Shown here piece after piece: positions 1-40,668 of a stretch of 40,668 bases of DNA (positions are counted from its first letter, which is position 1; each line of letters starts with the position of its first letter). The notes beneath the pieces were generated by a model. The model worked only from the letters and a program-made list of their open reading frames with translations, was not told the DNA's origin and made no database searches. The position numbers were made by a program, and so were the translations under genes. The stretch is from a virus, in the IMG/VR virus record IMGVR_UViG_3300021061_000033, positions 1 through 40,668 of that record; one strand, written 5' to 3'.

Positions 1-93
1 GACGACGAGGCAGAGCGGCTGCTAGTCGCCGCCGACCGAGAGGCCCTGGCGGCCGGGTTCTCCGCCGCCCCCATCGACTTCTACCACGACTGA
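1..93 (+). CDS. C-terminal end of an unknown protein (partial)
   Basis: An open frame runs in from the left edge and stops at a TGA at 91-93. The 30 visible residues are acidic and alanine-rich and end in FYHD. It lies on the same strand as the small-gene run that follows, with an 18-base gap. Too little remains to name it. Confidence 0.5.
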   Translation, partial: DDEAERLLVAADREALAAGFSAAPIDFYHD

Positions 94-111
94 AGGCCGT
101 AGCCACCTGAG

Positions 112-309
112 ATGCCGTCCCCCCCTGAGCACGCCGAGAAGTTCGATGCCCTCGCCGCTACGGTGGAGAGGAACGCCGCCCTCCTCTCCCTCATCGAGCG
201 CGCCGCGAGGGAGATCAAGCGAGCGCCCGTGACCTGGGAAGGGAAGGACGACCTCGTTCGGGCGCTCCGCGCCGCGCTCCCCGAAGACCGCCAGAAGGCA
301 CTCCGATGA
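112..309 (+). CDS. Small hypothetical phage protein, 65 aa
   Basis: A short, charged, mostly helical protein without membrane segments or cysteines. The ATG at 112 follows the previous stop by 18 bases. The stop overlaps the next start in an ATGA (306-309), which is typical of a translationally coupled phage operon. Family not recognised. The coding call rests on the tight packing with its neighbours and plausible composition. Confidence 0.55.
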   Translation: MPSPPEHAEKFDALAATVERNAALLSLIERAAREIKRAPVTWEGKDDLVRALRAALPEDRQKALR

Positions 310-581
310 CCCCCTCCCCCTCTCTCCGCCCTCCCGCCGTCCCGCCCGCCCCCGACGCCGGAGGCGTGGCCGAGCAGGCGGCGGCAGACCACGACCTCCA
401 CATGGTCAAGGCCATCCTTGACGGCGTGGACGAATTCGGGAAGGTGCTCCCTCAGGAGTCGGACCTCCCCCCGCAGGCCCAACGGCTGCAAGACCTCCTC
501 GCTGAGCTTTACGGCCTGCTCGACATGGACTACGCCGACCGGAACGCCGTGCTCGCCCTCTCCACCCCCACCGAGGGCTGA
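306..581 (+). CDS. Small hypothetical phage protein, 91 aa
   Basis: The first 20 residues are rich in proline and serine; the rest is predicted helical and acidic. It starts in the ATGA overlap with the upstream gene and ends three bases before the next ATG. No known domain is visible. It belongs to the same coupled run that ends in the DpdA-like gene, so it may be an early accessory protein; that role is inference. Confidence 0.55.
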   Translation: MTPSPSLRPPAVPPAPDAGGVAEQAAADHDLHMVKAILDGVDEFGKVLPQESDLPPQAQRLQDLLAELYGLLDMDYADRNAVLALSTPTEG

Positions 582-584
582 CCG

Positions 585-827
585 ATGAACCACTTTCGTG
601 TTCGCGTGGACGTTGACCTCGACGCGGATACCGTCGCCGAGATGCTGGCGTGGTTCCTTTGGGCCGGGCCAGATGAGACCCCGAGCCTCCGCACAGCGGA
701 GGATTGCAGGCGCGCCTTACGGATTGCGATTCAGAACGCCGCCGCGCGGCACGACTTCGGCCCACCTGAGGAATACCGAGAGGCCGTACGTGAGATCGTG
801 AGGCAGCACATGAGGACGAAGCGATGA
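585..827 (+). CDS. Small hypothetical phage protein, 80 aa
   Basis: The N-terminus alternates polar and hydrophobic residues like a beta strand (FRVRVDVDL). The rest looks helical, with a basic end (HMRTKR). The stop overlaps the next start by four bases (ATGA, 824-827). No domain recognised. Confidence 0.6.
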   Translation: MNHFRVRVDVDLDADTVAEMLAWFLWAGPDETPSLRTAEDCRRALRIAIQNAAARHDFGPPEEYREAVREIVRQHMRTKR

Positions 828-1060
828 ACGTGTTTGCCCCCGACCGGCTCACGCCGGAGGCCGTCGCCTACATGATCGGCCGCGTGCTCGACGACCCCCC
901 CGGCGCCGCCGCCTACCGGGAGGAATTGAGGCCGCGTCTCCGCGTTGTCCACGGCCTCGCCTACTCGACCCTTGACCTCTTCGACCCGATCTGGGAGTGG
1001 CACCGCCAACAAGGCCGGAGCGCTTGGGAGGCCGTCCGCTTTGAGTTCGGAACCCTATGA
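824..1060 (+). CDS. Small hypothetical phage protein, 78 aa
   Basis: A mixed-charge soluble protein with a tryptophan- and arginine-containing middle (EWHRQQGRSAWEAV). It is linked on both sides by ATGA overlaps (824-827 and 1057-1060), which fixes the start. No family recognised and no membrane segment. Confidence 0.6.
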   Translation: MNVFAPDRLTPEAVAYMIGRVLDDPPGAAAYREELRPRLRVVHGLAYSTLDLFDPIWEWHRQQGRSAWEAVRFEFGTL

Positions 1061-1344
1061 ACGCCCCCCTCCCCTACTCCGAACGGGACCGCCTCCGCCG
1101 CCTCGAAGCCGAGGAGAACGAGCTGCTCGACGTGGTGACGGACGTGCGGCGGCCGATGGCCGTCCGCGCCGTCGCCGAGCACCGGCTAGCGGCGCTCCGC
1201 CCCACGCTCGACGCCCTCCAGGCCCGCCTCGACGCCGAAGAACGGCGTGCCGAAGAACTCCCCACGCTCGCCGCCTCCGGTGCCCCGTCCGTCGGGCGTG
1301 GCGCGCGGGGGGCGGCGGCCTACGAGGGCGCGGTAGCTACGTGA
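1057..1344 (+). CDS. Hypothetical coiled-coil protein, 95 aa
   Basis: Residues 6 to about 70 have the heptad-like leucine, alanine, glutamate and arginine pattern of a coiled coil. The last 25 residues are glycine- and alanine-rich and probably disordered. Start and stop both lie in four-base overlaps (ATGA upstream, GTGA downstream), so it is probably co-translated with the DpdA-like gene. A partner role for that enzyme is possible, but nothing in the sequence shows it. Confidence 0.6.
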   Translation: MNAPLPYSERDRLRRLEAEENELLDVVTDVRRPMAVRAVAEHRLAALRPTLDALQARLDAEERRAEELPTLAASGAPSVGRGARGAAAYEGAVAT

Positions 1345-2003
1345 ACGCCGTGACCCCTCCCGCCCATACGAGGCCCGTGCGCATCCTGATCTCCGGCGGG
1401 GCCGACCTCGGCCTCGTCGCCGAGGAGACGGGGTGCCCCACGGGCACGCTCTTGGTGCCGACGTGCAACAACCGGCGGGTGCGGGAGGGGTACCCGTTCG
1501 CCGTGGACAACGGGGCCTTCACCGGGTTCAACCGCGACACGCGCGCGGCGTTCGGGGACATCCTCGCCAAGTCGAGGCCGCACCGGGAGCGGTGCCTCTT
1601 CGTGGCCGTCCCCGACGTGGTGGGGAGCGCGCGGCGGACGCTGGAGTGCTTCGAGGCGTGGCGCCGGAAGCTGAACGGGTGGCCCCTCGCGCTCGTCTGC
1701 CAGGACGGGCAGGAGCACCTCCCGATCCCGTGGCACCAGATCGAGGCCGTGTTCATCGGCGGCTCCACCGAGTGGAAGCTGTCGAAGCACGCCGAGCACG
1801 TCGTCCGGGCGGCGCAGATCCACGGCAAGCACGTCCACGTCGGCCGGGTCAACACGCCGGGCCGCTTCTCGCACTTCGAGGCGCTAGGGGTGGACTCCAT
1901 CGACGGCGGCAACCTCGCGTGGCGCCGTGAGCACCGCCTAGCGATCCGTCGCCGCCACGACGATGCCCCCGCCCTCTTCGAGCCCGAGCCCCTAGCCGCC
2001 TAA
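1341..2003 (+). CDS. dpdA: DpdA-like 7-deazaguanine DNA transglycosylase
   Basis: A 220-aa protein that resembles the small phage DpdA proteins, relatives of tRNA-guanine transglycosylase. Those enzymes swap guanine in DNA for a 7-deazaguanine such as preQ0. Visible landmarks are FAVDNGAF (53-60), VAVPD (88-92, candidate first catalytic Asp92), QDGQ (121-124), FIGGS (138-142), HVGRVN (166-171) and GVDSIDGG (183-190, candidate nucleophile Asp185 or Asp188). I chose GTG 1341, which overlaps the previous stop as GTGA; GTG 1350 is an alternative. The open frame continues upstream to 945 only as a shadow of the preceding gene. No queuosine-precursor genes (folE, queD, queE, queC) are in the window, so the base would have to come from the host. 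A hairpin follows the stop. Confidence 0.8.
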   Translation: MNAVTPPAHTRPVRILISGGADLGLVAEETGCPTGTLLVPTCNNRRVREGYPFAVDNGAFTGFNRDTRAAFGDILAKSRPHRERCLFVAVPDVVGSARRTLECFEAWRRKLNGWPLALVCQDGQEHLPIPWHQIEAVFIGGSTEWKLSKHAEHVVRAAQIHGKHVHVGRVNTPGRFSHFEALGVDSIDGGNLAWRREHRLAIRRRHDDAPALFEPEPLAA

Positions 2004-2018
2004 CCCCCTCCGCCTCGT

Positions 2019-2035
2019 GGGGGCCGGTCGCCCCC
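2019..2035 (+). terminator. GC hairpin after the DpdA gene
   Basis: GGGGGC (2019-2024) and GCCCCC (2030-2035) form a perfect six-pair stem with a five-base loop, 16 bases after the DpdA stop. There is no T-run, so it is at best a weak intrinsic terminator. Confidence 0.4.
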
Positions 2036-2073
2036 GCCGGGCACCCCCCGTAACCCGCCGCGAAGCCCAGTCT

Positions 2074-2173
2074 GTTCCTTGACCTGCTGCAGCCTTTAGA
2101 TTCAGGCAGGGCCGCCCGGCCCCGCTCCGGTTGGTTGTAGAGGTACCTCCAAACGGTAGGCCGGGGCCGGGTG
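2074..2173. other. Structured intergenic element, copy A
   Basis: This non-coding stretch shares an ordered set of blocks with 40366-40476. They are GTTCCTTGA, then CCCGGCCC (2115-2122), then GGTAGGCC (2155-2162) running into GGCCGGGT. The second and third blocks are 40 bases apart here and 39 there. CCCGGCCCC (2115-2123) pairs perfectly with GGGGCCGGG (2163-2171). Inside that stem, TACC and GGTA flank a seven-base loop. In both copies a minus-strand XRE gene ends just to the right. It may be a small RNA, a terminator or a control element. Confidence 0.4.
2133..2145 (+). repeat. Operator-like repeat GGTTGTAGAGGTA, left copy
   Basis: This 13-base sequence recurs inverted at 2504-2516, on the other side of the XRE gene. 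Here it runs into the ten-base palindrome GAGGTACCTC (2140-2149). It may be a binding site for the regulator encoded between the copies. Confidence 0.45.
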
Positions 2174-2180
2174 CGCCCGC

Positions 2181-2426
2181 CTACTTCTTCTCCGCCTTGC
2201 CCTTTCGACGGAGGATGTAGAACGGCCCGGCGACGGTGTAGCCGGTGAACGCCTCGATCATCGCCTTCATCGTCTGGAAGGCCCCGCGTTCGCCCGCCTC
2301 CGCCCGGCTCACCTGGGACTGGAACACGCCCAGCTCGTGAGCGACGGCGACCTGGGAACGGGTGCCGCGCGCTTCCTTGGCGACGGCGCCCAGCTCCTCG
2401 ACGGTGTAGGGGGTGTCCGGCTTCAT
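2181..2426 (-). CDS. XRE-family transcriptional regulator (Cro/CI-like), 81 aa
   Basis: A small DNA-binding regulator. The helix-turn-helix lies at residues 22-46, with the pattern SQVAVAHELGV-QSQVSRAEAGE typical of XRE proteins. The C-terminus is basic (RRKGKAEKK). It is a single domain without a cleavage or oligomerisation region, as in Cro proteins. It is transcribed away from a strong plus-strand promoter at 2470-2498. Near-identical 13-base sites lie on both sides of the gene, so it probably represses that promoter and perhaps itself. Confidence 0.8.
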   Translation of the reverse strand: MKPDTPYTVEELGAVAKEARGTRSQVAVAHELGVFQSQVSRAEAGERGAFQTMKAMIEAFTGYTVAGPFYILRRKGKAEKK

Positions 2427-2444
2427 GGCCGGAAGGTACGGCCT

Positions 2445-2478
2445 ATGAGCGAGAAAGTTGTATGCTCGCTTGACTCAT
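2445..2478. promoter_or_regulatory. Nested inverted repeat over the -35 box
   Basis: ATGAG (2445-2449) with CTCAT (2474-2478), and GCGAG (2449-2453) with CTCGC (2465-2469), form a nested imperfect palindrome. It overlaps the TTGACT box at 2470. The position suits an operator that blocks the early promoter; this is inference. Confidence 0.45.
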
Positions 2479-2498
2479 ATGCGCCCGGCGGTTATAAT
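2470..2498 (+). promoter_or_regulatory. Strong sigma70-type early promoter
   Basis: TTGACT (2470-2475), 17 bases, TATAAT (2493-2498): one mismatch from full consensus and strikingly AT-rich for this genome. Transcription would start near 2505, inside the repeat at 2504-2516, and run into the gene starting at 2526. Confidence 0.8.
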
Positions 2499-2503
2499 TC
2501 CCC

Positions 2504-2516
2504 TACCTCTACAACC
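2504..2516 (-). repeat. Operator-like repeat, right copy, at +1 of the early promoter
   Basis: TACCTCTACAACC is the exact reverse complement of 2133-2145. It sits where the early promoter should start transcription, a usual place for a repressor to act. Confidence 0.5.
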
Positions 2517-2525
2517 GACCGTGCC

Positions 2526-2729
2526 ATGCCTACCCCCGTGACCGGCTACGCCGCTCGCTCCATCGCAGAGCTAGAGCGCACCGTCGAAGAGCTCTGGACC
2601 GCCTACGGCAACGCCCGCACCGACGCGGGGGCCGAGTGCATCCGCGAGGAGATCCGCGAAGCGCAGGCCGCGCTCGACGCCAAGCGCGCGACGCAGGACG
2701 CCTGCACCCTTCCCCGCTTCGCCAACTGA
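2526..2729 (+). CDS. Small early protein, helical, 67 aa
   Basis: First gene behind the strong promoter at 2470-2498. The ATG at 2526 leaves a leader of about 20 bases without a Shine-Dalgarno sequence. Residues 12-57 are a charged amphipathic helix region rich in Glu, Arg and Ala, probably a coiled coil. The frame is open further upstream to 2337, but that part is antisense to the XRE gene and lies upstream of the promoter, so I left it out. Function unknown. Confidence 0.6.
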   Translation: MPTPVTGYAARSIAELERTVEELWTAYGNARTDAGAECIREEIREAQAALDAKRATQDACTLPRFAN

Positions 2730-2730
2730 G

Positions 2731-2783
2731 TTTCCACGGTTTCCGCGCTTTCCACGGTTTCCACGCCTTACGAACCGTGGAAA
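2731..2783. repeat. Iteron-like TTTCCACGG cluster 1
   Basis: TTTCCACGG at 2731-2739 and 2749-2757 and TTTCCACG at 2758-2765 lie on the plus strand. An inverted copy CCGTGGAAA is at 2775-2783. The cluster lies directly upstream of the DUF3987 replication gene. The same motif returns at its 3' end, so these may be origin or initiator sites. Confidence 0.55.
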
Positions 2784-2839
2784 CCGGGCTGCAGCACCAC
2801 CCATCCGGCGCCCCGTAAGGCGCCCCCTCCTGAGTCCCG

Positions 2840-4717
2840 TTGCCGAGTCCGTCCCCCACCACCCCGCCGCTCAGCGGCGGATTCGACCCCAACGCCGTCC
2901 TTGCCCGCGCCTTGGAGCGGGGGCAGGCCGGTTCCCGAAACGACGCCGCCGTGTGGCTGTCCTGCCAGCTCCGAGACAACGGCACCCCGCTAGCCGAAGC
3001 GGAGGGGCTGCTGCGCGCGTTCGCCGCCGACGTGGGGACGCCTGAGGGGAAGGGCCGCTACACGAAAGCGGACGCCCTCGCCACCGTGCGGAGCGTCTAC
3101 CGCCGGCCCGCGCGTGAGCCGTGGGCCGGGAGCCAGACCGGAGGGGCGAAGCCGGCGAAGCGGCCCCGGAAGCGGTACGACCCCACGAAGGTTCCGAAGG
3201 TGAACGGGGAGCTAGGCGACGCCGACGCGGCGACGCGGGAGGCCGTCCGATTGCTGCAGATGGACCCCGAGGAGGCCGCCGCGCACTCCGCTTTCATCCG
3301 TAGGGAGGAGGAACGGATCGAGCGCGAGGCCGCCTCGCTCAACCTCGACATCGAGGACGCCCCGCTCTTCCCCCGCGCCGTCTACGACCTCCTCCCCCCG
3401 TCCATCGTCAACGCGGCGGCGCACTACACCGAGCCCCACCAGCCGGACGTGTTCACGGCCGGGCTCCTGCCCGTTCTCGGGGCGATGCTCCCGAACGTGT
3501 GGACGCGGCACCAGCGCCGCTACATCTCCCCCAACACGTACGTCGTCGTGACGGCGGAGACGGGCTCGGGGAAGAACGTGCTAGAGGACGTGCGGGCCGT
3601 GGCGAGGCCGCTATCGGACGCCCTCGCCCTCCGCCGGGCGGAGGAACTGGCCCGGTGGAAAGACGAGAAGGAGGCGGCCGAAGCGGCGGCGATGGCCGTC
3701 CCCACGGAGCCCCCCCATTACCGCCTCTTCGTCCCGGCCAACGCCTCGGCGACCCCGTTCCTCCGCGCGCTGCAGAAGAACGAGGGGCGCGGGCTCGTGT
3801 TCGAGACGGAGATATACCCGCTGACCCAGGCGAGGGGGAACGAGTGGGGCGACTACACCGCGACGCTCCTGCAGGCGTACGGCCACGAGACGGTGAGCCT
3901 CCTCCGTAGCCAGGAGGAGTTCTACATCCCGAACCCCTGCGTCTCCGTCACCCTCTCCGGCACGCCGGATCAAGTCCTCCGCCTCATCCCCTCCGTCGAG
4001 GACGGGCTGTTCTCGCGGTTCGGGTTCTTCTACTTCGTCGGGACCGACGAATGGATAGACCACGGCCCGGCCGCCGGCTTCGACGACTTCAACGCCACGC
4101 TCTCCATCTTCGGGGAGATGATGGCCCGGGCGTACCACACGCTGCACGGCCGGCCCGAACGGCTCTTCGTTGACATCTCCCCGGACGGGTGGGCCACGCT
4201 GCAGGAACCGTTCCGGCAGATGAAGGCGCGGGCCATCGCCAACGGGCAGCGCCCCCTCATCTCGGCCGTACACCGGGGGCCGATCATGGCCGCCCGGTTC
4301 GCCATGTGCCTCACGCTCCTCTCCCACATCGAGGAGGGGCGCGACCTCACGCCCACCGTTCGGAGCGTCGAGGTACGGGAGAAGGCGGTATGGGCCGGCT
4401 CCATGATCGCCGCCACGCTGGTTGACCACGCTTTCCGCCTCGCCCAGCACCTCCCGAAAGCGCAGGCCCTCAAGACGGCATACAGCCGGGACGTGCTTAC
4501 CCGGTTCGCCCTCGCCCTGCCGGATCGGTTCGACCACCAGGCCCTCCTCTCGACGGCGACGGCGCTGGAGCTCAAGCAGAGCGCCGCCTACAAGTACCGC
4601 GCGAAGCTGCTGCAGCTCGGGTGGGCGGAGCCGGACGGCTACGGGTGGTGCAAGAAATCGCCCCGCTGCCCTTCGCCCTCGTCCATTGGTACACATGGTA
4701 TTGAACATGATGACTAG
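2840..4717 (+). CDS. DUF3987-type replication ATPase/primase-helicase-like protein
   Basis: A 625-aa protein. Residues 30-95 resemble the primase C-terminal (PriCT-like) module, with the ending typical of 'S-Y-R-P-REPW'. Residues 175-600 resemble the DUF3987 P-loop ATPase family common in phage and mobile-element replication regions. The Walker A motif is AETGSGKN (239-246), with Asn where Ser or Thr is usual. VFETEIYPL at about 327-335 fits the Walker B position. An in-frame stop at 2831-2833 leaves TTG 2840 as the only nearby start. It is flanked by repeat clusters at 2731-2783 and 4733-4786, which supports a replication role. It overlaps the next gene by 11 bases. Confidence 0.75.
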   Translation: MPSPSPTTPPLSGGFDPNAVLARALERGQAGSRNDAAVWLSCQLRDNGTPLAEAEGLLRAFAADVGTPEGKGRYTKADALATVRSVYRRPAREPWAGSQTGGAKPAKRPRKRYDPTKVPKVNGELGDADAATREAVRLLQMDPEEAAAHSAFIRREEERIEREAASLNLDIEDAPLFPRAVYDLLPPSIVNAAAHYTEPHQPDVFTAGLLPVLGAMLPNVWTRHQRRYISPNTYVVVTAETGSGKNVLEDVRAVARPLSDALALRRAEELARWKDEKEAAEAAAMAVPTEPPHYRLFVPANASATPFLRALQKNEGRGLVFETEIYPLTQARGNEWGDYTATLLQAYGHETVSLLRSQEEFYIPNPCVSVTLSGTPDQVLRLIPSVEDGLFSRFGFFYFVGTDEWIDHGPAAGFDDFNATLSIFGEMMARAYHTLHGRPERLFVDISPDGWATLQEPFRQMKARAIANGQRPLISAVHRGPIMAARFAMCLTLLSHIEEGRDLTPTVRSVEVREKAVWAGSMIAATLVDHAFRLAQHLPKAQALKTAYSRDVLTRFALALPDRFDHQALLSTATALELKQSAAYKYRAKLLQLGWAEPDGYGWCKKSPRCPSPSSIGTHGIEHDD

Positions 4718-5072
4718 GACCGAGCCCGGCACTTTCCACGGTTTACACGGCGTGGAAACTGTGGAAACCCCGGAAACCGTGGAAACTGGCACCCCCCTAG
4801 CCACGAAGGGAGGCCGCCCGTTCACGCTCTACCTCTTCGGAGACGACGGGAGCGTGTTCGGGCTCGAACCCACGTCGTACGAGGGGCAGCCGGCCTACGG
4901 GATCGTCGCCCTCCGCTACTCGCTCGAGGTGGAGGTGTGCGGGAAGCTCCAGCGGGTGGACCTCGCCGGTTCCTTCGGGATCATCGAGCCGGACACCGTT
5001 CGGCGGGAGTACCTCGCCAAAGGGTTCCGGGTCGTGAGGGGCCATGCCATAACGGAGGCGGCCCATGCGTAG
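4707..5072 (+). CDS. Hypothetical protein with repeat-encoded N-terminus, 121 aa
   Basis: I chose ATG 4707, which overlaps the end of the replication gene; ATG 4695 and 4710 are also possible. The iteron-like DNA repeats at 4733-4786 encode residues 10-28, an unusual Val-Glu-Thr-rich stretch. Residues 30-121 look like a beta-rich domain containing TLYLFGDDGSVFGLEP and end RVVRGHAITEAAHA. The stop overlaps the start of the VRR-NUC gene. No family recognised. Confidence 0.6.
   Translation: MMTRTEPGTFHGLHGVETVETPETVETGTPLATKGGRPFTLYLFGDDGSVFGLEPTSYEGQPAYGIVALRYSLEVEVCGKLQRVDLAGSFGIIEPDTVRREYLAKGFRVVRGHAITEAAHA
4733..4786. repeat. Iteron-like TTTCCACGG cluster 2, inside a gene
   Basis: TTTCCACGG at 4733-4741 is followed by the variant TTTACACGG (4742-4750). 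Inverted copies follow: CGTGGAAAC (4751-4759), TGTGGAAAC (4760-4768) and CCGTGGAAAC (4777-4786). It has the same motif and the same plus-then-inverted order as cluster 1. It lies in the 5' coding part of the gene at 4707, recalling lambda, whose origin iterons lie inside gene O. Confidence 0.6.
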
Positions 5073-5499
5073 CCCCGAGCACCACGAGCAGGTCGCCGTC
5101 GTCAACTGGGCGCGGTTCATGGCCGACACCGGGCGCCTCCCCGAGCTGGCCCTCCTCTACGCGGTCCCGAACGGGGGCCACCGGGAGAAGGCGACGGCCG
5201 GGCGGCTGAAAGCCGAAGGCACCCGGCGCGGCGTCCCGGACCTCTGCCTCCCCGTCCCCCGCCTCACCGTGGAAGGCGGCTACCTCGCCGGCCTCTACGT
5301 CGAGATGAAGGCGCCGGGCGGGTCCACGTCGCCGGAGCAACGGGCGTGGATCGCCGCGCTCGGCTCGCTCGGATACCGCGCCGTCGTCTGCCGTGGGGCG
5401 GACGCCGCGAAGGCCGAGATCGAATCCTACCTCGCCCTCCCCCGCGTCGCCCCGCTCACCGTGGGAGATACCGTCCTCTTAGCCGCGCTCCCTCGATGA
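5065..5499 (+). CDS. VRR-NUC domain nuclease
   Basis: A 144-aa single-domain protein of the PD-(D/E)XK-like VRR-NUC family, common in phage replication modules and thought to cut branched DNA. Visible landmarks are EHHEQVAVVNWARF at residues 5-18, VPNGG (33-37), GTRRGVPDLCLPVPR (52-66, catalytic Asp59) and LYVEMKAPGG (75-84, catalytic Glu-x-Lys). The end GYRAVVCRG fits the last core strand. It overlaps the upstream gene by eight bases and the next gene by ATGA. Confidence 0.85.
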   Translation: MRSPEHHEQVAVVNWARFMADTGRLPELALLYAVPNGGHREKATAGRLKAEGTRRGVPDLCLPVPRLTVEGGYLAGLYVEMKAPGGSTSPEQRAWIAALGSLGYRAVVCRGADAAKAEIESYLALPRVAPLTVGDTVLLAALPR

Positions 5500-5753
5500 A
5501 GGTCAAGCACATGGCCCCGGACCAGCTCGCCAAGCTCCGCAAGAACCGGAGCGAGAAGGCCGCGCCGCTCCCGCCGCTCCGCGTGGTGGATCACCGCGCC
5601 CTCGCCGGCCTGCCGGAACCGCCCCGCGAACACGTCGAGCCCTGCCCGACGATGCAGCACCGGAATCAGTACCTCACCGCGCTCCGTCGCTCCGTCCACG
5701 CGAACGGGGGCCGCGTCTCCGCTGACAAGGAAGGCACGATCCACGTCCGCTAA
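5496..5753 (+). CDS. Small hypothetical protein, 85 aa
   Basis: ATG 5496 lies in an ATGA overlap with the nuclease stop; the frame is open further upstream but as a shadow. The N-terminus is basic (MKVKHMAPDQLAKLRKNRSEK), followed by a proline-rich middle and a C-terminal piece, HANGGRVSADKEGTIHVR. No cysteine clusters or membrane segments. It may bind nucleic acid, judging from charge only. Confidence 0.6.
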   Translation: MKVKHMAPDQLAKLRKNRSEKAAPLPPLRVVDHRALAGLPEPPREHVEPCPTMQHRNQYLTALRRSVHANGGRVSADKEGTIHVR

Positions 5754-5762
5754 CGGCTCCCC

Positions 5763-6272
5763 ATGTACGCGCTCGTCCACAGCTCCACCCCGTCCCGCCC
5801 CGTCCGCCTCCTCTCCGGCGAGATGGTCTCCCCCTACGCCCGCACCCTCGTGCATAGGTTCATGCGGATGACGGGGTGGACGGCGCACGAGGTGGAGCGG
5901 CGGGGCTTCCGCGTCCGCTACGAACCGAACGCCTCGCGCATGTCCCCCTCGCTCTCGGCCGTCCTCGACGCCCTCACGCCGGAGGCGTTGCCGCCGGCCC
6001 CGTTCCAGCTCGGCCCCGGCGAGACCGTGCGCGACGTGGCCCGCTTGCTCGCCGGCCTCCGCGCCGACCTCGACGGGGGGCCGCGGCAGCGGGAAGCCGC
6101 TCACCGCCGGCTCCGCAAGCTGCTTGACCTCGCCGGTTCCGCCCCGGGCGCTGGCCCGGGCGCCGCCGCCTCCGGGGGCGCGGCGGACGGCACGCACGAC
6201 CCCCCTCTCGCTGTGAGCCCCGCAGGCGCACGCGAGCCCGAACCCGGCCCGGATAGCGGCCGGGCGATTTGA
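5763..6272 (+). CDS. Hypothetical protein, 169 aa
   Basis: Residues 1-60 form a compact part with GEMVSPYARTLVHRFMRMTGWTAHEVERRGFRVRY, which could be a small DNA-binding fold. Residues 70-125 are helical and leucine/arginine-rich. The last 45 residues are Gly/Pro/Ala-rich and probably disordered. It follows the previous stop by nine bases. Function unknown. Confidence 0.6.
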   Translation: MYALVHSSTPSRPVRLLSGEMVSPYARTLVHRFMRMTGWTAHEVERRGFRVRYEPNASRMSPSLSAVLDALTPEALPPAPFQLGPGETVRDVARLLAGLRADLDGGPRQREAAHRRLRKLLDLAGSAPGAGPGAAASGGAADGTHDPPLAVSPAGAREPEPGPDSGRAI

Positions 6273-6315
6273 GCGCCTTCTAACGCTGTTCCCGGCTCCC
6301 ACAGAGCCCATCCCG

Positions 6316-6615
6316 ATGCCTACAGAGAAAGCCCCTGCCGCGCTCGCCCTCGTGTTCGTCCCGATCAAACCGGACGGCACGCTCCCCCGCCTGCCGAGAG
6401 GAGCGGAAGTCGTTGACCCCTCACTCGCCAAGGACGTGGCGTACCTCATCGGGTACGCCGAGGGGTCGTGCGGGCACATCCGGCTCCCGCCCCCGCGCGG
6501 CGAGTGGGGATGGGTATCCACCATCGAAGAGCCGGAGCCCGTCGTGCGGGCGAACCGCGTCCGCGAAGGGCTCCGAATCAACCTCGGTGTCGCCGCCGGC
6601 GGCCCCGCCGCCTAG
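6316..6615 (+). CDS. Small hypothetical protein, 99 aa
   Basis: A soluble protein with hydrophobic strands (ALALVFVPIKPDG) and a middle region with single Cys and His residues (EGSCGHIRLPPP). It does not have a full zinc site. It starts 43 bases after the previous stop and ends 14 bases before the next ATG. No known domain. Confidence 0.6.
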   Translation: MPTEKAPAALALVFVPIKPDGTLPRLPRGAEVVDPSLAKDVAYLIGYAEGSCGHIRLPPPRGEWGWVSTIEEPEPVVRANRVREGLRINLGVAAGGPAA

Positions 6616-6629
6616 CCCCCCGAGAACCG

Positions 6630-6833
6630 ATGAACGCACCCCCCGACCCCACCCCCCTCTCGGGTGACGACCTCGCGCGGCTGATCGACGTCGCGCTGGA
6701 GGAGGCCGAGCGCGAGAAGCCCCTGTGGGACGCGCTCGACGCCGCCGTAGACGCCCACGGCGCCGAGGCCGTACGCCACGCGCTCCTGAGGCTCGCCGCC
6801 GACGGGGCCCCCTCCGCCCGCCGCGCCGCCTAG
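6630..6833 (+). CDS. Small helical hypothetical protein, 67 aa
   Basis: ATG 6630 is preceded by GAGAACCG, a leader seen in similar form at several other starts here. The protein is almost entirely helical and acidic (DDLARLIDVALEEAEREKPLWDAL), with a short Ala/Arg tail. It sits directly upstream of the serine integrase, the usual place for a small recombination directionality factor, but nothing specific supports that role. Confidence 0.55.
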   Translation: MNAPPDPTPLSGDDLARLIDVALEEAEREKPLWDALDAAVDAHGAEAVRHALLRLAADGAPSARRAA

Positions 6834-6878
6834 CCCGTAGGGCTGCCCTACATTCCGGCTCCACCCCTCCCGCTGCCC

Positions 6879-8534
6879 ATGCCCCCGCCGCTCCCCGTCG
6901 CTCAACTGTTGAGGGTGTCCACCGAAGGGCAGGCCGACCGCCTCGGGCTCCCGGCGCAGGAGACGGCGAACGGAGAGACGTGCCGCCGCTACGGGCTGGA
7001 GATCGTGGACACCGTGCGGATCGTGATGAGCGGCGCTGACGTGGCGACCTCACCGGGGATGGAGCAACTGCTTTCGTTGGTGGAATCGGGGCGAGCAAAG
7101 GGGATCGTCGTAGCGGCGTACGACCGGCTGTTCCGCCCCGAACGGTGGAGCGACCTGATAGTCCTCCAGCGGCTCCACGATGCCGGGGCCGGCATCTGGA
7201 CGCCGACGGGGCAGATAGACTTGACGACGGAGACGGGGCACATCCAGGCGACGCTCTACAACCTCTTCGCGGCGATGGAGCGGCGGCGCATCCGGGAGCG
7301 CATGGCCGCCGGGCGCGAGGAGAAGCGGAAGCGCGGCGACCACTGCGGGTTCAAGCACTCCATCCCGCTAGGGCTTGACTGGACAGAGGAAACTGGGTGG
7401 AGCTACACGCCGGAGATCGCCCGGGTGGCCGAGTGCTTCCGCCTCTTCCTCTCCGGCGAACGTTCCCCCGAAGCCATCGGCGCCCGCGTCGGGCTCGGGC
7501 GCACGACGGTGCGGTACGTCCTCCAGAACGAGGCTTATACCGGCTGGCGCGTCTACGACGAGAAGCGCGGGGCGGAGAAGCTCCCGTGCGGCGACCGCCG
7601 GAAGGTGAAGCGGGCCGAAGGCGAAGTGCTCCGCGTCCGCCTCCGCGACGCCTCGGGCACCCCGCTCCCGCCCGTCGTCAGCGAAGAGGACTTCGCCGCC
7701 ATCCAGCACCACCTCGAACAAGGGCGGCTCCGGAGCGCGCGGGCGAACGCGGAGACGGAAGGGCACTTCGTCTACCGGGGCGTCCTCTACTGCGCCGTGC
7801 CCGGCCCCGAAGGGGACCCCTGCGGGTGCGCGTTCTACCACTCGGCCGGGGCACGGTACACGAGCGGCCCGCGCCGCGGCGAGCGGAAGCGGTTCTACCA
7901 CTGCCGCACGATCAACCCCCGCTACGGCCCGCCGTGCGGGAACCCCTACCTCTCCGAACACCTCCTCGACCCCGTGCTCGACGCCGCCCTCGCCGGGAGC
8001 CTCACCGACCGGGCGTTGCTCCGCCGCGCTCTAGAACGCTTCCAGACGCGCGCGGGCGCCGAGGCGGTGTCTACCCCGGCCTTCGACGCCGCCGCGCTCC
8101 TCGCGCGCCTGGAAGAGCGTAGGGGCCGTGTGCTGGATGCGTTCGTGGACGGCGCCCTCACGCGGGAGGAACGGGACGCGCGGCTCGCCCGCCTCGACGG
8201 CGAGCGCGACCGCCTCCTCGCCCTCGGCCCCGTCGCCCCGTCGCCCGTTCCGGCGGCCCGTCTTAGCGCTTCGGACGTGCTCGCCGTGGTGCGGGTGTTC
8301 CGGCGGTTCCACCGCCGCAGCTACGAAGCGAAGCGGGCCGCGCTGGAGGCCGTGCGGCCCCGGCTGTTCGTGGACCGCTACGCCGTCCGGGGCGTCTGGC
8401 TCGACGGCAGGCTCTTCGGTGCAACGGAAGCCTCCGCCGGTCGTAACTCGGGCAACCTACTTCAAACGGTTGACGCTTTCGCTACCGCTCCGGGGCTCCC
8501 CCGGGGCGGGTTATACATCCCCCTCGCCGCCTAG
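6879..8534 (+). CDS. Large serine recombinase (phage integrase)
   Basis: A 551-aa site-specific recombinase that would integrate or excise the phage. The resolvase-like catalytic domain covers residues 7-150, with the nucleophile region LLRVSTEGQ (Ser14) and YDRLFRPE at 81-88. The long helix around AAMERRRIRERM (131-142) fits the E helix. The recombinase domain follows at about 160-280. Zinc-ribbon cysteines are at 305, 315, 317, 342 and 353. A coiled-coil segment is at about 405-450. The length is normal for the family. It lies in the middle of the window between early genes. No att site can be named from this sequence alone; attP would be expected near 6834-6878 or 8815-8884. Confidence 0.93.
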   Translation: MPPPLPVAQLLRVSTEGQADRLGLPAQETANGETCRRYGLEIVDTVRIVMSGADVATSPGMEQLLSLVESGRAKGIVVAAYDRLFRPERWSDLIVLQRLHDAGAGIWTPTGQIDLTTETGHIQATLYNLFAAMERRRIRERMAAGREEKRKRGDHCGFKHSIPLGLDWTEETGWSYTPEIARVAECFRLFLSGERSPEAIGARVGLGRTTVRYVLQNEAYTGWRVYDEKRGAEKLPCGDRRKVKRAEGEVLRVRLRDASGTPLPPVVSEEDFAAIQHHLEQGRLRSARANAETEGHFVYRGVLYCAVPGPEGDPCGCAFYHSAGARYTSGPRRGERKRFYHCRTINPRYGPPCGNPYLSEHLLDPVLDAALAGSLTDRALLRRALERFQTRAGAEAVSTPAFDAAALLARLEERRGRVLDAFVDGALTREERDARLARLDGERDRLLALGPVAPSPVPAARLSASDVLAVVRVFRRFHRRSYEAKRAALEAVRPRLFVDRYAVRGVWLDGRLFGATEASAGRNSGNLLQTVDAFATAPGLPRGGLYIPLAA

Positions 8535-8538
8535 AACC

Positions 8539-8814
8539 ATGTCCCGCCTCCGCATCATCGCCCTCGAAGCCGAGGGCACCGACGACGACGTGAACGCCGC
8601 CCTCCGCGGCCTCGTGGACGGCCTCACCGGCCCCACCCGCGTCACGCTCAACAGCCCTTACGGCTACCTCCGGGCACCCGGCGGGGGCCGCATCCCGAAC
8701 GGCACCGGGGGCGACGTGGAGGGGGCGTTCGACCCGGCTTCCTCCGCCGCCGTCCTCTTCGACGGCGAGCGCACGCCCGTCAAGGTGCCCGGCTTCTGGC
8801 TCGCCCTCGCCTGA
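8539..8814 (+). CDS. Small hypothetical protein, 91 aa
   Basis: The ATG follows the integrase stop by four bases, preceded by GAACC. Residues 1-30 look like a strand-helix unit (RLRIIALEAEGTDDDVNAALRGLV); the middle is glycine-rich. It is probably co-transcribed with the integrase. No known domain, and no basis for calling it an excisionase. Confidence 0.6.
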   Translation: MSRLRIIALEAEGTDDDVNAALRGLVDGLTGPTRVTLNSPYGYLRAPGGGRIPNGTGGDVEGAFDPASSAAVLFDGERTPVKVPGFWLALA

Positions 8815-8837
8815 GCGCGGGGCGCCCCCCTCCCCAC

Positions 8838-8854
8838 GTCGGCCGAAGGCCGGC
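8838..8854 (+). terminator. Small hairpin in the 70-base gap after 8814
   Basis: GTCGGCC and GGCCGGC pair around a GAA loop, with one G-T wobble. There is no T-tract. It could be a weak terminator, or one arm of a recombination site next to the integrase block. Confidence 0.25.
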
Positions 8855-8884
8855 GACCTACGCCCAATCAACCCCCCTACTGCC

Positions 8885-9307
8885 ATGCCTGCCGAGACCG
8901 AGACCAAGCGCACCGCGCTCACGCCCGTTGACTGCTGCGTCTGCGGCATCTCGTTCGGGCTCCCGAAGCACTACGCCGACGCCCGCCAGGAGGACCACCG
9001 CACGTTCTACTGCCCCAACGGGCACAACCTCGCATGGAGCCACCAGAGCGAAGCGGAGAAGGCGAAAGCCGAGGCCGAACGGCTCCGGGGTGAACTCGCC
9101 GCCGCGCGTCAGGACGCGAAGTATCAGCGGGAGCGCCGGGAGGCGGAGCAACGGCGAGTGATCGCGTTCAAGGGTCAGCTTACGCGAGTGAAGAAGCGCG
9201 TGGCCGCCGGGGTGTGCCCATGCTGCCACCGGACGTTCCAGAACCTCGCCGCCCACATGAAGGGGCAACACCCCTCCTACGCCGCCGACGCACAGACTTC
9301 CTCTTGA
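8885..9307 (+). CDS. Zinc-finger coiled-coil phage protein, 140 aa
   Basis: The N-terminal zinc-site residues are C17/C18, C20, C43 and H47 (FYCPNGHNLAW). Residues 54-105 form a charged coiled coil. The C-terminal finger is CPCC at 111-114 with H124 and H129 (LAAHMKGQH), a C2H2 arrangement. Proteins with this architecture recur in phages of high-GC bacteria; their function is unknown, but two fingers suggest nucleic-acid binding. It stands alone after a 70-base gap, so it may have its own promoter. Confidence 0.75.
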   Translation: MPAETETKRTALTPVDCCVCGISFGLPKHYADARQEDHRTFYCPNGHNLAWSHQSEAEKAKAEAERLRGELAAARQDAKYQRERREAEQRRVIAFKGQLTRVKKRVAAGVCPCCHRTFQNLAAHMKGQHPSYAADAQTSS

Positions 9308-9353
9308 CGGGTCTGCGCCGGCCCCCGCGCACGCCCACACCCCCAACCCTGCC

Positions 9354-9650
9354 ATGTACCCTGAGCCCGAAGACCTCGAACGCATCCGCACCTGGGGGCC
9401 CGGCGAGCACGGCGACTTCCCCGGCCTCATGGACTTCATCCGCTCCCTGTGGCACTTCGCGGACGCGGGGTACTTCACCCAGGAGGGCGAGGCGTTCCAC
9501 CTGTCCACGGCCGGGTGGAGCGGGAACGAGGACATCATCGAAGCCCTGGAAGCCAACGGGGTGTTCTGGATGACGTGCTGGCAACGCTCCGAGCGCGGCG
9601 GGCACTACCGCTTCACCGTGAAGCCGTGGCCGAAGCCGGCCCGGGTCTAG
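9354..9650 (+). CDS. Conserved small phage protein, 98 aa
   Basis: A tryptophan-rich soluble protein with blocks DFPGLMDFIRSLWHFADAGYF, HLSTAGWSGNE and RGGHYRF. I recall similar sequences among small proteins of many siphophages, without known function. It is the last gene of the plus-strand early block and faces the minus-strand late block, with 65 bases between the stops. Confidence 0.65.
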   Translation: MYPEPEDLERIRTWGPGEHGDFPGLMDFIRSLWHFADAGYFTQEGEAFHLSTAGWSGNEDIIEALEANGVFWMTCWQRSERGGHYRFTVKPWPKPARV

Positions 9651-9660
9651 TAGCCGGTCC

Positions 9661-9708
9661 CCGGGGCCCGCCTGGGGGCCGCGCACCCCCCGCGGGGAGC
9701 GGGGCTCC
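9661..9708. terminator. GC-rich hairpins between converging blocks
   Basis: The gap between the converging stops at 9650 and 9716 holds several stems. These include the palindrome CCCCGCGGGG (9688-9697) and GGAGC-GGG-GCTCC (9696-9708). They could end transcription from both sides. There is no T-run, so this is a positional inference. Confidence 0.4.
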
Positions 9709-9715
9709 GGCGCGG

Positions 9716-9934
9716 CTACTCGGGCTTCCCGTGCTCGCGGGCGGCCCGCGCGGCGCTCCGCATCTGGCCCACCGTCGCCGCCGTCTCCATCGCCGCCAGG
9801 AGCACGTCGAGCCGCTCCTCCGCCGTCGTCACCGGCGGCTCCGGCGGGTCCGGGACCTCCTCCGTCGAGATGACGTTGTTGTCGGGCTTCGTCGGGTCGA
9901 ACCCCCCCGGCCCATAAGTGACCACGGTTGCCAT
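9716..9934 (-). CDS. Small hypothetical protein at the end of the late operon, 72 aa
   Basis: Last gene of the minus-strand late block. ATG at 9934, 17 bases after the fibre gene stop. The N-terminus (VTYGPGGFDPTKPDNNVIST) and the proline-acidic middle look unstructured; residues 38-68 form a helix. The open frame continues upstream to 13330 only as the Arg/Pro-rich shadow of other genes. Function unknown, perhaps a tail accessory protein from position. Confidence 0.55.
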   Translation of the reverse strand: MATVVTYGPGGFDPTKPDNNVISTEEVPDPPEPPVTTAEERLDVLLAAMETAATVGQMRSAARAAREHGKPE

Positions 9935-9951
9935 TCGGGTGTACCTGTTTC

Positions 9952-10983
9952 TTAAGCGGCTCGGACGTAGACGCGGGCGGGGGCGTTGTTCGGGCTCACC
10001 GCCGGGGCCGGGTCGGGCAGCGCCCCCGTGACGGCGGACGCCGTGTACCCGGTGGAGAACTGGTTCGCCGGCGGCGACGAGAACGCGACGACGACCGACG
10101 GCGTGGACACCGTGCGGATCGTGGCCCCCGTCGTCGGCCCCCCCTGCCACGCGCACGCGAGCCAGTAGAGCCCCGGCGTGAGGGCCTGGGAGACCGTGAT
10201 GTCGTAGGAGGCGGCGGCCTGCGTCCCGTCTATCGTCCCGGCGTCGAGCACGCGCGCCCCGGGGCGGCCCGAGCCGTCGTCGGAATAGATGCCGAGGCGG
10301 AGGAGGGCCCCGGCCGAGCCCGAGACGGTGATCTCGACCCCGATCCGGTCCACCGTGCCCGCCTTCGCCACGAGGAACGGGCCCCACCGGCACACCCCGT
10401 TCGCGGGCGACGTCGTGCCGGCGTTCGCCGCCGGCCCGGCGTAGTAGAGGCCCGCGACGAGGTGGGCCCCGAAGAGGGCGGCGGCGGCCGGGACGCCGAG
10501 GTTCGTCCGCGCCGTCGCCGCGTCCGAGGCCCCCGTCCCCCCGTCGGCAACGGGCACGTCGGTGCCCCCCGCGCGGTAGAGCGCGTTCCCCTCGACGGCC
10601 ACGTCGCCCGCGCCCGTGCGGGTGAGCGTGGTGTCGCTGGCGTGGCCGAGGTTGACGCCCGTGAACTGCGGGGAGTCCCCGGTGGCGAGGCCGAGCGCCG
10701 TCCGCGCTTGGGTTGCCGTGAGGTCCTCGGGGTCGCCGGTCCCCGTGGCCGCCTGCCGCCCCTTGATGGTCCCCTCGGCCATGTTGGCGAGCTTCGGGTT
10801 CGTCACGGCGTCGTCGGCCAGCTTCGCCGTCGTGACCCCGCCGTCGGCCACCACCGTCGCCGGGAGCTGCGCCGCCGGCACCTTCGCGCTCCCGTCGAGC
10901 GAGGCGACCCCGTTCGCCACCCCCTTGTCGCTCTCGACGAGGACTTCCTCCCGGCGGTGCCGCGTGTCCTTGTAGAAGGCCAT
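9952..10983 (-). CDS. Tail fibre / receptor-binding protein, 343 aa
   Basis: Residues 22-185 carry phrases typical of phage tail fibres: NGVASLDGSAKVPAAQLP, VTTAKLADDAV, TIKGRQAATGTGD, GDSPQFTGVNLG and ADGGTGASDAATARTNLG. The C-terminal 150 residues look like a beta-sandwich that could bind the receptor. It lies after the SGNH tail protein in transcription order, the expected place for a distal fibre. ATG 10983 comes 18 bases after the upstream stop. Confidence 0.8.
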   Translation of the reverse strand: MAFYKDTRHRREEVLVESDKGVANGVASLDGSAKVPAAQLPATVVADGGVTTAKLADDAVTNPKLANMAEGTIKGRQAATGTGDPEDLTATQARTALGLATGDSPQFTGVNLGHASDTTLTRTGAGDVAVEGNALYRAGGTDVPVADGGTGASDAATARTNLGVPAAAALFGAHLVAGLYYAGPAANAGTTSPANGVCRWGPFLVAKAGTVDRIGVEITVSGSAGALLRLGIYSDDGSGRPGARVLDAGTIDGTQAAASYDITVSQALTPGLYWLACAWQGGPTTGATIRTVSTPSVVVAFSSPPANQFSTGYTASAVTGALPDPAPAVSPNNAPARVYVRAA

Positions 10984-11001
10984 CGGGGGAGCCCTCCGGG
11001 C

Positions 11002-13647
11002 TCAGGCTACGAGGGGGAGGTCGATGAGCATCTCGTTCAGGAAGTGCGCCGCCACCACCTGCCCGCCCGCGGCGCTGGTGTGCCGGGCGTCCCCTTCCTC
11101 GAGGAGCCCCTGCTCGTCCACCTCCGAGAAGTCGCCCATGAGGGTCAGGAGGTCGAGGAAGGCGCACCCCTCCTCGCGGGCGACGCCCCGGATGGTGTCG
11201 CGGATGTTGTCGAAGTGGTGGTCGGCCTGCACGCCGTAGTTCGAGACGAGGAGGATGGACGGGGCCGGGAGCGCGGCGGCCACGTACGCCGCCCGGATGC
11301 GGCCGAGGAGGACGACGTAGTTGTCGTAGAGGATCTCCGGCGCCGTCCGGTGATCCAATGACAGGTCGGCGTTCCCCCCGATGTCGATGGAGACCGCGCT
11401 CGCCCCCGTCGCCGCAAGCGCGTCCGCCCAATCCGGGTCGTCCGCGTCGTCGAGCACGTCCACCCAATGCTGGCTCCGGCTCCCACCTTTGCCGAGGTGG
11501 TGGACGCGGACCCCTCTCCCGGTGAGGCGGAGGTCGGCCCCGGTGATGCGGACGCCCGCCGCCCCCGCCACCGTGACCTCGACGGTGAGGGTGTGGGAGG
11601 CGAGGGAGAGCCCGGTGACGGCGACGGAGCCCCACGCCGGGGCCGCCGCCGACGTGCTCACGGCGCCCCCCTGCTGCACGCCGTCCACGAGCACGCGGAA
11701 CGTCCCCCCGTTGACCTGCTTCTGGTAGTGGACGACCGCCTGCTCGAACGTCGCCGTGAGCGCGTGCGTGGCTCCTACTTCCGTCGAGGTGGCGTCGATG
11801 AGGTTCAGCCCGACGGTGCCGGCCGTCTCCCCGCGGTACGTCCACGCCCCCGTGATGGCCCGCGTGACGTTCTCGGGGAGGTTGTAGCTGTGCGCCCCGA
11901 ACGAGTTGGGGGCAAAACTGACGTACCCGATCCCGGCGTCGCCGTAGAGCGTTTTGAGCCGCCGCGCCAGGATGGGGACGTGGCCGCGCGGCCACGCGAG
12001 CATCGTGTTCGAGATCCCCAGCATGGCGATGACGGCCTGCTCGTCGTCGTACCCCTCGACGGCGGCGAGCTCGGCCCGGATCGCGCCCAGCCGCGCGTAC
12101 CACGCGTTCATGCGGCCCCGCCGCTCGGTGCCGGGGCGGTAGCGGCGGTCGAGCCGCTCGTAGAGGTCGGCCGGGAACGCCCGGTCCGGCGGCACCGCGA
12201 GCGGGATCGGCCCCGGCGTCCCGTACTTCGCGTAGACGTCGAGCGTCCCCGTGAGCGAGGTCCGGTGCCATTCGAGGTCGAGGCGGTACCACCCCCCCAC
12301 CGGCTGCGCGATCTCCGCCTGCGTGAACGTCTGCTCCGCCCCCGTCCCCGTGTACGTGGCCGAGACGGTGTAGGCCCCGATGGCGACGTTCTCGTCGTCG
12401 AGGAAGACGGCCCGGAGCGCCCACGTCGAGGCGGCCGTCGCCTTCCCCTTGACCTCCCACGAGATCAGGTCCGAGGCGCGGAGCCCGGCGAGCTCGTCGC
12501 GGTAGACGATGATGCCGCTGGTGTTCGTGGCCCGGAGCGTGTGGGCGTCCTCGATCCCCATCGCGTAGTAGGGGTTCGCGGCGTCCTCGGCGACGGTCGA
12601 GAGGTTCGACGGGTTCGCGTACCGGCGGCGGAGCCGCCCGTTCGGCCCCTCGGTCCCCTTGTAGTCGCTCGCCACGGCCGGGAGCACCGACCCCGGCTCC
12701 TGCGTGAACGGGTCGCGGATGAGGGCGGCCGGGCGGCGGTACGCCGGGTTGTGCGGCGCCATCGCGGCGGCCATCCCGGGCGTGACCCAGAGCGGGTCGT
12801 CCTCCGCCTGCACGGCGTCGGGCGCCGTCGCCCCGAGGAAGACCCCCCCGCTCCCGAGCTTGATCGCGTCGGTCCCGCTCTCGCGGTACGGCCCCCACGC
12901 GACCCAGACGGCCGTCGCGGGGATCGTGACGTTCTGGTGCTTGAGGAGCTCCCACCCCCCCGTGCCCGCCGCGCTCCCCGTCCGGACGAGCGTCCCGACG
13001 AGGTTGTCGTTCACGTCGTCGAAGCGGTAGAAGATGGAGCGGTTCGACGTCGTGGGGCACTTGACCCAGTGGTTGAGGCTGATCACCTGCCCCGCCGCGA
13101 GCCCGACGGCGGCCAAGAGCACCTTCGGCCCGCCGTAGTCCGGGTTGTCGTCGGCGAGGCTGAGGGCCTGCCCGTCGTTGGGGTCGTACTCCCCCGTGAC
13201 GACGGAGAGCAGGTTCCCCGACCGCCACTTCTTGATCGTCGCCCCGGCCGCCGCGCGGAGCGTGGTCCCGTCCGGGGCGTAGATGGCGGCCTCGGTGACG
13301 ATGCTGGTGTTCGGCGTCGCCTTGACGCACTTCGGGTCTATGGCGAGGTTCCGGCGGCTCACCGTGACGGCGTTGGCCGCGGCCGAGGCGGACGCCGCCG
13401 CCGCGTGCCCCGCCGCCCCCATCGTGAAGCTCGCGCCGGTCGAGACCGTGTACGGCCCCGTCGAGTGCGCGTGGAGGTAGGCGTCGCTCCCGGCCGTCGT
13501 GATCGCCGTGAGCTGGGTGTTCGCGTTGGTCGCCGCCGTCGTGGCCGTGTTGCCGGCGCTCGTCGCGTTCGCTATCGCGGCGTCGTCGGCCGTCGAGGCG
13601 AACGCCTTCCCGGCGTTCCGGCTCACCCTGATCCGGTCCGTTGCCAT
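11002..13647 (-). CDS. Tail protein with C-terminal SGNH hydrolase domain, 881 aa
   Basis: The N-terminus is an Ala/Thr/Asn-rich coiled stalk. Beta domains follow (RRNLAIDP near 110 and around 250-450). From about 535 there is an SGNH/GDSL esterase. The nucleophile block is MLGISNTML (Ser546), the Asn block is GGNAD (Asn759) and the last block is DARH (Asp853, His856). About 200 residues of beta-rich sequence lie between the first two blocks, so the hydrolase is interrupted by an inserted domain. It probably deacetylates or de-esterifies surface glycans during adsorption. Its ATG shares one base with the upstream stop. Confidence 0.8.
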   Translation of the reverse strand: MATDRIRVSRNAGKAFASTADDAAIANATSAGNTATTAATNANTQLTAITTAGSDAYLHAHSTGPYTVSTGASFTMGAAGHAAAASASAAANAVTVSRRNLAIDPKCVKATPNTSIVTEAAIYAPDGTTLRAAAGATIKKWRSGNLLSVVTGEYDPNDGQALSLADDNPDYGGPKVLLAAVGLAAGQVISLNHWVKCPTTSNRSIFYRFDDVNDNLVGTLVRTGSAAGTGGWELLKHQNVTIPATAVWVAWGPYRESGTDAIKLGSGGVFLGATAPDAVQAEDDPLWVTPGMAAAMAPHNPAYRRPAALIRDPFTQEPGSVLPAVASDYKGTEGPNGRLRRRYANPSNLSTVAEDAANPYYAMGIEDAHTLRATNTSGIIVYRDELAGLRASDLISWEVKGKATAASTWALRAVFLDDENVAIGAYTVSATYTGTGAEQTFTQAEIAQPVGGWYRLDLEWHRTSLTGTLDVYAKYGTPGPIPLAVPPDRAFPADLYERLDRRYRPGTERRGRMNAWYARLGAIRAELAAVEGYDDEQAVIAMLGISNTMLAWPRGHVPILARRLKTLYGDAGIGYVSFAPNSFGAHSYNLPENVTRAITGAWTYRGETAGTVGLNLIDATSTEVGATHALTATFEQAVVHYQKQVNGGTFRVLVDGVQQGGAVSTSAAAPAWGSVAVTGLSLASHTLTVEVTVAGAAGVRITGADLRLTGRGVRVHHLGKGGSRSQHWVDVLDDADDPDWADALAATGASAVSIDIGGNADLSLDHRTAPEILYDNYVVLLGRIRAAYVAAALPAPSILLVSNYGVQADHHFDNIRDTIRGVAREEGCAFLDLLTLMGDFSEVDEQGLLEEGDARHTSAAGGQVVAAHFLNEMLIDLPLVA

Positions 13648-16247
13648 CAGTTCCCCAGGCGTAGTTCGGTGATGTACTCGGCCTCGTCGGCGGCGAGCGC
13701 GAGCTCGGTCCCCTCGACGTCGGCCTCCGCCGTGTCCAGCGTCCAGTCGATGAGGTCCGGGGCCGCGTAGTAGCTGTAGAGGGCGCCCTCGCCGACGGGG
13801 TGCGTGTTCGCTATGGTCCCGGTGAAGACGACCGCGTAAGAGCCGGTCCCCCGCGTGCAGGTAGACACCGTGAGCGTCTCCTCCGTCGCCTTCCCGACGC
13901 CGAGCGTGACCGACTGCCCCGGCGCGACGCGGGCGCGGAGGTTCACGCGGTCCTCCCCCCCCACGACCTGCCCCTCTATCGTCGTCTTCTGCCAGTACTT
14001 CGGGACGTGCTGGGGGAGGAGCCGCTGGGACGCCGAGGCGTACTGGAACCGCGTGAGGAACCGCTCCAGCCCCCCGCCCGTGTCGCCGGCGGCGACGTAC
14101 CCGTTCAGCTGGAGGAGCGCCCGGCGGGCCGAGAAGTCCTCCAGCCCCTGCGCCGTCGTCGGGTCGCCGGCCCCGTACGCCCCCGCCTTCCACCCCGTCG
14201 ACGAGCCCTGGTACGTCGGCTGCTCGTCCGCCACCAGGGTCGTGAGCCCGGTCTGGGAGTCGGGGAGCGGGCCGTCGCCGACGGGGTGCTCGGACGCCGC
14301 GTCCCCGGCGGGGATGGACTCCTCCAGCCCCGGGGAGCCGGCGCCTTTGGTGACGACGGCGGAAACCGTATCCGGCTCCGAACCCTCCATCCGAAGCGAT
14401 ATGATCACGTCGTCAAAGGCGACGGCGGCCCCGATCCCGGTGGGGCCGTAAAGCGTGGTGGAGACGGTGCCGGAGACGATCTCCCCGCCCTTGGCGTACC
14501 CCGTGGCGAAGATGGACGCCGCCCCCATCGCCAGCCACGCGTCCACCTGCACGGAGCCAGAGCCGTGGAGCCACTGCGTCACGCCCGACGCCCAGTAGTA
14601 GAACGTGAACGTGTCCCCTTCGTGAACGTCAGCGTCTAGGTCCCCCTCCAAGACGCGCCCCCCGATCCGCGCCTCCTTCGTCGTCGTCAGCGTCGCAACG
14701 TGGTCGTCGCCGCTGAACCCGTACAGCGTCACCCCGGCCGGGATAACCGGCGTCCCGGCGGCGGCCCCAGAGACGCCGTTGAGGAGGGGTTCAACCCACA
14801 CCTTCGCGGGGCTCCCGGGGCGGCTGTCAATCACCACGGAGGCCGTAGCGCGAACGAGGCCGTAGTCCCCGATCTTGAAGAGGATGCCGCCGTTCTGCGT
14901 GAGGGAGCCCGGGATGGGGGCGAGGAGCCCGAACGCGTACGAGACGTGCAGCGACCAACCCGCCGACGCGGGGAGGTACACGTACCCCGATTGCACGGCC
15001 GTTTGCTCGTTCCCACCCGATGCCCCGTTGATCTGGAGGATGTATTCGTCGTTATACGTCACCGGGAAAGGCCACCCGGAGGAGTCGGCGGGAATCCGGT
15101 TCGCACCCGTTGACTGAACCCAATACTTGGCTTTCGTCGTGCCGCCGGTCCCCTCCTCTTCAAAGGACGGATTCAGGACGACGTTCTCTAGGACGCCTTC
15201 GAAGTTGTACGCGCTCTCAATTGACTTCACCGGCAGCATCGTCTCTCGTAACGCGCCAACATCCTGAACCCATGCCTTGGTATCCTTGACCAAGTTGGGC
15301 GTCGTCATCGTCGGAGGGGCCGCAGTTTCGATGCCCCAAAAGGCTCCGGTGCCGGAAGTAGATGCCGGGTAAGTCCACACCTTGGGACCTGTTGGCGAGG
15401 CTGCCAAATAGTCCCTTTGTAAAATCCACCAATACCCCTCGCTCTGCACCAACCGGCACCCGAACCTTGCCGACAGCGCCCGCACGCCTTCGAGGGCGTC
15501 CACGCTCGCGCCGTCCTCGTCGGTCCACGCGGTTTGTAGGCTCTTCAGGTACCAGAGCGGGTCCTGTGTCCCCGTGATTTGGTCAGCGGTACCCCCGGGG
15601 CGGAAGGGGCGCCAGTTGCTACAGGACTTCACGCCTTCCCAACCCGCACCGTTAAACGACGTGTTCACCGCGCCCCCGAGCGGGCCGATACAGCGCGCGA
15701 AGTCGTCTAGGACGCGGCCCGTCCGTGAGGCGATTGCGCCGGTACCGACGAAGGGCTGCTTCAAAAGGAATCTTAGGCTGTCGTGGAACGTCAGCCGCAC
15801 CGCACCCCCCCGCGTCGGCGAGTCCAGGAGGCTCTCTTGGGCGAGGTAGCCGATGGCGAGGGGGGTCCAGGCGGTCGGGGTGGTGGCGTCGTTCGCCTCC
15901 TCTACGACGCACTGGAGGGCGCCGTCGGCGAGCCCTACGATGCCGCCGAACCGGCCCGGCCCCTGGAACGTCGGGTGATCCACGAGCGAGAGCTCTATCG
16001 TCATCGGGAGGACGGGGCGGAGCACGTCCGTGGGGCCGGCCACCGGCGCCCCCCAGCGGACGCGGAAGCCCCCGCGGTAGACCTGCACCGCGTAGGCGTC
16101 CCCCGTGTACGTGGCCGCCCGGATGCGGAAGCGGTACCGCACCTGATCCGGGGCGATGATGCCGATGGTGCTCGCCCCGGCCCGTCCGTAGACGTCGTGG
16201 GCGGCGCCGAGCACGTAGAGGTCGCCGTATGTCGTCGTGAGGTTCAT
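13647..16247 (-). CDS. Large tail (tip/baseplate-like) protein, 866 aa
   Basis: It lies directly after the tape measure gene, where distal tail and hub proteins are found. Residues 1-130 are beta-rich (YGDLYVLGAAHDVYG, VDHPTFQGPGRF). The middle contains NVVLNPSFEEEG, the usual beginning of a carbohydrate-binding-like beta-sandwich. No protease or lysozyme motif seen. GC drops over about 14340-15640: four 60-base lines that I counted gave 53-63%, against about 82% at 16021-16080, so this part may be acquired. It overlaps the tape measure stop by ATGA. Confidence 0.65.
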   Translation of the reverse strand: MNLTTTYGDLYVLGAAHDVYGRAGASTIGIIAPDQVRYRFRIRAATYTGDAYAVQVYRGGFRVRWGAPVAGPTDVLRPVLPMTIELSLVDHPTFQGPGRFGGIVGLADGALQCVVEEANDATTPTAWTPLAIGYLAQESLLDSPTRGGAVRLTFHDSLRFLLKQPFVGTGAIASRTGRVLDDFARCIGPLGGAVNTSFNGAGWEGVKSCSNWRPFRPGGTADQITGTQDPLWYLKSLQTAWTDEDGASVDALEGVRALSARFGCRLVQSEGYWWILQRDYLAASPTGPKVWTYPASTSGTGAFWGIETAAPPTMTTPNLVKDTKAWVQDVGALRETMLPVKSIESAYNFEGVLENVVLNPSFEEEGTGGTTKAKYWVQSTGANRIPADSSGWPFPVTYNDEYILQINGASGGNEQTAVQSGYVYLPASAGWSLHVSYAFGLLAPIPGSLTQNGGILFKIGDYGLVRATASVVIDSRPGSPAKVWVEPLLNGVSGAAAGTPVIPAGVTLYGFSGDDHVATLTTTKEARIGGRVLEGDLDADVHEGDTFTFYYWASGVTQWLHGSGSVQVDAWLAMGAASIFATGYAKGGEIVSGTVSTTLYGPTGIGAAVAFDDVIISLRMEGSEPDTVSAVVTKGAGSPGLEESIPAGDAASEHPVGDGPLPDSQTGLTTLVADEQPTYQGSSTGWKAGAYGAGDPTTAQGLEDFSARRALLQLNGYVAAGDTGGGLERFLTRFQYASASQRLLPQHVPKYWQKTTIEGQVVGGEDRVNLRARVAPGQSVTLGVGKATEETLTVSTCTRGTGSYAVVFTGTIANTHPVGEGALYSYYAAPDLIDWTLDTAEADVEGTELALAADEAEYITELRLGN

Positions 16248-17896
16248 CGGCCCGTCAGCCGCTCCATCCGCTCGGCCCGCTGGTAGCCGGCGCGGATGAC
16301 CTCGACGGGGATCACGACGTTGCCGCCGACGAGGCGGGCCGCGCCCTGCTGGAGCGCGTAGGCGCCGGAGCCGCCGGGGGCCACCCCTCCCCCGCCCGTG
16401 GGGATGCCGAGGGCGCCGCCGAGGAACGTCGCCCACCCCGCCCCGCCGGGGATGAGGTTGAGGAGGGCGAGGATGCCGCGGAGCGCGAGCGCCCGCGCTA
16501 TCGTCGTGGTGATGGCGGCGGCGGTGTCCTGGAGCGCGCGGACGAGGTTCTCCCCGAAGTTGTCGAAGCGGAGCGCCGCGACGTCCCCGAGGACCGTGGC
16601 GAGCCCGTCGGCGAGCGTGAGGGTGCCGGCGAGGTACGCCTGGGCGTCCGTGCTCATCCGCGTGGCCTCCTCCAGCATCCGCGCCGTCGTCGCCGCCCGC
16701 TCGTTCACCATCACCACGGAGCCGGCCGCCCCCTCCAGGCCCAGGCTGAGCCCGCGGGCGGCGACGGCGCCGGCCTCCAGCGTCTGCTTGTAGCCGTCGA
16801 GCCACTTGATCCCGTCGGCCACCGTCTGGTGGAACTTCCTGAGCTTCGCCTCCTCGTCCGATATCTCCTTCGGGCGGCGGCCTCTCCGTTCCCGGCGCTC
16901 CTGGGGTGCGTACGGGTTGGACAGGAAGAGGCGGCTGGGATCAACGTTGCCCTGTCCGATTGCCGCCTCTAAGGCGGGCAGACTCGTCGGGCCAGTCGCC
17001 GCCCCCTGGATGGGGGTTCCGCCCAGCGCAGCCCGCGTGAGCCCCGCCTGCATCTCTAGATCCTCCAGCACCCCCCGGAGGTAGTCGGCGGCACCGCCGA
17101 ACTCGTTTGCTCGCCGCGTCGCTTCCCCGAACTCATTACCCAGCCCGAGCATCGAGCCCAGCAGCATCCCAGTGGACCCGATGAGCGTGTAATCCGCTCG
17201 GATCTGGCTGAGCGTGGCTAGCTCCCTGGCTTCCAAGGATTCGGCTAGGGCGAGCTGCTCCCGTATCGCCTCCGCCGTCCTTAGCGAGAGGCTCGCCGTA
17301 GCCACCTCGACATCGTAGAACGACCGCGCGGCTGCCTCCCCCGCCTCCTCGGCTTCGTTCCTCATCTGCTGGAAGCGGGCGACGAGGACGGCCCCAACAG
17401 CGACCATCCCCGTAATGGCGCCCGACGCCGCGCCCACGCCAGCGGCGAAGTTGTCGAACCGCGACGTGGCTTCCCCCGATTCCGCCGCCACCTGAGATAG
17501 CCCGCGGGCTACTTCGGGGAGGTCGTTTGCGATCAACAGGAGCCGTTGACCTAGCGACCCTGTAGAGGTGAGCGCCTGCTGGGCACCTGTAGCGAGCCCT
17601 CGGAGCGCCATCTGCGCCCCCTGTGACCCCCGCGTGATTCCGGTGAAGCCGGGGAGCTGTTGCTTGAGGGCCTCCGTCTGCGCGACGATAGCCGCCTTCT
17701 CCTGCTGGAGTGCGGCGACGTTGGCAACGATCTCCTGCTTATAGGAATCGGCTGCCCCGCCAGCGCTCCGATACGCATCCTGCGCCGAACGCAGCGAGGA
17801 CTCGACGGCCTTCAGCTCCAGCGAGAGGTGAGCGAGCTTGGTAACGGCGTCGTTCGCGTCCGCCCGAACCCGGAGAAGGAGGTCTTGCTCAGCCAT
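16244..17896 (-). CDS. Tail tape measure protein, 550 aa
   Basis: A long helical protein that sets tail length and is ejected with the DNA. Residues 1-90 form coiled coil (VTKLAHLSLELKAVESSLRSAQ). Hydrophobic segments lie near 150-172 (ASGAITGMVAVGAVLVA) and 485-515 (GILALLNLIPGGAGWATFLGG), as is typical. It follows the G/GT chaperone pair in transcription order. It is short for the family, implying a tail of roughly 80 nm by the usual 1.5 Å per residue rule. Confidence 0.88.
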   Translation of the reverse strand: MAEQDLLLRVRADANDAVTKLAHLSLELKAVESSLRSAQDAYRSAGGAADSYKQEIVANVAALQQEKAAIVAQTEALKQQLPGFTGITRGSQGAQMALRGLATGAQQALTSTGSLGQRLLLIANDLPEVARGLSQVAAESGEATSRFDNFAAGVGAASGAITGMVAVGAVLVARFQQMRNEAEEAGEAAARSFYDVEVATASLSLRTAEAIREQLALAESLEARELATLSQIRADYTLIGSTGMLLGSMLGLGNEFGEATRRANEFGGAADYLRGVLEDLEMQAGLTRAALGGTPIQGAATGPTSLPALEAAIGQGNVDPSRLFLSNPYAPQERRERRGRRPKEISDEEAKLRKFHQTVADGIKWLDGYKQTLEAGAVAARGLSLGLEGAAGSVVMVNERAATTARMLEEATRMSTDAQAYLAGTLTLADGLATVLGDVAALRFDNFGENLVRALQDTAAAITTTIARALALRGILALLNLIPGGAGWATFLGGALGIPTGGGGVAPGGSGAYALQQGAARLVGGNVVIPVEVIRAGYQRAERMERLTGR

Positions 17897-17898
17897 CG

Positions 17899-17906
17899 TA
17901 CCTTTG
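17899..17906 (+). promoter_or_regulatory. TAnnTTTG-like box before the plus-strand pair
   Basis: TACCTTTG fits the -7 element described for Bacteroidota promoters. It lies 28 bases before the ATG at 17935, in the 38-base divergent gap. There is no good TTG at the expected -33 spacing, so this is tentative. Confidence 0.35.
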
Positions 17907-17934
17907 GGCCTCCCCCGTGCGTAGACCGACCGCT

Positions 17935-18126
17935 ATGGCGTCTGCCCTCTTCTTCGTCCCCGCCGCCCTGCTGTTCATCCTCGCACTCGTACAGCTTGCC
18001 CAGGCACCGACCGAAGGGAACGGCCCCCTCGGCGTGCTTGCCCTCTGCCTCGCGTTCCTGAGTGTGGGGCTTGGGATGCTCGCCCGTGATGTGCGGGCGC
18101 TCCGAGACGAAGAACAGGAACCGTAG
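17935..18126 (+). CDS. Small two-membrane-segment protein, holin-like, 63 aa
   Basis: Two hydrophobic segments lie at residues 4-22 (LFFVPAALLFILALVQLA) and 32-48 (LGVLALCLAFLSVGLGM), with a short charged tail (RDEEQEP). Size and topology fit a small holin or a membrane partner of the next protein. It is on the plus strand inside the minus-strand late block, so it needs its own promoter. Two bases separate its stop from the next ATG. Confidence 0.65.
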   Translation: MASALFFVPAALLFILALVQLAQAPTEGNGPLGVLALCLAFLSVGLGMLARDVRALRDEEQEP

Positions 18127-18128
18127 CC

Positions 18129-18434
18129 ATGCGCCTCCTCTCCGCCCTCGCCCTCACGGCCTCCCTCCTTTCGGCCTGCACTCAGGCGCAGTACGGCCCG
18201 CCGCCCGTGGACCCGCTCGCCGCCCGCGCCGACAGCCTCCTCGCGCTCCCGCCCGACAGCCTGAGCGCCCAGGAAGCGGCGTGGCTCCAGGCGTACGCCA
18301 CGCGCGCGGCGAGCGAGGAGACGCCCCAGGAGCAGGTCCGGAAAGCGGCCCAGGTGACGAACTACGTCATCGGCGGGCTGATGATGGCGGGGGTCATAGC
18401 ATGGGCCATCGTCACCCTCGCCTCGAAAGACTAG
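18129..18434 (+). CDS. Lipoprotein with C-terminal membrane segment (unimolecular spanin-like), 101 aa
   Basis: A signal peptide with lipobox LSAC (Cys17 would be lipid-modified) is followed by a Pro/Asp/Ala-rich periplasmic stretch, a helix (about 45-75) and a hydrophobic segment at 79-97. An outer-membrane lipid anchor plus an inner-membrane C-terminal segment is the architecture of u-spanins such as T1 gp11, which fuse the two membranes at lysis. A superinfection-exclusion lipoprotein is the main alternative. It is coupled to the holin-like gene and opposite to all neighbours. Confidence 0.65.
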   Translation: MRLLSALALTASLLSACTQAQYGPPPVDPLAARADSLLALPPDSLSAQEAAWLQAYATRAASEETPQEQVRKAAQVTNYVIGGLMMAGVIAWAIVTLASKD

Positions 18435-18444
18435 GGTGCGCGGC

Positions 18445-18756
18445 TCAGGCTTGCGCGTCGAGCGCCCGGAGGGCGGGGCCGAACTTGGCGAGCAGCCGCT
18501 CATGGTCTTCCCGGGTCGTGACCTTGCGCGCGGCGCCGGGGTCGAAGGGGTCCGGGCCGCCCATGATGGCGACGCCGTAGAGCCGCCCCTGCGTCCACGT
18601 CCACTCCATCTGCGCCCGCGCATGGTCGGCGATCTGTCGGTTGCTGAGGAGGTCTATGAGGTCGGTCTCGTGGGGGCGGTAGCCGAAGCGGGCCGCGCAC
18701 AGGGCGTAGAGGCCCCGGAGCGTCAGCGGGCGGCCCCGGCCTTGCGCCCCGGCGCT
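18445..18756 (-). CDS. T-like extension of the tail assembly chaperone (made by -1 frameshift)
   Basis: This frame has no ATG near its beginning and is entered from the G-like gene by -1 slippage at 18756-18762. The first codon after the slip is AGC at 18756-18754. The 103-residue extension begins SAGAQGRGRP and contains LYALCAARFGYRPHETDLIDLLS and EWTWTQGRLYG. The fused GT-like product would be 209 aa. In lambda the GT protein binds the tape measure and recruits tail tube subunits; position and arrangement match here. Confidence 0.8.
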   Translation of the reverse strand, partial: SAGAQGRGRPLTLRGLYALCAARFGYRPHETDLIDLLSNRQIADHARAQMEWTWTQGRLYGVAIMGGPDPFDPGAARKVTTREDHERLLAKFGPALRALDAQA

Positions 18757-19073
18757 TTTCCCCCGGCACCGCCGGCGTGCCCGTTCCCCTCGGCCTCGGG
18801 GAACCGGAGGAGGCGGACGGCGCGGCCCATCTCCTGCGCGCTCACGAGGGTGCAGAAGTCGGCGAAGTCGGGGAAGTCGTCGCCCGCGAAGGGGAGGCAC
18901 CCGGCGTAGAGCTGGGCGACGGCGGCGCGGTGCCCCTCCATCGTGAGCGCGTCCACGCCCCGCTCCTCGGCCAGCGTGTAGGCGTGGGGGCCGAGGAAGA
19001 ACTCCCGCTCCTCCCCGGCGATGGTGATCCGCGTGTAATCGGGGTGGCGGCGGAGCCGGTCCTTGATGTCCAT
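18723..19073 (-). CDS. G-like tail assembly chaperone, 116 aa
   Basis: It lies between tail tube and tape measure, the conserved site for these chaperones. It begins MDIKDRLRRHPDYTRITIAGEEREFFLGPHAY, a fold typical of phage tail chaperones, with a helix-rich middle and a Gly/Lys/Ala tail. The tail covers the slippery site GGGAAAA. Most ribosomes should end at the TGA at 18723; a minority would continue into the T-like frame. Confidence 0.8.
   Translation of the reverse strand: MDIKDRLRRHPDYTRITIAGEEREFFLGPHAYTLAEERGVDALTMEGHRAAVAQLYAGCLPFAGDDFPDFADFCTLVSAQEMGRAVRLLRFPEAEGNGHAGGAGGKAPGRKAGAAR
18756..18762 (-). promoter_or_regulatory. Programmed -1 ribosomal frameshift site GGGAAAA
   Basis: Read on the minus strand, the zero frame is G GGA AAA, the X XXY YYZ pattern; lambda uses GGGAAAG at the same place. 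Codon phase was checked: GGA begins at 18761, a whole number of codons (104) from the ATG at 19073. The downstream sequence is GC-rich and could form a stimulating structure. Confidence 0.82.
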
Positions 19074-19090
19074 AGGTCTACCCCTAGGGG

Positions 19091-19918
19091 TTAAGCGGTT
19101 GCGGCCGGCGTGATGGCGCCGGAGCCGGTGAGGGTGGCCGAGACGCTGACCTCGGCCCGGTACGGGATCTCGACGGTGAGCTCGGACACGAACGCCGTCC
19201 CCGTCCACTGCGAAGCCCCCGAGGTGGCCGTAGCGAACAGACAGCTCACAGAGGTAGCAACCCCCGCCGCCTTCCACGCGGAGATGAGGGCGCCGAGCGC
19301 GGTCTCCGCGTTCGTCGAGGTATAGGTGACGGCGGAGGTAGAGGCGAGCGTGAGCCGGTTCCGCACCTCGTCGGTGTACGGGGCGGAGACGTTGACGTCG
19401 GAGGGCCGCGCCGTGAACGAGACGCTCTGGGCGCTCCCGAACGTGAGCACGGTGGCGAGGCCGGCCGTGGTGGTGCCGAGGACCTCGGCCAGGATGGCGT
19501 CGAGGGCGCCGGCCCCCGTCCCCCGGGGGTCGAAGTAGTACCCGTCGACGGAGAGCGTGGCCCTCCGCATCTTGGGGTTCCGCTTCGCGTCGAGGCCGTC
19601 GGAGAAGTTGACGATCTCCGGCATCTCGCTCGTGAGCGAGAGCGTGGCCGTCTCCCACCCCTTGAGGGCGGTGCCCCCGATGGAGATGCTCCCCGTACGG
19701 CCGGCGAGCTCGGCCGAGGACTCGACGTAGGGGCCGGAGAGCCGGAAGCCCCACGTCCGCGCCCCGTTGATGGTCTCGTCGAAGTTCGCGCTCGTCTTGG
19801 AGGCGACCGAGGGGAGCTCGGCGGCGACGAAGAGCTCGGCCTCGCGCTGGGTGATGGTGCTGCCGCCGATCTTGAGAACGAGGTCAACACCGCTGATGGT
19901 CGTGACGGGGGCTGCCAT
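19091..19918 (-). CDS. Major tail (tube) protein, 275 aa
   Basis: A beta-rich protein of the right size and place for the tail tube subunit. It begins MAAPVTTISGVDLVLKIG, with ETINGARTWGFRLSGPYVESSAELAG in the middle and a C-terminal PYRAEVSVSATLTGSGAI. Alternating Thr/Ser/Val strands dominate and no cleavage or membrane signals are seen. It is flanked by the tail terminator-like gene and the chaperone pair, which supports the call more than sequence does. Confidence 0.75.
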   Translation of the reverse strand: MAAPVTTISGVDLVLKIGGSTITQREAELFVAAELPSVASKTSANFDETINGARTWGFRLSGPYVESSAELAGRTGSISIGGTALKGWETATLSLTSEMPEIVNFSDGLDAKRNPKMRRATLSVDGYYFDPRGTGAGALDAILAEVLGTTTAGLATVLTFGSAQSVSFTARPSDVNVSAPYTDEVRNRLTLASTSAVTYTSTNAETALGALISAWKAAGVATSVSCLFATATSGASQWTGTAFVSELTVEIPYRAEVSVSATLTGSGAITPAATA

Positions 19919-19931
19919 AGGGGTCGGGGGA

Positions 19932-20357
19932 CTACACGTCCATTAGGGTGAAGCGGTAGCGGCGGAGGGCGTGGCGGATGAGGTCGGGCCCCTCGCCCTC
20001 GTTGGCCTCGGCGAGCACGGCGCCGTCGAGGCGGACGGGCTGCCCGATGACGGCGAGCCCCGAGGCCGAGAGGTCGTAGCCCCCCGTGAGCGGGGACGCC
20101 CCCACGTCCATGAGGGCGGCGTCGGCGGCGGCGCGGATCTGGCGGGCCGTCCGCCCGTCGGCGGCGAAGGCGTCCACCTGGAACACGGCGCTGAGCAGGT
20201 CGGTGGTCTTGGCCGAGCCGTCCGTCTCCGTCACCTCGACGACGCGCCCGAAGGGGAGCGCGGGGTCCTGGTCCTCCCGCGCCCACGTGTAGGCCGACGA
20301 CGCGGCGTGGGCCGTGAGCCGGGTGTGGATGGCGACGTGGAGCGGGGAGGTGTCCAT
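19932..20357 (-). CDS. Tail terminator / DUF3168-like protein, 141 aa
   Basis: It begins MDTSPLHVAIHTRLTAHAASSAYTW, with PALPFGRVVEVTETDGSAKTTDLLSAVFQVDAFA. This pattern (short helix, then strands, then 'F-V-V-E-T') resembles tail completion proteins of the DUF3168 type. Its order between the gp10-like gene and the tail tube gene is that of lambda- and HK97-type phages. ATG 20357 is five bases from the upstream stop. Confidence 0.7.
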   Translation of the reverse strand: MDTSPLHVAIHTRLTAHAASSAYTWAREDQDPALPFGRVVEVTETDGSAKTTDLLSAVFQVDAFAADGRTARQIRAAADAALMDVGASPLTGGYDLSASGLAVIGQPVRLDGAVLAEANEGEGPDLIRHALRRYRFTLMDV

Positions 20358-20362
20358 CCGCG

Positions 20363-20818
20363 TTAGCGCCCCCGCACGGCTAGCTCGAGGTGGCGCCCGA
20401 CGGCGCGGGCGAGGACGTGCTCGGCGCGCATCTCCTCGGCGACGGGGAGGAAGTGCGGGCGCGGGGCCATCCGGCGGGTGCCGTACTCCAGCATCGGCCC
20501 GCGCCGGTCGTTCGTCCGCACCACCCCCTCGGGGATGGGGTCGCCGACCCCGGAGAGGTCCACGTGGATCGAGGCCCGGTAGGAGCCCGTATCCACGGCC
20601 GGCGGCTGCCCCGGCGCGCTCGCCTGGTGCGTGACCCCGCCGCGGCGGTAGACGCTGCCCGTCCCGGGCTGGCTCACCTTCTCGATGAGCTTGCCGTGGG
20701 CGACGACGGTGGTCTCGGCCACGCCGGCAGATGCCGCCTCGCGCACCTCGGACTCCGCGAGCCGCTCTAGCCAGCGGTCCGCCTCCTTGAAGCCTTCCAG
20801 GGTCACGGTGAACGCCAT
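20363..20818 (-). CDS. HK97 gp10-like head-tail joining protein, 151 aa
   Basis: The start MAFTVTLEGFKEADRWLERLAESE, the centre TGSYRASIHVDLSGVG, and EYGTRRMAPRPHFLPVAEEM are hallmarks of the HK97 gp10 family (the 'EFGT...P-R-PF' motif). It helps complete the head-tail interface. The start codon overlaps the stop of the upstream gene by one base. Confidence 0.85.
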   Translation of the reverse strand: MAFTVTLEGFKEADRWLERLAESEVREAASAGVAETTVVAHGKLIEKVSQPGTGSVYRRGGVTHQASAPGQPPAVDTGSYRASIHVDLSGVGDPIPEGVVRTNDRRGPMLEYGTRRMAPRPHFLPVAEEMRAEHVLARAVGRHLELAVRGR

Positions 20819-21153
20819 TACGCGGCCCCCTCGGGCGCCCCGTCGGGCGGCTCTTCGGGGTCGTCCACGGCCTTCTCGGCGCCCCGCAGGGCGTCGGCCC
20901 GGTCCCGGTCCGTGACGACGAAGCGGTCGCCGGCGCGGACGCGGTGGGCGCTCGCGTGGCCGGGGTCGATCTCCCGGCCCGGGATCGGGCGCACCGCCCG
21001 CATCCGCACCCGGTACGCCGGCTCCTCGCCGCCGGGAGCCCCATGCTCGGGAGCCCCATGCTCGGGAGCCCCATGCTCGGGAGCCCCATGCTCCGGGGCA
21101 ACGGGCTCGGGGGCCTTCGCCTTTCGGGGGGTGGTCTTCTTAGCGTTTGCCAT
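20818..21153 (-). CDS. Hypothetical protein with EHGAP repeats, 111 aa
   Basis: The N-terminus is basic (MANAKKTTPRKAKA). Four exact Glu-His-Gly-Ala-Pro repeats (residues 21-40) follow, encoded by a 15-base tandem repeat. The C-terminal domain (about 45-95) contains RVRMRAVRPIPGREIDPGH and RAGDRFVVTDRDRADALRG. The repeat is a flexible linker between a possible nucleic-acid-binding tail and a small domain. It sits in the head-tail connector cluster. Function unknown. Confidence 0.65.
   Translation of the reverse strand: MANAKKTTPRKAKAPEPVAPEHGAPEHGAPEHGAPEHGAPGGEEPAYRVRMRAVRPIPGREIDPGHASAHRVRAGDRFVVTDRDRADALRGAEKAVDDPEEPPDGAPEGAA
21034..21093 (+). repeat. Four perfect 15-bp tandem repeats inside a gene
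   Basis: GGGAGCCCCATGCTC occurs four times without a mismatch at 21034, 21049, 21064 and 21079. The unit is a multiple of three, so copy changes keep the frame. Confidence 0.95.
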
Positions 21154-21181
21154 CGGGGTATGCCTCGTTAGGGTGACGCCT

Positions 21182-21547
21182 CTAGCGTCGGGCTTCGGAG
21201 CAGGCGAGCTGCCAGAAGTAGGGGGACGGCGCCCGCCACGTCGCGTCGACCACCGCGCGCACCTGGAGCGTCCGCGTCTCGCCCGCCTCGGTGAACGTGA
21301 GCTGCCAGTCCCGGTCGGGGACGACCTCGGAGCCCGAGACGTGGAGCGGGCGGCGGATAGTGACGATGTAGTCGCCGGCCTGGACCTGCCCGCCGAGCCG
21401 GAGGGACTCGTTCGGGGTTACGGGGTGGACCTCGGCGAACACGGTCCCCTTCGACTCGTGGGAGGCCACGGGGGCGTACGGCCCGGAGGCCGCCGCCCGC
21501 GTGGGCGCCGCCAGCGTGACCCGCTTGTTCAGGCGCTCGGCCGTCAT
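21182..21547 (-). CDS. Head closure / head-tail adaptor protein, 121 aa
   Basis: It begins MTAERLNKRVTLAAPTRA and has GTVFAEVHPVTPNESLRLGG and the strand-rich DYIVTIRRPLHVSGSEVVPDRDWQLTF. This matches the SPP1 gp16-like head closure family ('L-R-HRVTI...W-V-P...'). ATG 21547 overlaps the small gene upstream. The order connector, closure, gp10, terminator, tail tube is standard. Confidence 0.75.
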   Translation of the reverse strand: MTAERLNKRVTLAAPTRAAASGPYAPVASHESKGTVFAEVHPVTPNESLRLGGQVQAGDYIVTIRRPLHVSGSEVVPDRDWQLTFTEAGETRTLQVRAVVDATWRAPSPYFWQLACSEARR

Positions 21548-21642
21548 CGGGCGACGTAGGTGTAGGCGTGGCCGCGCCACGTCGAGGTGACGACGTAGCG
21601 GGGGGCGGCGACGGTGGCGGGGTAGGTCGCGGTCGCGCTCAT
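21544..21642 (-). CDS. Very small protein between connector and closure genes, 32 aa
   Basis: A 32-codon frame beginning MSATATYPATVAAPRYV. It is coupled by overlaps to both neighbours (four bases each), which is the main support. Function unknown. Confidence 0.45.
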   Translation of the reverse strand: MSATATYPATVAAPRYVVTSTWRGHAYTYVAR

Positions 21643-22193
21643 CCGTGCTTGTAGTTGACGTAGGGGGCGAGGAGGTCGCGGACGCCGCCCGAGAGGGCGC
21701 CGGGGTTCAGCCGCTCCTCGTAGTAGTCGAGGACGAGCATCCGGACGGCGAGCCGGAGCGGCTCCGGCACGCTCGCCGAGGTGGCCCCGTAGCCGGCGAC
21801 GTAGGTGGCGCGGAAGGCGGCGGCCCCCCGGTCGTGCTCCGGCCAGTCCGCCGTGCCGTCCTCGTTGACGTGGAGCGTGTCCTGGGCGAGCACGTAGGCG
21901 GAGGCCGAGGCCGCCGCGTAGGCGCCGGAGAGCCACGTCTCCACCGTCGTCACCGACGAGACCGGCCCGTAGGGGAGCGTCACCGGGGGCCGGGCCTCGG
22001 CCGCGTCCAGCGTCACCCGGTACGTCCGGTTGATGAGGGCGCGGCCGGTGTGGGCCTCGACGGCCACGCGGGCGGCCGTGATGAGTGAGCCGATCAGCGT
22101 GTCGTCGGCGGCGTGCTCGACGCGGAGGTACGCCTTGGCCTCCGCCGAGGTGATCGGCTCCGCGGCCGGCGCCGAAGTCACCTCGACGGTCAT
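21639..22193 (-). CDS. Head-tail connector protein (gp6-like), 184 aa
   Basis: ITSAEAKAYLRVEHAADDTLIGSLITAARVAVEAHTGRALI at residues 14-54 is the classic N-terminal helix bundle of the phage gp6/gp15-like connector family. A strand region and a C-terminal helical part (PEPLRLAVRMLVLDYYEERL) follow. It would form the ring under the portal. It starts 29 bases after the upstream gene. Confidence 0.88.
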   Translation of the reverse strand: MTVEVTSAPAAEPITSAEAKAYLRVEHAADDTLIGSLITAARVAVEAHTGRALINRTYRVTLDAAEARPPVTLPYGPVSSVTTVETWLSGAYAAASASAYVLAQDTLHVNEDGTADWPEHDRGAAAFRATYVAGYGATSASVPEPLRLAVRMLVLDYYEERLNPGALSGGVRDLLAPYVNYKHG

Positions 22194-22222
22194 CGCGCTA
22201 CCTCAATCGGCCCTGCGGGCTT

Positions 22223-22762
22223 TCAGCCCTTGTTGCGGGTGGACTTCTTCGCCGTCGTCTTGGCGTCGGCGTCGGCGGTGCGGGCGGCGGCCTTGCGGCG
22301 GGCGCCCTCCTCGGCCGTGATCTTCCCGCGCTCGACGGCGGCGTCGGTGGCGGCGTCGGCCTCCGCGGCGGCGGCCTCCGCGCGCTCCGGCGCGGCCTCC
22401 CGCTCCTCGGCCACGTAGTCCCGCTTGACCGACTCCATCTTCTCGCGGTGCTCCTCGGCCACGGTCTTCGCGTGGTAGGGGCCGGCGGAGGTCTGGATGT
22501 ACTCGTCGGCCGGGAGCGTCCCGCCCGACTGCTTCGCCCACGTGTCGTCGGCGTCGCCCCCTTCTTCGAGGGGGTGGCCGTCGATGCCGGCGAGGTTCCG
22601 GGGGGAGGCGGGGTCGGTCGCGTCGTCGAGGCGGCCGTAGCCCTCGCCGGCGAGGCGGCCGGCCGCGAAGTCGGCGAGCTTCGCCGACTCGCCCTTCTTG
22701 TACGCGCGGCCGCCGGTCGTCTCGTCGCCGGGGTGGTCCTTGTCGAAGATGAAGCGTGCCAT
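22223..22762 (-). CDS. Hypothetical head-region protein, 179 aa
   Basis: Residues 1-60 resemble the short N-terminal part of small phage head proteins (MARFIFDKDHPGDETTGGRAYKKGESAKLADFAAGRLAGEG). The second half is a highly charged Glu/Ala/Lys/Arg helix ending in a basic tail. It sits between the decoration-like gene and the connector. It may bind DNA or act as a minor head component, judged from composition only. Confidence 0.6.
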   Translation of the reverse strand: MARFIFDKDHPGDETTGGRAYKKGESAKLADFAAGRLAGEGYGRLDDATDPASPRNLAGIDGHPLEEGGDADDTWAKQSGGTLPADEYIQTSAGPYHAKTVAEEHREKMESVKRDYVAEEREAAPERAEAAAAEADAATDAAVERGKITAEEGARRKAAARTADADAKTTAKKSTRNKG

Positions 22763-22828
22763 GAGAGGAGGGGGGTTGGGGGGCTGTGCCCGGTTGCTTA
22801 GACGGCGGGCCGCCGCTGGCGCGGCTCG

Positions 22829-23353
22829 CTACACGGCGGCGGAGAACGGGGTGGCCTCGGTGCCGGAGGAGGTCGTGAAGCCGTGGACGTGCCACACGTC
22901 GGAGGCGACGTCCTCGAAGAGGAACCACTCCCCCCGCGTGCCCACGCCCGTCGTCGTCCGGTTGAGCGTGATGGTGTCGTCGGTGGCCCCCGCCGCGAAC
23001 GCCTTCACGGCGTCCGAGTCGTCGGAGAGCGTCTGGACCTGCCCGATCATGGTGTCGTTGCCGGTCACCTGGATCACGAGGGAGCCCGAGGTGAGCGTGG
23101 TCCCGATGACGACGCGGAACCGGGCGCCGGAGCCGGTGGCGGCCGGGAGCGTGAGCGTCGAGCCGGCGGCGCGGTTCACCGTCACCGTCGCCCCGTCGTG
23201 CGTCGCCTCCGAGAGCGTGAGCGAGGCGGCGGTGAGGTTGATCCGCCGCGCGCTCACGTCGGCGGCCCGGTTGATCTCGGCCGCCGTCGCGTTGACGTCC
23301 TTGAGGTCGGTGGGGTCGGCGATCCCCTTCTTGAGGTTGTAGAGGGTGCCCAT
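22829..23353 (-). CDS. Beta-rich head-region protein (decoration- or fibre-like), 174 aa
   Basis: Residues 10-45 resemble the start of phage surface proteins (ADPTDLKDVNATAAEINRAADVSAR). A strand-rich domain follows, with TLTLPAATGSGARFRVVIGTTLTSGSLVIQVTGNDTM, a pattern found in capsid decoration and head-fibre proteins. It follows the capsid gene in transcription order, which fits decoration. Exact family not recognised. Confidence 0.6.
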   Translation of the reverse strand: MGTLYNLKKGIADPTDLKDVNATAAEINRAADVSARRINLTAASLTLSEATHDGATVTVNRAAGSTLTLPAATGSGARFRVVIGTTLTSGSLVIQVTGNDTMIGQVQTLSDDSDAVKAFAAGATDDTITLNRTTTGVGTRGEWFLFEDVASDVWHVHGFTTSSGTEATPFSAAV

Positions 23354-23448
23354 CGGTGCGGGGGTTGTCGGTGGCGAGGAAGGCGGCCGGGGGTGGGCTC
23401 CCCAGAGCGGGCTCCCCAGAGCCCCGGCCGTCACCCTTCCCCAAGGGC

Positions 23449-25539
23449 TCAGACGGTGACGCCGTAGCTTATTGCCGAGGCCTCGGAGTCCCGGGGGAGG
23501 AGCCCGAACCGGAGGAGCCCGACGATCTCGGTGGTGTCGGCCCGCGCGATCCGCTGCGTCTCCAGCGTCATCCGCCGCCGCCACCCGAAGAGCCACTGGT
23601 CCCAGCGGACGGCGAGGATGGAGCCGGTCGTGTTGTTCGCGCTCGTGTCCTGGTCCACCTTCCCGGCGGTGTTGGCGAGGCCGCCGTGGCGGTACGGCTC
23701 CTTGAGGTGCATGTGGGAGGCCGTCAGCACCTCGTAGCCCCAGATCCGCGTGAGGTCGCCGGCCGTGATCGTGGCCCCGTTCCCGAAGACGTCGAGCGTC
23801 TTGACGTCCTCGAGCTCCAGCGCCTTCCACATCACCCCCTCGGAGAGGAGGATGGAGATCTTGCTCTTGTCGCGGGCGTTCATGCCGCCCGTGCCCATGA
23901 GCTTGACGGTCTCGAGGAAGTCGGCCGAGGTCAGCGTGCCGGCGCTCCGGCTGTTCGCCGTGTTCGTGACGAGGGCGAGCTTCCGGAAGCCGTTGACGGT
24001 GAGGAAGTAGTCCGTGCTCGCGGGGGTGCCGGCGATGTCGTTGATGTTCGTCGTCGCGGCCGTCTCGGTGTCGCCGTCGATGACGGCGGAGTCGAGGTAC
24101 TCCGCGAACGAGGTCGTCATCTGGCGCCGGAGCTGGGCCACGAACGGGAGCATGGAGTCCTCCTCCATCTCGCCCGTCCACAGCACCCGCATCCCCATCT
24201 TGGCGAGCGTCATCGTCTCGTTGTCCGTGCCGAGCTTGGACGAGGGGACGGTGGCGGCGGGGCCGTGGTCGGTGGCGGCGACCGACGTCGCCTGGGCCAC
24301 CTTGTACGCGATGGGGTCCGTGCTCTCGACGGGGATGATGTAGGACTCCGCCCCGGCGGGGAACTCGAACTGCGGGAGCCGCTGCACCGCCACGGTGTCG
24401 TTGCGGATCTTGTCCCAGAGCATGCCCGAGGAGGCCGACGTCACCCACTCGTCGCCGTAGCTCGCCTGCGTCGAGTAGTTGAGCTCGTTCGCCTTCGTGG
24501 CCGTGAGCCCCTTCGCGGCCATGAGCGCCTTCGCCTCGGTGTAGGCGGCCGAGCGGCCCTCCTCGCCGTGGAGGCGGAGGGCGAGCGCCTTCCGCGCCGT
24601 GTGGCTGATGCCCTGCTTCGAGATCCGGTTCGCGTGGGCGTCGCCGAGCACGCCGATGAGGAAGGCGAGGTCGCCGGGGTCGGTGTGGTCGTACTTCCCG
24701 ACGTCGGCGGTGTGCTGGTTGAAGGCCGGCACGTCCACGACCCCCTTCACGTCGCGGGTGTCGGTCGGGGCGCTGAACGCCTTCATGGCCTCGGCCACGG
24801 CCGCCTTCACGGCGTCGGCGAGGCCCTCCGGGGCCGGCGCCGGGGGGGTGGGGGCCGGGTCGGGCGCGGGGGCCGGGGCCGGCGAGGGGGCGGGGGTGGG
24901 CTTCTCGTTCGGCTCCATAGCAGGGTCGTCGGCCGAGGCCGCTTTGTTGGTGTCCGGGGGGGTGACGGGCTCCGCCTGTGCGGGCCCGGTGACGTTGACG
25001 TTGATCGTGAGCGTGCCGAGGTCGCCCTTCGTGGCGATCAGCGGCGGCGGCGGCGGGAGGCTCTTGACGGGGAGCGCCGCGTTCCGGGGCTCGGCCGGCG
25101 TCGGCGTGAGGCTGGCCTCCTTCACCGGCCACGCCTTGATCCACCGCGCCTTCCCGACCTGCTCGAAGTCGGTGAGGTGGCCGACGGCGCCGCTACTCCA
25201 GCCGAGCTTGCCCTGGCGGGCGAGGTCGTAGAGCGCCCGCTCGTAGTCGTCGCGGAGGCTGAGCTGGGCCTCGATCCACAGCCCGACGTCCTCGAACTTC
25301 GCCGTGCCGCGCCCGATCTTCCGGTTCTTGAGGTGGCCGTCGCCCCCGTGGTGGTAGTACACGGAGAGGCGGTCGCCGTCCTCGACGTCGAGGTCGGTGT
25401 CCCGCGTGAAGAACTCCCCCGTGAGGTCGGGGTCGTCGGGCGTCGTGAACCGGACGAGGTAGCCGCCGACGCGGCCCTCCCCGAGCGCCTTGACGGGGCC
25501 GCCGAGGAAGACGAGCGTATCGTGGGCCACCGGCTCCAT
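23449..25539 (-). CDS. Prohead protease fused to HK97-fold major capsid protein, 696 aa
   Basis: Residues 5-150 are a prohead protease: VGGYLVRF, GEFFTRDTDL, YYHHGGDGH (61-69, catalytic His) and GWSSGAVGH (113-121, catalytic Ser). A Pro/Ala-rich linker (about 215-240) resembles a scaffold-like delta region. The HK97-type capsid follows (about 241-696): GEMEEDSMLPFVAQLRRQMTTSFAEYLDSAVIDGD, then GVMWKALELEDVKTLDVFGN and the AVRWDQWLFGWRRRM end. Most HK97-like phages have separate genes. An internal ATG at 24918 (Met208) could also give a 489-aa capsid-only product. The start is coupled to the upstream stop as TGATG. Confidence 0.85.
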   Translation of the reverse strand: MEPVAHDTLVFLGGPVKALGEGRVGGYLVRFTTPDDPDLTGEFFTRDTDLDVEDGDRLSVYYHHGGDGHLKNRKIGRGTAKFEDVGLWIEAQLSLRDDYERALYDLARQGKLGWSSGAVGHLTDFEQVGKARWIKAWPVKEASLTPTPAEPRNAALPVKSLPPPPPLIATKGDLGTLTINVNVTGPAQAEPVTPPDTNKAASADDPAMEPNEKPTPAPSPAPAPAPDPAPTPPAPAPEGLADAVKAAVAEAMKAFSAPTDTRDVKGVVDVPAFNQHTADVGKYDHTDPGDLAFLIGVLGDAHANRISKQGISHTARKALALRLHGEEGRSAAYTEAKALMAAKGLTATKANELNYSTQASYGDEWVTSASSGMLWDKIRNDTVAVQRLPQFEFPAGAESYIIPVESTDPIAYKVAQATSVAATDHGPAATVPSSKLGTDNETMTLAKMGMRVLWTGEMEEDSMLPFVAQLRRQMTTSFAEYLDSAVIDGDTETAATTNINDIAGTPASTDYFLTVNGFRKLALVTNTANSRSAGTLTSADFLETVKLMGTGGMNARDKSKISILLSEGVMWKALELEDVKTLDVFGNGATITAGDLTRIWGYEVLTASHMHLKEPYRHGGLANTAGKVDQDTSANNTTGSILAVRWDQWLFGWRRRMTLETQRIARADTTEIVGLLRFGLLPRDSEASAISYGVTV

Positions 25540-25817
25540 CAGGTGAGGGCGACGAGGTTCGTGGCCGTCGTGCTCGCCTCCGTGATGGAGACGAAGGGGA
25601 TGCGGTAGATGTGGCCGGCGAGCATCCCCGTGAAGGTGACGGCGGCGGCGTTGTTCGTCGGCTTCAGCACGACGTTGCCGGCGCCGCCGACGTAGAGCGC
25701 GGTGGCGGGCCCCCCGGTGGGCGTGAACGTGCCCCCGGAGAACGTGACGGCCTGAGCGGAGCGGAACTCGTCCAGCGGGCTCCCCCGGCAAGCGGGGTGC
25801 AGGTGCGGACGCAACAT
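25539..25817 (-). CDS. Spike-base-like protein (RCAP_Rcc01079 family resemblance), 92 aa
   Basis: From residue 25 the sequence (FSGGTFTPTGGPATALYVGGAGNV, then VTFTGMLAGHIYRIP and TEASTTATNLVAL) closely follows the short spike base proteins of gene transfer agents and related phages. These sit on the capsid. ATG 25817 is the likely start, but the first 15 residues look atypical, so translation may begin further in. The stop overlaps the protease-capsid start as TGATG. Confidence 0.7.
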   Translation of the reverse strand: MLRPHLHPACRGSPLDEFRSAQAVTFSGGTFTPTGGPATALYVGGAGNVVLKPTNNAAAVTFTGMLAGHIYRIPFVSITEASTTATNLVALT

Positions 25818-25890
25818 CCCCCGCCGACGCGCGGGGGTGTTATGCCGTCGGCTCTACCGTTCCCACTACCGTCGCGCCCTGTTGACGCCC

Positions 25891-26556
25891 CTACGCGCGC
25901 CCCTTCGTGTAGAGGATGCGCTCCACCTGCCGCACGTCGAGCATCGAGCCCGTCGCCCCCGTCTCCCGCTCCGCCAGCAGCCGCTTCGCCTCGGCGTGCC
26001 CGTGCGCGGCCTTCAGGGCGGGGTAGTCGGCCCGGATCCGCGCGTCGCGCTCGTCGCGCCACGACCGGAACGGGGCGGCCCGCCGCACGACCTCGAACCG
26101 GACGGTGCAACGGCACTGCACGCGCTCCGCCGCCGGGAGGTTGGGGTCTTGCGGCTGCATCGCCGGGTGGCCCCCGACCAGGAACGCCTCCTTGAGCCGC
26201 CGCTCCTGCCCGCCCGCCGCCCGGTGGCTCGGCCTCGTCCGGGCGTCCGGCGTGCTCACCCACACCTTCCGCAGCTCCACCCCCCGCTCCTCGGCCGCCT
26301 CCGCCGCCGCGATCTGCCCGTAGCTCATCGCAGACAGGGTTTCCGTCCGTGCAATGCGTTCGGCGCGGACGCGGGCGACCTCGGGCCACGCCTCGCGGAT
26401 CTCGGCGGCGATCTCGCGGGCGGAGAGCCCCTCGGCGACGCCCTCGGCGACGATCTCGCGGATGGCGTCGCGCGTGGTGTCGTTGATGAGGCGCACGAGG
26501 GTGGCCCCGAAGCGCCCGAGGAACGAGCGGGCCGCCTCTAGCCACCTATCCAGCAT
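25891..26556 (-). CDS. Minor head / head morphogenesis protein (SPP1 gp7-like), 221 aa
   Basis: It carries the Mu F/SPP1 gp7 signature: ARTETLSAMSYGQIAAAEAAEE, then VWVSTPDARTRPSHRAAGGQ, FLVGGHPAMQPQDPNLPAAERVQCRCTVRF. The ATG at 26556 is chosen because AAGGAGGG lies seven bases upstream, a rare clear Shine-Dalgarno in this window; ATG 26589 is further upstream. It probably binds the portal or is packed in the head. Confidence 0.88.
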   Translation of the reverse strand: MLDRWLEAARSFLGRFGATLVRLINDTTRDAIREIVAEGVAEGLSAREIAAEIREAWPEVARVRAERIARTETLSAMSYGQIAAAEAAEERGVELRKVWVSTPDARTRPSHRAAGGQERRLKEAFLVGGHPAMQPQDPNLPAAERVQCRCTVRFEVVRRAAPFRSWRDERDARIRADYPALKAAHGHAEAKRLLAERETGATGSMLDVRQVERILYTKGRA

Positions 26557-26746
26557 CGTCGTCCCCTCCTTCGAGGGCGAAGGTGTCAACGAGGACGAGG
26601 CGGCAGTGCCCGTCCTCCCCGCGCTCGTAGAGGGCGAACGCCTCCGCCGTCCGCACGGTGAGGAAGCGCTCCCCGTCGGGGAGCACGCCGGGGGGCACCG
26701 CCTCCTCGTGGGCGGGGCCGCCGATGAAGAGGGCGCTCTCAGGCAT
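26546..26746 (-). CDS. Small hypothetical protein, 66 aa
   Basis: A compact beta-type protein (SALFIGGPAHEE, RFLTVRTAEAFALYERGEDGHCRLVLVDTFAL) with an acidic tail. It overlaps both neighbours by 8-11 bases. It belongs to a group of four small genes between the portal and the minor head protein. Function unknown. Confidence 0.6.
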   Translation of the reverse strand: MPESALFIGGPAHEEAVPPGVLPDGERFLTVRTAEAFALYERGEDGHCRLVLVDTFALEGGDDDAG

Positions 26747-26972
26747 CGGAACCCATCCTCCGGAGGACGATGCGAGCGGCTTCTACGGCGCGGGCGCCTT
26801 CTACGGCGACCCGCATGGTCTCGGCGTGGGAGCGGTACGCGGCGAAGCGCTCGGCGCGCTCCCGCTCCACTTCGCCGTAGAGGAACCGGACGAGCTCCAG
26901 CAGTTCGTCCCGGTCCATCTCGGCCACGGGGCGCCCGTAGTAGTGGAGGTCCAGGGGGGCGTTCTCAGCCAT
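26739..26972 (-). CDS. Small helical hypothetical protein, 77 aa
   Basis: Residues 17-70 are a long charged helix (DRDELLELVRFLYGEVERERAERFAAY), probably coiled coil. Eight-base overlaps link it to both neighbours. Function unknown. Confidence 0.6.
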   Translation of the reverse strand: MAENAPLDLHYYGRPVAEMDRDELLELVRFLYGEVERERAERFAAYRSHAETMRVAVEGARAVEAARIVLRRMGSDA

Positions 26973-27213
26973 CGGGGTCGAGGTCGAACTCGGGGAAGGT
27001 GGCGTCGGCGCCGGCGCTCACGCCCCCCTCGTAGATCATCAGGAGCACGGCCGCGAGGTCGCCGGAGTAGCGGGCGATAGCCACGTCCACGTTCTCCCCC
27101 CGCTCTATGGCCTGCGCGATGGCCTCCCCCTGCGCTAGCAGGACGGCCTCCACCGCCGGGACGTGGGCCGTCTCTAGGGGGGCGCGGAGGGCTTCGATCT
27201 CAGGGAGCGTCAT
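26965..27213 (-). CDS. Small hypothetical protein, 82 aa
   Basis: Mostly helical and acidic, with AHVPAVEAVLLAQGEAIAQAIERGENVDVAI and an acidic end (FPEFDLDPDG). ATG 27213 overlaps the upstream stop region; ATG 27234 would add seven residues. Function unknown. Confidence 0.6.
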   Translation of the reverse strand: MTLPEIEALRAPLETAHVPAVEAVLLAQGEAIAQAIERGENVDVAIARYSGDLAAVLLMIYEGGVSAGADATFPEFDLDPDG

Positions 27214-27442
27214 CGGCAACCCCCGATCCGGCATCTCGCCGCCCGTCCTCGATGATCCGGCGCGCTAGGACTTCATCCACTTGGTCGTCTTGGTCTAACA
27301 GCCCTTCGTGAATCCAACAACGTAGGGCAGCGAAGGCCGTCCCTTCCGGGGCGAAAGGGAAGCGCATGAACGCGTAGCCCGGCACATCCGAGAGGTCCGT
27401 CGTGGTCCCGTCGAGGCGACCACCGTAGATGCGTGTGCCCAT
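27200..27442 (-). CDS. Small hypothetical protein, 80 aa
   Basis: A mixed strand-helix protein with GTRIYGGRLDGTTTDLSDV and ALRCWIHEGLLDQDDQVDEVL. GC is lower in this stretch than around it. It starts 11 bases after the small gene upstream. Function unknown. Confidence 0.55.
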   Translation of the reverse strand: MGTRIYGGRLDGTTTDLSDVPGYAFMRFPFAPEGTAFAALRCWIHEGLLDQDDQVDEVLARRIIEDGRRDAGSGVADDAP

Positions 27443-27453
27443 AGAGCGCAGGG

Positions 27454-27576
27454 TTAGTTGAGATAGAGGGTATAGCCCTTGACGACCTGCACAGCCATGA
27501 TCTCCTGATCAATCATCCGTGCGAGGTACGTCAGCCAGCGCAAGCCGGCGATGATGGAGCGTTCCTCCGGTGTCAT
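27454..27576 (-). CDS. Very small hypothetical protein, 40 aa
   Basis: ATG 27576 is coupled to the portal stop by a four-base overlap. The sequence MTPEERSIIAGLRWLTYLARMIDQEIMAVQ is an amphipathic helix. Coupling and a sensible composition support it; no function can be given. Confidence 0.5.
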   Translation of the reverse strand: MTPEERSIIAGLRWLTYLARMIDQEIMAVQVVKGYTLYLN

Positions 27577-28919
27577 AGCCCGCCCTCGAGGATCTCCCGC
27601 ACGCGGAGCCCGATGCCCTTGCCGGGCGCCTCCCCGTTCGTCGTCGTGCGCGGGACGGGGGGCCTGCCCATCGCCCCGTCGCCGCCGCCGGAGGGGGGCC
27701 CCGTGGCCGGGGGCGGGGTGAACTCCCCGAGGAGGGGGACGGGCGGGCGGCCCATGAGCTCCCGCCCCTCCTCCCGCGTCAGCACGGGGCCGCCGACGAG
27801 GAGCGACACCTGGGCCGCCTTCTCCAGCTCGTAGACCTGCATCACCTCCAGCTTCTTCGGGAGGAACCGGAACGTGTACCCGAGCTCGTTGAAGAGGTGG
27901 TCGTTCAAGGCGTCCTGGATCACGTTGCACCGGGGGAGGATCGTCCGCGTGTAGAACCCCCGCTCCTCCACCGAGGCCGTCGCGTAGTTCGCCGCGTCCC
28001 CCTTGGCGACCGAGAGCGGGAGGCCGAGCGCGTTGCTCACGGCCTCCCGCTGGGCGTCGGTGAGCGCGTCGGCGCCGAGGTCCTTGACCCCCTCCCCCAC
28101 CGTGATCGGGACGATCTTCGAGTTCATGACCTCCGTCACCCCCGCCTTCTTCTTGCCCCCGAACATCCGGTCCCACCACCTTTTCAGCTCGGACTTCTGC
28201 TCCGGCGTGAGCGGCTGCTCCGACGTGAGGAGGGTGGCCCGGAGGAGCCCCCGGTCGAGGTAGCCGTCGAGGAACGTGTCGAGGGAGTGGAGCACGTCGG
28301 CGTTGATGCGGGCCGCGTCGCCATCGGAGGAGGGGACGCCGACCTCGACGAAGGGGTCGGGCATGGCGATCATGAGCACGTCCTCGGGGGCGTACACGAC
28401 GGGCACCCCGTTCACGGTCCGCTTGAACTGGCGGATCCCGCGGTAGGGCGGGCCGGCGGCCCCGTCGTAGACGTGCTCGACGGTGCCGGGCCGCCACCAG
28501 AGGAGCCCGGTGAACCGCCCCCGCTCGCGCTCCTTGAGGGCGTGGACGATGCCGCCGATGGAGAGGAGGGCGGCCGTCTTGAAGACGAACCGCCGGAGCC
28601 CCTTGAAGGGGAGCAGCGCCTCGGGCACGTCCGGGGACTCCGAGTCCCACGCGGGGTCGGCGTCGGGGGCGGCCCCGAGGGGGTGGATGGCCCACGGGAC
28701 GTCGGCGAGCGTGTCGCCGATGACGACGACGCAGCGGCGGAACCACCCCTGGACGGCGTACGCCCGCTCCGTCGTGAAGGGGTCGCCGTGGCCGGCGAGG
28801 GCGCGGGCCCACTCCCCGGCCTGCGTGCCGGGGGAGAGGTCCATCGCCTTCGTCGCCGTGACGAGGGCGGCGCCGCCGGGAGGGCGGCGGTACGGGGGGG
28901 CGGGGTAGAGGTCAGCCAT
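27573..28919 (-). CDS. Portal protein (HK97 family), 448 aa
   Basis: The dodecameric ring for DNA entry. Recognisable parts are AYAVQGWFRRCVVVIGDTLADVPW near 54-77, the DVLMIAMPDPF region, RINADVLHSLDTFLDGYLDRGLLRATLLTSEQPLTPEQ and ALTDAQREAVSNALGLPLSVAKGD-ANYATASVEERGFYTRTILPRCNVIQDALNDHL. The last 70 residues are Pro/Gly-rich. It follows the terminase gene and a small membrane-protein gene, as expected for order. Confidence 0.9.
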   Translation of the reverse strand: MADLYPAPPYRRPPGGAALVTATKAMDLSPGTQAGEWARALAGHGDPFTTERAYAVQGWFRRCVVVIGDTLADVPWAIHPLGAAPDADPAWDSESPDVPEALLPFKGLRRFVFKTAALLSIGGIVHALKERERGRFTGLLWWRPGTVEHVYDGAAGPPYRGIRQFKRTVNGVPVVYAPEDVLMIAMPDPFVEVGVPSSDGDAARINADVLHSLDTFLDGYLDRGLLRATLLTSEQPLTPEQKSELKRWWDRMFGGKKKAGVTEVMNSKIVPITVGEGVKDLGADALTDAQREAVSNALGLPLSVAKGDAANYATASVEERGFYTRTILPRCNVIQDALNDHLFNELGYTFRFLPKKLEVMQVYELEKAAQVSLLVGGPVLTREEGRELMGRPPVPLLGEFTPPPATGPPSGGGDGAMGRPPVPRTTTNGEAPGKGIGLRVREILEGGL

Positions 28920-29154
28920 CGGCGTTCAGGAGGGCACGGAGGAGGAGGCCGACGGGGAGGCCGAGGACGAACCCGCAGGCGGCGGACCAGGGGAGGAGGA
29001 ACAGGGCCACCAGCGCCGTCTCCCACCACCGCACCGGCGCCGGGGGCTCGGTGACGGAGGCGAGGAAGAGGAGCCGCCCGCCGTCGTCTTTGGGCAGGCG
29101 GGCGAGGGCCTCGGCCCACGCGGAAGCGTCGAGGGGGGTTAGCTGAGCACCCAT
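28912..29154 (-). CDS. Small membrane protein between terminase and portal, 80 aa
   Basis: The N-terminal 35 residues are soluble (SAWAEALARLPKDDGGRLLF). Two hydrophobic stretches (about 44-60 and 62-76) form a hairpin, with few charges between. It overlaps the large terminase by 16 bases and the portal start by eight. A holin or membrane-anchored assembly factor is possible but not shown. Confidence 0.6.
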   Translation of the reverse strand: MGAQLTPLDASAWAEALARLPKDDGGRLLFLASVTEPPAPVRWWETALVALFLLPWSAACGFVLGLPVGLLLRALLNADG

Positions 29155-30356
29155 CCGATGCCGTGGGCGTAGTGGGAGAAGGCGGCGTAGCGCCCCGCAT
29201 CGGGGGCGTGGGAGTCCGTGTGGGCCGGTTCGTCCTGGATGACGCCCCGGACCTTCTTCCAGGCGTAGGCCCGCCACTCGGCCCGCGCCCGCTGCGCTAC
29301 GGCGGGGTCGTCGCCGCCGACGTGGAGGGCGTGCCGCTTCACGAAGTCGATCCCCGCCCCCACGCTCCCCTGCCCCTTCGTGGCCGGGAGCGCGTAGTAC
29401 CCGGCGCGGACGAGCTCCTCGATCCGGTCGGGCTCCGCCGAGTCGCAGTAGATGGGGACGTGCTTCTCGACGCCGAGCGCGGGCAGGCGGGCGATGAGGT
29501 CGCCCGTCGTAAGGTAGGACTCGTGGACGAGCGCCCAGAGGTACAGCGACGCCCTCGGCTCCCCGTCCCGGCGGCCTACCCGCTGGAGCGACATGGGGTC
29601 GTTGTACCCGAAGTCCAGCCCGTACACGTAGTCCAGCCCCTCCGGCCACGCCGCGAGCGCAGTGACGTCGCGGTAGACGGACTCGGCGGGGACGCCGCGG
29701 ACGCCGAGGCCGTAGACCTGCCACGCCCACTCGTCTTGCTCCCGGAGGGCTTCGATCTCGCGGATCTGCGCGGCGGTGAGGAAGGGGTTGTCGAGGTAGG
29801 TGGAGTGGAACCGACGCACGTCAGGGCTCCCGTCGTAGAGCTTCCAGATGTGGTGGTCCTCCCGCATCGAGGGGTTGTAGTCGAGGCAGACGCGATGGGA
29901 GGTGCGGAGGACGAGCTGGGTGTGGAGGTCGGCGGGGATCTCGTTGGCCTCGTTCTCCCAGAGGTGGTGCCGCTTCCGGCCGTGGACCTTCATCTCGTCC
30001 TCGGTGGCGAAGAACTCGATCTGACACGGCTCCCCGCCTCCCTCGGGCTGTGGGAACGTGAACACGTCGTCGGTCTTGTTGTGGCGGGCGTCCTCGTAGA
30101 GCCCCCACTCCCGGAGCGTCTCGATCATGTCCCGGCGGACCGTCGCCTTCAAGGCCGGGCCGGTGGCACGGACGATGGACAGCAGCTCCCCCGCCGTCTG
30201 GCTGAGGTACTCCACCCAGCCGTGGCAGAGGTTCTTCGTCTTGCCGGAGCGGGTGCCGCCCTCCTCGATGAACACACGCTCGCCGCTGGGGTCGCGCAGC
30301 CATTCGAGGAGGTGCCGCCGCACCGGGGTAGCCTTGATGTGCTTGAGGATCTCCAC
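29139..30356 (-). CDS. terL: Terminase large subunit, 405 aa
   Basis: The DNA packaging motor. The ATPase Walker A is GGTRSGKT (33-40) and Walker B is in HHLWENEANE (130-139). The RNase H-like nuclease domain has GLDFGYNDP (Asp248), CDSAEPDRIEEL (Asp305) and DSHAPDAGRYA (381-391). It is about 405 aa, shorter than many, but with all core motifs. It lies two bases from the small subunit gene. Confidence 0.94.
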   Translation of the reverse strand: MEILKHIKATPVRRHLLEWLRDPSGERVFIEEGGTRSGKTKNLCHGWVEYLSQTAGELLSIVRATGPALKATVRRDMIETLREWGLYEDARHNKTDDVFTFPQPEGGGEPCQIEFFATEDEMKVHGRKRHHLWENEANEIPADLHTQLVLRTSHRVCLDYNPSMREDHHIWKLYDGSPDVRRFHSTYLDNPFLTAAQIREIEALREQDEWAWQVYGLGVRGVPAESVYRDVTALAAWPEGLDYVYGLDFGYNDPMSLQRVGRRDGEPRASLYLWALVHESYLTTGDLIARLPALGVEKHVPIYCDSAEPDRIEELVRAGYYALPATKGQGSVGAGIDFVKRHALHVGGDDPAVAQRARAEWRAYAWKKVRGVIQDEPAHTDSHAPDAGRYAAFSHYAHGIGWVLS

Positions 30357-30358
30357 GG

Positions 30359-30757
30359 CTACCCCCCCCCGGTCCCGGGGCCGGTTACTTCCTCGACGAT
30401 GACGCGGGTGACGATGTGGTGGGGGTTCGCCTTCGAGCCGTCGGCCCCGAAGTCGCCCCCCGTCTTCCCGAGGAGCTCGCTCGCCTTCAGGCGGTCCCGC
30501 ATGGACGCGCCAGCCACCTCGCCCCGGAGCACGCTCGTCCAGAACCGCTGCCGCTCCTCACGGGTGGCCACGGCCGGGTCGCCCTCCTGCCGCTCCCGCA
30601 TGGCGTCCTGGATGTGACGTTTTGTGACCAACCGCCGCGCGTAGTCGTAGTCCAGGCCCGCCTTCTCTGCGGCGGGCCGGATGCTCCCGGCTTCTCCGCC
30701 GAGGCTCATGTACGCCTCGACGAACCGGCGCTGCTTCTCGGTGAGGTTCTCAGCCAT
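30359..30757 (-). CDS. terS: Terminase small subunit, 132 aa
   Basis: It begins MAENLTEKQRRFVEAYMSLGGEAGSIRPAAEKAGLDYDYARRLVTKRHIQDAM, the classic terminase_2/xtmA-like N-terminal DNA-binding helix bundle. A central oligomerisation helix (TREERQRFWTSVLRGEVAGASMRDRLKASELLGKTGGDF) follows. It recognises the packaging site; no cos or pac could be located by eye. Confidence 0.9.
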   Translation of the reverse strand: MAENLTEKQRRFVEAYMSLGGEAGSIRPAAEKAGLDYDYARRLVTKRHIQDAMRERQEGDPAVATREERQRFWTSVLRGEVAGASMRDRLKASELLGKTGGDFGADGSKANPHHIVTRVIVEEVTGPGTGGG

Positions 30758-30760
30758 CGG

Positions 30761-30889
30761 CTAGGCGTGGAGGACGTAGACGACGGCGGCGCCCGCGACG
30801 GCCTCCCCGGCCGAGAGCGGCTTGCCGAGGAAGTAGCGGACGGTGGCCCAGAGGAAGAGGGCGACGGCGGCGAGGAGGGGCGTTTCCAT
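30761..30889 (-). CDS. Membrane microprotein, 42 aa
   Basis: METPLLAAVALFLWATVRYF followed by a second hydrophobic run (AVAGAAVVYVLHA), giving one or two membrane segments. It lies three bases before the small terminase start. Its small size and membrane character are like phage holins or lysis modulators; role unproven. Confidence 0.5.
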   Translation of the reverse strand: METPLLAAVALFLWATVRYFLGKPLSAGEAVAGAAVVYVLHA

Positions 30890-30902
30890 GGCGGGTGGGG
30901 GG

Positions 30903-31145
30903 TTAGTCGTTGGCCTCCTCGCCGGTGAGGCCCGGCGGCGTGGGGGCGCCGTCGAGGACGGCGAGCCAGAGGTTCGAGGCGAGCAGGGTGAGGGCGTGCT
31001 CCATGTCGGCCCTCCGGCGGTACCCCTGCCCCGAGTCCGCTACGATGCGACCGTTGGCGGCGACGGCGCGCCAGCGGTGCCGCTTCTCGGCGTCCTTGTA
31101 GCGCTCGAGGGTGAGGGCGGGCCGAAGGGCCGGGCGGTCGCTCAT
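30903..31145 (-). CDS. DUF1508 / YegP-like small protein, 80 aa
   Basis: The pattern YKDAEKRHRWRAVAANGRIVADSGQGYRRRADMEHALTLL (16-55) matches the DUF1508 beta-beta-alpha unit: F/Y-x-D-x-x-x-xWRW-L-A-NG-I-A-S-GYxxxxxx. The function of this family is not established. A four-base overlap (TGAT in reverse) couples it to the microprotein upstream. Confidence 0.75.
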   Translation of the reverse strand: MSDRPALRPALTLERYKDAEKRHRWRAVAANGRIVADSGQGYRRRADMEHALTLLASNLWLAVLDGAPTPPGLTGEEAND

Positions 31146-31234
31146 TGGCAGGCGAAGTAGAGCGTGGGGACGCCGATGAGGATCGTGAGGAGGGCGGCGA
31201 GCATGAGGCGGGGGCCGGTCATCCGGTCAGGCAT
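31142..31234 (-). CDS. Membrane microprotein, 30 aa
   Basis: ATG 31234 overlaps the methyltransferase stop; ATG 31222 gives 26 residues. The hydrophobic run LMLAALLTILIGVPTLYFAC is a single membrane segment. The stop overlaps the DUF1508-like start as ATGA. Coupling on both sides supports it. Confidence 0.45.
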   Translation of the reverse strand: MPDRMTGPRLMLAALLTILIGVPTLYFACQ

Positions 31235-32318
31235 CGGCGAAGGCTTCCAGTTGCTTCGGGGTGGGGACGAACGCGGCCAGCCGGGCGCGGGCGATCTCGA
31301 CGTACTCCGCCTCGCGCTCGACGCCGACGAAGCGGAGCCCTTCGTGGAGGCAGGCGAGGCCGGTGGTGCCGCTCCCGGCGAAGGGGTCGAGGACGAGGCC
31401 GCCGGGCGGGGTGACGAGGCGGACGAGCCAGCGCATGAGCGCCAGCGGCTTCACCGTGGGGTGGGTGTTGCGCGAGGGGGCGCGCTCCCCCGTCCGATGC
31501 ACGCCGTCGCTGCACTCGTGCTCGGGGTTGTTCAGCGGTGCCCCGGCGTATGCCTTGCGGGCGCGCGGCTCTAGGTGCCCGAGCCCGGCCTCCCGCTCGC
31601 TCCGGCTCGCCTTGGCGCAGTAGAAGAAGCGGGCGGCGGTGCCCTTGTCGTCGTACGAGGGCGCCTGTTCCATCGGGCCGTAGTTGCCGTGGAACCCGCT
31701 GCCCCGGCGCTTTCCGTTGCTGACGGCCCCTTTAACTTCCCCGAACCGGGCGAAGGCGTCGAGCACCTCGGCGCTCCCGTCGTGGGCGACGTTGGCGGGC
31801 CAGCGACCAAGAGAATGTCCCGGCTTGTTCTCGTACGTCTCGTGAGCCGGCCGCCTCCATCCTTCGTGAACGCCTGCGCACTTCCCATACGAAGGGCCGC
31901 CGCCGGGGACGGGCTCGCCGGGATTGATGCGGCAGGCGTCCACGTTCAGCGGCGTCACCGGCCCCTTCCGCGCCACGCAGACGGGCTCGTAGGCCGGCTT
32001 CAGCTTGCTCCCGTGCTTGGGGAAGCCGGAGCCGTAGAGCCAGCACACGGTATCTTCGATGGCGAACCCGGCGTCCTCGATGTTCACCCATATCCGGTGC
32101 ATCGTCCGGGTGCCGCCGAAGCACAGGAGCCGCCCGCCGTCGGCGAGCACGCGGTACACCTCGGCCCACACGTCCACGCCGGGCACGTCGTAGTCCCACC
32201 GCCGCCCCATGAACCGGAGCCCATAGGGGGGGTCGGTCACGACGGCATCGACGGCCCCCGGCTCCATCGAGGCGAGGTGGTCGAGGCAGTCGGCGTGGAT
32301 GATCGAGGCGTCAGGCAC
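31227..32318 (-). CDS. DNA methyltransferase, N6-adenine/N4-cytosine type, 363 aa
   Basis: Catalytic TDPPYGLRFMG (28-38) precedes the AdoMet-binding LDPFAGSGTT (310-319), the motif order of beta-class amino-methyltransferases. Residues 115-270 hold a target-recognition-like insertion with NVDACRINPGEP and HPTVKPLALMRWLV near the end, a phrase common in phage orphan methyltransferases. The start is GTG 32318, overlapped by a possible 30-codon membrane peptide upstream. No restriction enzyme is nearby, so it is probably protective or epigenetic. Confidence 0.9.
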   Translation of the reverse strand: MPDASIIHADCLDHLASMEPGAVDAVVTDPPYGLRFMGRRWDYDVPGVDVWAEVYRVLADGGRLLCFGGTRTMHRIWVNIEDAGFAIEDTVCWLYGSGFPKHGSKLKPAYEPVCVARKGPVTPLNVDACRINPGEPVPGGGPSYGKCAGVHEGWRRPAHETYENKPGHSLGRWPANVAHDGSAEVLDAFARFGEVKGAVSNGKRRGSGFHGNYGPMEQAPSYDDKGTAARFFYCAKASRSEREAGLGHLEPRARKAYAGAPLNNPEHECSDGVHRTGERAPSRNTHPTVKPLALMRWLVRLVTPPGGLVLDPFAGSGTTGLACLHEGLRFVGVEREAEYVEIARARLAAFVPTPKQLEAFADA

Positions 32319-32458
32319 GGGGCTCTAGCGTCTCTGGGGGGAGGAAGGCGGCGGCGCCGACGGCGCACGCCACGAGGAGGCAGGCGAGGAAGGCGTAGTA
32401 CAAGAGGACTAGGGATTTACCGGACGGATGCGCTACATTTCGTCATGGGCAAAGCGGC
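32319..32458. other. 140-base gap before the methyltransferase gene
   Basis: It holds a possible minus-strand 30-codon frame with TTG start (32311-32403) encoding a hydrophobic peptide (YYAFLACLLVACAVG) that overlaps the methyltransferase start. It also holds TACATTTC (32434-32441), close to the TAnnTTTG box, on the plus strand. Neither is secure. Confidence 0.3.
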
Positions 32459-32662
32459 TCACTCGTCGGGGTCGGGGTTGCTCGGGGGCGGGCACTCGGG
32501 GCAGGAGCCCTTGATGGCCCACGCCGCCCGCGCGTTGGCGAGGTGCGCGGCCTGGAACGCCTCCTGCACCGTGGTATCCGTCTCCTCGTCGGCGAGGAGC
32601 CCGAACACCGTGGCGTTCGCGTCGAGGGCCTGGAGGAGCTTCGTGGCCTGTGCCGTCGTCAT
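32459..32662 (-). CDS. Small helical protein with CPEC end, 67 aa
   Basis: Residues 1-50 are helical (MTTAQATKLLQALDANATVFGLLADEETDTTVQEAFQAAHLANARAAW). The C-terminal CPECPPP could bind metal or be a disulfide site. The 5' end overlaps the start of the plus-strand lipoprotein gene antisense. Function unknown. Confidence 0.6.
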   Translation of the reverse strand: MTTAQATKLLQALDANATVFGLLADEETDTTVQEAFQAAHLANARAAWAIKGSCPECPPPSNPDPDE

Positions 32663-33353
32663 CGGGCTATCCGGTTGCGTGGAGGACGTGGGGGCGCTGC
32701 GGGAGGCGAACGAGCGGACGCGGGCGATGGCCCGCGACACGCTCCAGGCGGAGGCGGCCCGGCGGGCGCTCGACTCGCTGGCGGCGGCGTACCCGGCGCG
32801 GGAGGGGCTGCGGTCCGCCGAGGCGACGGAGCGGGACACCCTCGTCGCGCGGGTGCTGGCGCGGCGGGCGTTCGTGACGTGGGTGGCGGGGGACACCGCG
32901 GGCGCGTTCGTCGCCTACGTGCAGGCGCTCCCGTCGGCGCCGCTGCTCGGGGACTCGGCGCGGGCGGAGCTCCTCCGCTCGGCCGCCTACGTGGCGCAGA
33001 TGGGGCCGTCGCCGGGGGCGGCGCTGGAGCTCCTCGACACCGCCGAGCGGGTCGCCCGCTCGGCCGGGGAGAACGACCTCGCCGCCGTGATCCTCCGGTG
33101 CAAGGCGTGGGTGCTCGCCGACGCCGAGGGGGTGTACCCGTGCCCGGAGCCGAGCCGGCAGTACCCGACGGGGCTCCTGCTCCTGGCGGCCACGCTCCTC
33201 GCCACGCTCGGGCTCGTGTTCGTGCTGCACCGCCGGGCGCTCGCGGCGGCGGAGGCGCACCGCGCCGTCGTCGCGCACCACATCCGGGCCGCCGAGCGGC
33301 TCGCCGAGCGGGCCGTGGACGAGGCGGCGCGGCGGCGCCGGCCGGGGCATTAG
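32610..33353 (+). CDS. Lipoprotein with helical periplasmic domain and C-terminal membrane segment, 247 aa
   Basis: From GTG 32610 the signal peptide has Arg6 and Arg9, a hydrophobic run and lipobox LSGC (Cys23). GTG 32643 is an alternative without the basic residues. Residues 30-170 are Ala/Arg/Glu helices with a TPR-like look, a membrane segment is at 188-206, and a basic cytoplasmic helix ends the protein. Lipid anchor plus C-terminal membrane segment is the unimolecular spanin plan, and it lies near the endolysin and holin-like genes. It is on the opposite strand to them, and its start overlaps the minus-strand gene at 32662 by about 50 bases. Confidence 0.6.
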   Translation: MAFASRAWRSFVACAVVIGLSGCVEDVGALREANERTRAMARDTLQAEAARRALDSLAAAYPAREGLRSAEATERDTLVARVLARRAFVTWVAGDTAGAFVAYVQALPSAPLLGDSARAELLRSAAYVAQMGPSPGAALELLDTAERVARSAGENDLAAVILRCKAWVLADAEGVYPCPEPSRQYPTGLLLLAATLLATLGLVFVLHRRALAAAEAHRAVVAHHIRAAERLAERAVDEAARRRRPGH

Positions 33354-33361
33354 TCGCGCCA

Positions 33362-33733
33362 TCAGTGCTCGGGGTTGTGGGAGCCAGGGGTGATGATGAC
33401 CTTCCCGGCGCGGATGATCTCGTCGCGGAGCGCGCGGGAGGCGGCGGCGGACTCCTTCGTCGCGGCGATGGACTCCTGCGTCGCCTTCGTGTTGGCGTCG
33501 ATGTTCGTGGCGAACTTGTCGGTGATCCGCTCGATGGACTCCTGGTACATCCGGGCGTCCTCGCGGCTGAGCTGGAGCTGCCGCTCGTAGCCCTTCATGA
33601 AGTAGCGGAGCATGAAGGCGAGCACGACGACGATGGCGGCGACGGTGCCGAGCCGTTCGAGGAGGCCGTAGGCGTAGTCCGGGGGGAGCTGCTGGGCGAA
33701 GAACCACGCGAGGGCGTGGGCGGTGGCGTTCAT
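33362..33733 (-). CDS. Membrane protein with coiled coil (holin or lysis accessory), 123 aa
   Basis: One membrane segment at about 27-45 (RLGTVAAIVVVLAFMLRYF) follows a short N-terminus. Residues 50-115 are a polar helix (RQLQLSREDARMYQESIERITDKF) of coiled-coil type. The end is SHNPEH. It is coupled to the three-segment gene by a four-base overlap. An Rz-like or holin-associated role is plausible from position. Confidence 0.65.
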   Translation of the reverse strand: MNATAHALAWFFAQQLPPDYAYGLLERLGTVAAIVVVLAFMLRYFMKGYERQLQLSREDARMYQESIERITDKFATNIDANTKATQESIAATKESAAASRALRDEIIRAGKVIITPGSHNPEH

Positions 33734-34212
33734 CCCCGTCCCCCCCCGCCGGTCTGGTCCCCTTCGCCGGTCTGGTCCCCTTCTTCGATCTCGATCTGGC
33801 GGCTGAGCGCGTGGGCGCGGCGGTCGGCCTCGGTGCGGATGTGGAAGATCTCCTGGAGGGTGCGGCTGTTGCGGAGGTACCACAGCAGCCACACGGCCTG
33901 GATCAGCGCGGAGAGGGCGACGAGGGCCTGGAGCCGGTAGGCGGGCCAGCCGAGGCGGATGAACGTGATGAGGTAGAGGGCGCCGACGTGGCCCGTGACC
34001 GAGACCGAGAGCCAGAGCCCCGTCTGGACGGGCGAGCCGGCTCCCCGGGAGCCGTTCATGCGGCGGGCGTTCCGGTAGAGGGCCGCCGTCATGAAGGCGA
34101 AGACGACGGCGAGCCCGAGGTAGAGCCCGGCGTAGAACCACGCCCACCCCTGGTCGTCGCCGAAGCACTCGATGAGCGTGCGGTAGTTGCCGTAGTCGGT
34201 GAACCAGTCCAT
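33730..34212 (-). CDS. Three-membrane-segment protein, probable holin, 160 aa
   Basis: Hydrophobic segments lie at about 25-46, 64-86 and 92-113. A charged C-terminal tail has a repeated GDQTG, encoded by an exact 18-bp duplication (33748-33783). Adjacent to the endolysin with a one-base overlap, it is the best holin candidate in the window. Longer than most class I holins. Confidence 0.65.
   Translation of the reverse strand: MDWFTDYGNYRTLIECFGDDQGWAWFYAGLYLGLAVVFAFMTAALYRNARRMNGSRGAGSPVQTGLWLSVSVTGHVGALYLITFIRLGWPAYRLQALVALSALIQAVWLLWYLRNSRTLQEIFHIRTEADRRAHALSRQIEIEEGDQTGEGDQTGGGGRG
33748..33783 (+). repeat. 18-bp tandem duplication in the holin-like gene
   Basis: GCCGGTCTGGTCCCCTTC occurs twice back to back (33748-33765 and 33766-33783). 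It encodes part of the GDQTGEGDQTG tail. Confidence 0.9.
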
Positions 34213-34928
34213 CAGCCCCCTCCCCCCTTCGGGATCTTAGGAGCCCGCTTCTCCCCCACCACCACCGGCTCAGCCTCCGGCAACGCCGTTGGCGTGGGGA
34301 GGGGGCGCGGGGGGCGGGGCTCGATGGGCTCGATGTCGGCGGGGGCCGGGCGCTCGGGTGTGGCCTCGGCTTCGTCGAGGGCCTCCTGGAAGGCGTCGGC
34401 GAGGTCGGCGATGGCGCGGGCGCGGTCGAGGCCGTTGACGATCTTCCGCGCGTTGTAGTAGTCGCAGCGGCCGGGGTGGATGTAGTCGTGGAGGGCCTTC
34501 CCCGTGAACCACCCGTCGCGCATGCCCCGGACGATGATGGCCGCCGCGTTGTCGGGCTCCATCACGGCGTCGGGGTAGCGCACGAAGTCGCGGCCTAGCT
34601 CCTCCCCGGCGCGGCGGTAGTTGTCGAGCCACGTGAGCTGGACGAACCCCCGCCCGTAGTAGGCGTGGCCGTAGGGCCCGGCGGGCTTCCCGTAGGGGCG
34701 GCCCCGGCCCCTCCCGTACTCCCGGATCGGCTGCATCGTGTGCGCCGTCTCGTGCTTGGCCGTGGCGAGCACGTAGGCGAGGTGCTGGCGGCCGACGGGG
34801 GAGGCGAGGGCGAGGGCGCCGTGGGCGTCCCACGCGGCGAGGATGGCCTCGATGCCGTCCACCTGGGCCTGCGTGAGCCGCCCGCCGAAGAGCGGCCGGA
34901 GGGCGGCGTAGAAGGCGGCCTTGTTCAC
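34212..34928 (-). CDS. Endolysin, GH19/lysozyme-like muramidase, 238 aa
   Basis: ATAKHETAHTMQPIREYG (55-72, candidate catalytic Glu60 and second Glu70), then YGHAYYGRGFVQLTWLDNYRRAGEELG and a conserved NAAAIIVRGMRDGWFTGK-L-DY are the pattern of phage chitinase-like (GH19) lysins that cut peptidoglycan. Residues 190-238 are a Pro-rich tail. The start is GTG 34928; the frame continues to 35027 with atypical Arg/Gly sequence that I excluded. No signal peptide, so it depends on a holin. Confidence 0.88.
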   Translation of the reverse strand: MNKAAFYAALRPLFGGRLTQAQVDGIEAILAAWDAHGALALASPVGRQHLAYVLATAKHETAHTMQPIREYGRGRGRPYGKPAGPYGHAYYGRGFVQLTWLDNYRRAGEELGRDFVRYPDAVMEPDNAAAIIVRGMRDGWFTGKALHDYIHPGRCDYYNARKIVNGLDRARAIADLADAFQEALDEAEATPERPAPADIEPIEPRPPRPLPTPTALPEAEPVVVGEKRAPKIPKGGGG

Positions 34929-35132
34929 GGGGAGCGCTCGGTTCGTGCGGCTCCCCCCTGCCCTACGGGCTGGCCCTACGGGCTGGCCTATCCGGCTTCC
35001 CGTCCCCACCACCCCTCCCCTGTGCACGTCGAACGGGTAACGGCGTTGCCGCTGCTCTGACGCAGGGGTGGGGAGGGAGGGGGGACGGGGAGACCCGTAG
35101 GGGCCGGGGGCGGTGCGGGGGGACGAAAAGGC

Positions 35133-35154
35133 GGCCGTCTCTCCGGCCTGTCAA
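35133..35154 (-). promoter_or_regulatory. Candidate late promoter element (TTGACA) with abutting palindrome
   Basis: TTGACA reads 35154 to 35149 on the minus strand, directly followed by the palindrome GGCCG-6-CGGCC (35133-35148). No TATAAT-like -10 lies at 16-18 bases (the sequence there is GCCTTTT). If used, it would need an activator. It faces the endolysin and the late block. Confidence 0.35.
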
Positions 35155-35300
35155 GCCTCTTGGTGCCGGGCCGTAAAGGGCGCGTGGCTACCGGCGGGGC
35201 GAGCGGCTAGGCCGCACTCCGGGCTTTCTCCCCGTGGAATGTGGGGCTAGCGCATGACGAGTGGCCGGGGCAGGTGGTGTTCGGGGGCAGGTGACAATCT

Positions 35301-35352
35301 AGTTGCGAACGCCCCCACAACGCAACTGCGTACGCTGCGCAAGATTGCGCAG
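35301..35352. repeat. TTGCG-type inverted repeats (operator cluster, left)
   Basis: AGTTGCG (35301-35307) and CGCAACT (35321-35327) form one pair. CTGCGCAA-GA-TTGCGCAG (35335-35352) is a perfect 8-bp inverted repeat. AGTTGCGT and TGCGAACGC from this cluster both recur next to the repressor start at 36.5 kb. Confidence 0.6.
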
Positions 35353-35361
35353 TTCGCCCTC

Positions 35362-35389
35362 TTGCTAGGGCTTTACCCTAGCCTATATT
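35362..35389 (+). promoter_or_regulatory. Plus-strand promoter with internal palindrome
   Basis: TTGCTA (35362-35367), 16 bases, TATATT (35384-35389). The spacer is the palindrome GCTAGGG-CTTTA-CCCTAGC (35364-35382), a likely repressor site. It points to the gene at 35498. Confidence 0.5.
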
Positions 35390-35497
35390 CAGCGACCCAC
35401 CGCGAGTCCTGCCGGGGTGTGACTTTGCAACCGTCACCCCTCCGGCGTCATTGATCCGGCCCCCACCACGGCCTTCCCACCTCGCGTAGCCACGGTC

Positions 35498-35890
35498 ATG
35501 CAGATCCAGATCACGGGCGTGTTCGCGCCCCCGCGCCCCGGCGGCTCCTCCGGGCTCCCCCCGGCGACGCCGCTGGGGTCCTACCCCCCCTTCCGCCCCG
35601 GCACCGACGAGGCCGTCGCCGCCGTCGAGCGGGCCGTCGAGCGGGCCGCCCCGCCCCGCACCGACGCCGAGCGATGGGGGCTCGCCATGTGGGCGGGGAG
35701 CGCCGTCATCTTCGCCGCCCGCGCCCACGGCGACCTCGCCACGATGACGGCCGCCATCGCGTTCGTGCTCGGCCAGCTCGCCGAAGGGGCCGCCGTCCTC
35801 GGCGTCCGCCCCGAGGACTACGCGGCCGTCCGCACGCTATCCACCCCCGCCGTCGTCGCCGCCATCGCCGAGCCGCTGTCCCCGAACTAG
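35498..35890 (+). CDS. Hypothetical protein, 130 aa
   Basis: The first 40 residues are Pro/Gly-rich. Residues 40-125 are helical with weakly hydrophobic runs (LAMWAGSAVIFAARAHGDLATMTAAIAFVLGQLAEGAAVLGV). It is the only gene between the promoter at 35362 and the repressor it converges on; stops are ten bases apart. It could be an antirepressor-like or early lysogeny gene, but no family is recognised. Confidence 0.6.
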   Translation: MQIQITGVFAPPRPGGSSGLPPATPLGSYPPFRPGTDEAVAAVERAVERAAPPRTDAERWGLAMWAGSAVIFAARAHGDLATMTAAIAFVLGQLAEGAAVLGVRPEDYAAVRTLSTPAVVAAIAEPLSPN

Positions 35891-35899
35891 CGCCCCGCG

Positions 35900-36454
35900 C
35901 TAGCGTCCGCCGGTGCGGGCGACGTGGGCGGCGCGGAGGGCGTCCCCGACCTCCAGGCGGGGGATTTCGGGCGACGCCGGGACCTCCACGATGAAGCGGT
36001 CGGGCTGCCCGTCCACGGTGACGAGGTAGGCGCGGAGGGACATGACCCCCTCGACCGGCACGTAGCGCGGGCCGAAGTCGGCGGGGGTGTGCCCGTTCCC
36101 GTTCCCGTTCCCGTTCCCGTTGTGGCGGGCGAGGGCGCGGGCCTCCTGCTCCGGCGTCAGCGGCGGGAGCGCCGTCGAGCCCTCCCGCTGGAGGTAGGCG
36201 CCGCGGGCCTCCCGCACCCCCTCCCCCTTGTGGAGCCACCGGACGGACACCCCGGCGTGGGCGGCGATGGCCTCGCGGTTCTTCGGCTGCGGGATGGACT
36301 CCCCGTTCAGCCAGCGGTACGCGTTCGTCTCGTCCACCTTGGCGATGCCGGCGAGCTGCTGCGCGGTGTAGCCGAGGGAGCGGAGGCGCTCGGCGAACGC
36401 GGCGCGGAGCGCGGCCGCCTTGGGGTCGTCGTCGTTCCTCTTCGTGGGGGCCAT
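35900..36454 (-). CDS. XRE-family repressor (CI-like), 184 aa
   Basis: The helix-turn-helix domain covers about residues 15-78 (AFAERLRSLGYTAQQLAGIAKVDETNAYRWLNGESIPQPKNREAIAAHAGVSVRWLHKGEG), the plan of phage CI/CII-like regulators. A linker with five Asn-Gly repeats (112-121) leads to a C-terminal domain (128-184, YVPVEGVMSL, FIVEVPASPEIPRLEVGDAL). That domain lacks a visible Ser/Lys autocleavage pair, so SOS-type self-cleavage is doubtful. It is divergent from the MerR-like gene at 36594, with repeated TTGCG motifs between. Confidence 0.82.
   Translation of the reverse strand: MAPTKRNDDDPKAAALRAAFAERLRSLGYTAQQLAGIAKVDETNAYRWLNGESIPQPKNREAIAAHAGVSVRWLHKGEGVREARGAYLQREGSTALPPLTPEQEARALARHNGNGNGNGNGHTPADFGPRYVPVEGVMSLRAYLVTVDGQPDRFIVEVPASPEIPRLEVGDALRAAHVARTGGR
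36092..36121 (+). repeat. Five 6-bp CCCGTT repeats in the repressor linker
   Basis: Perfect tandem copies from 36092 to 36121 encode the Asn-Gly linker. Copy changes would alter linker length without a frameshift. Confidence 0.92.
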
Positions 36455-36508
36455 TACGGATGCCCTACGGGGGCGGGGTAAGGGGGGAGGGCCGGGGTGG
36501 CGCCGGGG

Positions 36509-36586
36509 GAAAGTGCGATTGCGGTTGCGAAAGTGCTTGCGTTCGCAGGTTCGCAGCCGTAAGTTGCGTCACCACTGGCAAAGATA
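36509..36586. promoter_or_regulatory. Divergent operator/promoter region of the second switch
   Basis: GAAAGTGC occurs at 36509-36516 and 36529-36536. GTTGCG is at 36524 and 36563, and TGCG-TT-CGCA at 36538-36547. AGTTGCGT (36562-36569) and GCGTTCGCA (36539-36547) match sites at 35304-35327. CAAAGATA (36579-36586) read in reverse is TATCTTTG, a TAnnTTTG box pointing to the repressor. Confidence 0.55.
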
Positions 36587-36593
36587 GCCCCTG

Positions 36594-36854
36594 ATGGCCG
36601 ATCCCGCCCCCGTTCCCGTGCCCGCCGGCGCGTTCACGTCCGTCACGGCGACGGCCGACCGCCTCGCCGTCCCCGGCTCCACCGTCCGCTACTGGCTCCG
36701 CCGGGGGGTCGTCCCCGGTGCCCGCCGCGTCGGCCGCGTGTGGCAGGTCCCCGAGGCGTTCGTCGCCCGCGCCGAGCGCGAGGGGTTCGTCCCCGACTAC
36801 GACAACGCCCCGGCCGAGGCCGAGCGCCAGACGGCGGAGGCCGCGAGCGCGTGA
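36594..36854 (+). CDS. MerR/excisionase-like DNA-binding protein, 86 aa
   Basis: Residues 14-58 (TSVTATADRLAVPGSTVRYWLRRGVVPGARRVGRVWQVPEAFV) have the winged-helix HTH_17/MerR plan of excisionases and small phage regulators. The tail is acidic. It is divergent from the repressor, so a Cro- or Xis-like role is likely. The stop overlaps the next start as TGATG. Confidence 0.78.
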   Translation: MADPAPVPVPAGAFTSVTATADRLAVPGSTVRYWLRRGVVPGARRVGRVWQVPEAFVARAEREGFVPDYDNAPAEAERQTAEAASA

Positions 36855-37555
36855 TGGAGAGTCTGCCCCTTGCCATATTAGGCCAACCCCAGCCCATCTC
36901 CCCTGAGCCATGCACAACGTCGCAGCCGTCGCGCTCTACTACGCGCGCACGTTCCAGAACTGAGCCGGCGGGCCGGTACCGCACCATCATTGCCGATCCC
37001 CCGTGGCGCTACAGCCACGGGCGGGGCGTCGCCGGGGGCGTGGAGCACCACTACCCGACGATGAGCATCGAGGAACTGTGTGCGCTCCCCGTCGCCGACC
37101 TCGCCGCTCCGGATTCGTGCCTCCTCCTGTGGGCGACGTGGCCGTGCCTCCCTGATGCCGTGCGGCTGATGGAGGCGTGGGGGTTCGCTCACGTCACGGG
37201 CTTCCCGTGGGTGAAGACGGACGGGGAGCCTACCCGCACGCTCTTCGGGGAGACGGAGATCCGGCCCCGGTTCGGCATCGGGTTCTGGGTGCGGGGGTGC
37301 AGCGAGGCCGTCCTGGTAGGGCGCCGGGGCACCCCACCGCTGCCCTCGGGCGACTTCCTCGGGCTCCTCTCCCCGAACCTCGGGCACAGCCGCAAGCCGG
37401 AGAACCTGTACGAATACGCCGAGGCGATGCCCGGCCCCTACCTCGAACTCTTCGCCCGTCGCCCTCGACCCGGCTGGGACGTATGGGGCAACGAAGTAGA
37501 GCCCTCCGGCGACGGCGCCCTCCTCCTCGCCCCCGCAGCCGCCCCCGGTGCCTGA
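36854..37555 (+). CDS. MT-A70-family adenine methyltransferase, 233 aa
   Basis: After a low-complexity 40-residue start, RYRTIIADPPWRYSHGRG (41-58) carries the DPPW catalytic motif of MT-A70 proteins. EHHYPTMSIEELCALPV, LLLWATWPCLPDAVRLMEAWGF and the C-terminal SRKPENLYEYAEAMPGPYLELFARRPRPGWDVWGNE complete the family pattern. It would make N6-methyladenine in DNA. ATG 36854 lies in a TGATG overlap with the MerR-like gene. No restriction partner seen. Confidence 0.92.
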   Translation: MESLPLAILGQPQPISPEPCTTSQPSRSTTRARSRTEPAGRYRTIIADPPWRYSHGRGVAGGVEHHYPTMSIEELCALPVADLAAPDSCLLLWATWPCLPDAVRLMEAWGFAHVTGFPWVKTDGEPTRTLFGETEIRPRFGIGFWVRGCSEAVLVGRRGTPPLPSGDFLGLLSPNLGHSRKPENLYEYAEAMPGPYLELFARRPRPGWDVWGNEVEPSGDGALLLAPAAAPGA

Positions 37556-37605
37556 CGATGCCGCCGGCCCCCCGCCCCGCCCCCACGCGCTAACCCCCTC
37601 CTGCC

Positions 37606-38058
37606 GTGAACCGACCTGAGCTTTTCGAGAGGACCGTGGACGTTCTCGTGCGAGCGTTCTTCGATGGGACGCTCCAGCCCATCAACCCCTGCGCGTGCGC
37701 GGTGGGCAACCTCATCTGCGCCGCGAACGGGCTGGCGATGCAGGCGCGGCCATCGGGCAGGATTGTAAGCCCCGCCACCGGGTGGATGGGCCTCATCCGT
37801 GGGGTTAAGCCACGGCCCGACGACGACAAGATGCTGGGGTGGCTCGCCAACACGGGCTACGCCCTCCGCGAACTGAACCGGATCGAACGGGCCTTCGAAG
37901 GGGGTGCGATCCTCGCTGGCGACCTCGACGAGACCGTCCGCGCGCATTCGGGGCTCATGGCCGTGCTCGATGTGCTATTCGACATCCACGGCGTCGCCGC
38001 CGACGAGAAGCCGGCCCACATCGCCCGCTTCTCCCACCCCGCCCTCGCTCCCGCCTGA
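37606..38058 (+). CDS. Conserved-looking protein of unknown function, 150 aa
   Basis: GTG start after a 50-base gap. It begins MNRPELFERTVDVLVRAFFDGTLQPINPCACAVGNLICAANGLAM and continues LANTGYALRELNRIERAFEGG and DETVRAHSGLMAVLDVLFDIHGV. It is a compact mostly helical protein with a CACAVGNL segment. I have the impression that similar proteins occur in Bacteroidota phages and genomes, without known function, but cannot verify it. Confidence 0.65.
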   Translation: MNRPELFERTVDVLVRAFFDGTLQPINPCACAVGNLICAANGLAMQARPSGRIVSPATGWMGLIRGVKPRPDDDKMLGWLANTGYALRELNRIERAFEGGAILAGDLDETVRAHSGLMAVLDVLFDIHGVAADEKPAHIARFSHPALAPA

Positions 38059-38139
38059 GTGTCCCCCCGGGCACGCGCCGCGGGGGCCGGGCGGCGTACG
38101 CCCGCGCTCCCCGACGCGGCCCACGAACCGAGAACGCCG

Positions 38140-38244
38140 ATGCGCCTCCGCTCCTACGTCATCCGCCTCTGGTGCTCGCACTGCCGCAAGCTCGTGCGGA
38201 CGTGGCAGTGCCCGCAGTGCCTCGGCCTCACTGCGCCTCGGTGA
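38140..38244 (+). CDS. Zinc-ribbon microprotein, 34 aa
   Basis: WCSHCRKLVRTWQCPQC has two CxxC pairs, a minimal zinc ribbon. ATG 38140 is preceded by GAACGCCG, as at 38286 and 38738; a longer frame from 38059 is also open. Possible nucleic-acid or protein adaptor. Confidence 0.55.
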   Translation: MRLRSYVIRLWCSHCRKLVRTWQCPQCLGLTAPR

Positions 38245-38285
38245 TATCCCGCCGCTTGCCGCGGCCCCCCTCAACCCGAACGCCG

Positions 38286-38519
38286 ATGCTCCCCCAGCTC
38301 GTGGACGCCGAAGAGCGCGCGGCCTCGCGCGCCGTGGACGCCCTCCTCGCCGAGTGCGGCGTCCCCCGCCCCACCGAGGGCCGCCCCGTCGGCATCGAAG
38401 GAGGGGGCCAGGGCGGGCCGCGCCTGCTCGGCCTCGTGTTCTTCGCCGCCGGGTGCATCGCCCTCCTCGTCGCCGTCTCCGCCGTCCTCTTCCGCCTCTT
38501 CCCCTCGCTGCTGCAATGA
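38286..38519 (+). CDS. Small tail-anchored membrane protein, 77 aa
   Basis: The soluble N-terminal part (MLPQLVDAEERAASRAVDALLAECGV) is followed by one membrane segment near 49-70 (LLGLVFFAAGCIALLVAVSAVLF). Leader GAACGCCG; the stop overlaps the next start (ATGA). Function unknown. Confidence 0.6.
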   Translation: MLPQLVDAEERAASRAVDALLAECGVPRPTEGRPVGIEGGGQGGPRLLGLVFFAAGCIALLVAVSAVLFRLFPSLLQ

Positions 38520-38731
38520 GCGGAACCGGAATCGCCCCTGACCCCGCCGTGCTCGCCGAGCGTGACCCCCTCCTCGACGCCCAGCACGAGCGCACGTACG
38601 CGCTCGGCCACCGCGCCGGCTACGAGGAGGCCCGCCGGCTCGCCCTCGCCCTCGGCGTCTGCCTGCCGCCCTACGGCGCTCCCGAGGAGCGGTGGAGCGA
38701 CGAGACCGACCGGCACCGCCGAGCCGCCTGA
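38516..38731 (+). CDS. Small hypothetical protein, 71 aa
   Basis: A helical, charged protein (ERDPLLDAQHERTYALGHRAGYEEARRLALALGVCLPPYG) coupled by ATGA to the membrane protein gene and followed six bases later by the next ATG. Function unknown. Confidence 0.58.
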   Translation: MSGTGIAPDPAVLAERDPLLDAQHERTYALGHRAGYEEARRLALALGVCLPPYGAPEERWSDETDRHRRAA

Positions 38732-38737
38732 ACGCCG

Positions 38738-38914
38738 ATGCTGGACCGCCTCTGCTACGCCCTCTTCACGGCCCTCCCTTGGGCCGCCGCCCGCCGCCGC
38801 TGGGTGGAGCGCCTGTTGCTCCCGCGCGCCGGCTCCTACGCCTTCAACGACGCCGAGGGCGCGGCCGAGGGCGCGACTGAGGGCTGCAACGGAGGACCCG
38901 AACCCCCCTTCTGA
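38738..38914 (+). CDS. Small basic/acidic hypothetical protein, 58 aa
   Basis: The first 30 residues are hydrophobic-basic (MLDRLCYALFTALPWAAARRRWVERLLLPR). The rest is an acidic Glu-Gly-Ala repeat region. Leader GAACGCCG. A strong hairpin starts six bases after the stop. Function unknown. Confidence 0.5.
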   Translation: MLDRLCYALFTALPWAAARRRWVERLLLPRAGSYAFNDAEGAAEGATEGCNGGPEPPF

Positions 38915-38919
38915 AACGC

Positions 38920-38958
38920 GCGGCGGGGCGCCGCCTCCGAAAGCAAGCGCCCCGCCGC
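38920..38958 (+). terminator. Strong 12-bp hairpin
   Basis: GCGGCGGGGCGC (38920-38931) pairs perfectly with GCGCCCCGCCGC (38947-38958) around a 15-base loop. It stands between two gene groups. No T-tract follows, so it may be a terminator or a transcript-processing or stabilising element. Confidence 0.5.
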
Positions 38959-38978
38959 AGAACTCGGACTCACTAGCC

Positions 38979-38987
38979 GCAAAGATA
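38979..38987. promoter_or_regulatory. GCAAAGATA motif before the gene at 38992
   Basis: The same nine bases precede the gene at 36594 (36578-36586). Read in reverse it is TATCTTTGC, the Bacteroidota-type -7 box; read forward it is an A-rich pre-start stretch. Which use is real is unknown. Confidence 0.35.
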
Positions 38988-38991
38988 CCCC

Positions 38992-39402
38992 ATGAACGCC
39001 CCCATCGTCCACAACCCCGCGAAGGAGCCGGCCGAGTACGACCCCGGCGTCACCCTCGCCAAGCCCATCGGGCGCCCGCCGCAGAAGTGCCTCCGGGTGC
39101 GGAACGGCCGCGCCCTCTGGTACCGCTACAACGTCCGTGACGACCGGCGCGTGCTCGCCGTCGCAGAGACGCCGAGAGGCCCCTACGCCGTGGACGTATA
39201 CCCCGCCGACCCCGGCCTCGTCCCGCCCCTCGTCCGCCGCTGGACGGTGGAGGTGTGCGCGCCCGACGGCATCGCCTCGTGGCGCGTCCACCACGGCACG
39301 CAGGAAGCCGCCTTCCTCGCCGGCCTCGACGCCGTGCTCGACCACCTCGGCGCCGACGCCGAGGCGATCCCCGGCCCCTTCGACGACGAGGTGCCGTCAT
39401 GA
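38992..39402 (+). CDS. Hypothetical protein, 136 aa
   Basis: Soluble mixed alpha-beta protein. It begins MNAPIVHNPAKEPAEYDPGV, has KPIGRPPQKCLRVRNGRALWYRYNVRDDRRVLAVAETPRG and ends in a helix (HHGTQEAAFLAGLDAVLDHLG). It leads a new three-gene coupled group after the hairpin; the stop overlaps the next start as ATGA. Function unknown. Confidence 0.6.
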   Translation: MNAPIVHNPAKEPAEYDPGVTLAKPIGRPPQKCLRVRNGRALWYRYNVRDDRRVLAVAETPRGPYAVDVYPADPGLVPPLVRRWTVEVCAPDGIASWRVHHGTQEAAFLAGLDAVLDHLGADAEAIPGPFDDEVPS

Positions 39403-39776
39403 GCGCGTCCCCGTCCTCGTTCCCCGCCGTCTACCCCCGGGGCGTCCGCGCCCTCGTGTGGCTCGCCCTCCGCGCCCGCCGCGCCTGGGGCTGGGCCCGG
39501 GACCCCGGCAAGGCCCAGCTCACCGCCGCCGCCGCCCTCGTCCTCGCCCTGGCGCTCACGCCCGACTTCCTCGACGCCTACGCCAAGGCCGCCGAGCGGC
39601 CCGTCCGCGACGCCCACCGCACGGCGGAGCTCGTCGCGCGCCGGGTCCGCCGCGCCCGCCGTCGCCGCACCGACGCCATCCGCCCCGCCGAGCACGGAAG
39701 CCTCAGGGCGGCCGAGGACTCCGGTGATTGCTCGGGGGCGGTGGCGGCGCTCGCACCCCCCGCTAGCCCCCGATGA
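39399..39776 (+). CDS. Small membrane protein, 125 aa
   Basis: One membrane segment at about 45-58 (LTAAAALVLALALTP) between a basic N-terminal part and a long Arg-rich helix (about 60-95), with a polar tail. ATGA overlaps on both sides (39399 and 39773). Function unknown. Confidence 0.55.
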   Translation: MSASPSSFPAVYPRGVRALVWLALRARRAWGWARDPGKAQLTAAAALVLALALTPDFLDAYAKAAERPVRDAHRTAELVARRVRRARRRRTDAIRPAEHGSLRAAEDSGDCSGAVAALAPPASPR

Positions 39777-40294
39777 AACGGCTCCTGACCATCGCGTTCT
39801 CCGCGCTCCTCCCCCGCCTCCGGCTCCGGTTCTACGACCCCTCCGGCGCCGAGGTATCACGCCCCGGCGGAAGGGGGTGGGAGTACCCCTGCTTTTCGTG
39901 CGGCGCGCCCTCCGAGACGGGCGGGTACCAGCCCCACGAGACGCGCCGGAAGGTCGGGGGGTACCGCCGGAGTCTCTGCGCCCGGTGCCACGCCCGGCAA
40001 CGCCGCTGGCACTGGCTGACGTGGCTGGAGACGGGCGAGCGCGTCGAGGTGCCGGAGGTGCGTGGGGAGGGCTTCATCAGCCCGAGCACGACCTACGCGA
40101 GCCACACGTATCCCGTCTACCGCCTGTTCGGGCGGGAGTTCGTCTTCGCCCACGCCGCCCGCCACGGCCGACAGAACAGCCTCAACGCGCGCTTCTGGTT
40201 CCGCCGCCTGGGCGTCGAGGGCAACAGCCAGGGCGTCGAGCGAGCCACGAAAGCACAGGGCAACGTCCTCATCCTCCCCCTCGCCGACGATTGA
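39773..40294 (+). CDS. Zinc-ribbon-containing hypothetical protein, 173 aa
   Basis: CFSCGAP (40-46) and CARCHARQ (69-76) provide two CxxC pairs for one zinc site. The C-terminal half is rich in aromatic residues (FISPSTTYASHTYPVYRLFGREFVFAHAARHGRQNSLNARFWF). It is the last gene of the plus-strand accessory group. Nucleic-acid binding is plausible. Exact family unknown. Confidence 0.62.
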   Translation: MKRLLTIAFSALLPRLRLRFYDPSGAEVSRPGGRGWEYPCFSCGAPSETGGYQPHETRRKVGGYRRSLCARCHARQRRWHWLTWLETGERVEVPEVRGEGFISPSTTYASHTYPVYRLFGREFVFAHAARHGRQNSLNARFWFRRLGVEGNSQGVERATKAQGNVLILPLADD

Positions 40295-40365
40295 CCGCCC
40301 GCCGCGCCGCTCAGCCCGGGGGGGGGCGGCGGGCGGGGGCGAGCCCCCCGAGTCCAGCGAACCCC

Positions 40366-40476
40366 GTTCTTTGAGAGTCTGTAACCCCGCCCGTACCTTC
40401 CGAGTCGGGCTGAGGCGCCCGGCCCGGTAAGGCTAGCTGTGATGCGGACACATCGCGGTAGGCCCCGGCCGGGTTG
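40366..40476. other. Structured intergenic element, copy B
   Basis: Blocks GTTCTTTGA, CCCGGCCC (40418-40425) and GGTAGGCC (40457-40464), running into GGCCGGGTTG, parallel copy A at 2074-2173. CCCGGCC (40418-40424) pairs with GGCCGGG (40467-40473). The inner loop contains TGTG-7-CACA. A minus-strand XRE gene ends to the right, as in copy A. Confidence 0.4.
40371..40399 (+). promoter_or_regulatory. Sigma70-like promoter reading into the structured element
   Basis: TTGAGA (40371-40376), 17 bases, TACCTT (40394-40399). No plus-strand gene follows within the window, so a short RNA antisense to the 3' end of the XRE gene is one possibility. Confidence 0.45.
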
Positions 40477-40515
40477 CCTCGCCCACCTTCGGTAAGGGCA
40501 CCGGGGAAGAAGGGC

Positions 40516-40668
40516 TCAGGCGCCCGCCTCCCCTTCTCGCCCCGGCAGGCCGCCGTGCTTCTCGATGATGTCGAGGAGGATCTCGACGGCCCCGCTCGGC
40601 TCCATCTTCCCCTTCTCCAGATCGCTGACGCTCTGGTATCGGGTGTAGCCGAGCATCCGGCCGAACTC
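40516..40668 (-). CDS. XRE-type regulator, C-terminal part (cut by the window edge)
   Basis: The 50 visible residues, EFGRMLGYTRYQSVSDLEKGKMEPSGAVEILLDII, are the second half of a helix-turn-helix domain (recognition helix QSVSDLEKGK), with a short Gly/Glu tail. The start lies outside the window. Its place beside element B mirrors the XRE gene at 2181 beside element A. Confidence 0.7.
   Translation of the reverse strand, partial: EFGRMLGYTRYQSVSDLEKGKMEPSGAVEILLDIIEKHGGLPGREGEAGA

Follow-up and report, generated by a model that had tools for sequence, protein, structure and literature searches.

Can a phage that carries a DpdA-like gene, and no gene for synthesis of the precursor preQ0, modify its DNA with a deazaguanine drawn from its host? 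The question is raised by a gene at 1341-2003 of the window, by which we mean the whole 40,668-nucleotide stretch of IMG/VR virus record IMGVR_UViG_3300021061_000033. The first-pass annotation described a stand-alone DpdA-like enzyme in a temperate-looking phage, with the DpdA/TGT landmarks VAVPD, FIGGS and GVDSIDGG, dependent on the host queuosine pathway and encoded at the end of five coupled genes that might tune or complete the modification. The gene, its candidate active-site codons and the other features discussed are:

1057-1344, plus strand: small gene, function unknown, not conserved with the DpdA-like gene elsewhere
1341-2003, plus strand: compact DpdA-like (TGT-superfamily) gene, 220 aa, GTG start
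1506-1508, plus strand: codon of D56 (DNGAF), aligned with the Asp of DpdA DSGAF (Sonali D37, 9g D72)
1614-1616, plus strand: codon of D92 (VAVPDVVG), aligned with the Asp of DpdA LDVIGD (Sonali D73, 9g D114), 68 of 68 relatives
1758-1763, plus strand: codons of G140-G141 (FIGGS), aligned with DpdA IGG and TGT AIGG, 65-68 of 68 relatives
1836-1838, plus strand: codon of H166, aligned with the DpdA-signature His (9g H196, Sonali H155), 68 of 68 relatives
1902-1904, plus strand: codon of D188 (GVDSIDGG), aligned with the E. coli TGT nucleophile D264, 68 of 68 relatives
6879-8534: serine integrase
35900-36454: CI-like repressor

The GTG start at 1341 overlaps the stop of the preceding gene (1057-1344) by 4 nt. 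An alternative GTG start at 1377 is possible and would give a protein of 208 aa; homologue starts align near V13, and residues 1-10 are modelled with low confidence by AlphaFold. All three landmarks are present in the 220-aa open reading frame: VAVPD at residues 88-92 (1602-1616), FIGGS at 138-142 (1752-1766) and GVDSIDGG at 183-190 (1887-1910). G140-G141 correspond to G162-G163 of 9g DpdA in the profile alignment, D188 also falls on D215 (9g) and D174 (Sonali) of DpdA, and D56 corresponds by motif to the Asp of TDSGGFQ (D89 of E. coli TGT). Conserved in at least 64 of 68 relatives each are D56, N57, P91, D92, Q121, D122, G123, F138, G140, G141, K146, H166, G168, R169, N171, R175, D188 and G189. 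Chance does not explain the quoted motifs, since D92, G140/G141, D188 and G189 show little or no variation in these 68 diverse relatives. Two active-site Asp, on which the first-pass annotation had staked its reading, are both present and aligned to DpdA (D56 in 66 of the 68, D188 in every one).

The 220-aa protein matches PHROG_15826 ('unknown function') with an E-value of 6e-40 and is not recognised by PHROG_887, 'queuine tRNA-ribosyltransferase' (E 0.079). Pfam and NCBIfam hold no family for it, and PDB sequence searches returned chance matches only. Structure prediction and an HHsearch-type comparison with phage DpdA, both recommended earlier, were more informative. The AlphaFold model (pLDDT 92, pTM 0.86) has a TGT-like TIM-barrel fold. 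In the PDB, Foldseek ranks tRNA-guanine transglycosylases first rather than proteins of another fold (E 3.9e-5, probability 1.00), at a modest TM-score of about 0.5, and matches among viral models include queuine tRNA-ribosyltransferases of phages and archaeal viruses. Aligned with hhalign, the family profile matches a profile of ten phage DpdA, 9g included, with E 4.3e-8 and a score of 59.4; none of 40 column shuffles scored above 19.5. Significance was reached only with this proper DpdA profile; a 38-sequence profile gave no significant match to single sequences of E. coli TGT or phiG7 DpdA. The comparison with bacterial TGT alone is at noise level (score 23.6 versus a shuffle maximum of 23.1) and is not counted as independent proof. 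The 9g DpdA is an experimentally studied enzyme, and its H196 serves Hutinet et al. (2019; PMC6884629) as a mark of DpdA.

On alignment and predicted fold, the product of 1341-2003 is a compact DpdA relative that keeps the aligned active-site positions and lacks the C-terminal third. The proposed kinship with DpdA and TGT therefore stands, with the refinement that the protein belongs to a distinct compact family, PHROG 15826, and not to canonical DpdA. The compact DpdA of the window is real and likely active.

The record is that of a high-GC tailed phage encoding terminase, portal, DNA methyltransferase, serine integrase and CI-like repressor, the last two in agreement with the temperate character suggested for it. 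It is classed as 'linear' and may be a fragment, with the DpdA-like gene 1.3 kb from the left end; within its 40,668 bases we identified no match to VUT (PF02592), QueC (PF06508), QueD (PF01242), GTP cyclohydrolase (PF01227), radical SAM proteins (PF04055, QueE) or full-size DpdA (phrog_887). The reported lack of preQ0 synthesis genes in the window is thus confirmed, and it extends to the transport gene (VUT). The five upstream genes (112-309, 306-581, 585-827, 824-1060 and 1057-1344) are indeed closely packed, with 4-nt overlaps or near contact between neighbours. They have no credible Pfam or PHROG match and no homologue in any other compact-DpdA locus. The suggestion that they tune or complete the modification is not borne out, and we rejected them as a module because they occur with no other relative.

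Other genes of the window have counterparts elsewhere. The DNA methyltransferase gene (31227-32318, minus strand) lies far from the DpdA-like gene; in a cluster of 13 loci (L006, L057, L058, L082 and L102 among them), DNA methyltransferase genes lie at most 2.5 kb from compact DpdA. The DpdA-like gene of the window is followed by genes for a DUF3987 protein and a VRR-NUC nuclease (2840-5499), and a VRR-NUC gene is likewise found downstream of the compact DpdA gene of Arthrobacter phage Aoka (L015:10182-10547). Portal and integrase homology gave no host assignment for the window phage, and the phage collection contained no near DNA relative of window positions 1-25000.

The family is widespread. 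By tblastn it was identified in 24 phage records (Mycobacterium, Arthrobacter, Rhodococcus, Escherichia, Vibrio, Synechococcus and Erythrobacter) and in 184 plasmids. Alignment-based scans confirmed at least 573 stretches in IMG/VR and a further 52 relatives in genomes, where the family also occurs in prophages; scans of viral and genome contigs with single-protein patterns found no relatives, the patterns being too specific. The median length is 206 aa (68 relatives), with a core of about 205 aa. Majeke 54, Aoka 40 and Sonali 81 belong to the same family, at about 40% identity, and we found no reported functional test of these proteins in the literature. Among laboratory phages of M. smegmatis, Majeke and Phegasus encode compact DpdA, and Phegasus has a confirmed VUT gene. 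In the Escherichia phage phiG7 the compact gene is split into two overlapping open reading frames (L002:11929-12521) that adjoin genes for DNA polymerase and a sliding clamp, and the full-size DpdA of this phage is intact. SHIN8 has the same split, judged by its match pattern.

The evidence for supply of the base from outside comes from genes that accompany the family. We chose 49 viral records by their DpdA gene alone, and converted record positions to locus positions by hand. As the DpdA gene was the sole criterion for this first locus set, the choice of loci did not build in the partner pattern. Twenty-nine of the 49 records carry a single type of preQ0 gene: VUT/YhhQ in 10, QueC in 7 (above cut-off) and QueD-like in 12 (including three below cut-off), and these sets of records do not overlap. 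The search covered each record from end to end, and in all 29 the partner gene adjoins compact DpdA and is read in the same direction, where chance would give about 2 of 29 (arithmetic, for a 1.5-kb target per record). The one exception to adjacency is a sub-threshold QueC-like match (14.5 bits) in record G038. FolE was absent from the 49 records, as was full-size DpdA, phrog_887 matching the compact gene alone. In five further loci the adjoining gene encodes QueE. A partner is present at 54 of 80 IMG/VR loci, or 19 of 35 after collapse at 75% identity. Partners lie upstream or downstream of the compact gene, often overlapping it by a few bases. The reciprocal search placed a compact DpdA gene directly downstream in 54 of 55 partner-type viral QueC loci, and 12 of 80 viral VUT genes adjoin compact DpdA (over 170 bits). 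Large neighbour clusters around the compact gene were also considered and rejected, as they consist of alternative-frame or antisense reading frames rather than real neighbours.

About 50 of the 80 viral VUT loci have another compact DpdA type directly upstream of VUT, which scores in PHROG_887. This second type is about 226 aa long (L180-L259, for example L200, L236 and L253) and has the pattern HYHGTPLTPR...WDNGAFS...IPDVI...WHM...FGSS...HMLRG...SVDSTNVARN. PHROG_4899 ('unknown function') corresponds to the VUT/YhhQ-type transporter (L016:5596-6144 and relatives) and is probably a 7-deazaguanine importer.

The partner label changes about 20 times in the protein tree. The window phage, a partnerless member, is nested in a clade (support 98/96) that holds members with QueC, QueD, QueE or VUT as well as partnerless ones. 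No preQ0 partner was found in the plasmid-type clade (Pseudomonas, Paraburkholderia and Caballeronia). In Burkholderiales loci (L109-L147, Caballeronia/Paraburkholderia), inspection by eye identified a PP-loop ATPase resembling PAPS reductase near compact DpdA and an SMC-like ATPase upstream of it. A PAPS reductase-like PP-loop ATPase is also encoded near the compact gene of Rhodococcus phage ReqiPine5 (L005:6649-7566). These PP-loop and SMC-like ATPases may be involved in further base chemistry.

A phage with one pathway gene profits only if its host supplies the remaining steps. Among the hosts of genomic relatives, TGT was identified in 22 of 23, and 17 of 23 gave a strong match to QueC (over 190 bits). 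Longispora, which has a VUT-linked compact DpdA, has neither a QueC nor a TGT match. QueC is the enzyme that makes preQ0. YhhQ, present in about 9% of bacterial dpd islands (PMC11888242), is an importer of preQ0 (cited in the same paper). Together, these two activities make preQ0 the best candidate base. Because the majority of relatives have one supply gene or none, the window phage most likely takes its precursor from the host. Supply by the host had already been proposed for stand-alone phage DpdA (Hutinet et al., 2019, PMC6884629). As the source named by the first-pass annotation, the host queuosine pathway is favoured for the family by the single-gene partners of 29 of the 49 relatives, and the window itself is partnerless. 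Judged from gene content, these partners make an external deazaguanine supply much more likely than the motifs alone would.

Our preferred reading, to which we give a probability of about 0.74, is that compact DpdA swaps guanine in phage DNA for a host-derived 7-deazaguanine, most likely preQ0, and that the exchange shields the DNA from restriction. A DNA rather than tRNA substrate, preQ0 as the base and protection from restriction are each predicted. Base exchange by an Asp nucleophile is the established mechanism of TGT. Its extension to DpdA has been put forward as a proposal (PMC6884629). In the compact enzyme, D188 would be the nucleophile, attacking C1' of deoxyguanosine so that guanine leaves. 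D56 and D92 would act as partner acids, in a pocket with G140-G141 that would hold the 7-deazaguanine base that replaces guanine. The host queuosine pathway or an outside source would provide the base, with most relatives contributing at most one supply gene (the YhhQ/VUT importer, QueC, QueD or QueE). The window phage, with no supply gene in the window, would be wholly host-dependent and would need a host with a sufficient preQ0 pool. The resulting preQ0-type mark would then shield phage DNA from restriction.

The same exchange could instead take place in tRNA or other RNA of the infected cell, altering translation, with the partners supplying the same precursor. The protein has the fold of a tRNA enzyme, VUT, QueC, QueD and QueE belong equally to the queuosine tRNA pathway, and Longispora combines VUT and the compact gene with no TGT match of its own. 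However, phage DpdA, with which the significant profile match was obtained, acts on DNA, and the compact protein retains the DpdA-signature His. A TGT is already encoded by nearly all of the hosts sampled. Moreover, the protein ends about 30 residues past the nucleophile, has no Cys there and lacks the C-terminal region that bears H333 in bacterial TGT. We regard a tRNA or RNA substrate as unlikely.

Sonali (Arthrobacter), phiG7 (Escherichia) and R29Z (Vibrio) phages do not fit the preferred reading well, and neither does the plasmid-type clade with its lack of a preQ0 partner. The three phages encode full-size DpdA and preQ0 synthesis genes (FolE, QueC and QueD) alongside the compact gene, and the compact enzyme may not perform bulk insertion there. 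It might have another deazaguanine job, such as a second base, particular sites beside a bulk DpdA, or removal of the base. As a general account this is improbable, given that the 49 viral records yielded no other DpdA-type protein and that the supply gene adjoining in 29 of them fits insertion rather than removal. That the protein is a diverged, inactive TGT-fold protein with a binding or regulatory role, as its small size and the apparent loss of function through the two-ORF split in phiG7 would suggest, is very improbable, because the catalytic Asp, Gly-Gly and His columns vary little or not at all among the 68 relatives, window included, and different supply genes recur beside the compact gene across the tree.

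Returning to DNA modification with a host-derived base, the interest is mainly in the family-wide partner pattern rather than in the window alone. Gene content suggests, at about even odds, that compact DpdA forms a widespread, distinct class in which one enzyme is combined with at most one interchangeable supply gene (importer, QueC, QueD or QueE) to relieve whichever preQ0 step is limiting in the host. In the sampled tree, gain, loss or replacement of the supply gene would have occurred about 20 times, and partnerless members would live on the host pool. In the literature searched we found no report of such a family. If the reading is correct, PHROG 15826 (at least 570 IMG/VR matches) and its neighbour PHROG 4899 (VUT type) would be explained, and phages, plasmids and prophages would mark their DNA by minimal means, drawing on the tRNA-modification metabolism of the host. 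Phage genes of the 'singleton DpdA' and 'orphan QueC/QueD/QueE' kinds would become a testable pair, and host queuosine status would predict phage resistance to restriction.

Several known systems resemble the compact family in part. Self-sufficient deazaguanine phages (G+ or preQ0 group) own FolE, QueD, QueE and QueC, none of which is matched in the window. Bacterial TGT (E. coli Tgt) shares the fold and the nucleophile position, with D188 aligned to D264, but is 375 aa long versus 220 aa, and the compact protein lacks its C-terminal zinc-binding and tRNA-contact region. Closer is phage DpdA (9g/Sonali, PHROG 887), which has the TGT fold, the Asp/Asp/Gly-Gly/His/Asp constellation and a preQ0-gene context. 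It differs in length (271-357 aa in the ten proteins used, versus about 205 aa) and is accompanied by FolE-QueD-QueE-QueC, whereas the compact family usually has one supply gene or none. The SEA-PHAGES label 'DpdA-like tRNA-guanine transglycosylase' on Majeke 54, Aoka 40 and Sonali 81 indicates that the kinship was known to annotators. Singleton DpdA, compared here by its description, is likewise a DpdA homologue that occurs without preQ0 synthesis genes, and the consulted part of that account (Hutinet et al., 2019; PMC6884629) makes no mention of a single supply gene beside it. DpdA2 of Vibrio phage nt-1 is also a divergent phage DpdA; it lacks the H196 histidine according to the same paper, whereas the compact family keeps the equivalent H166 in all 68 relatives.
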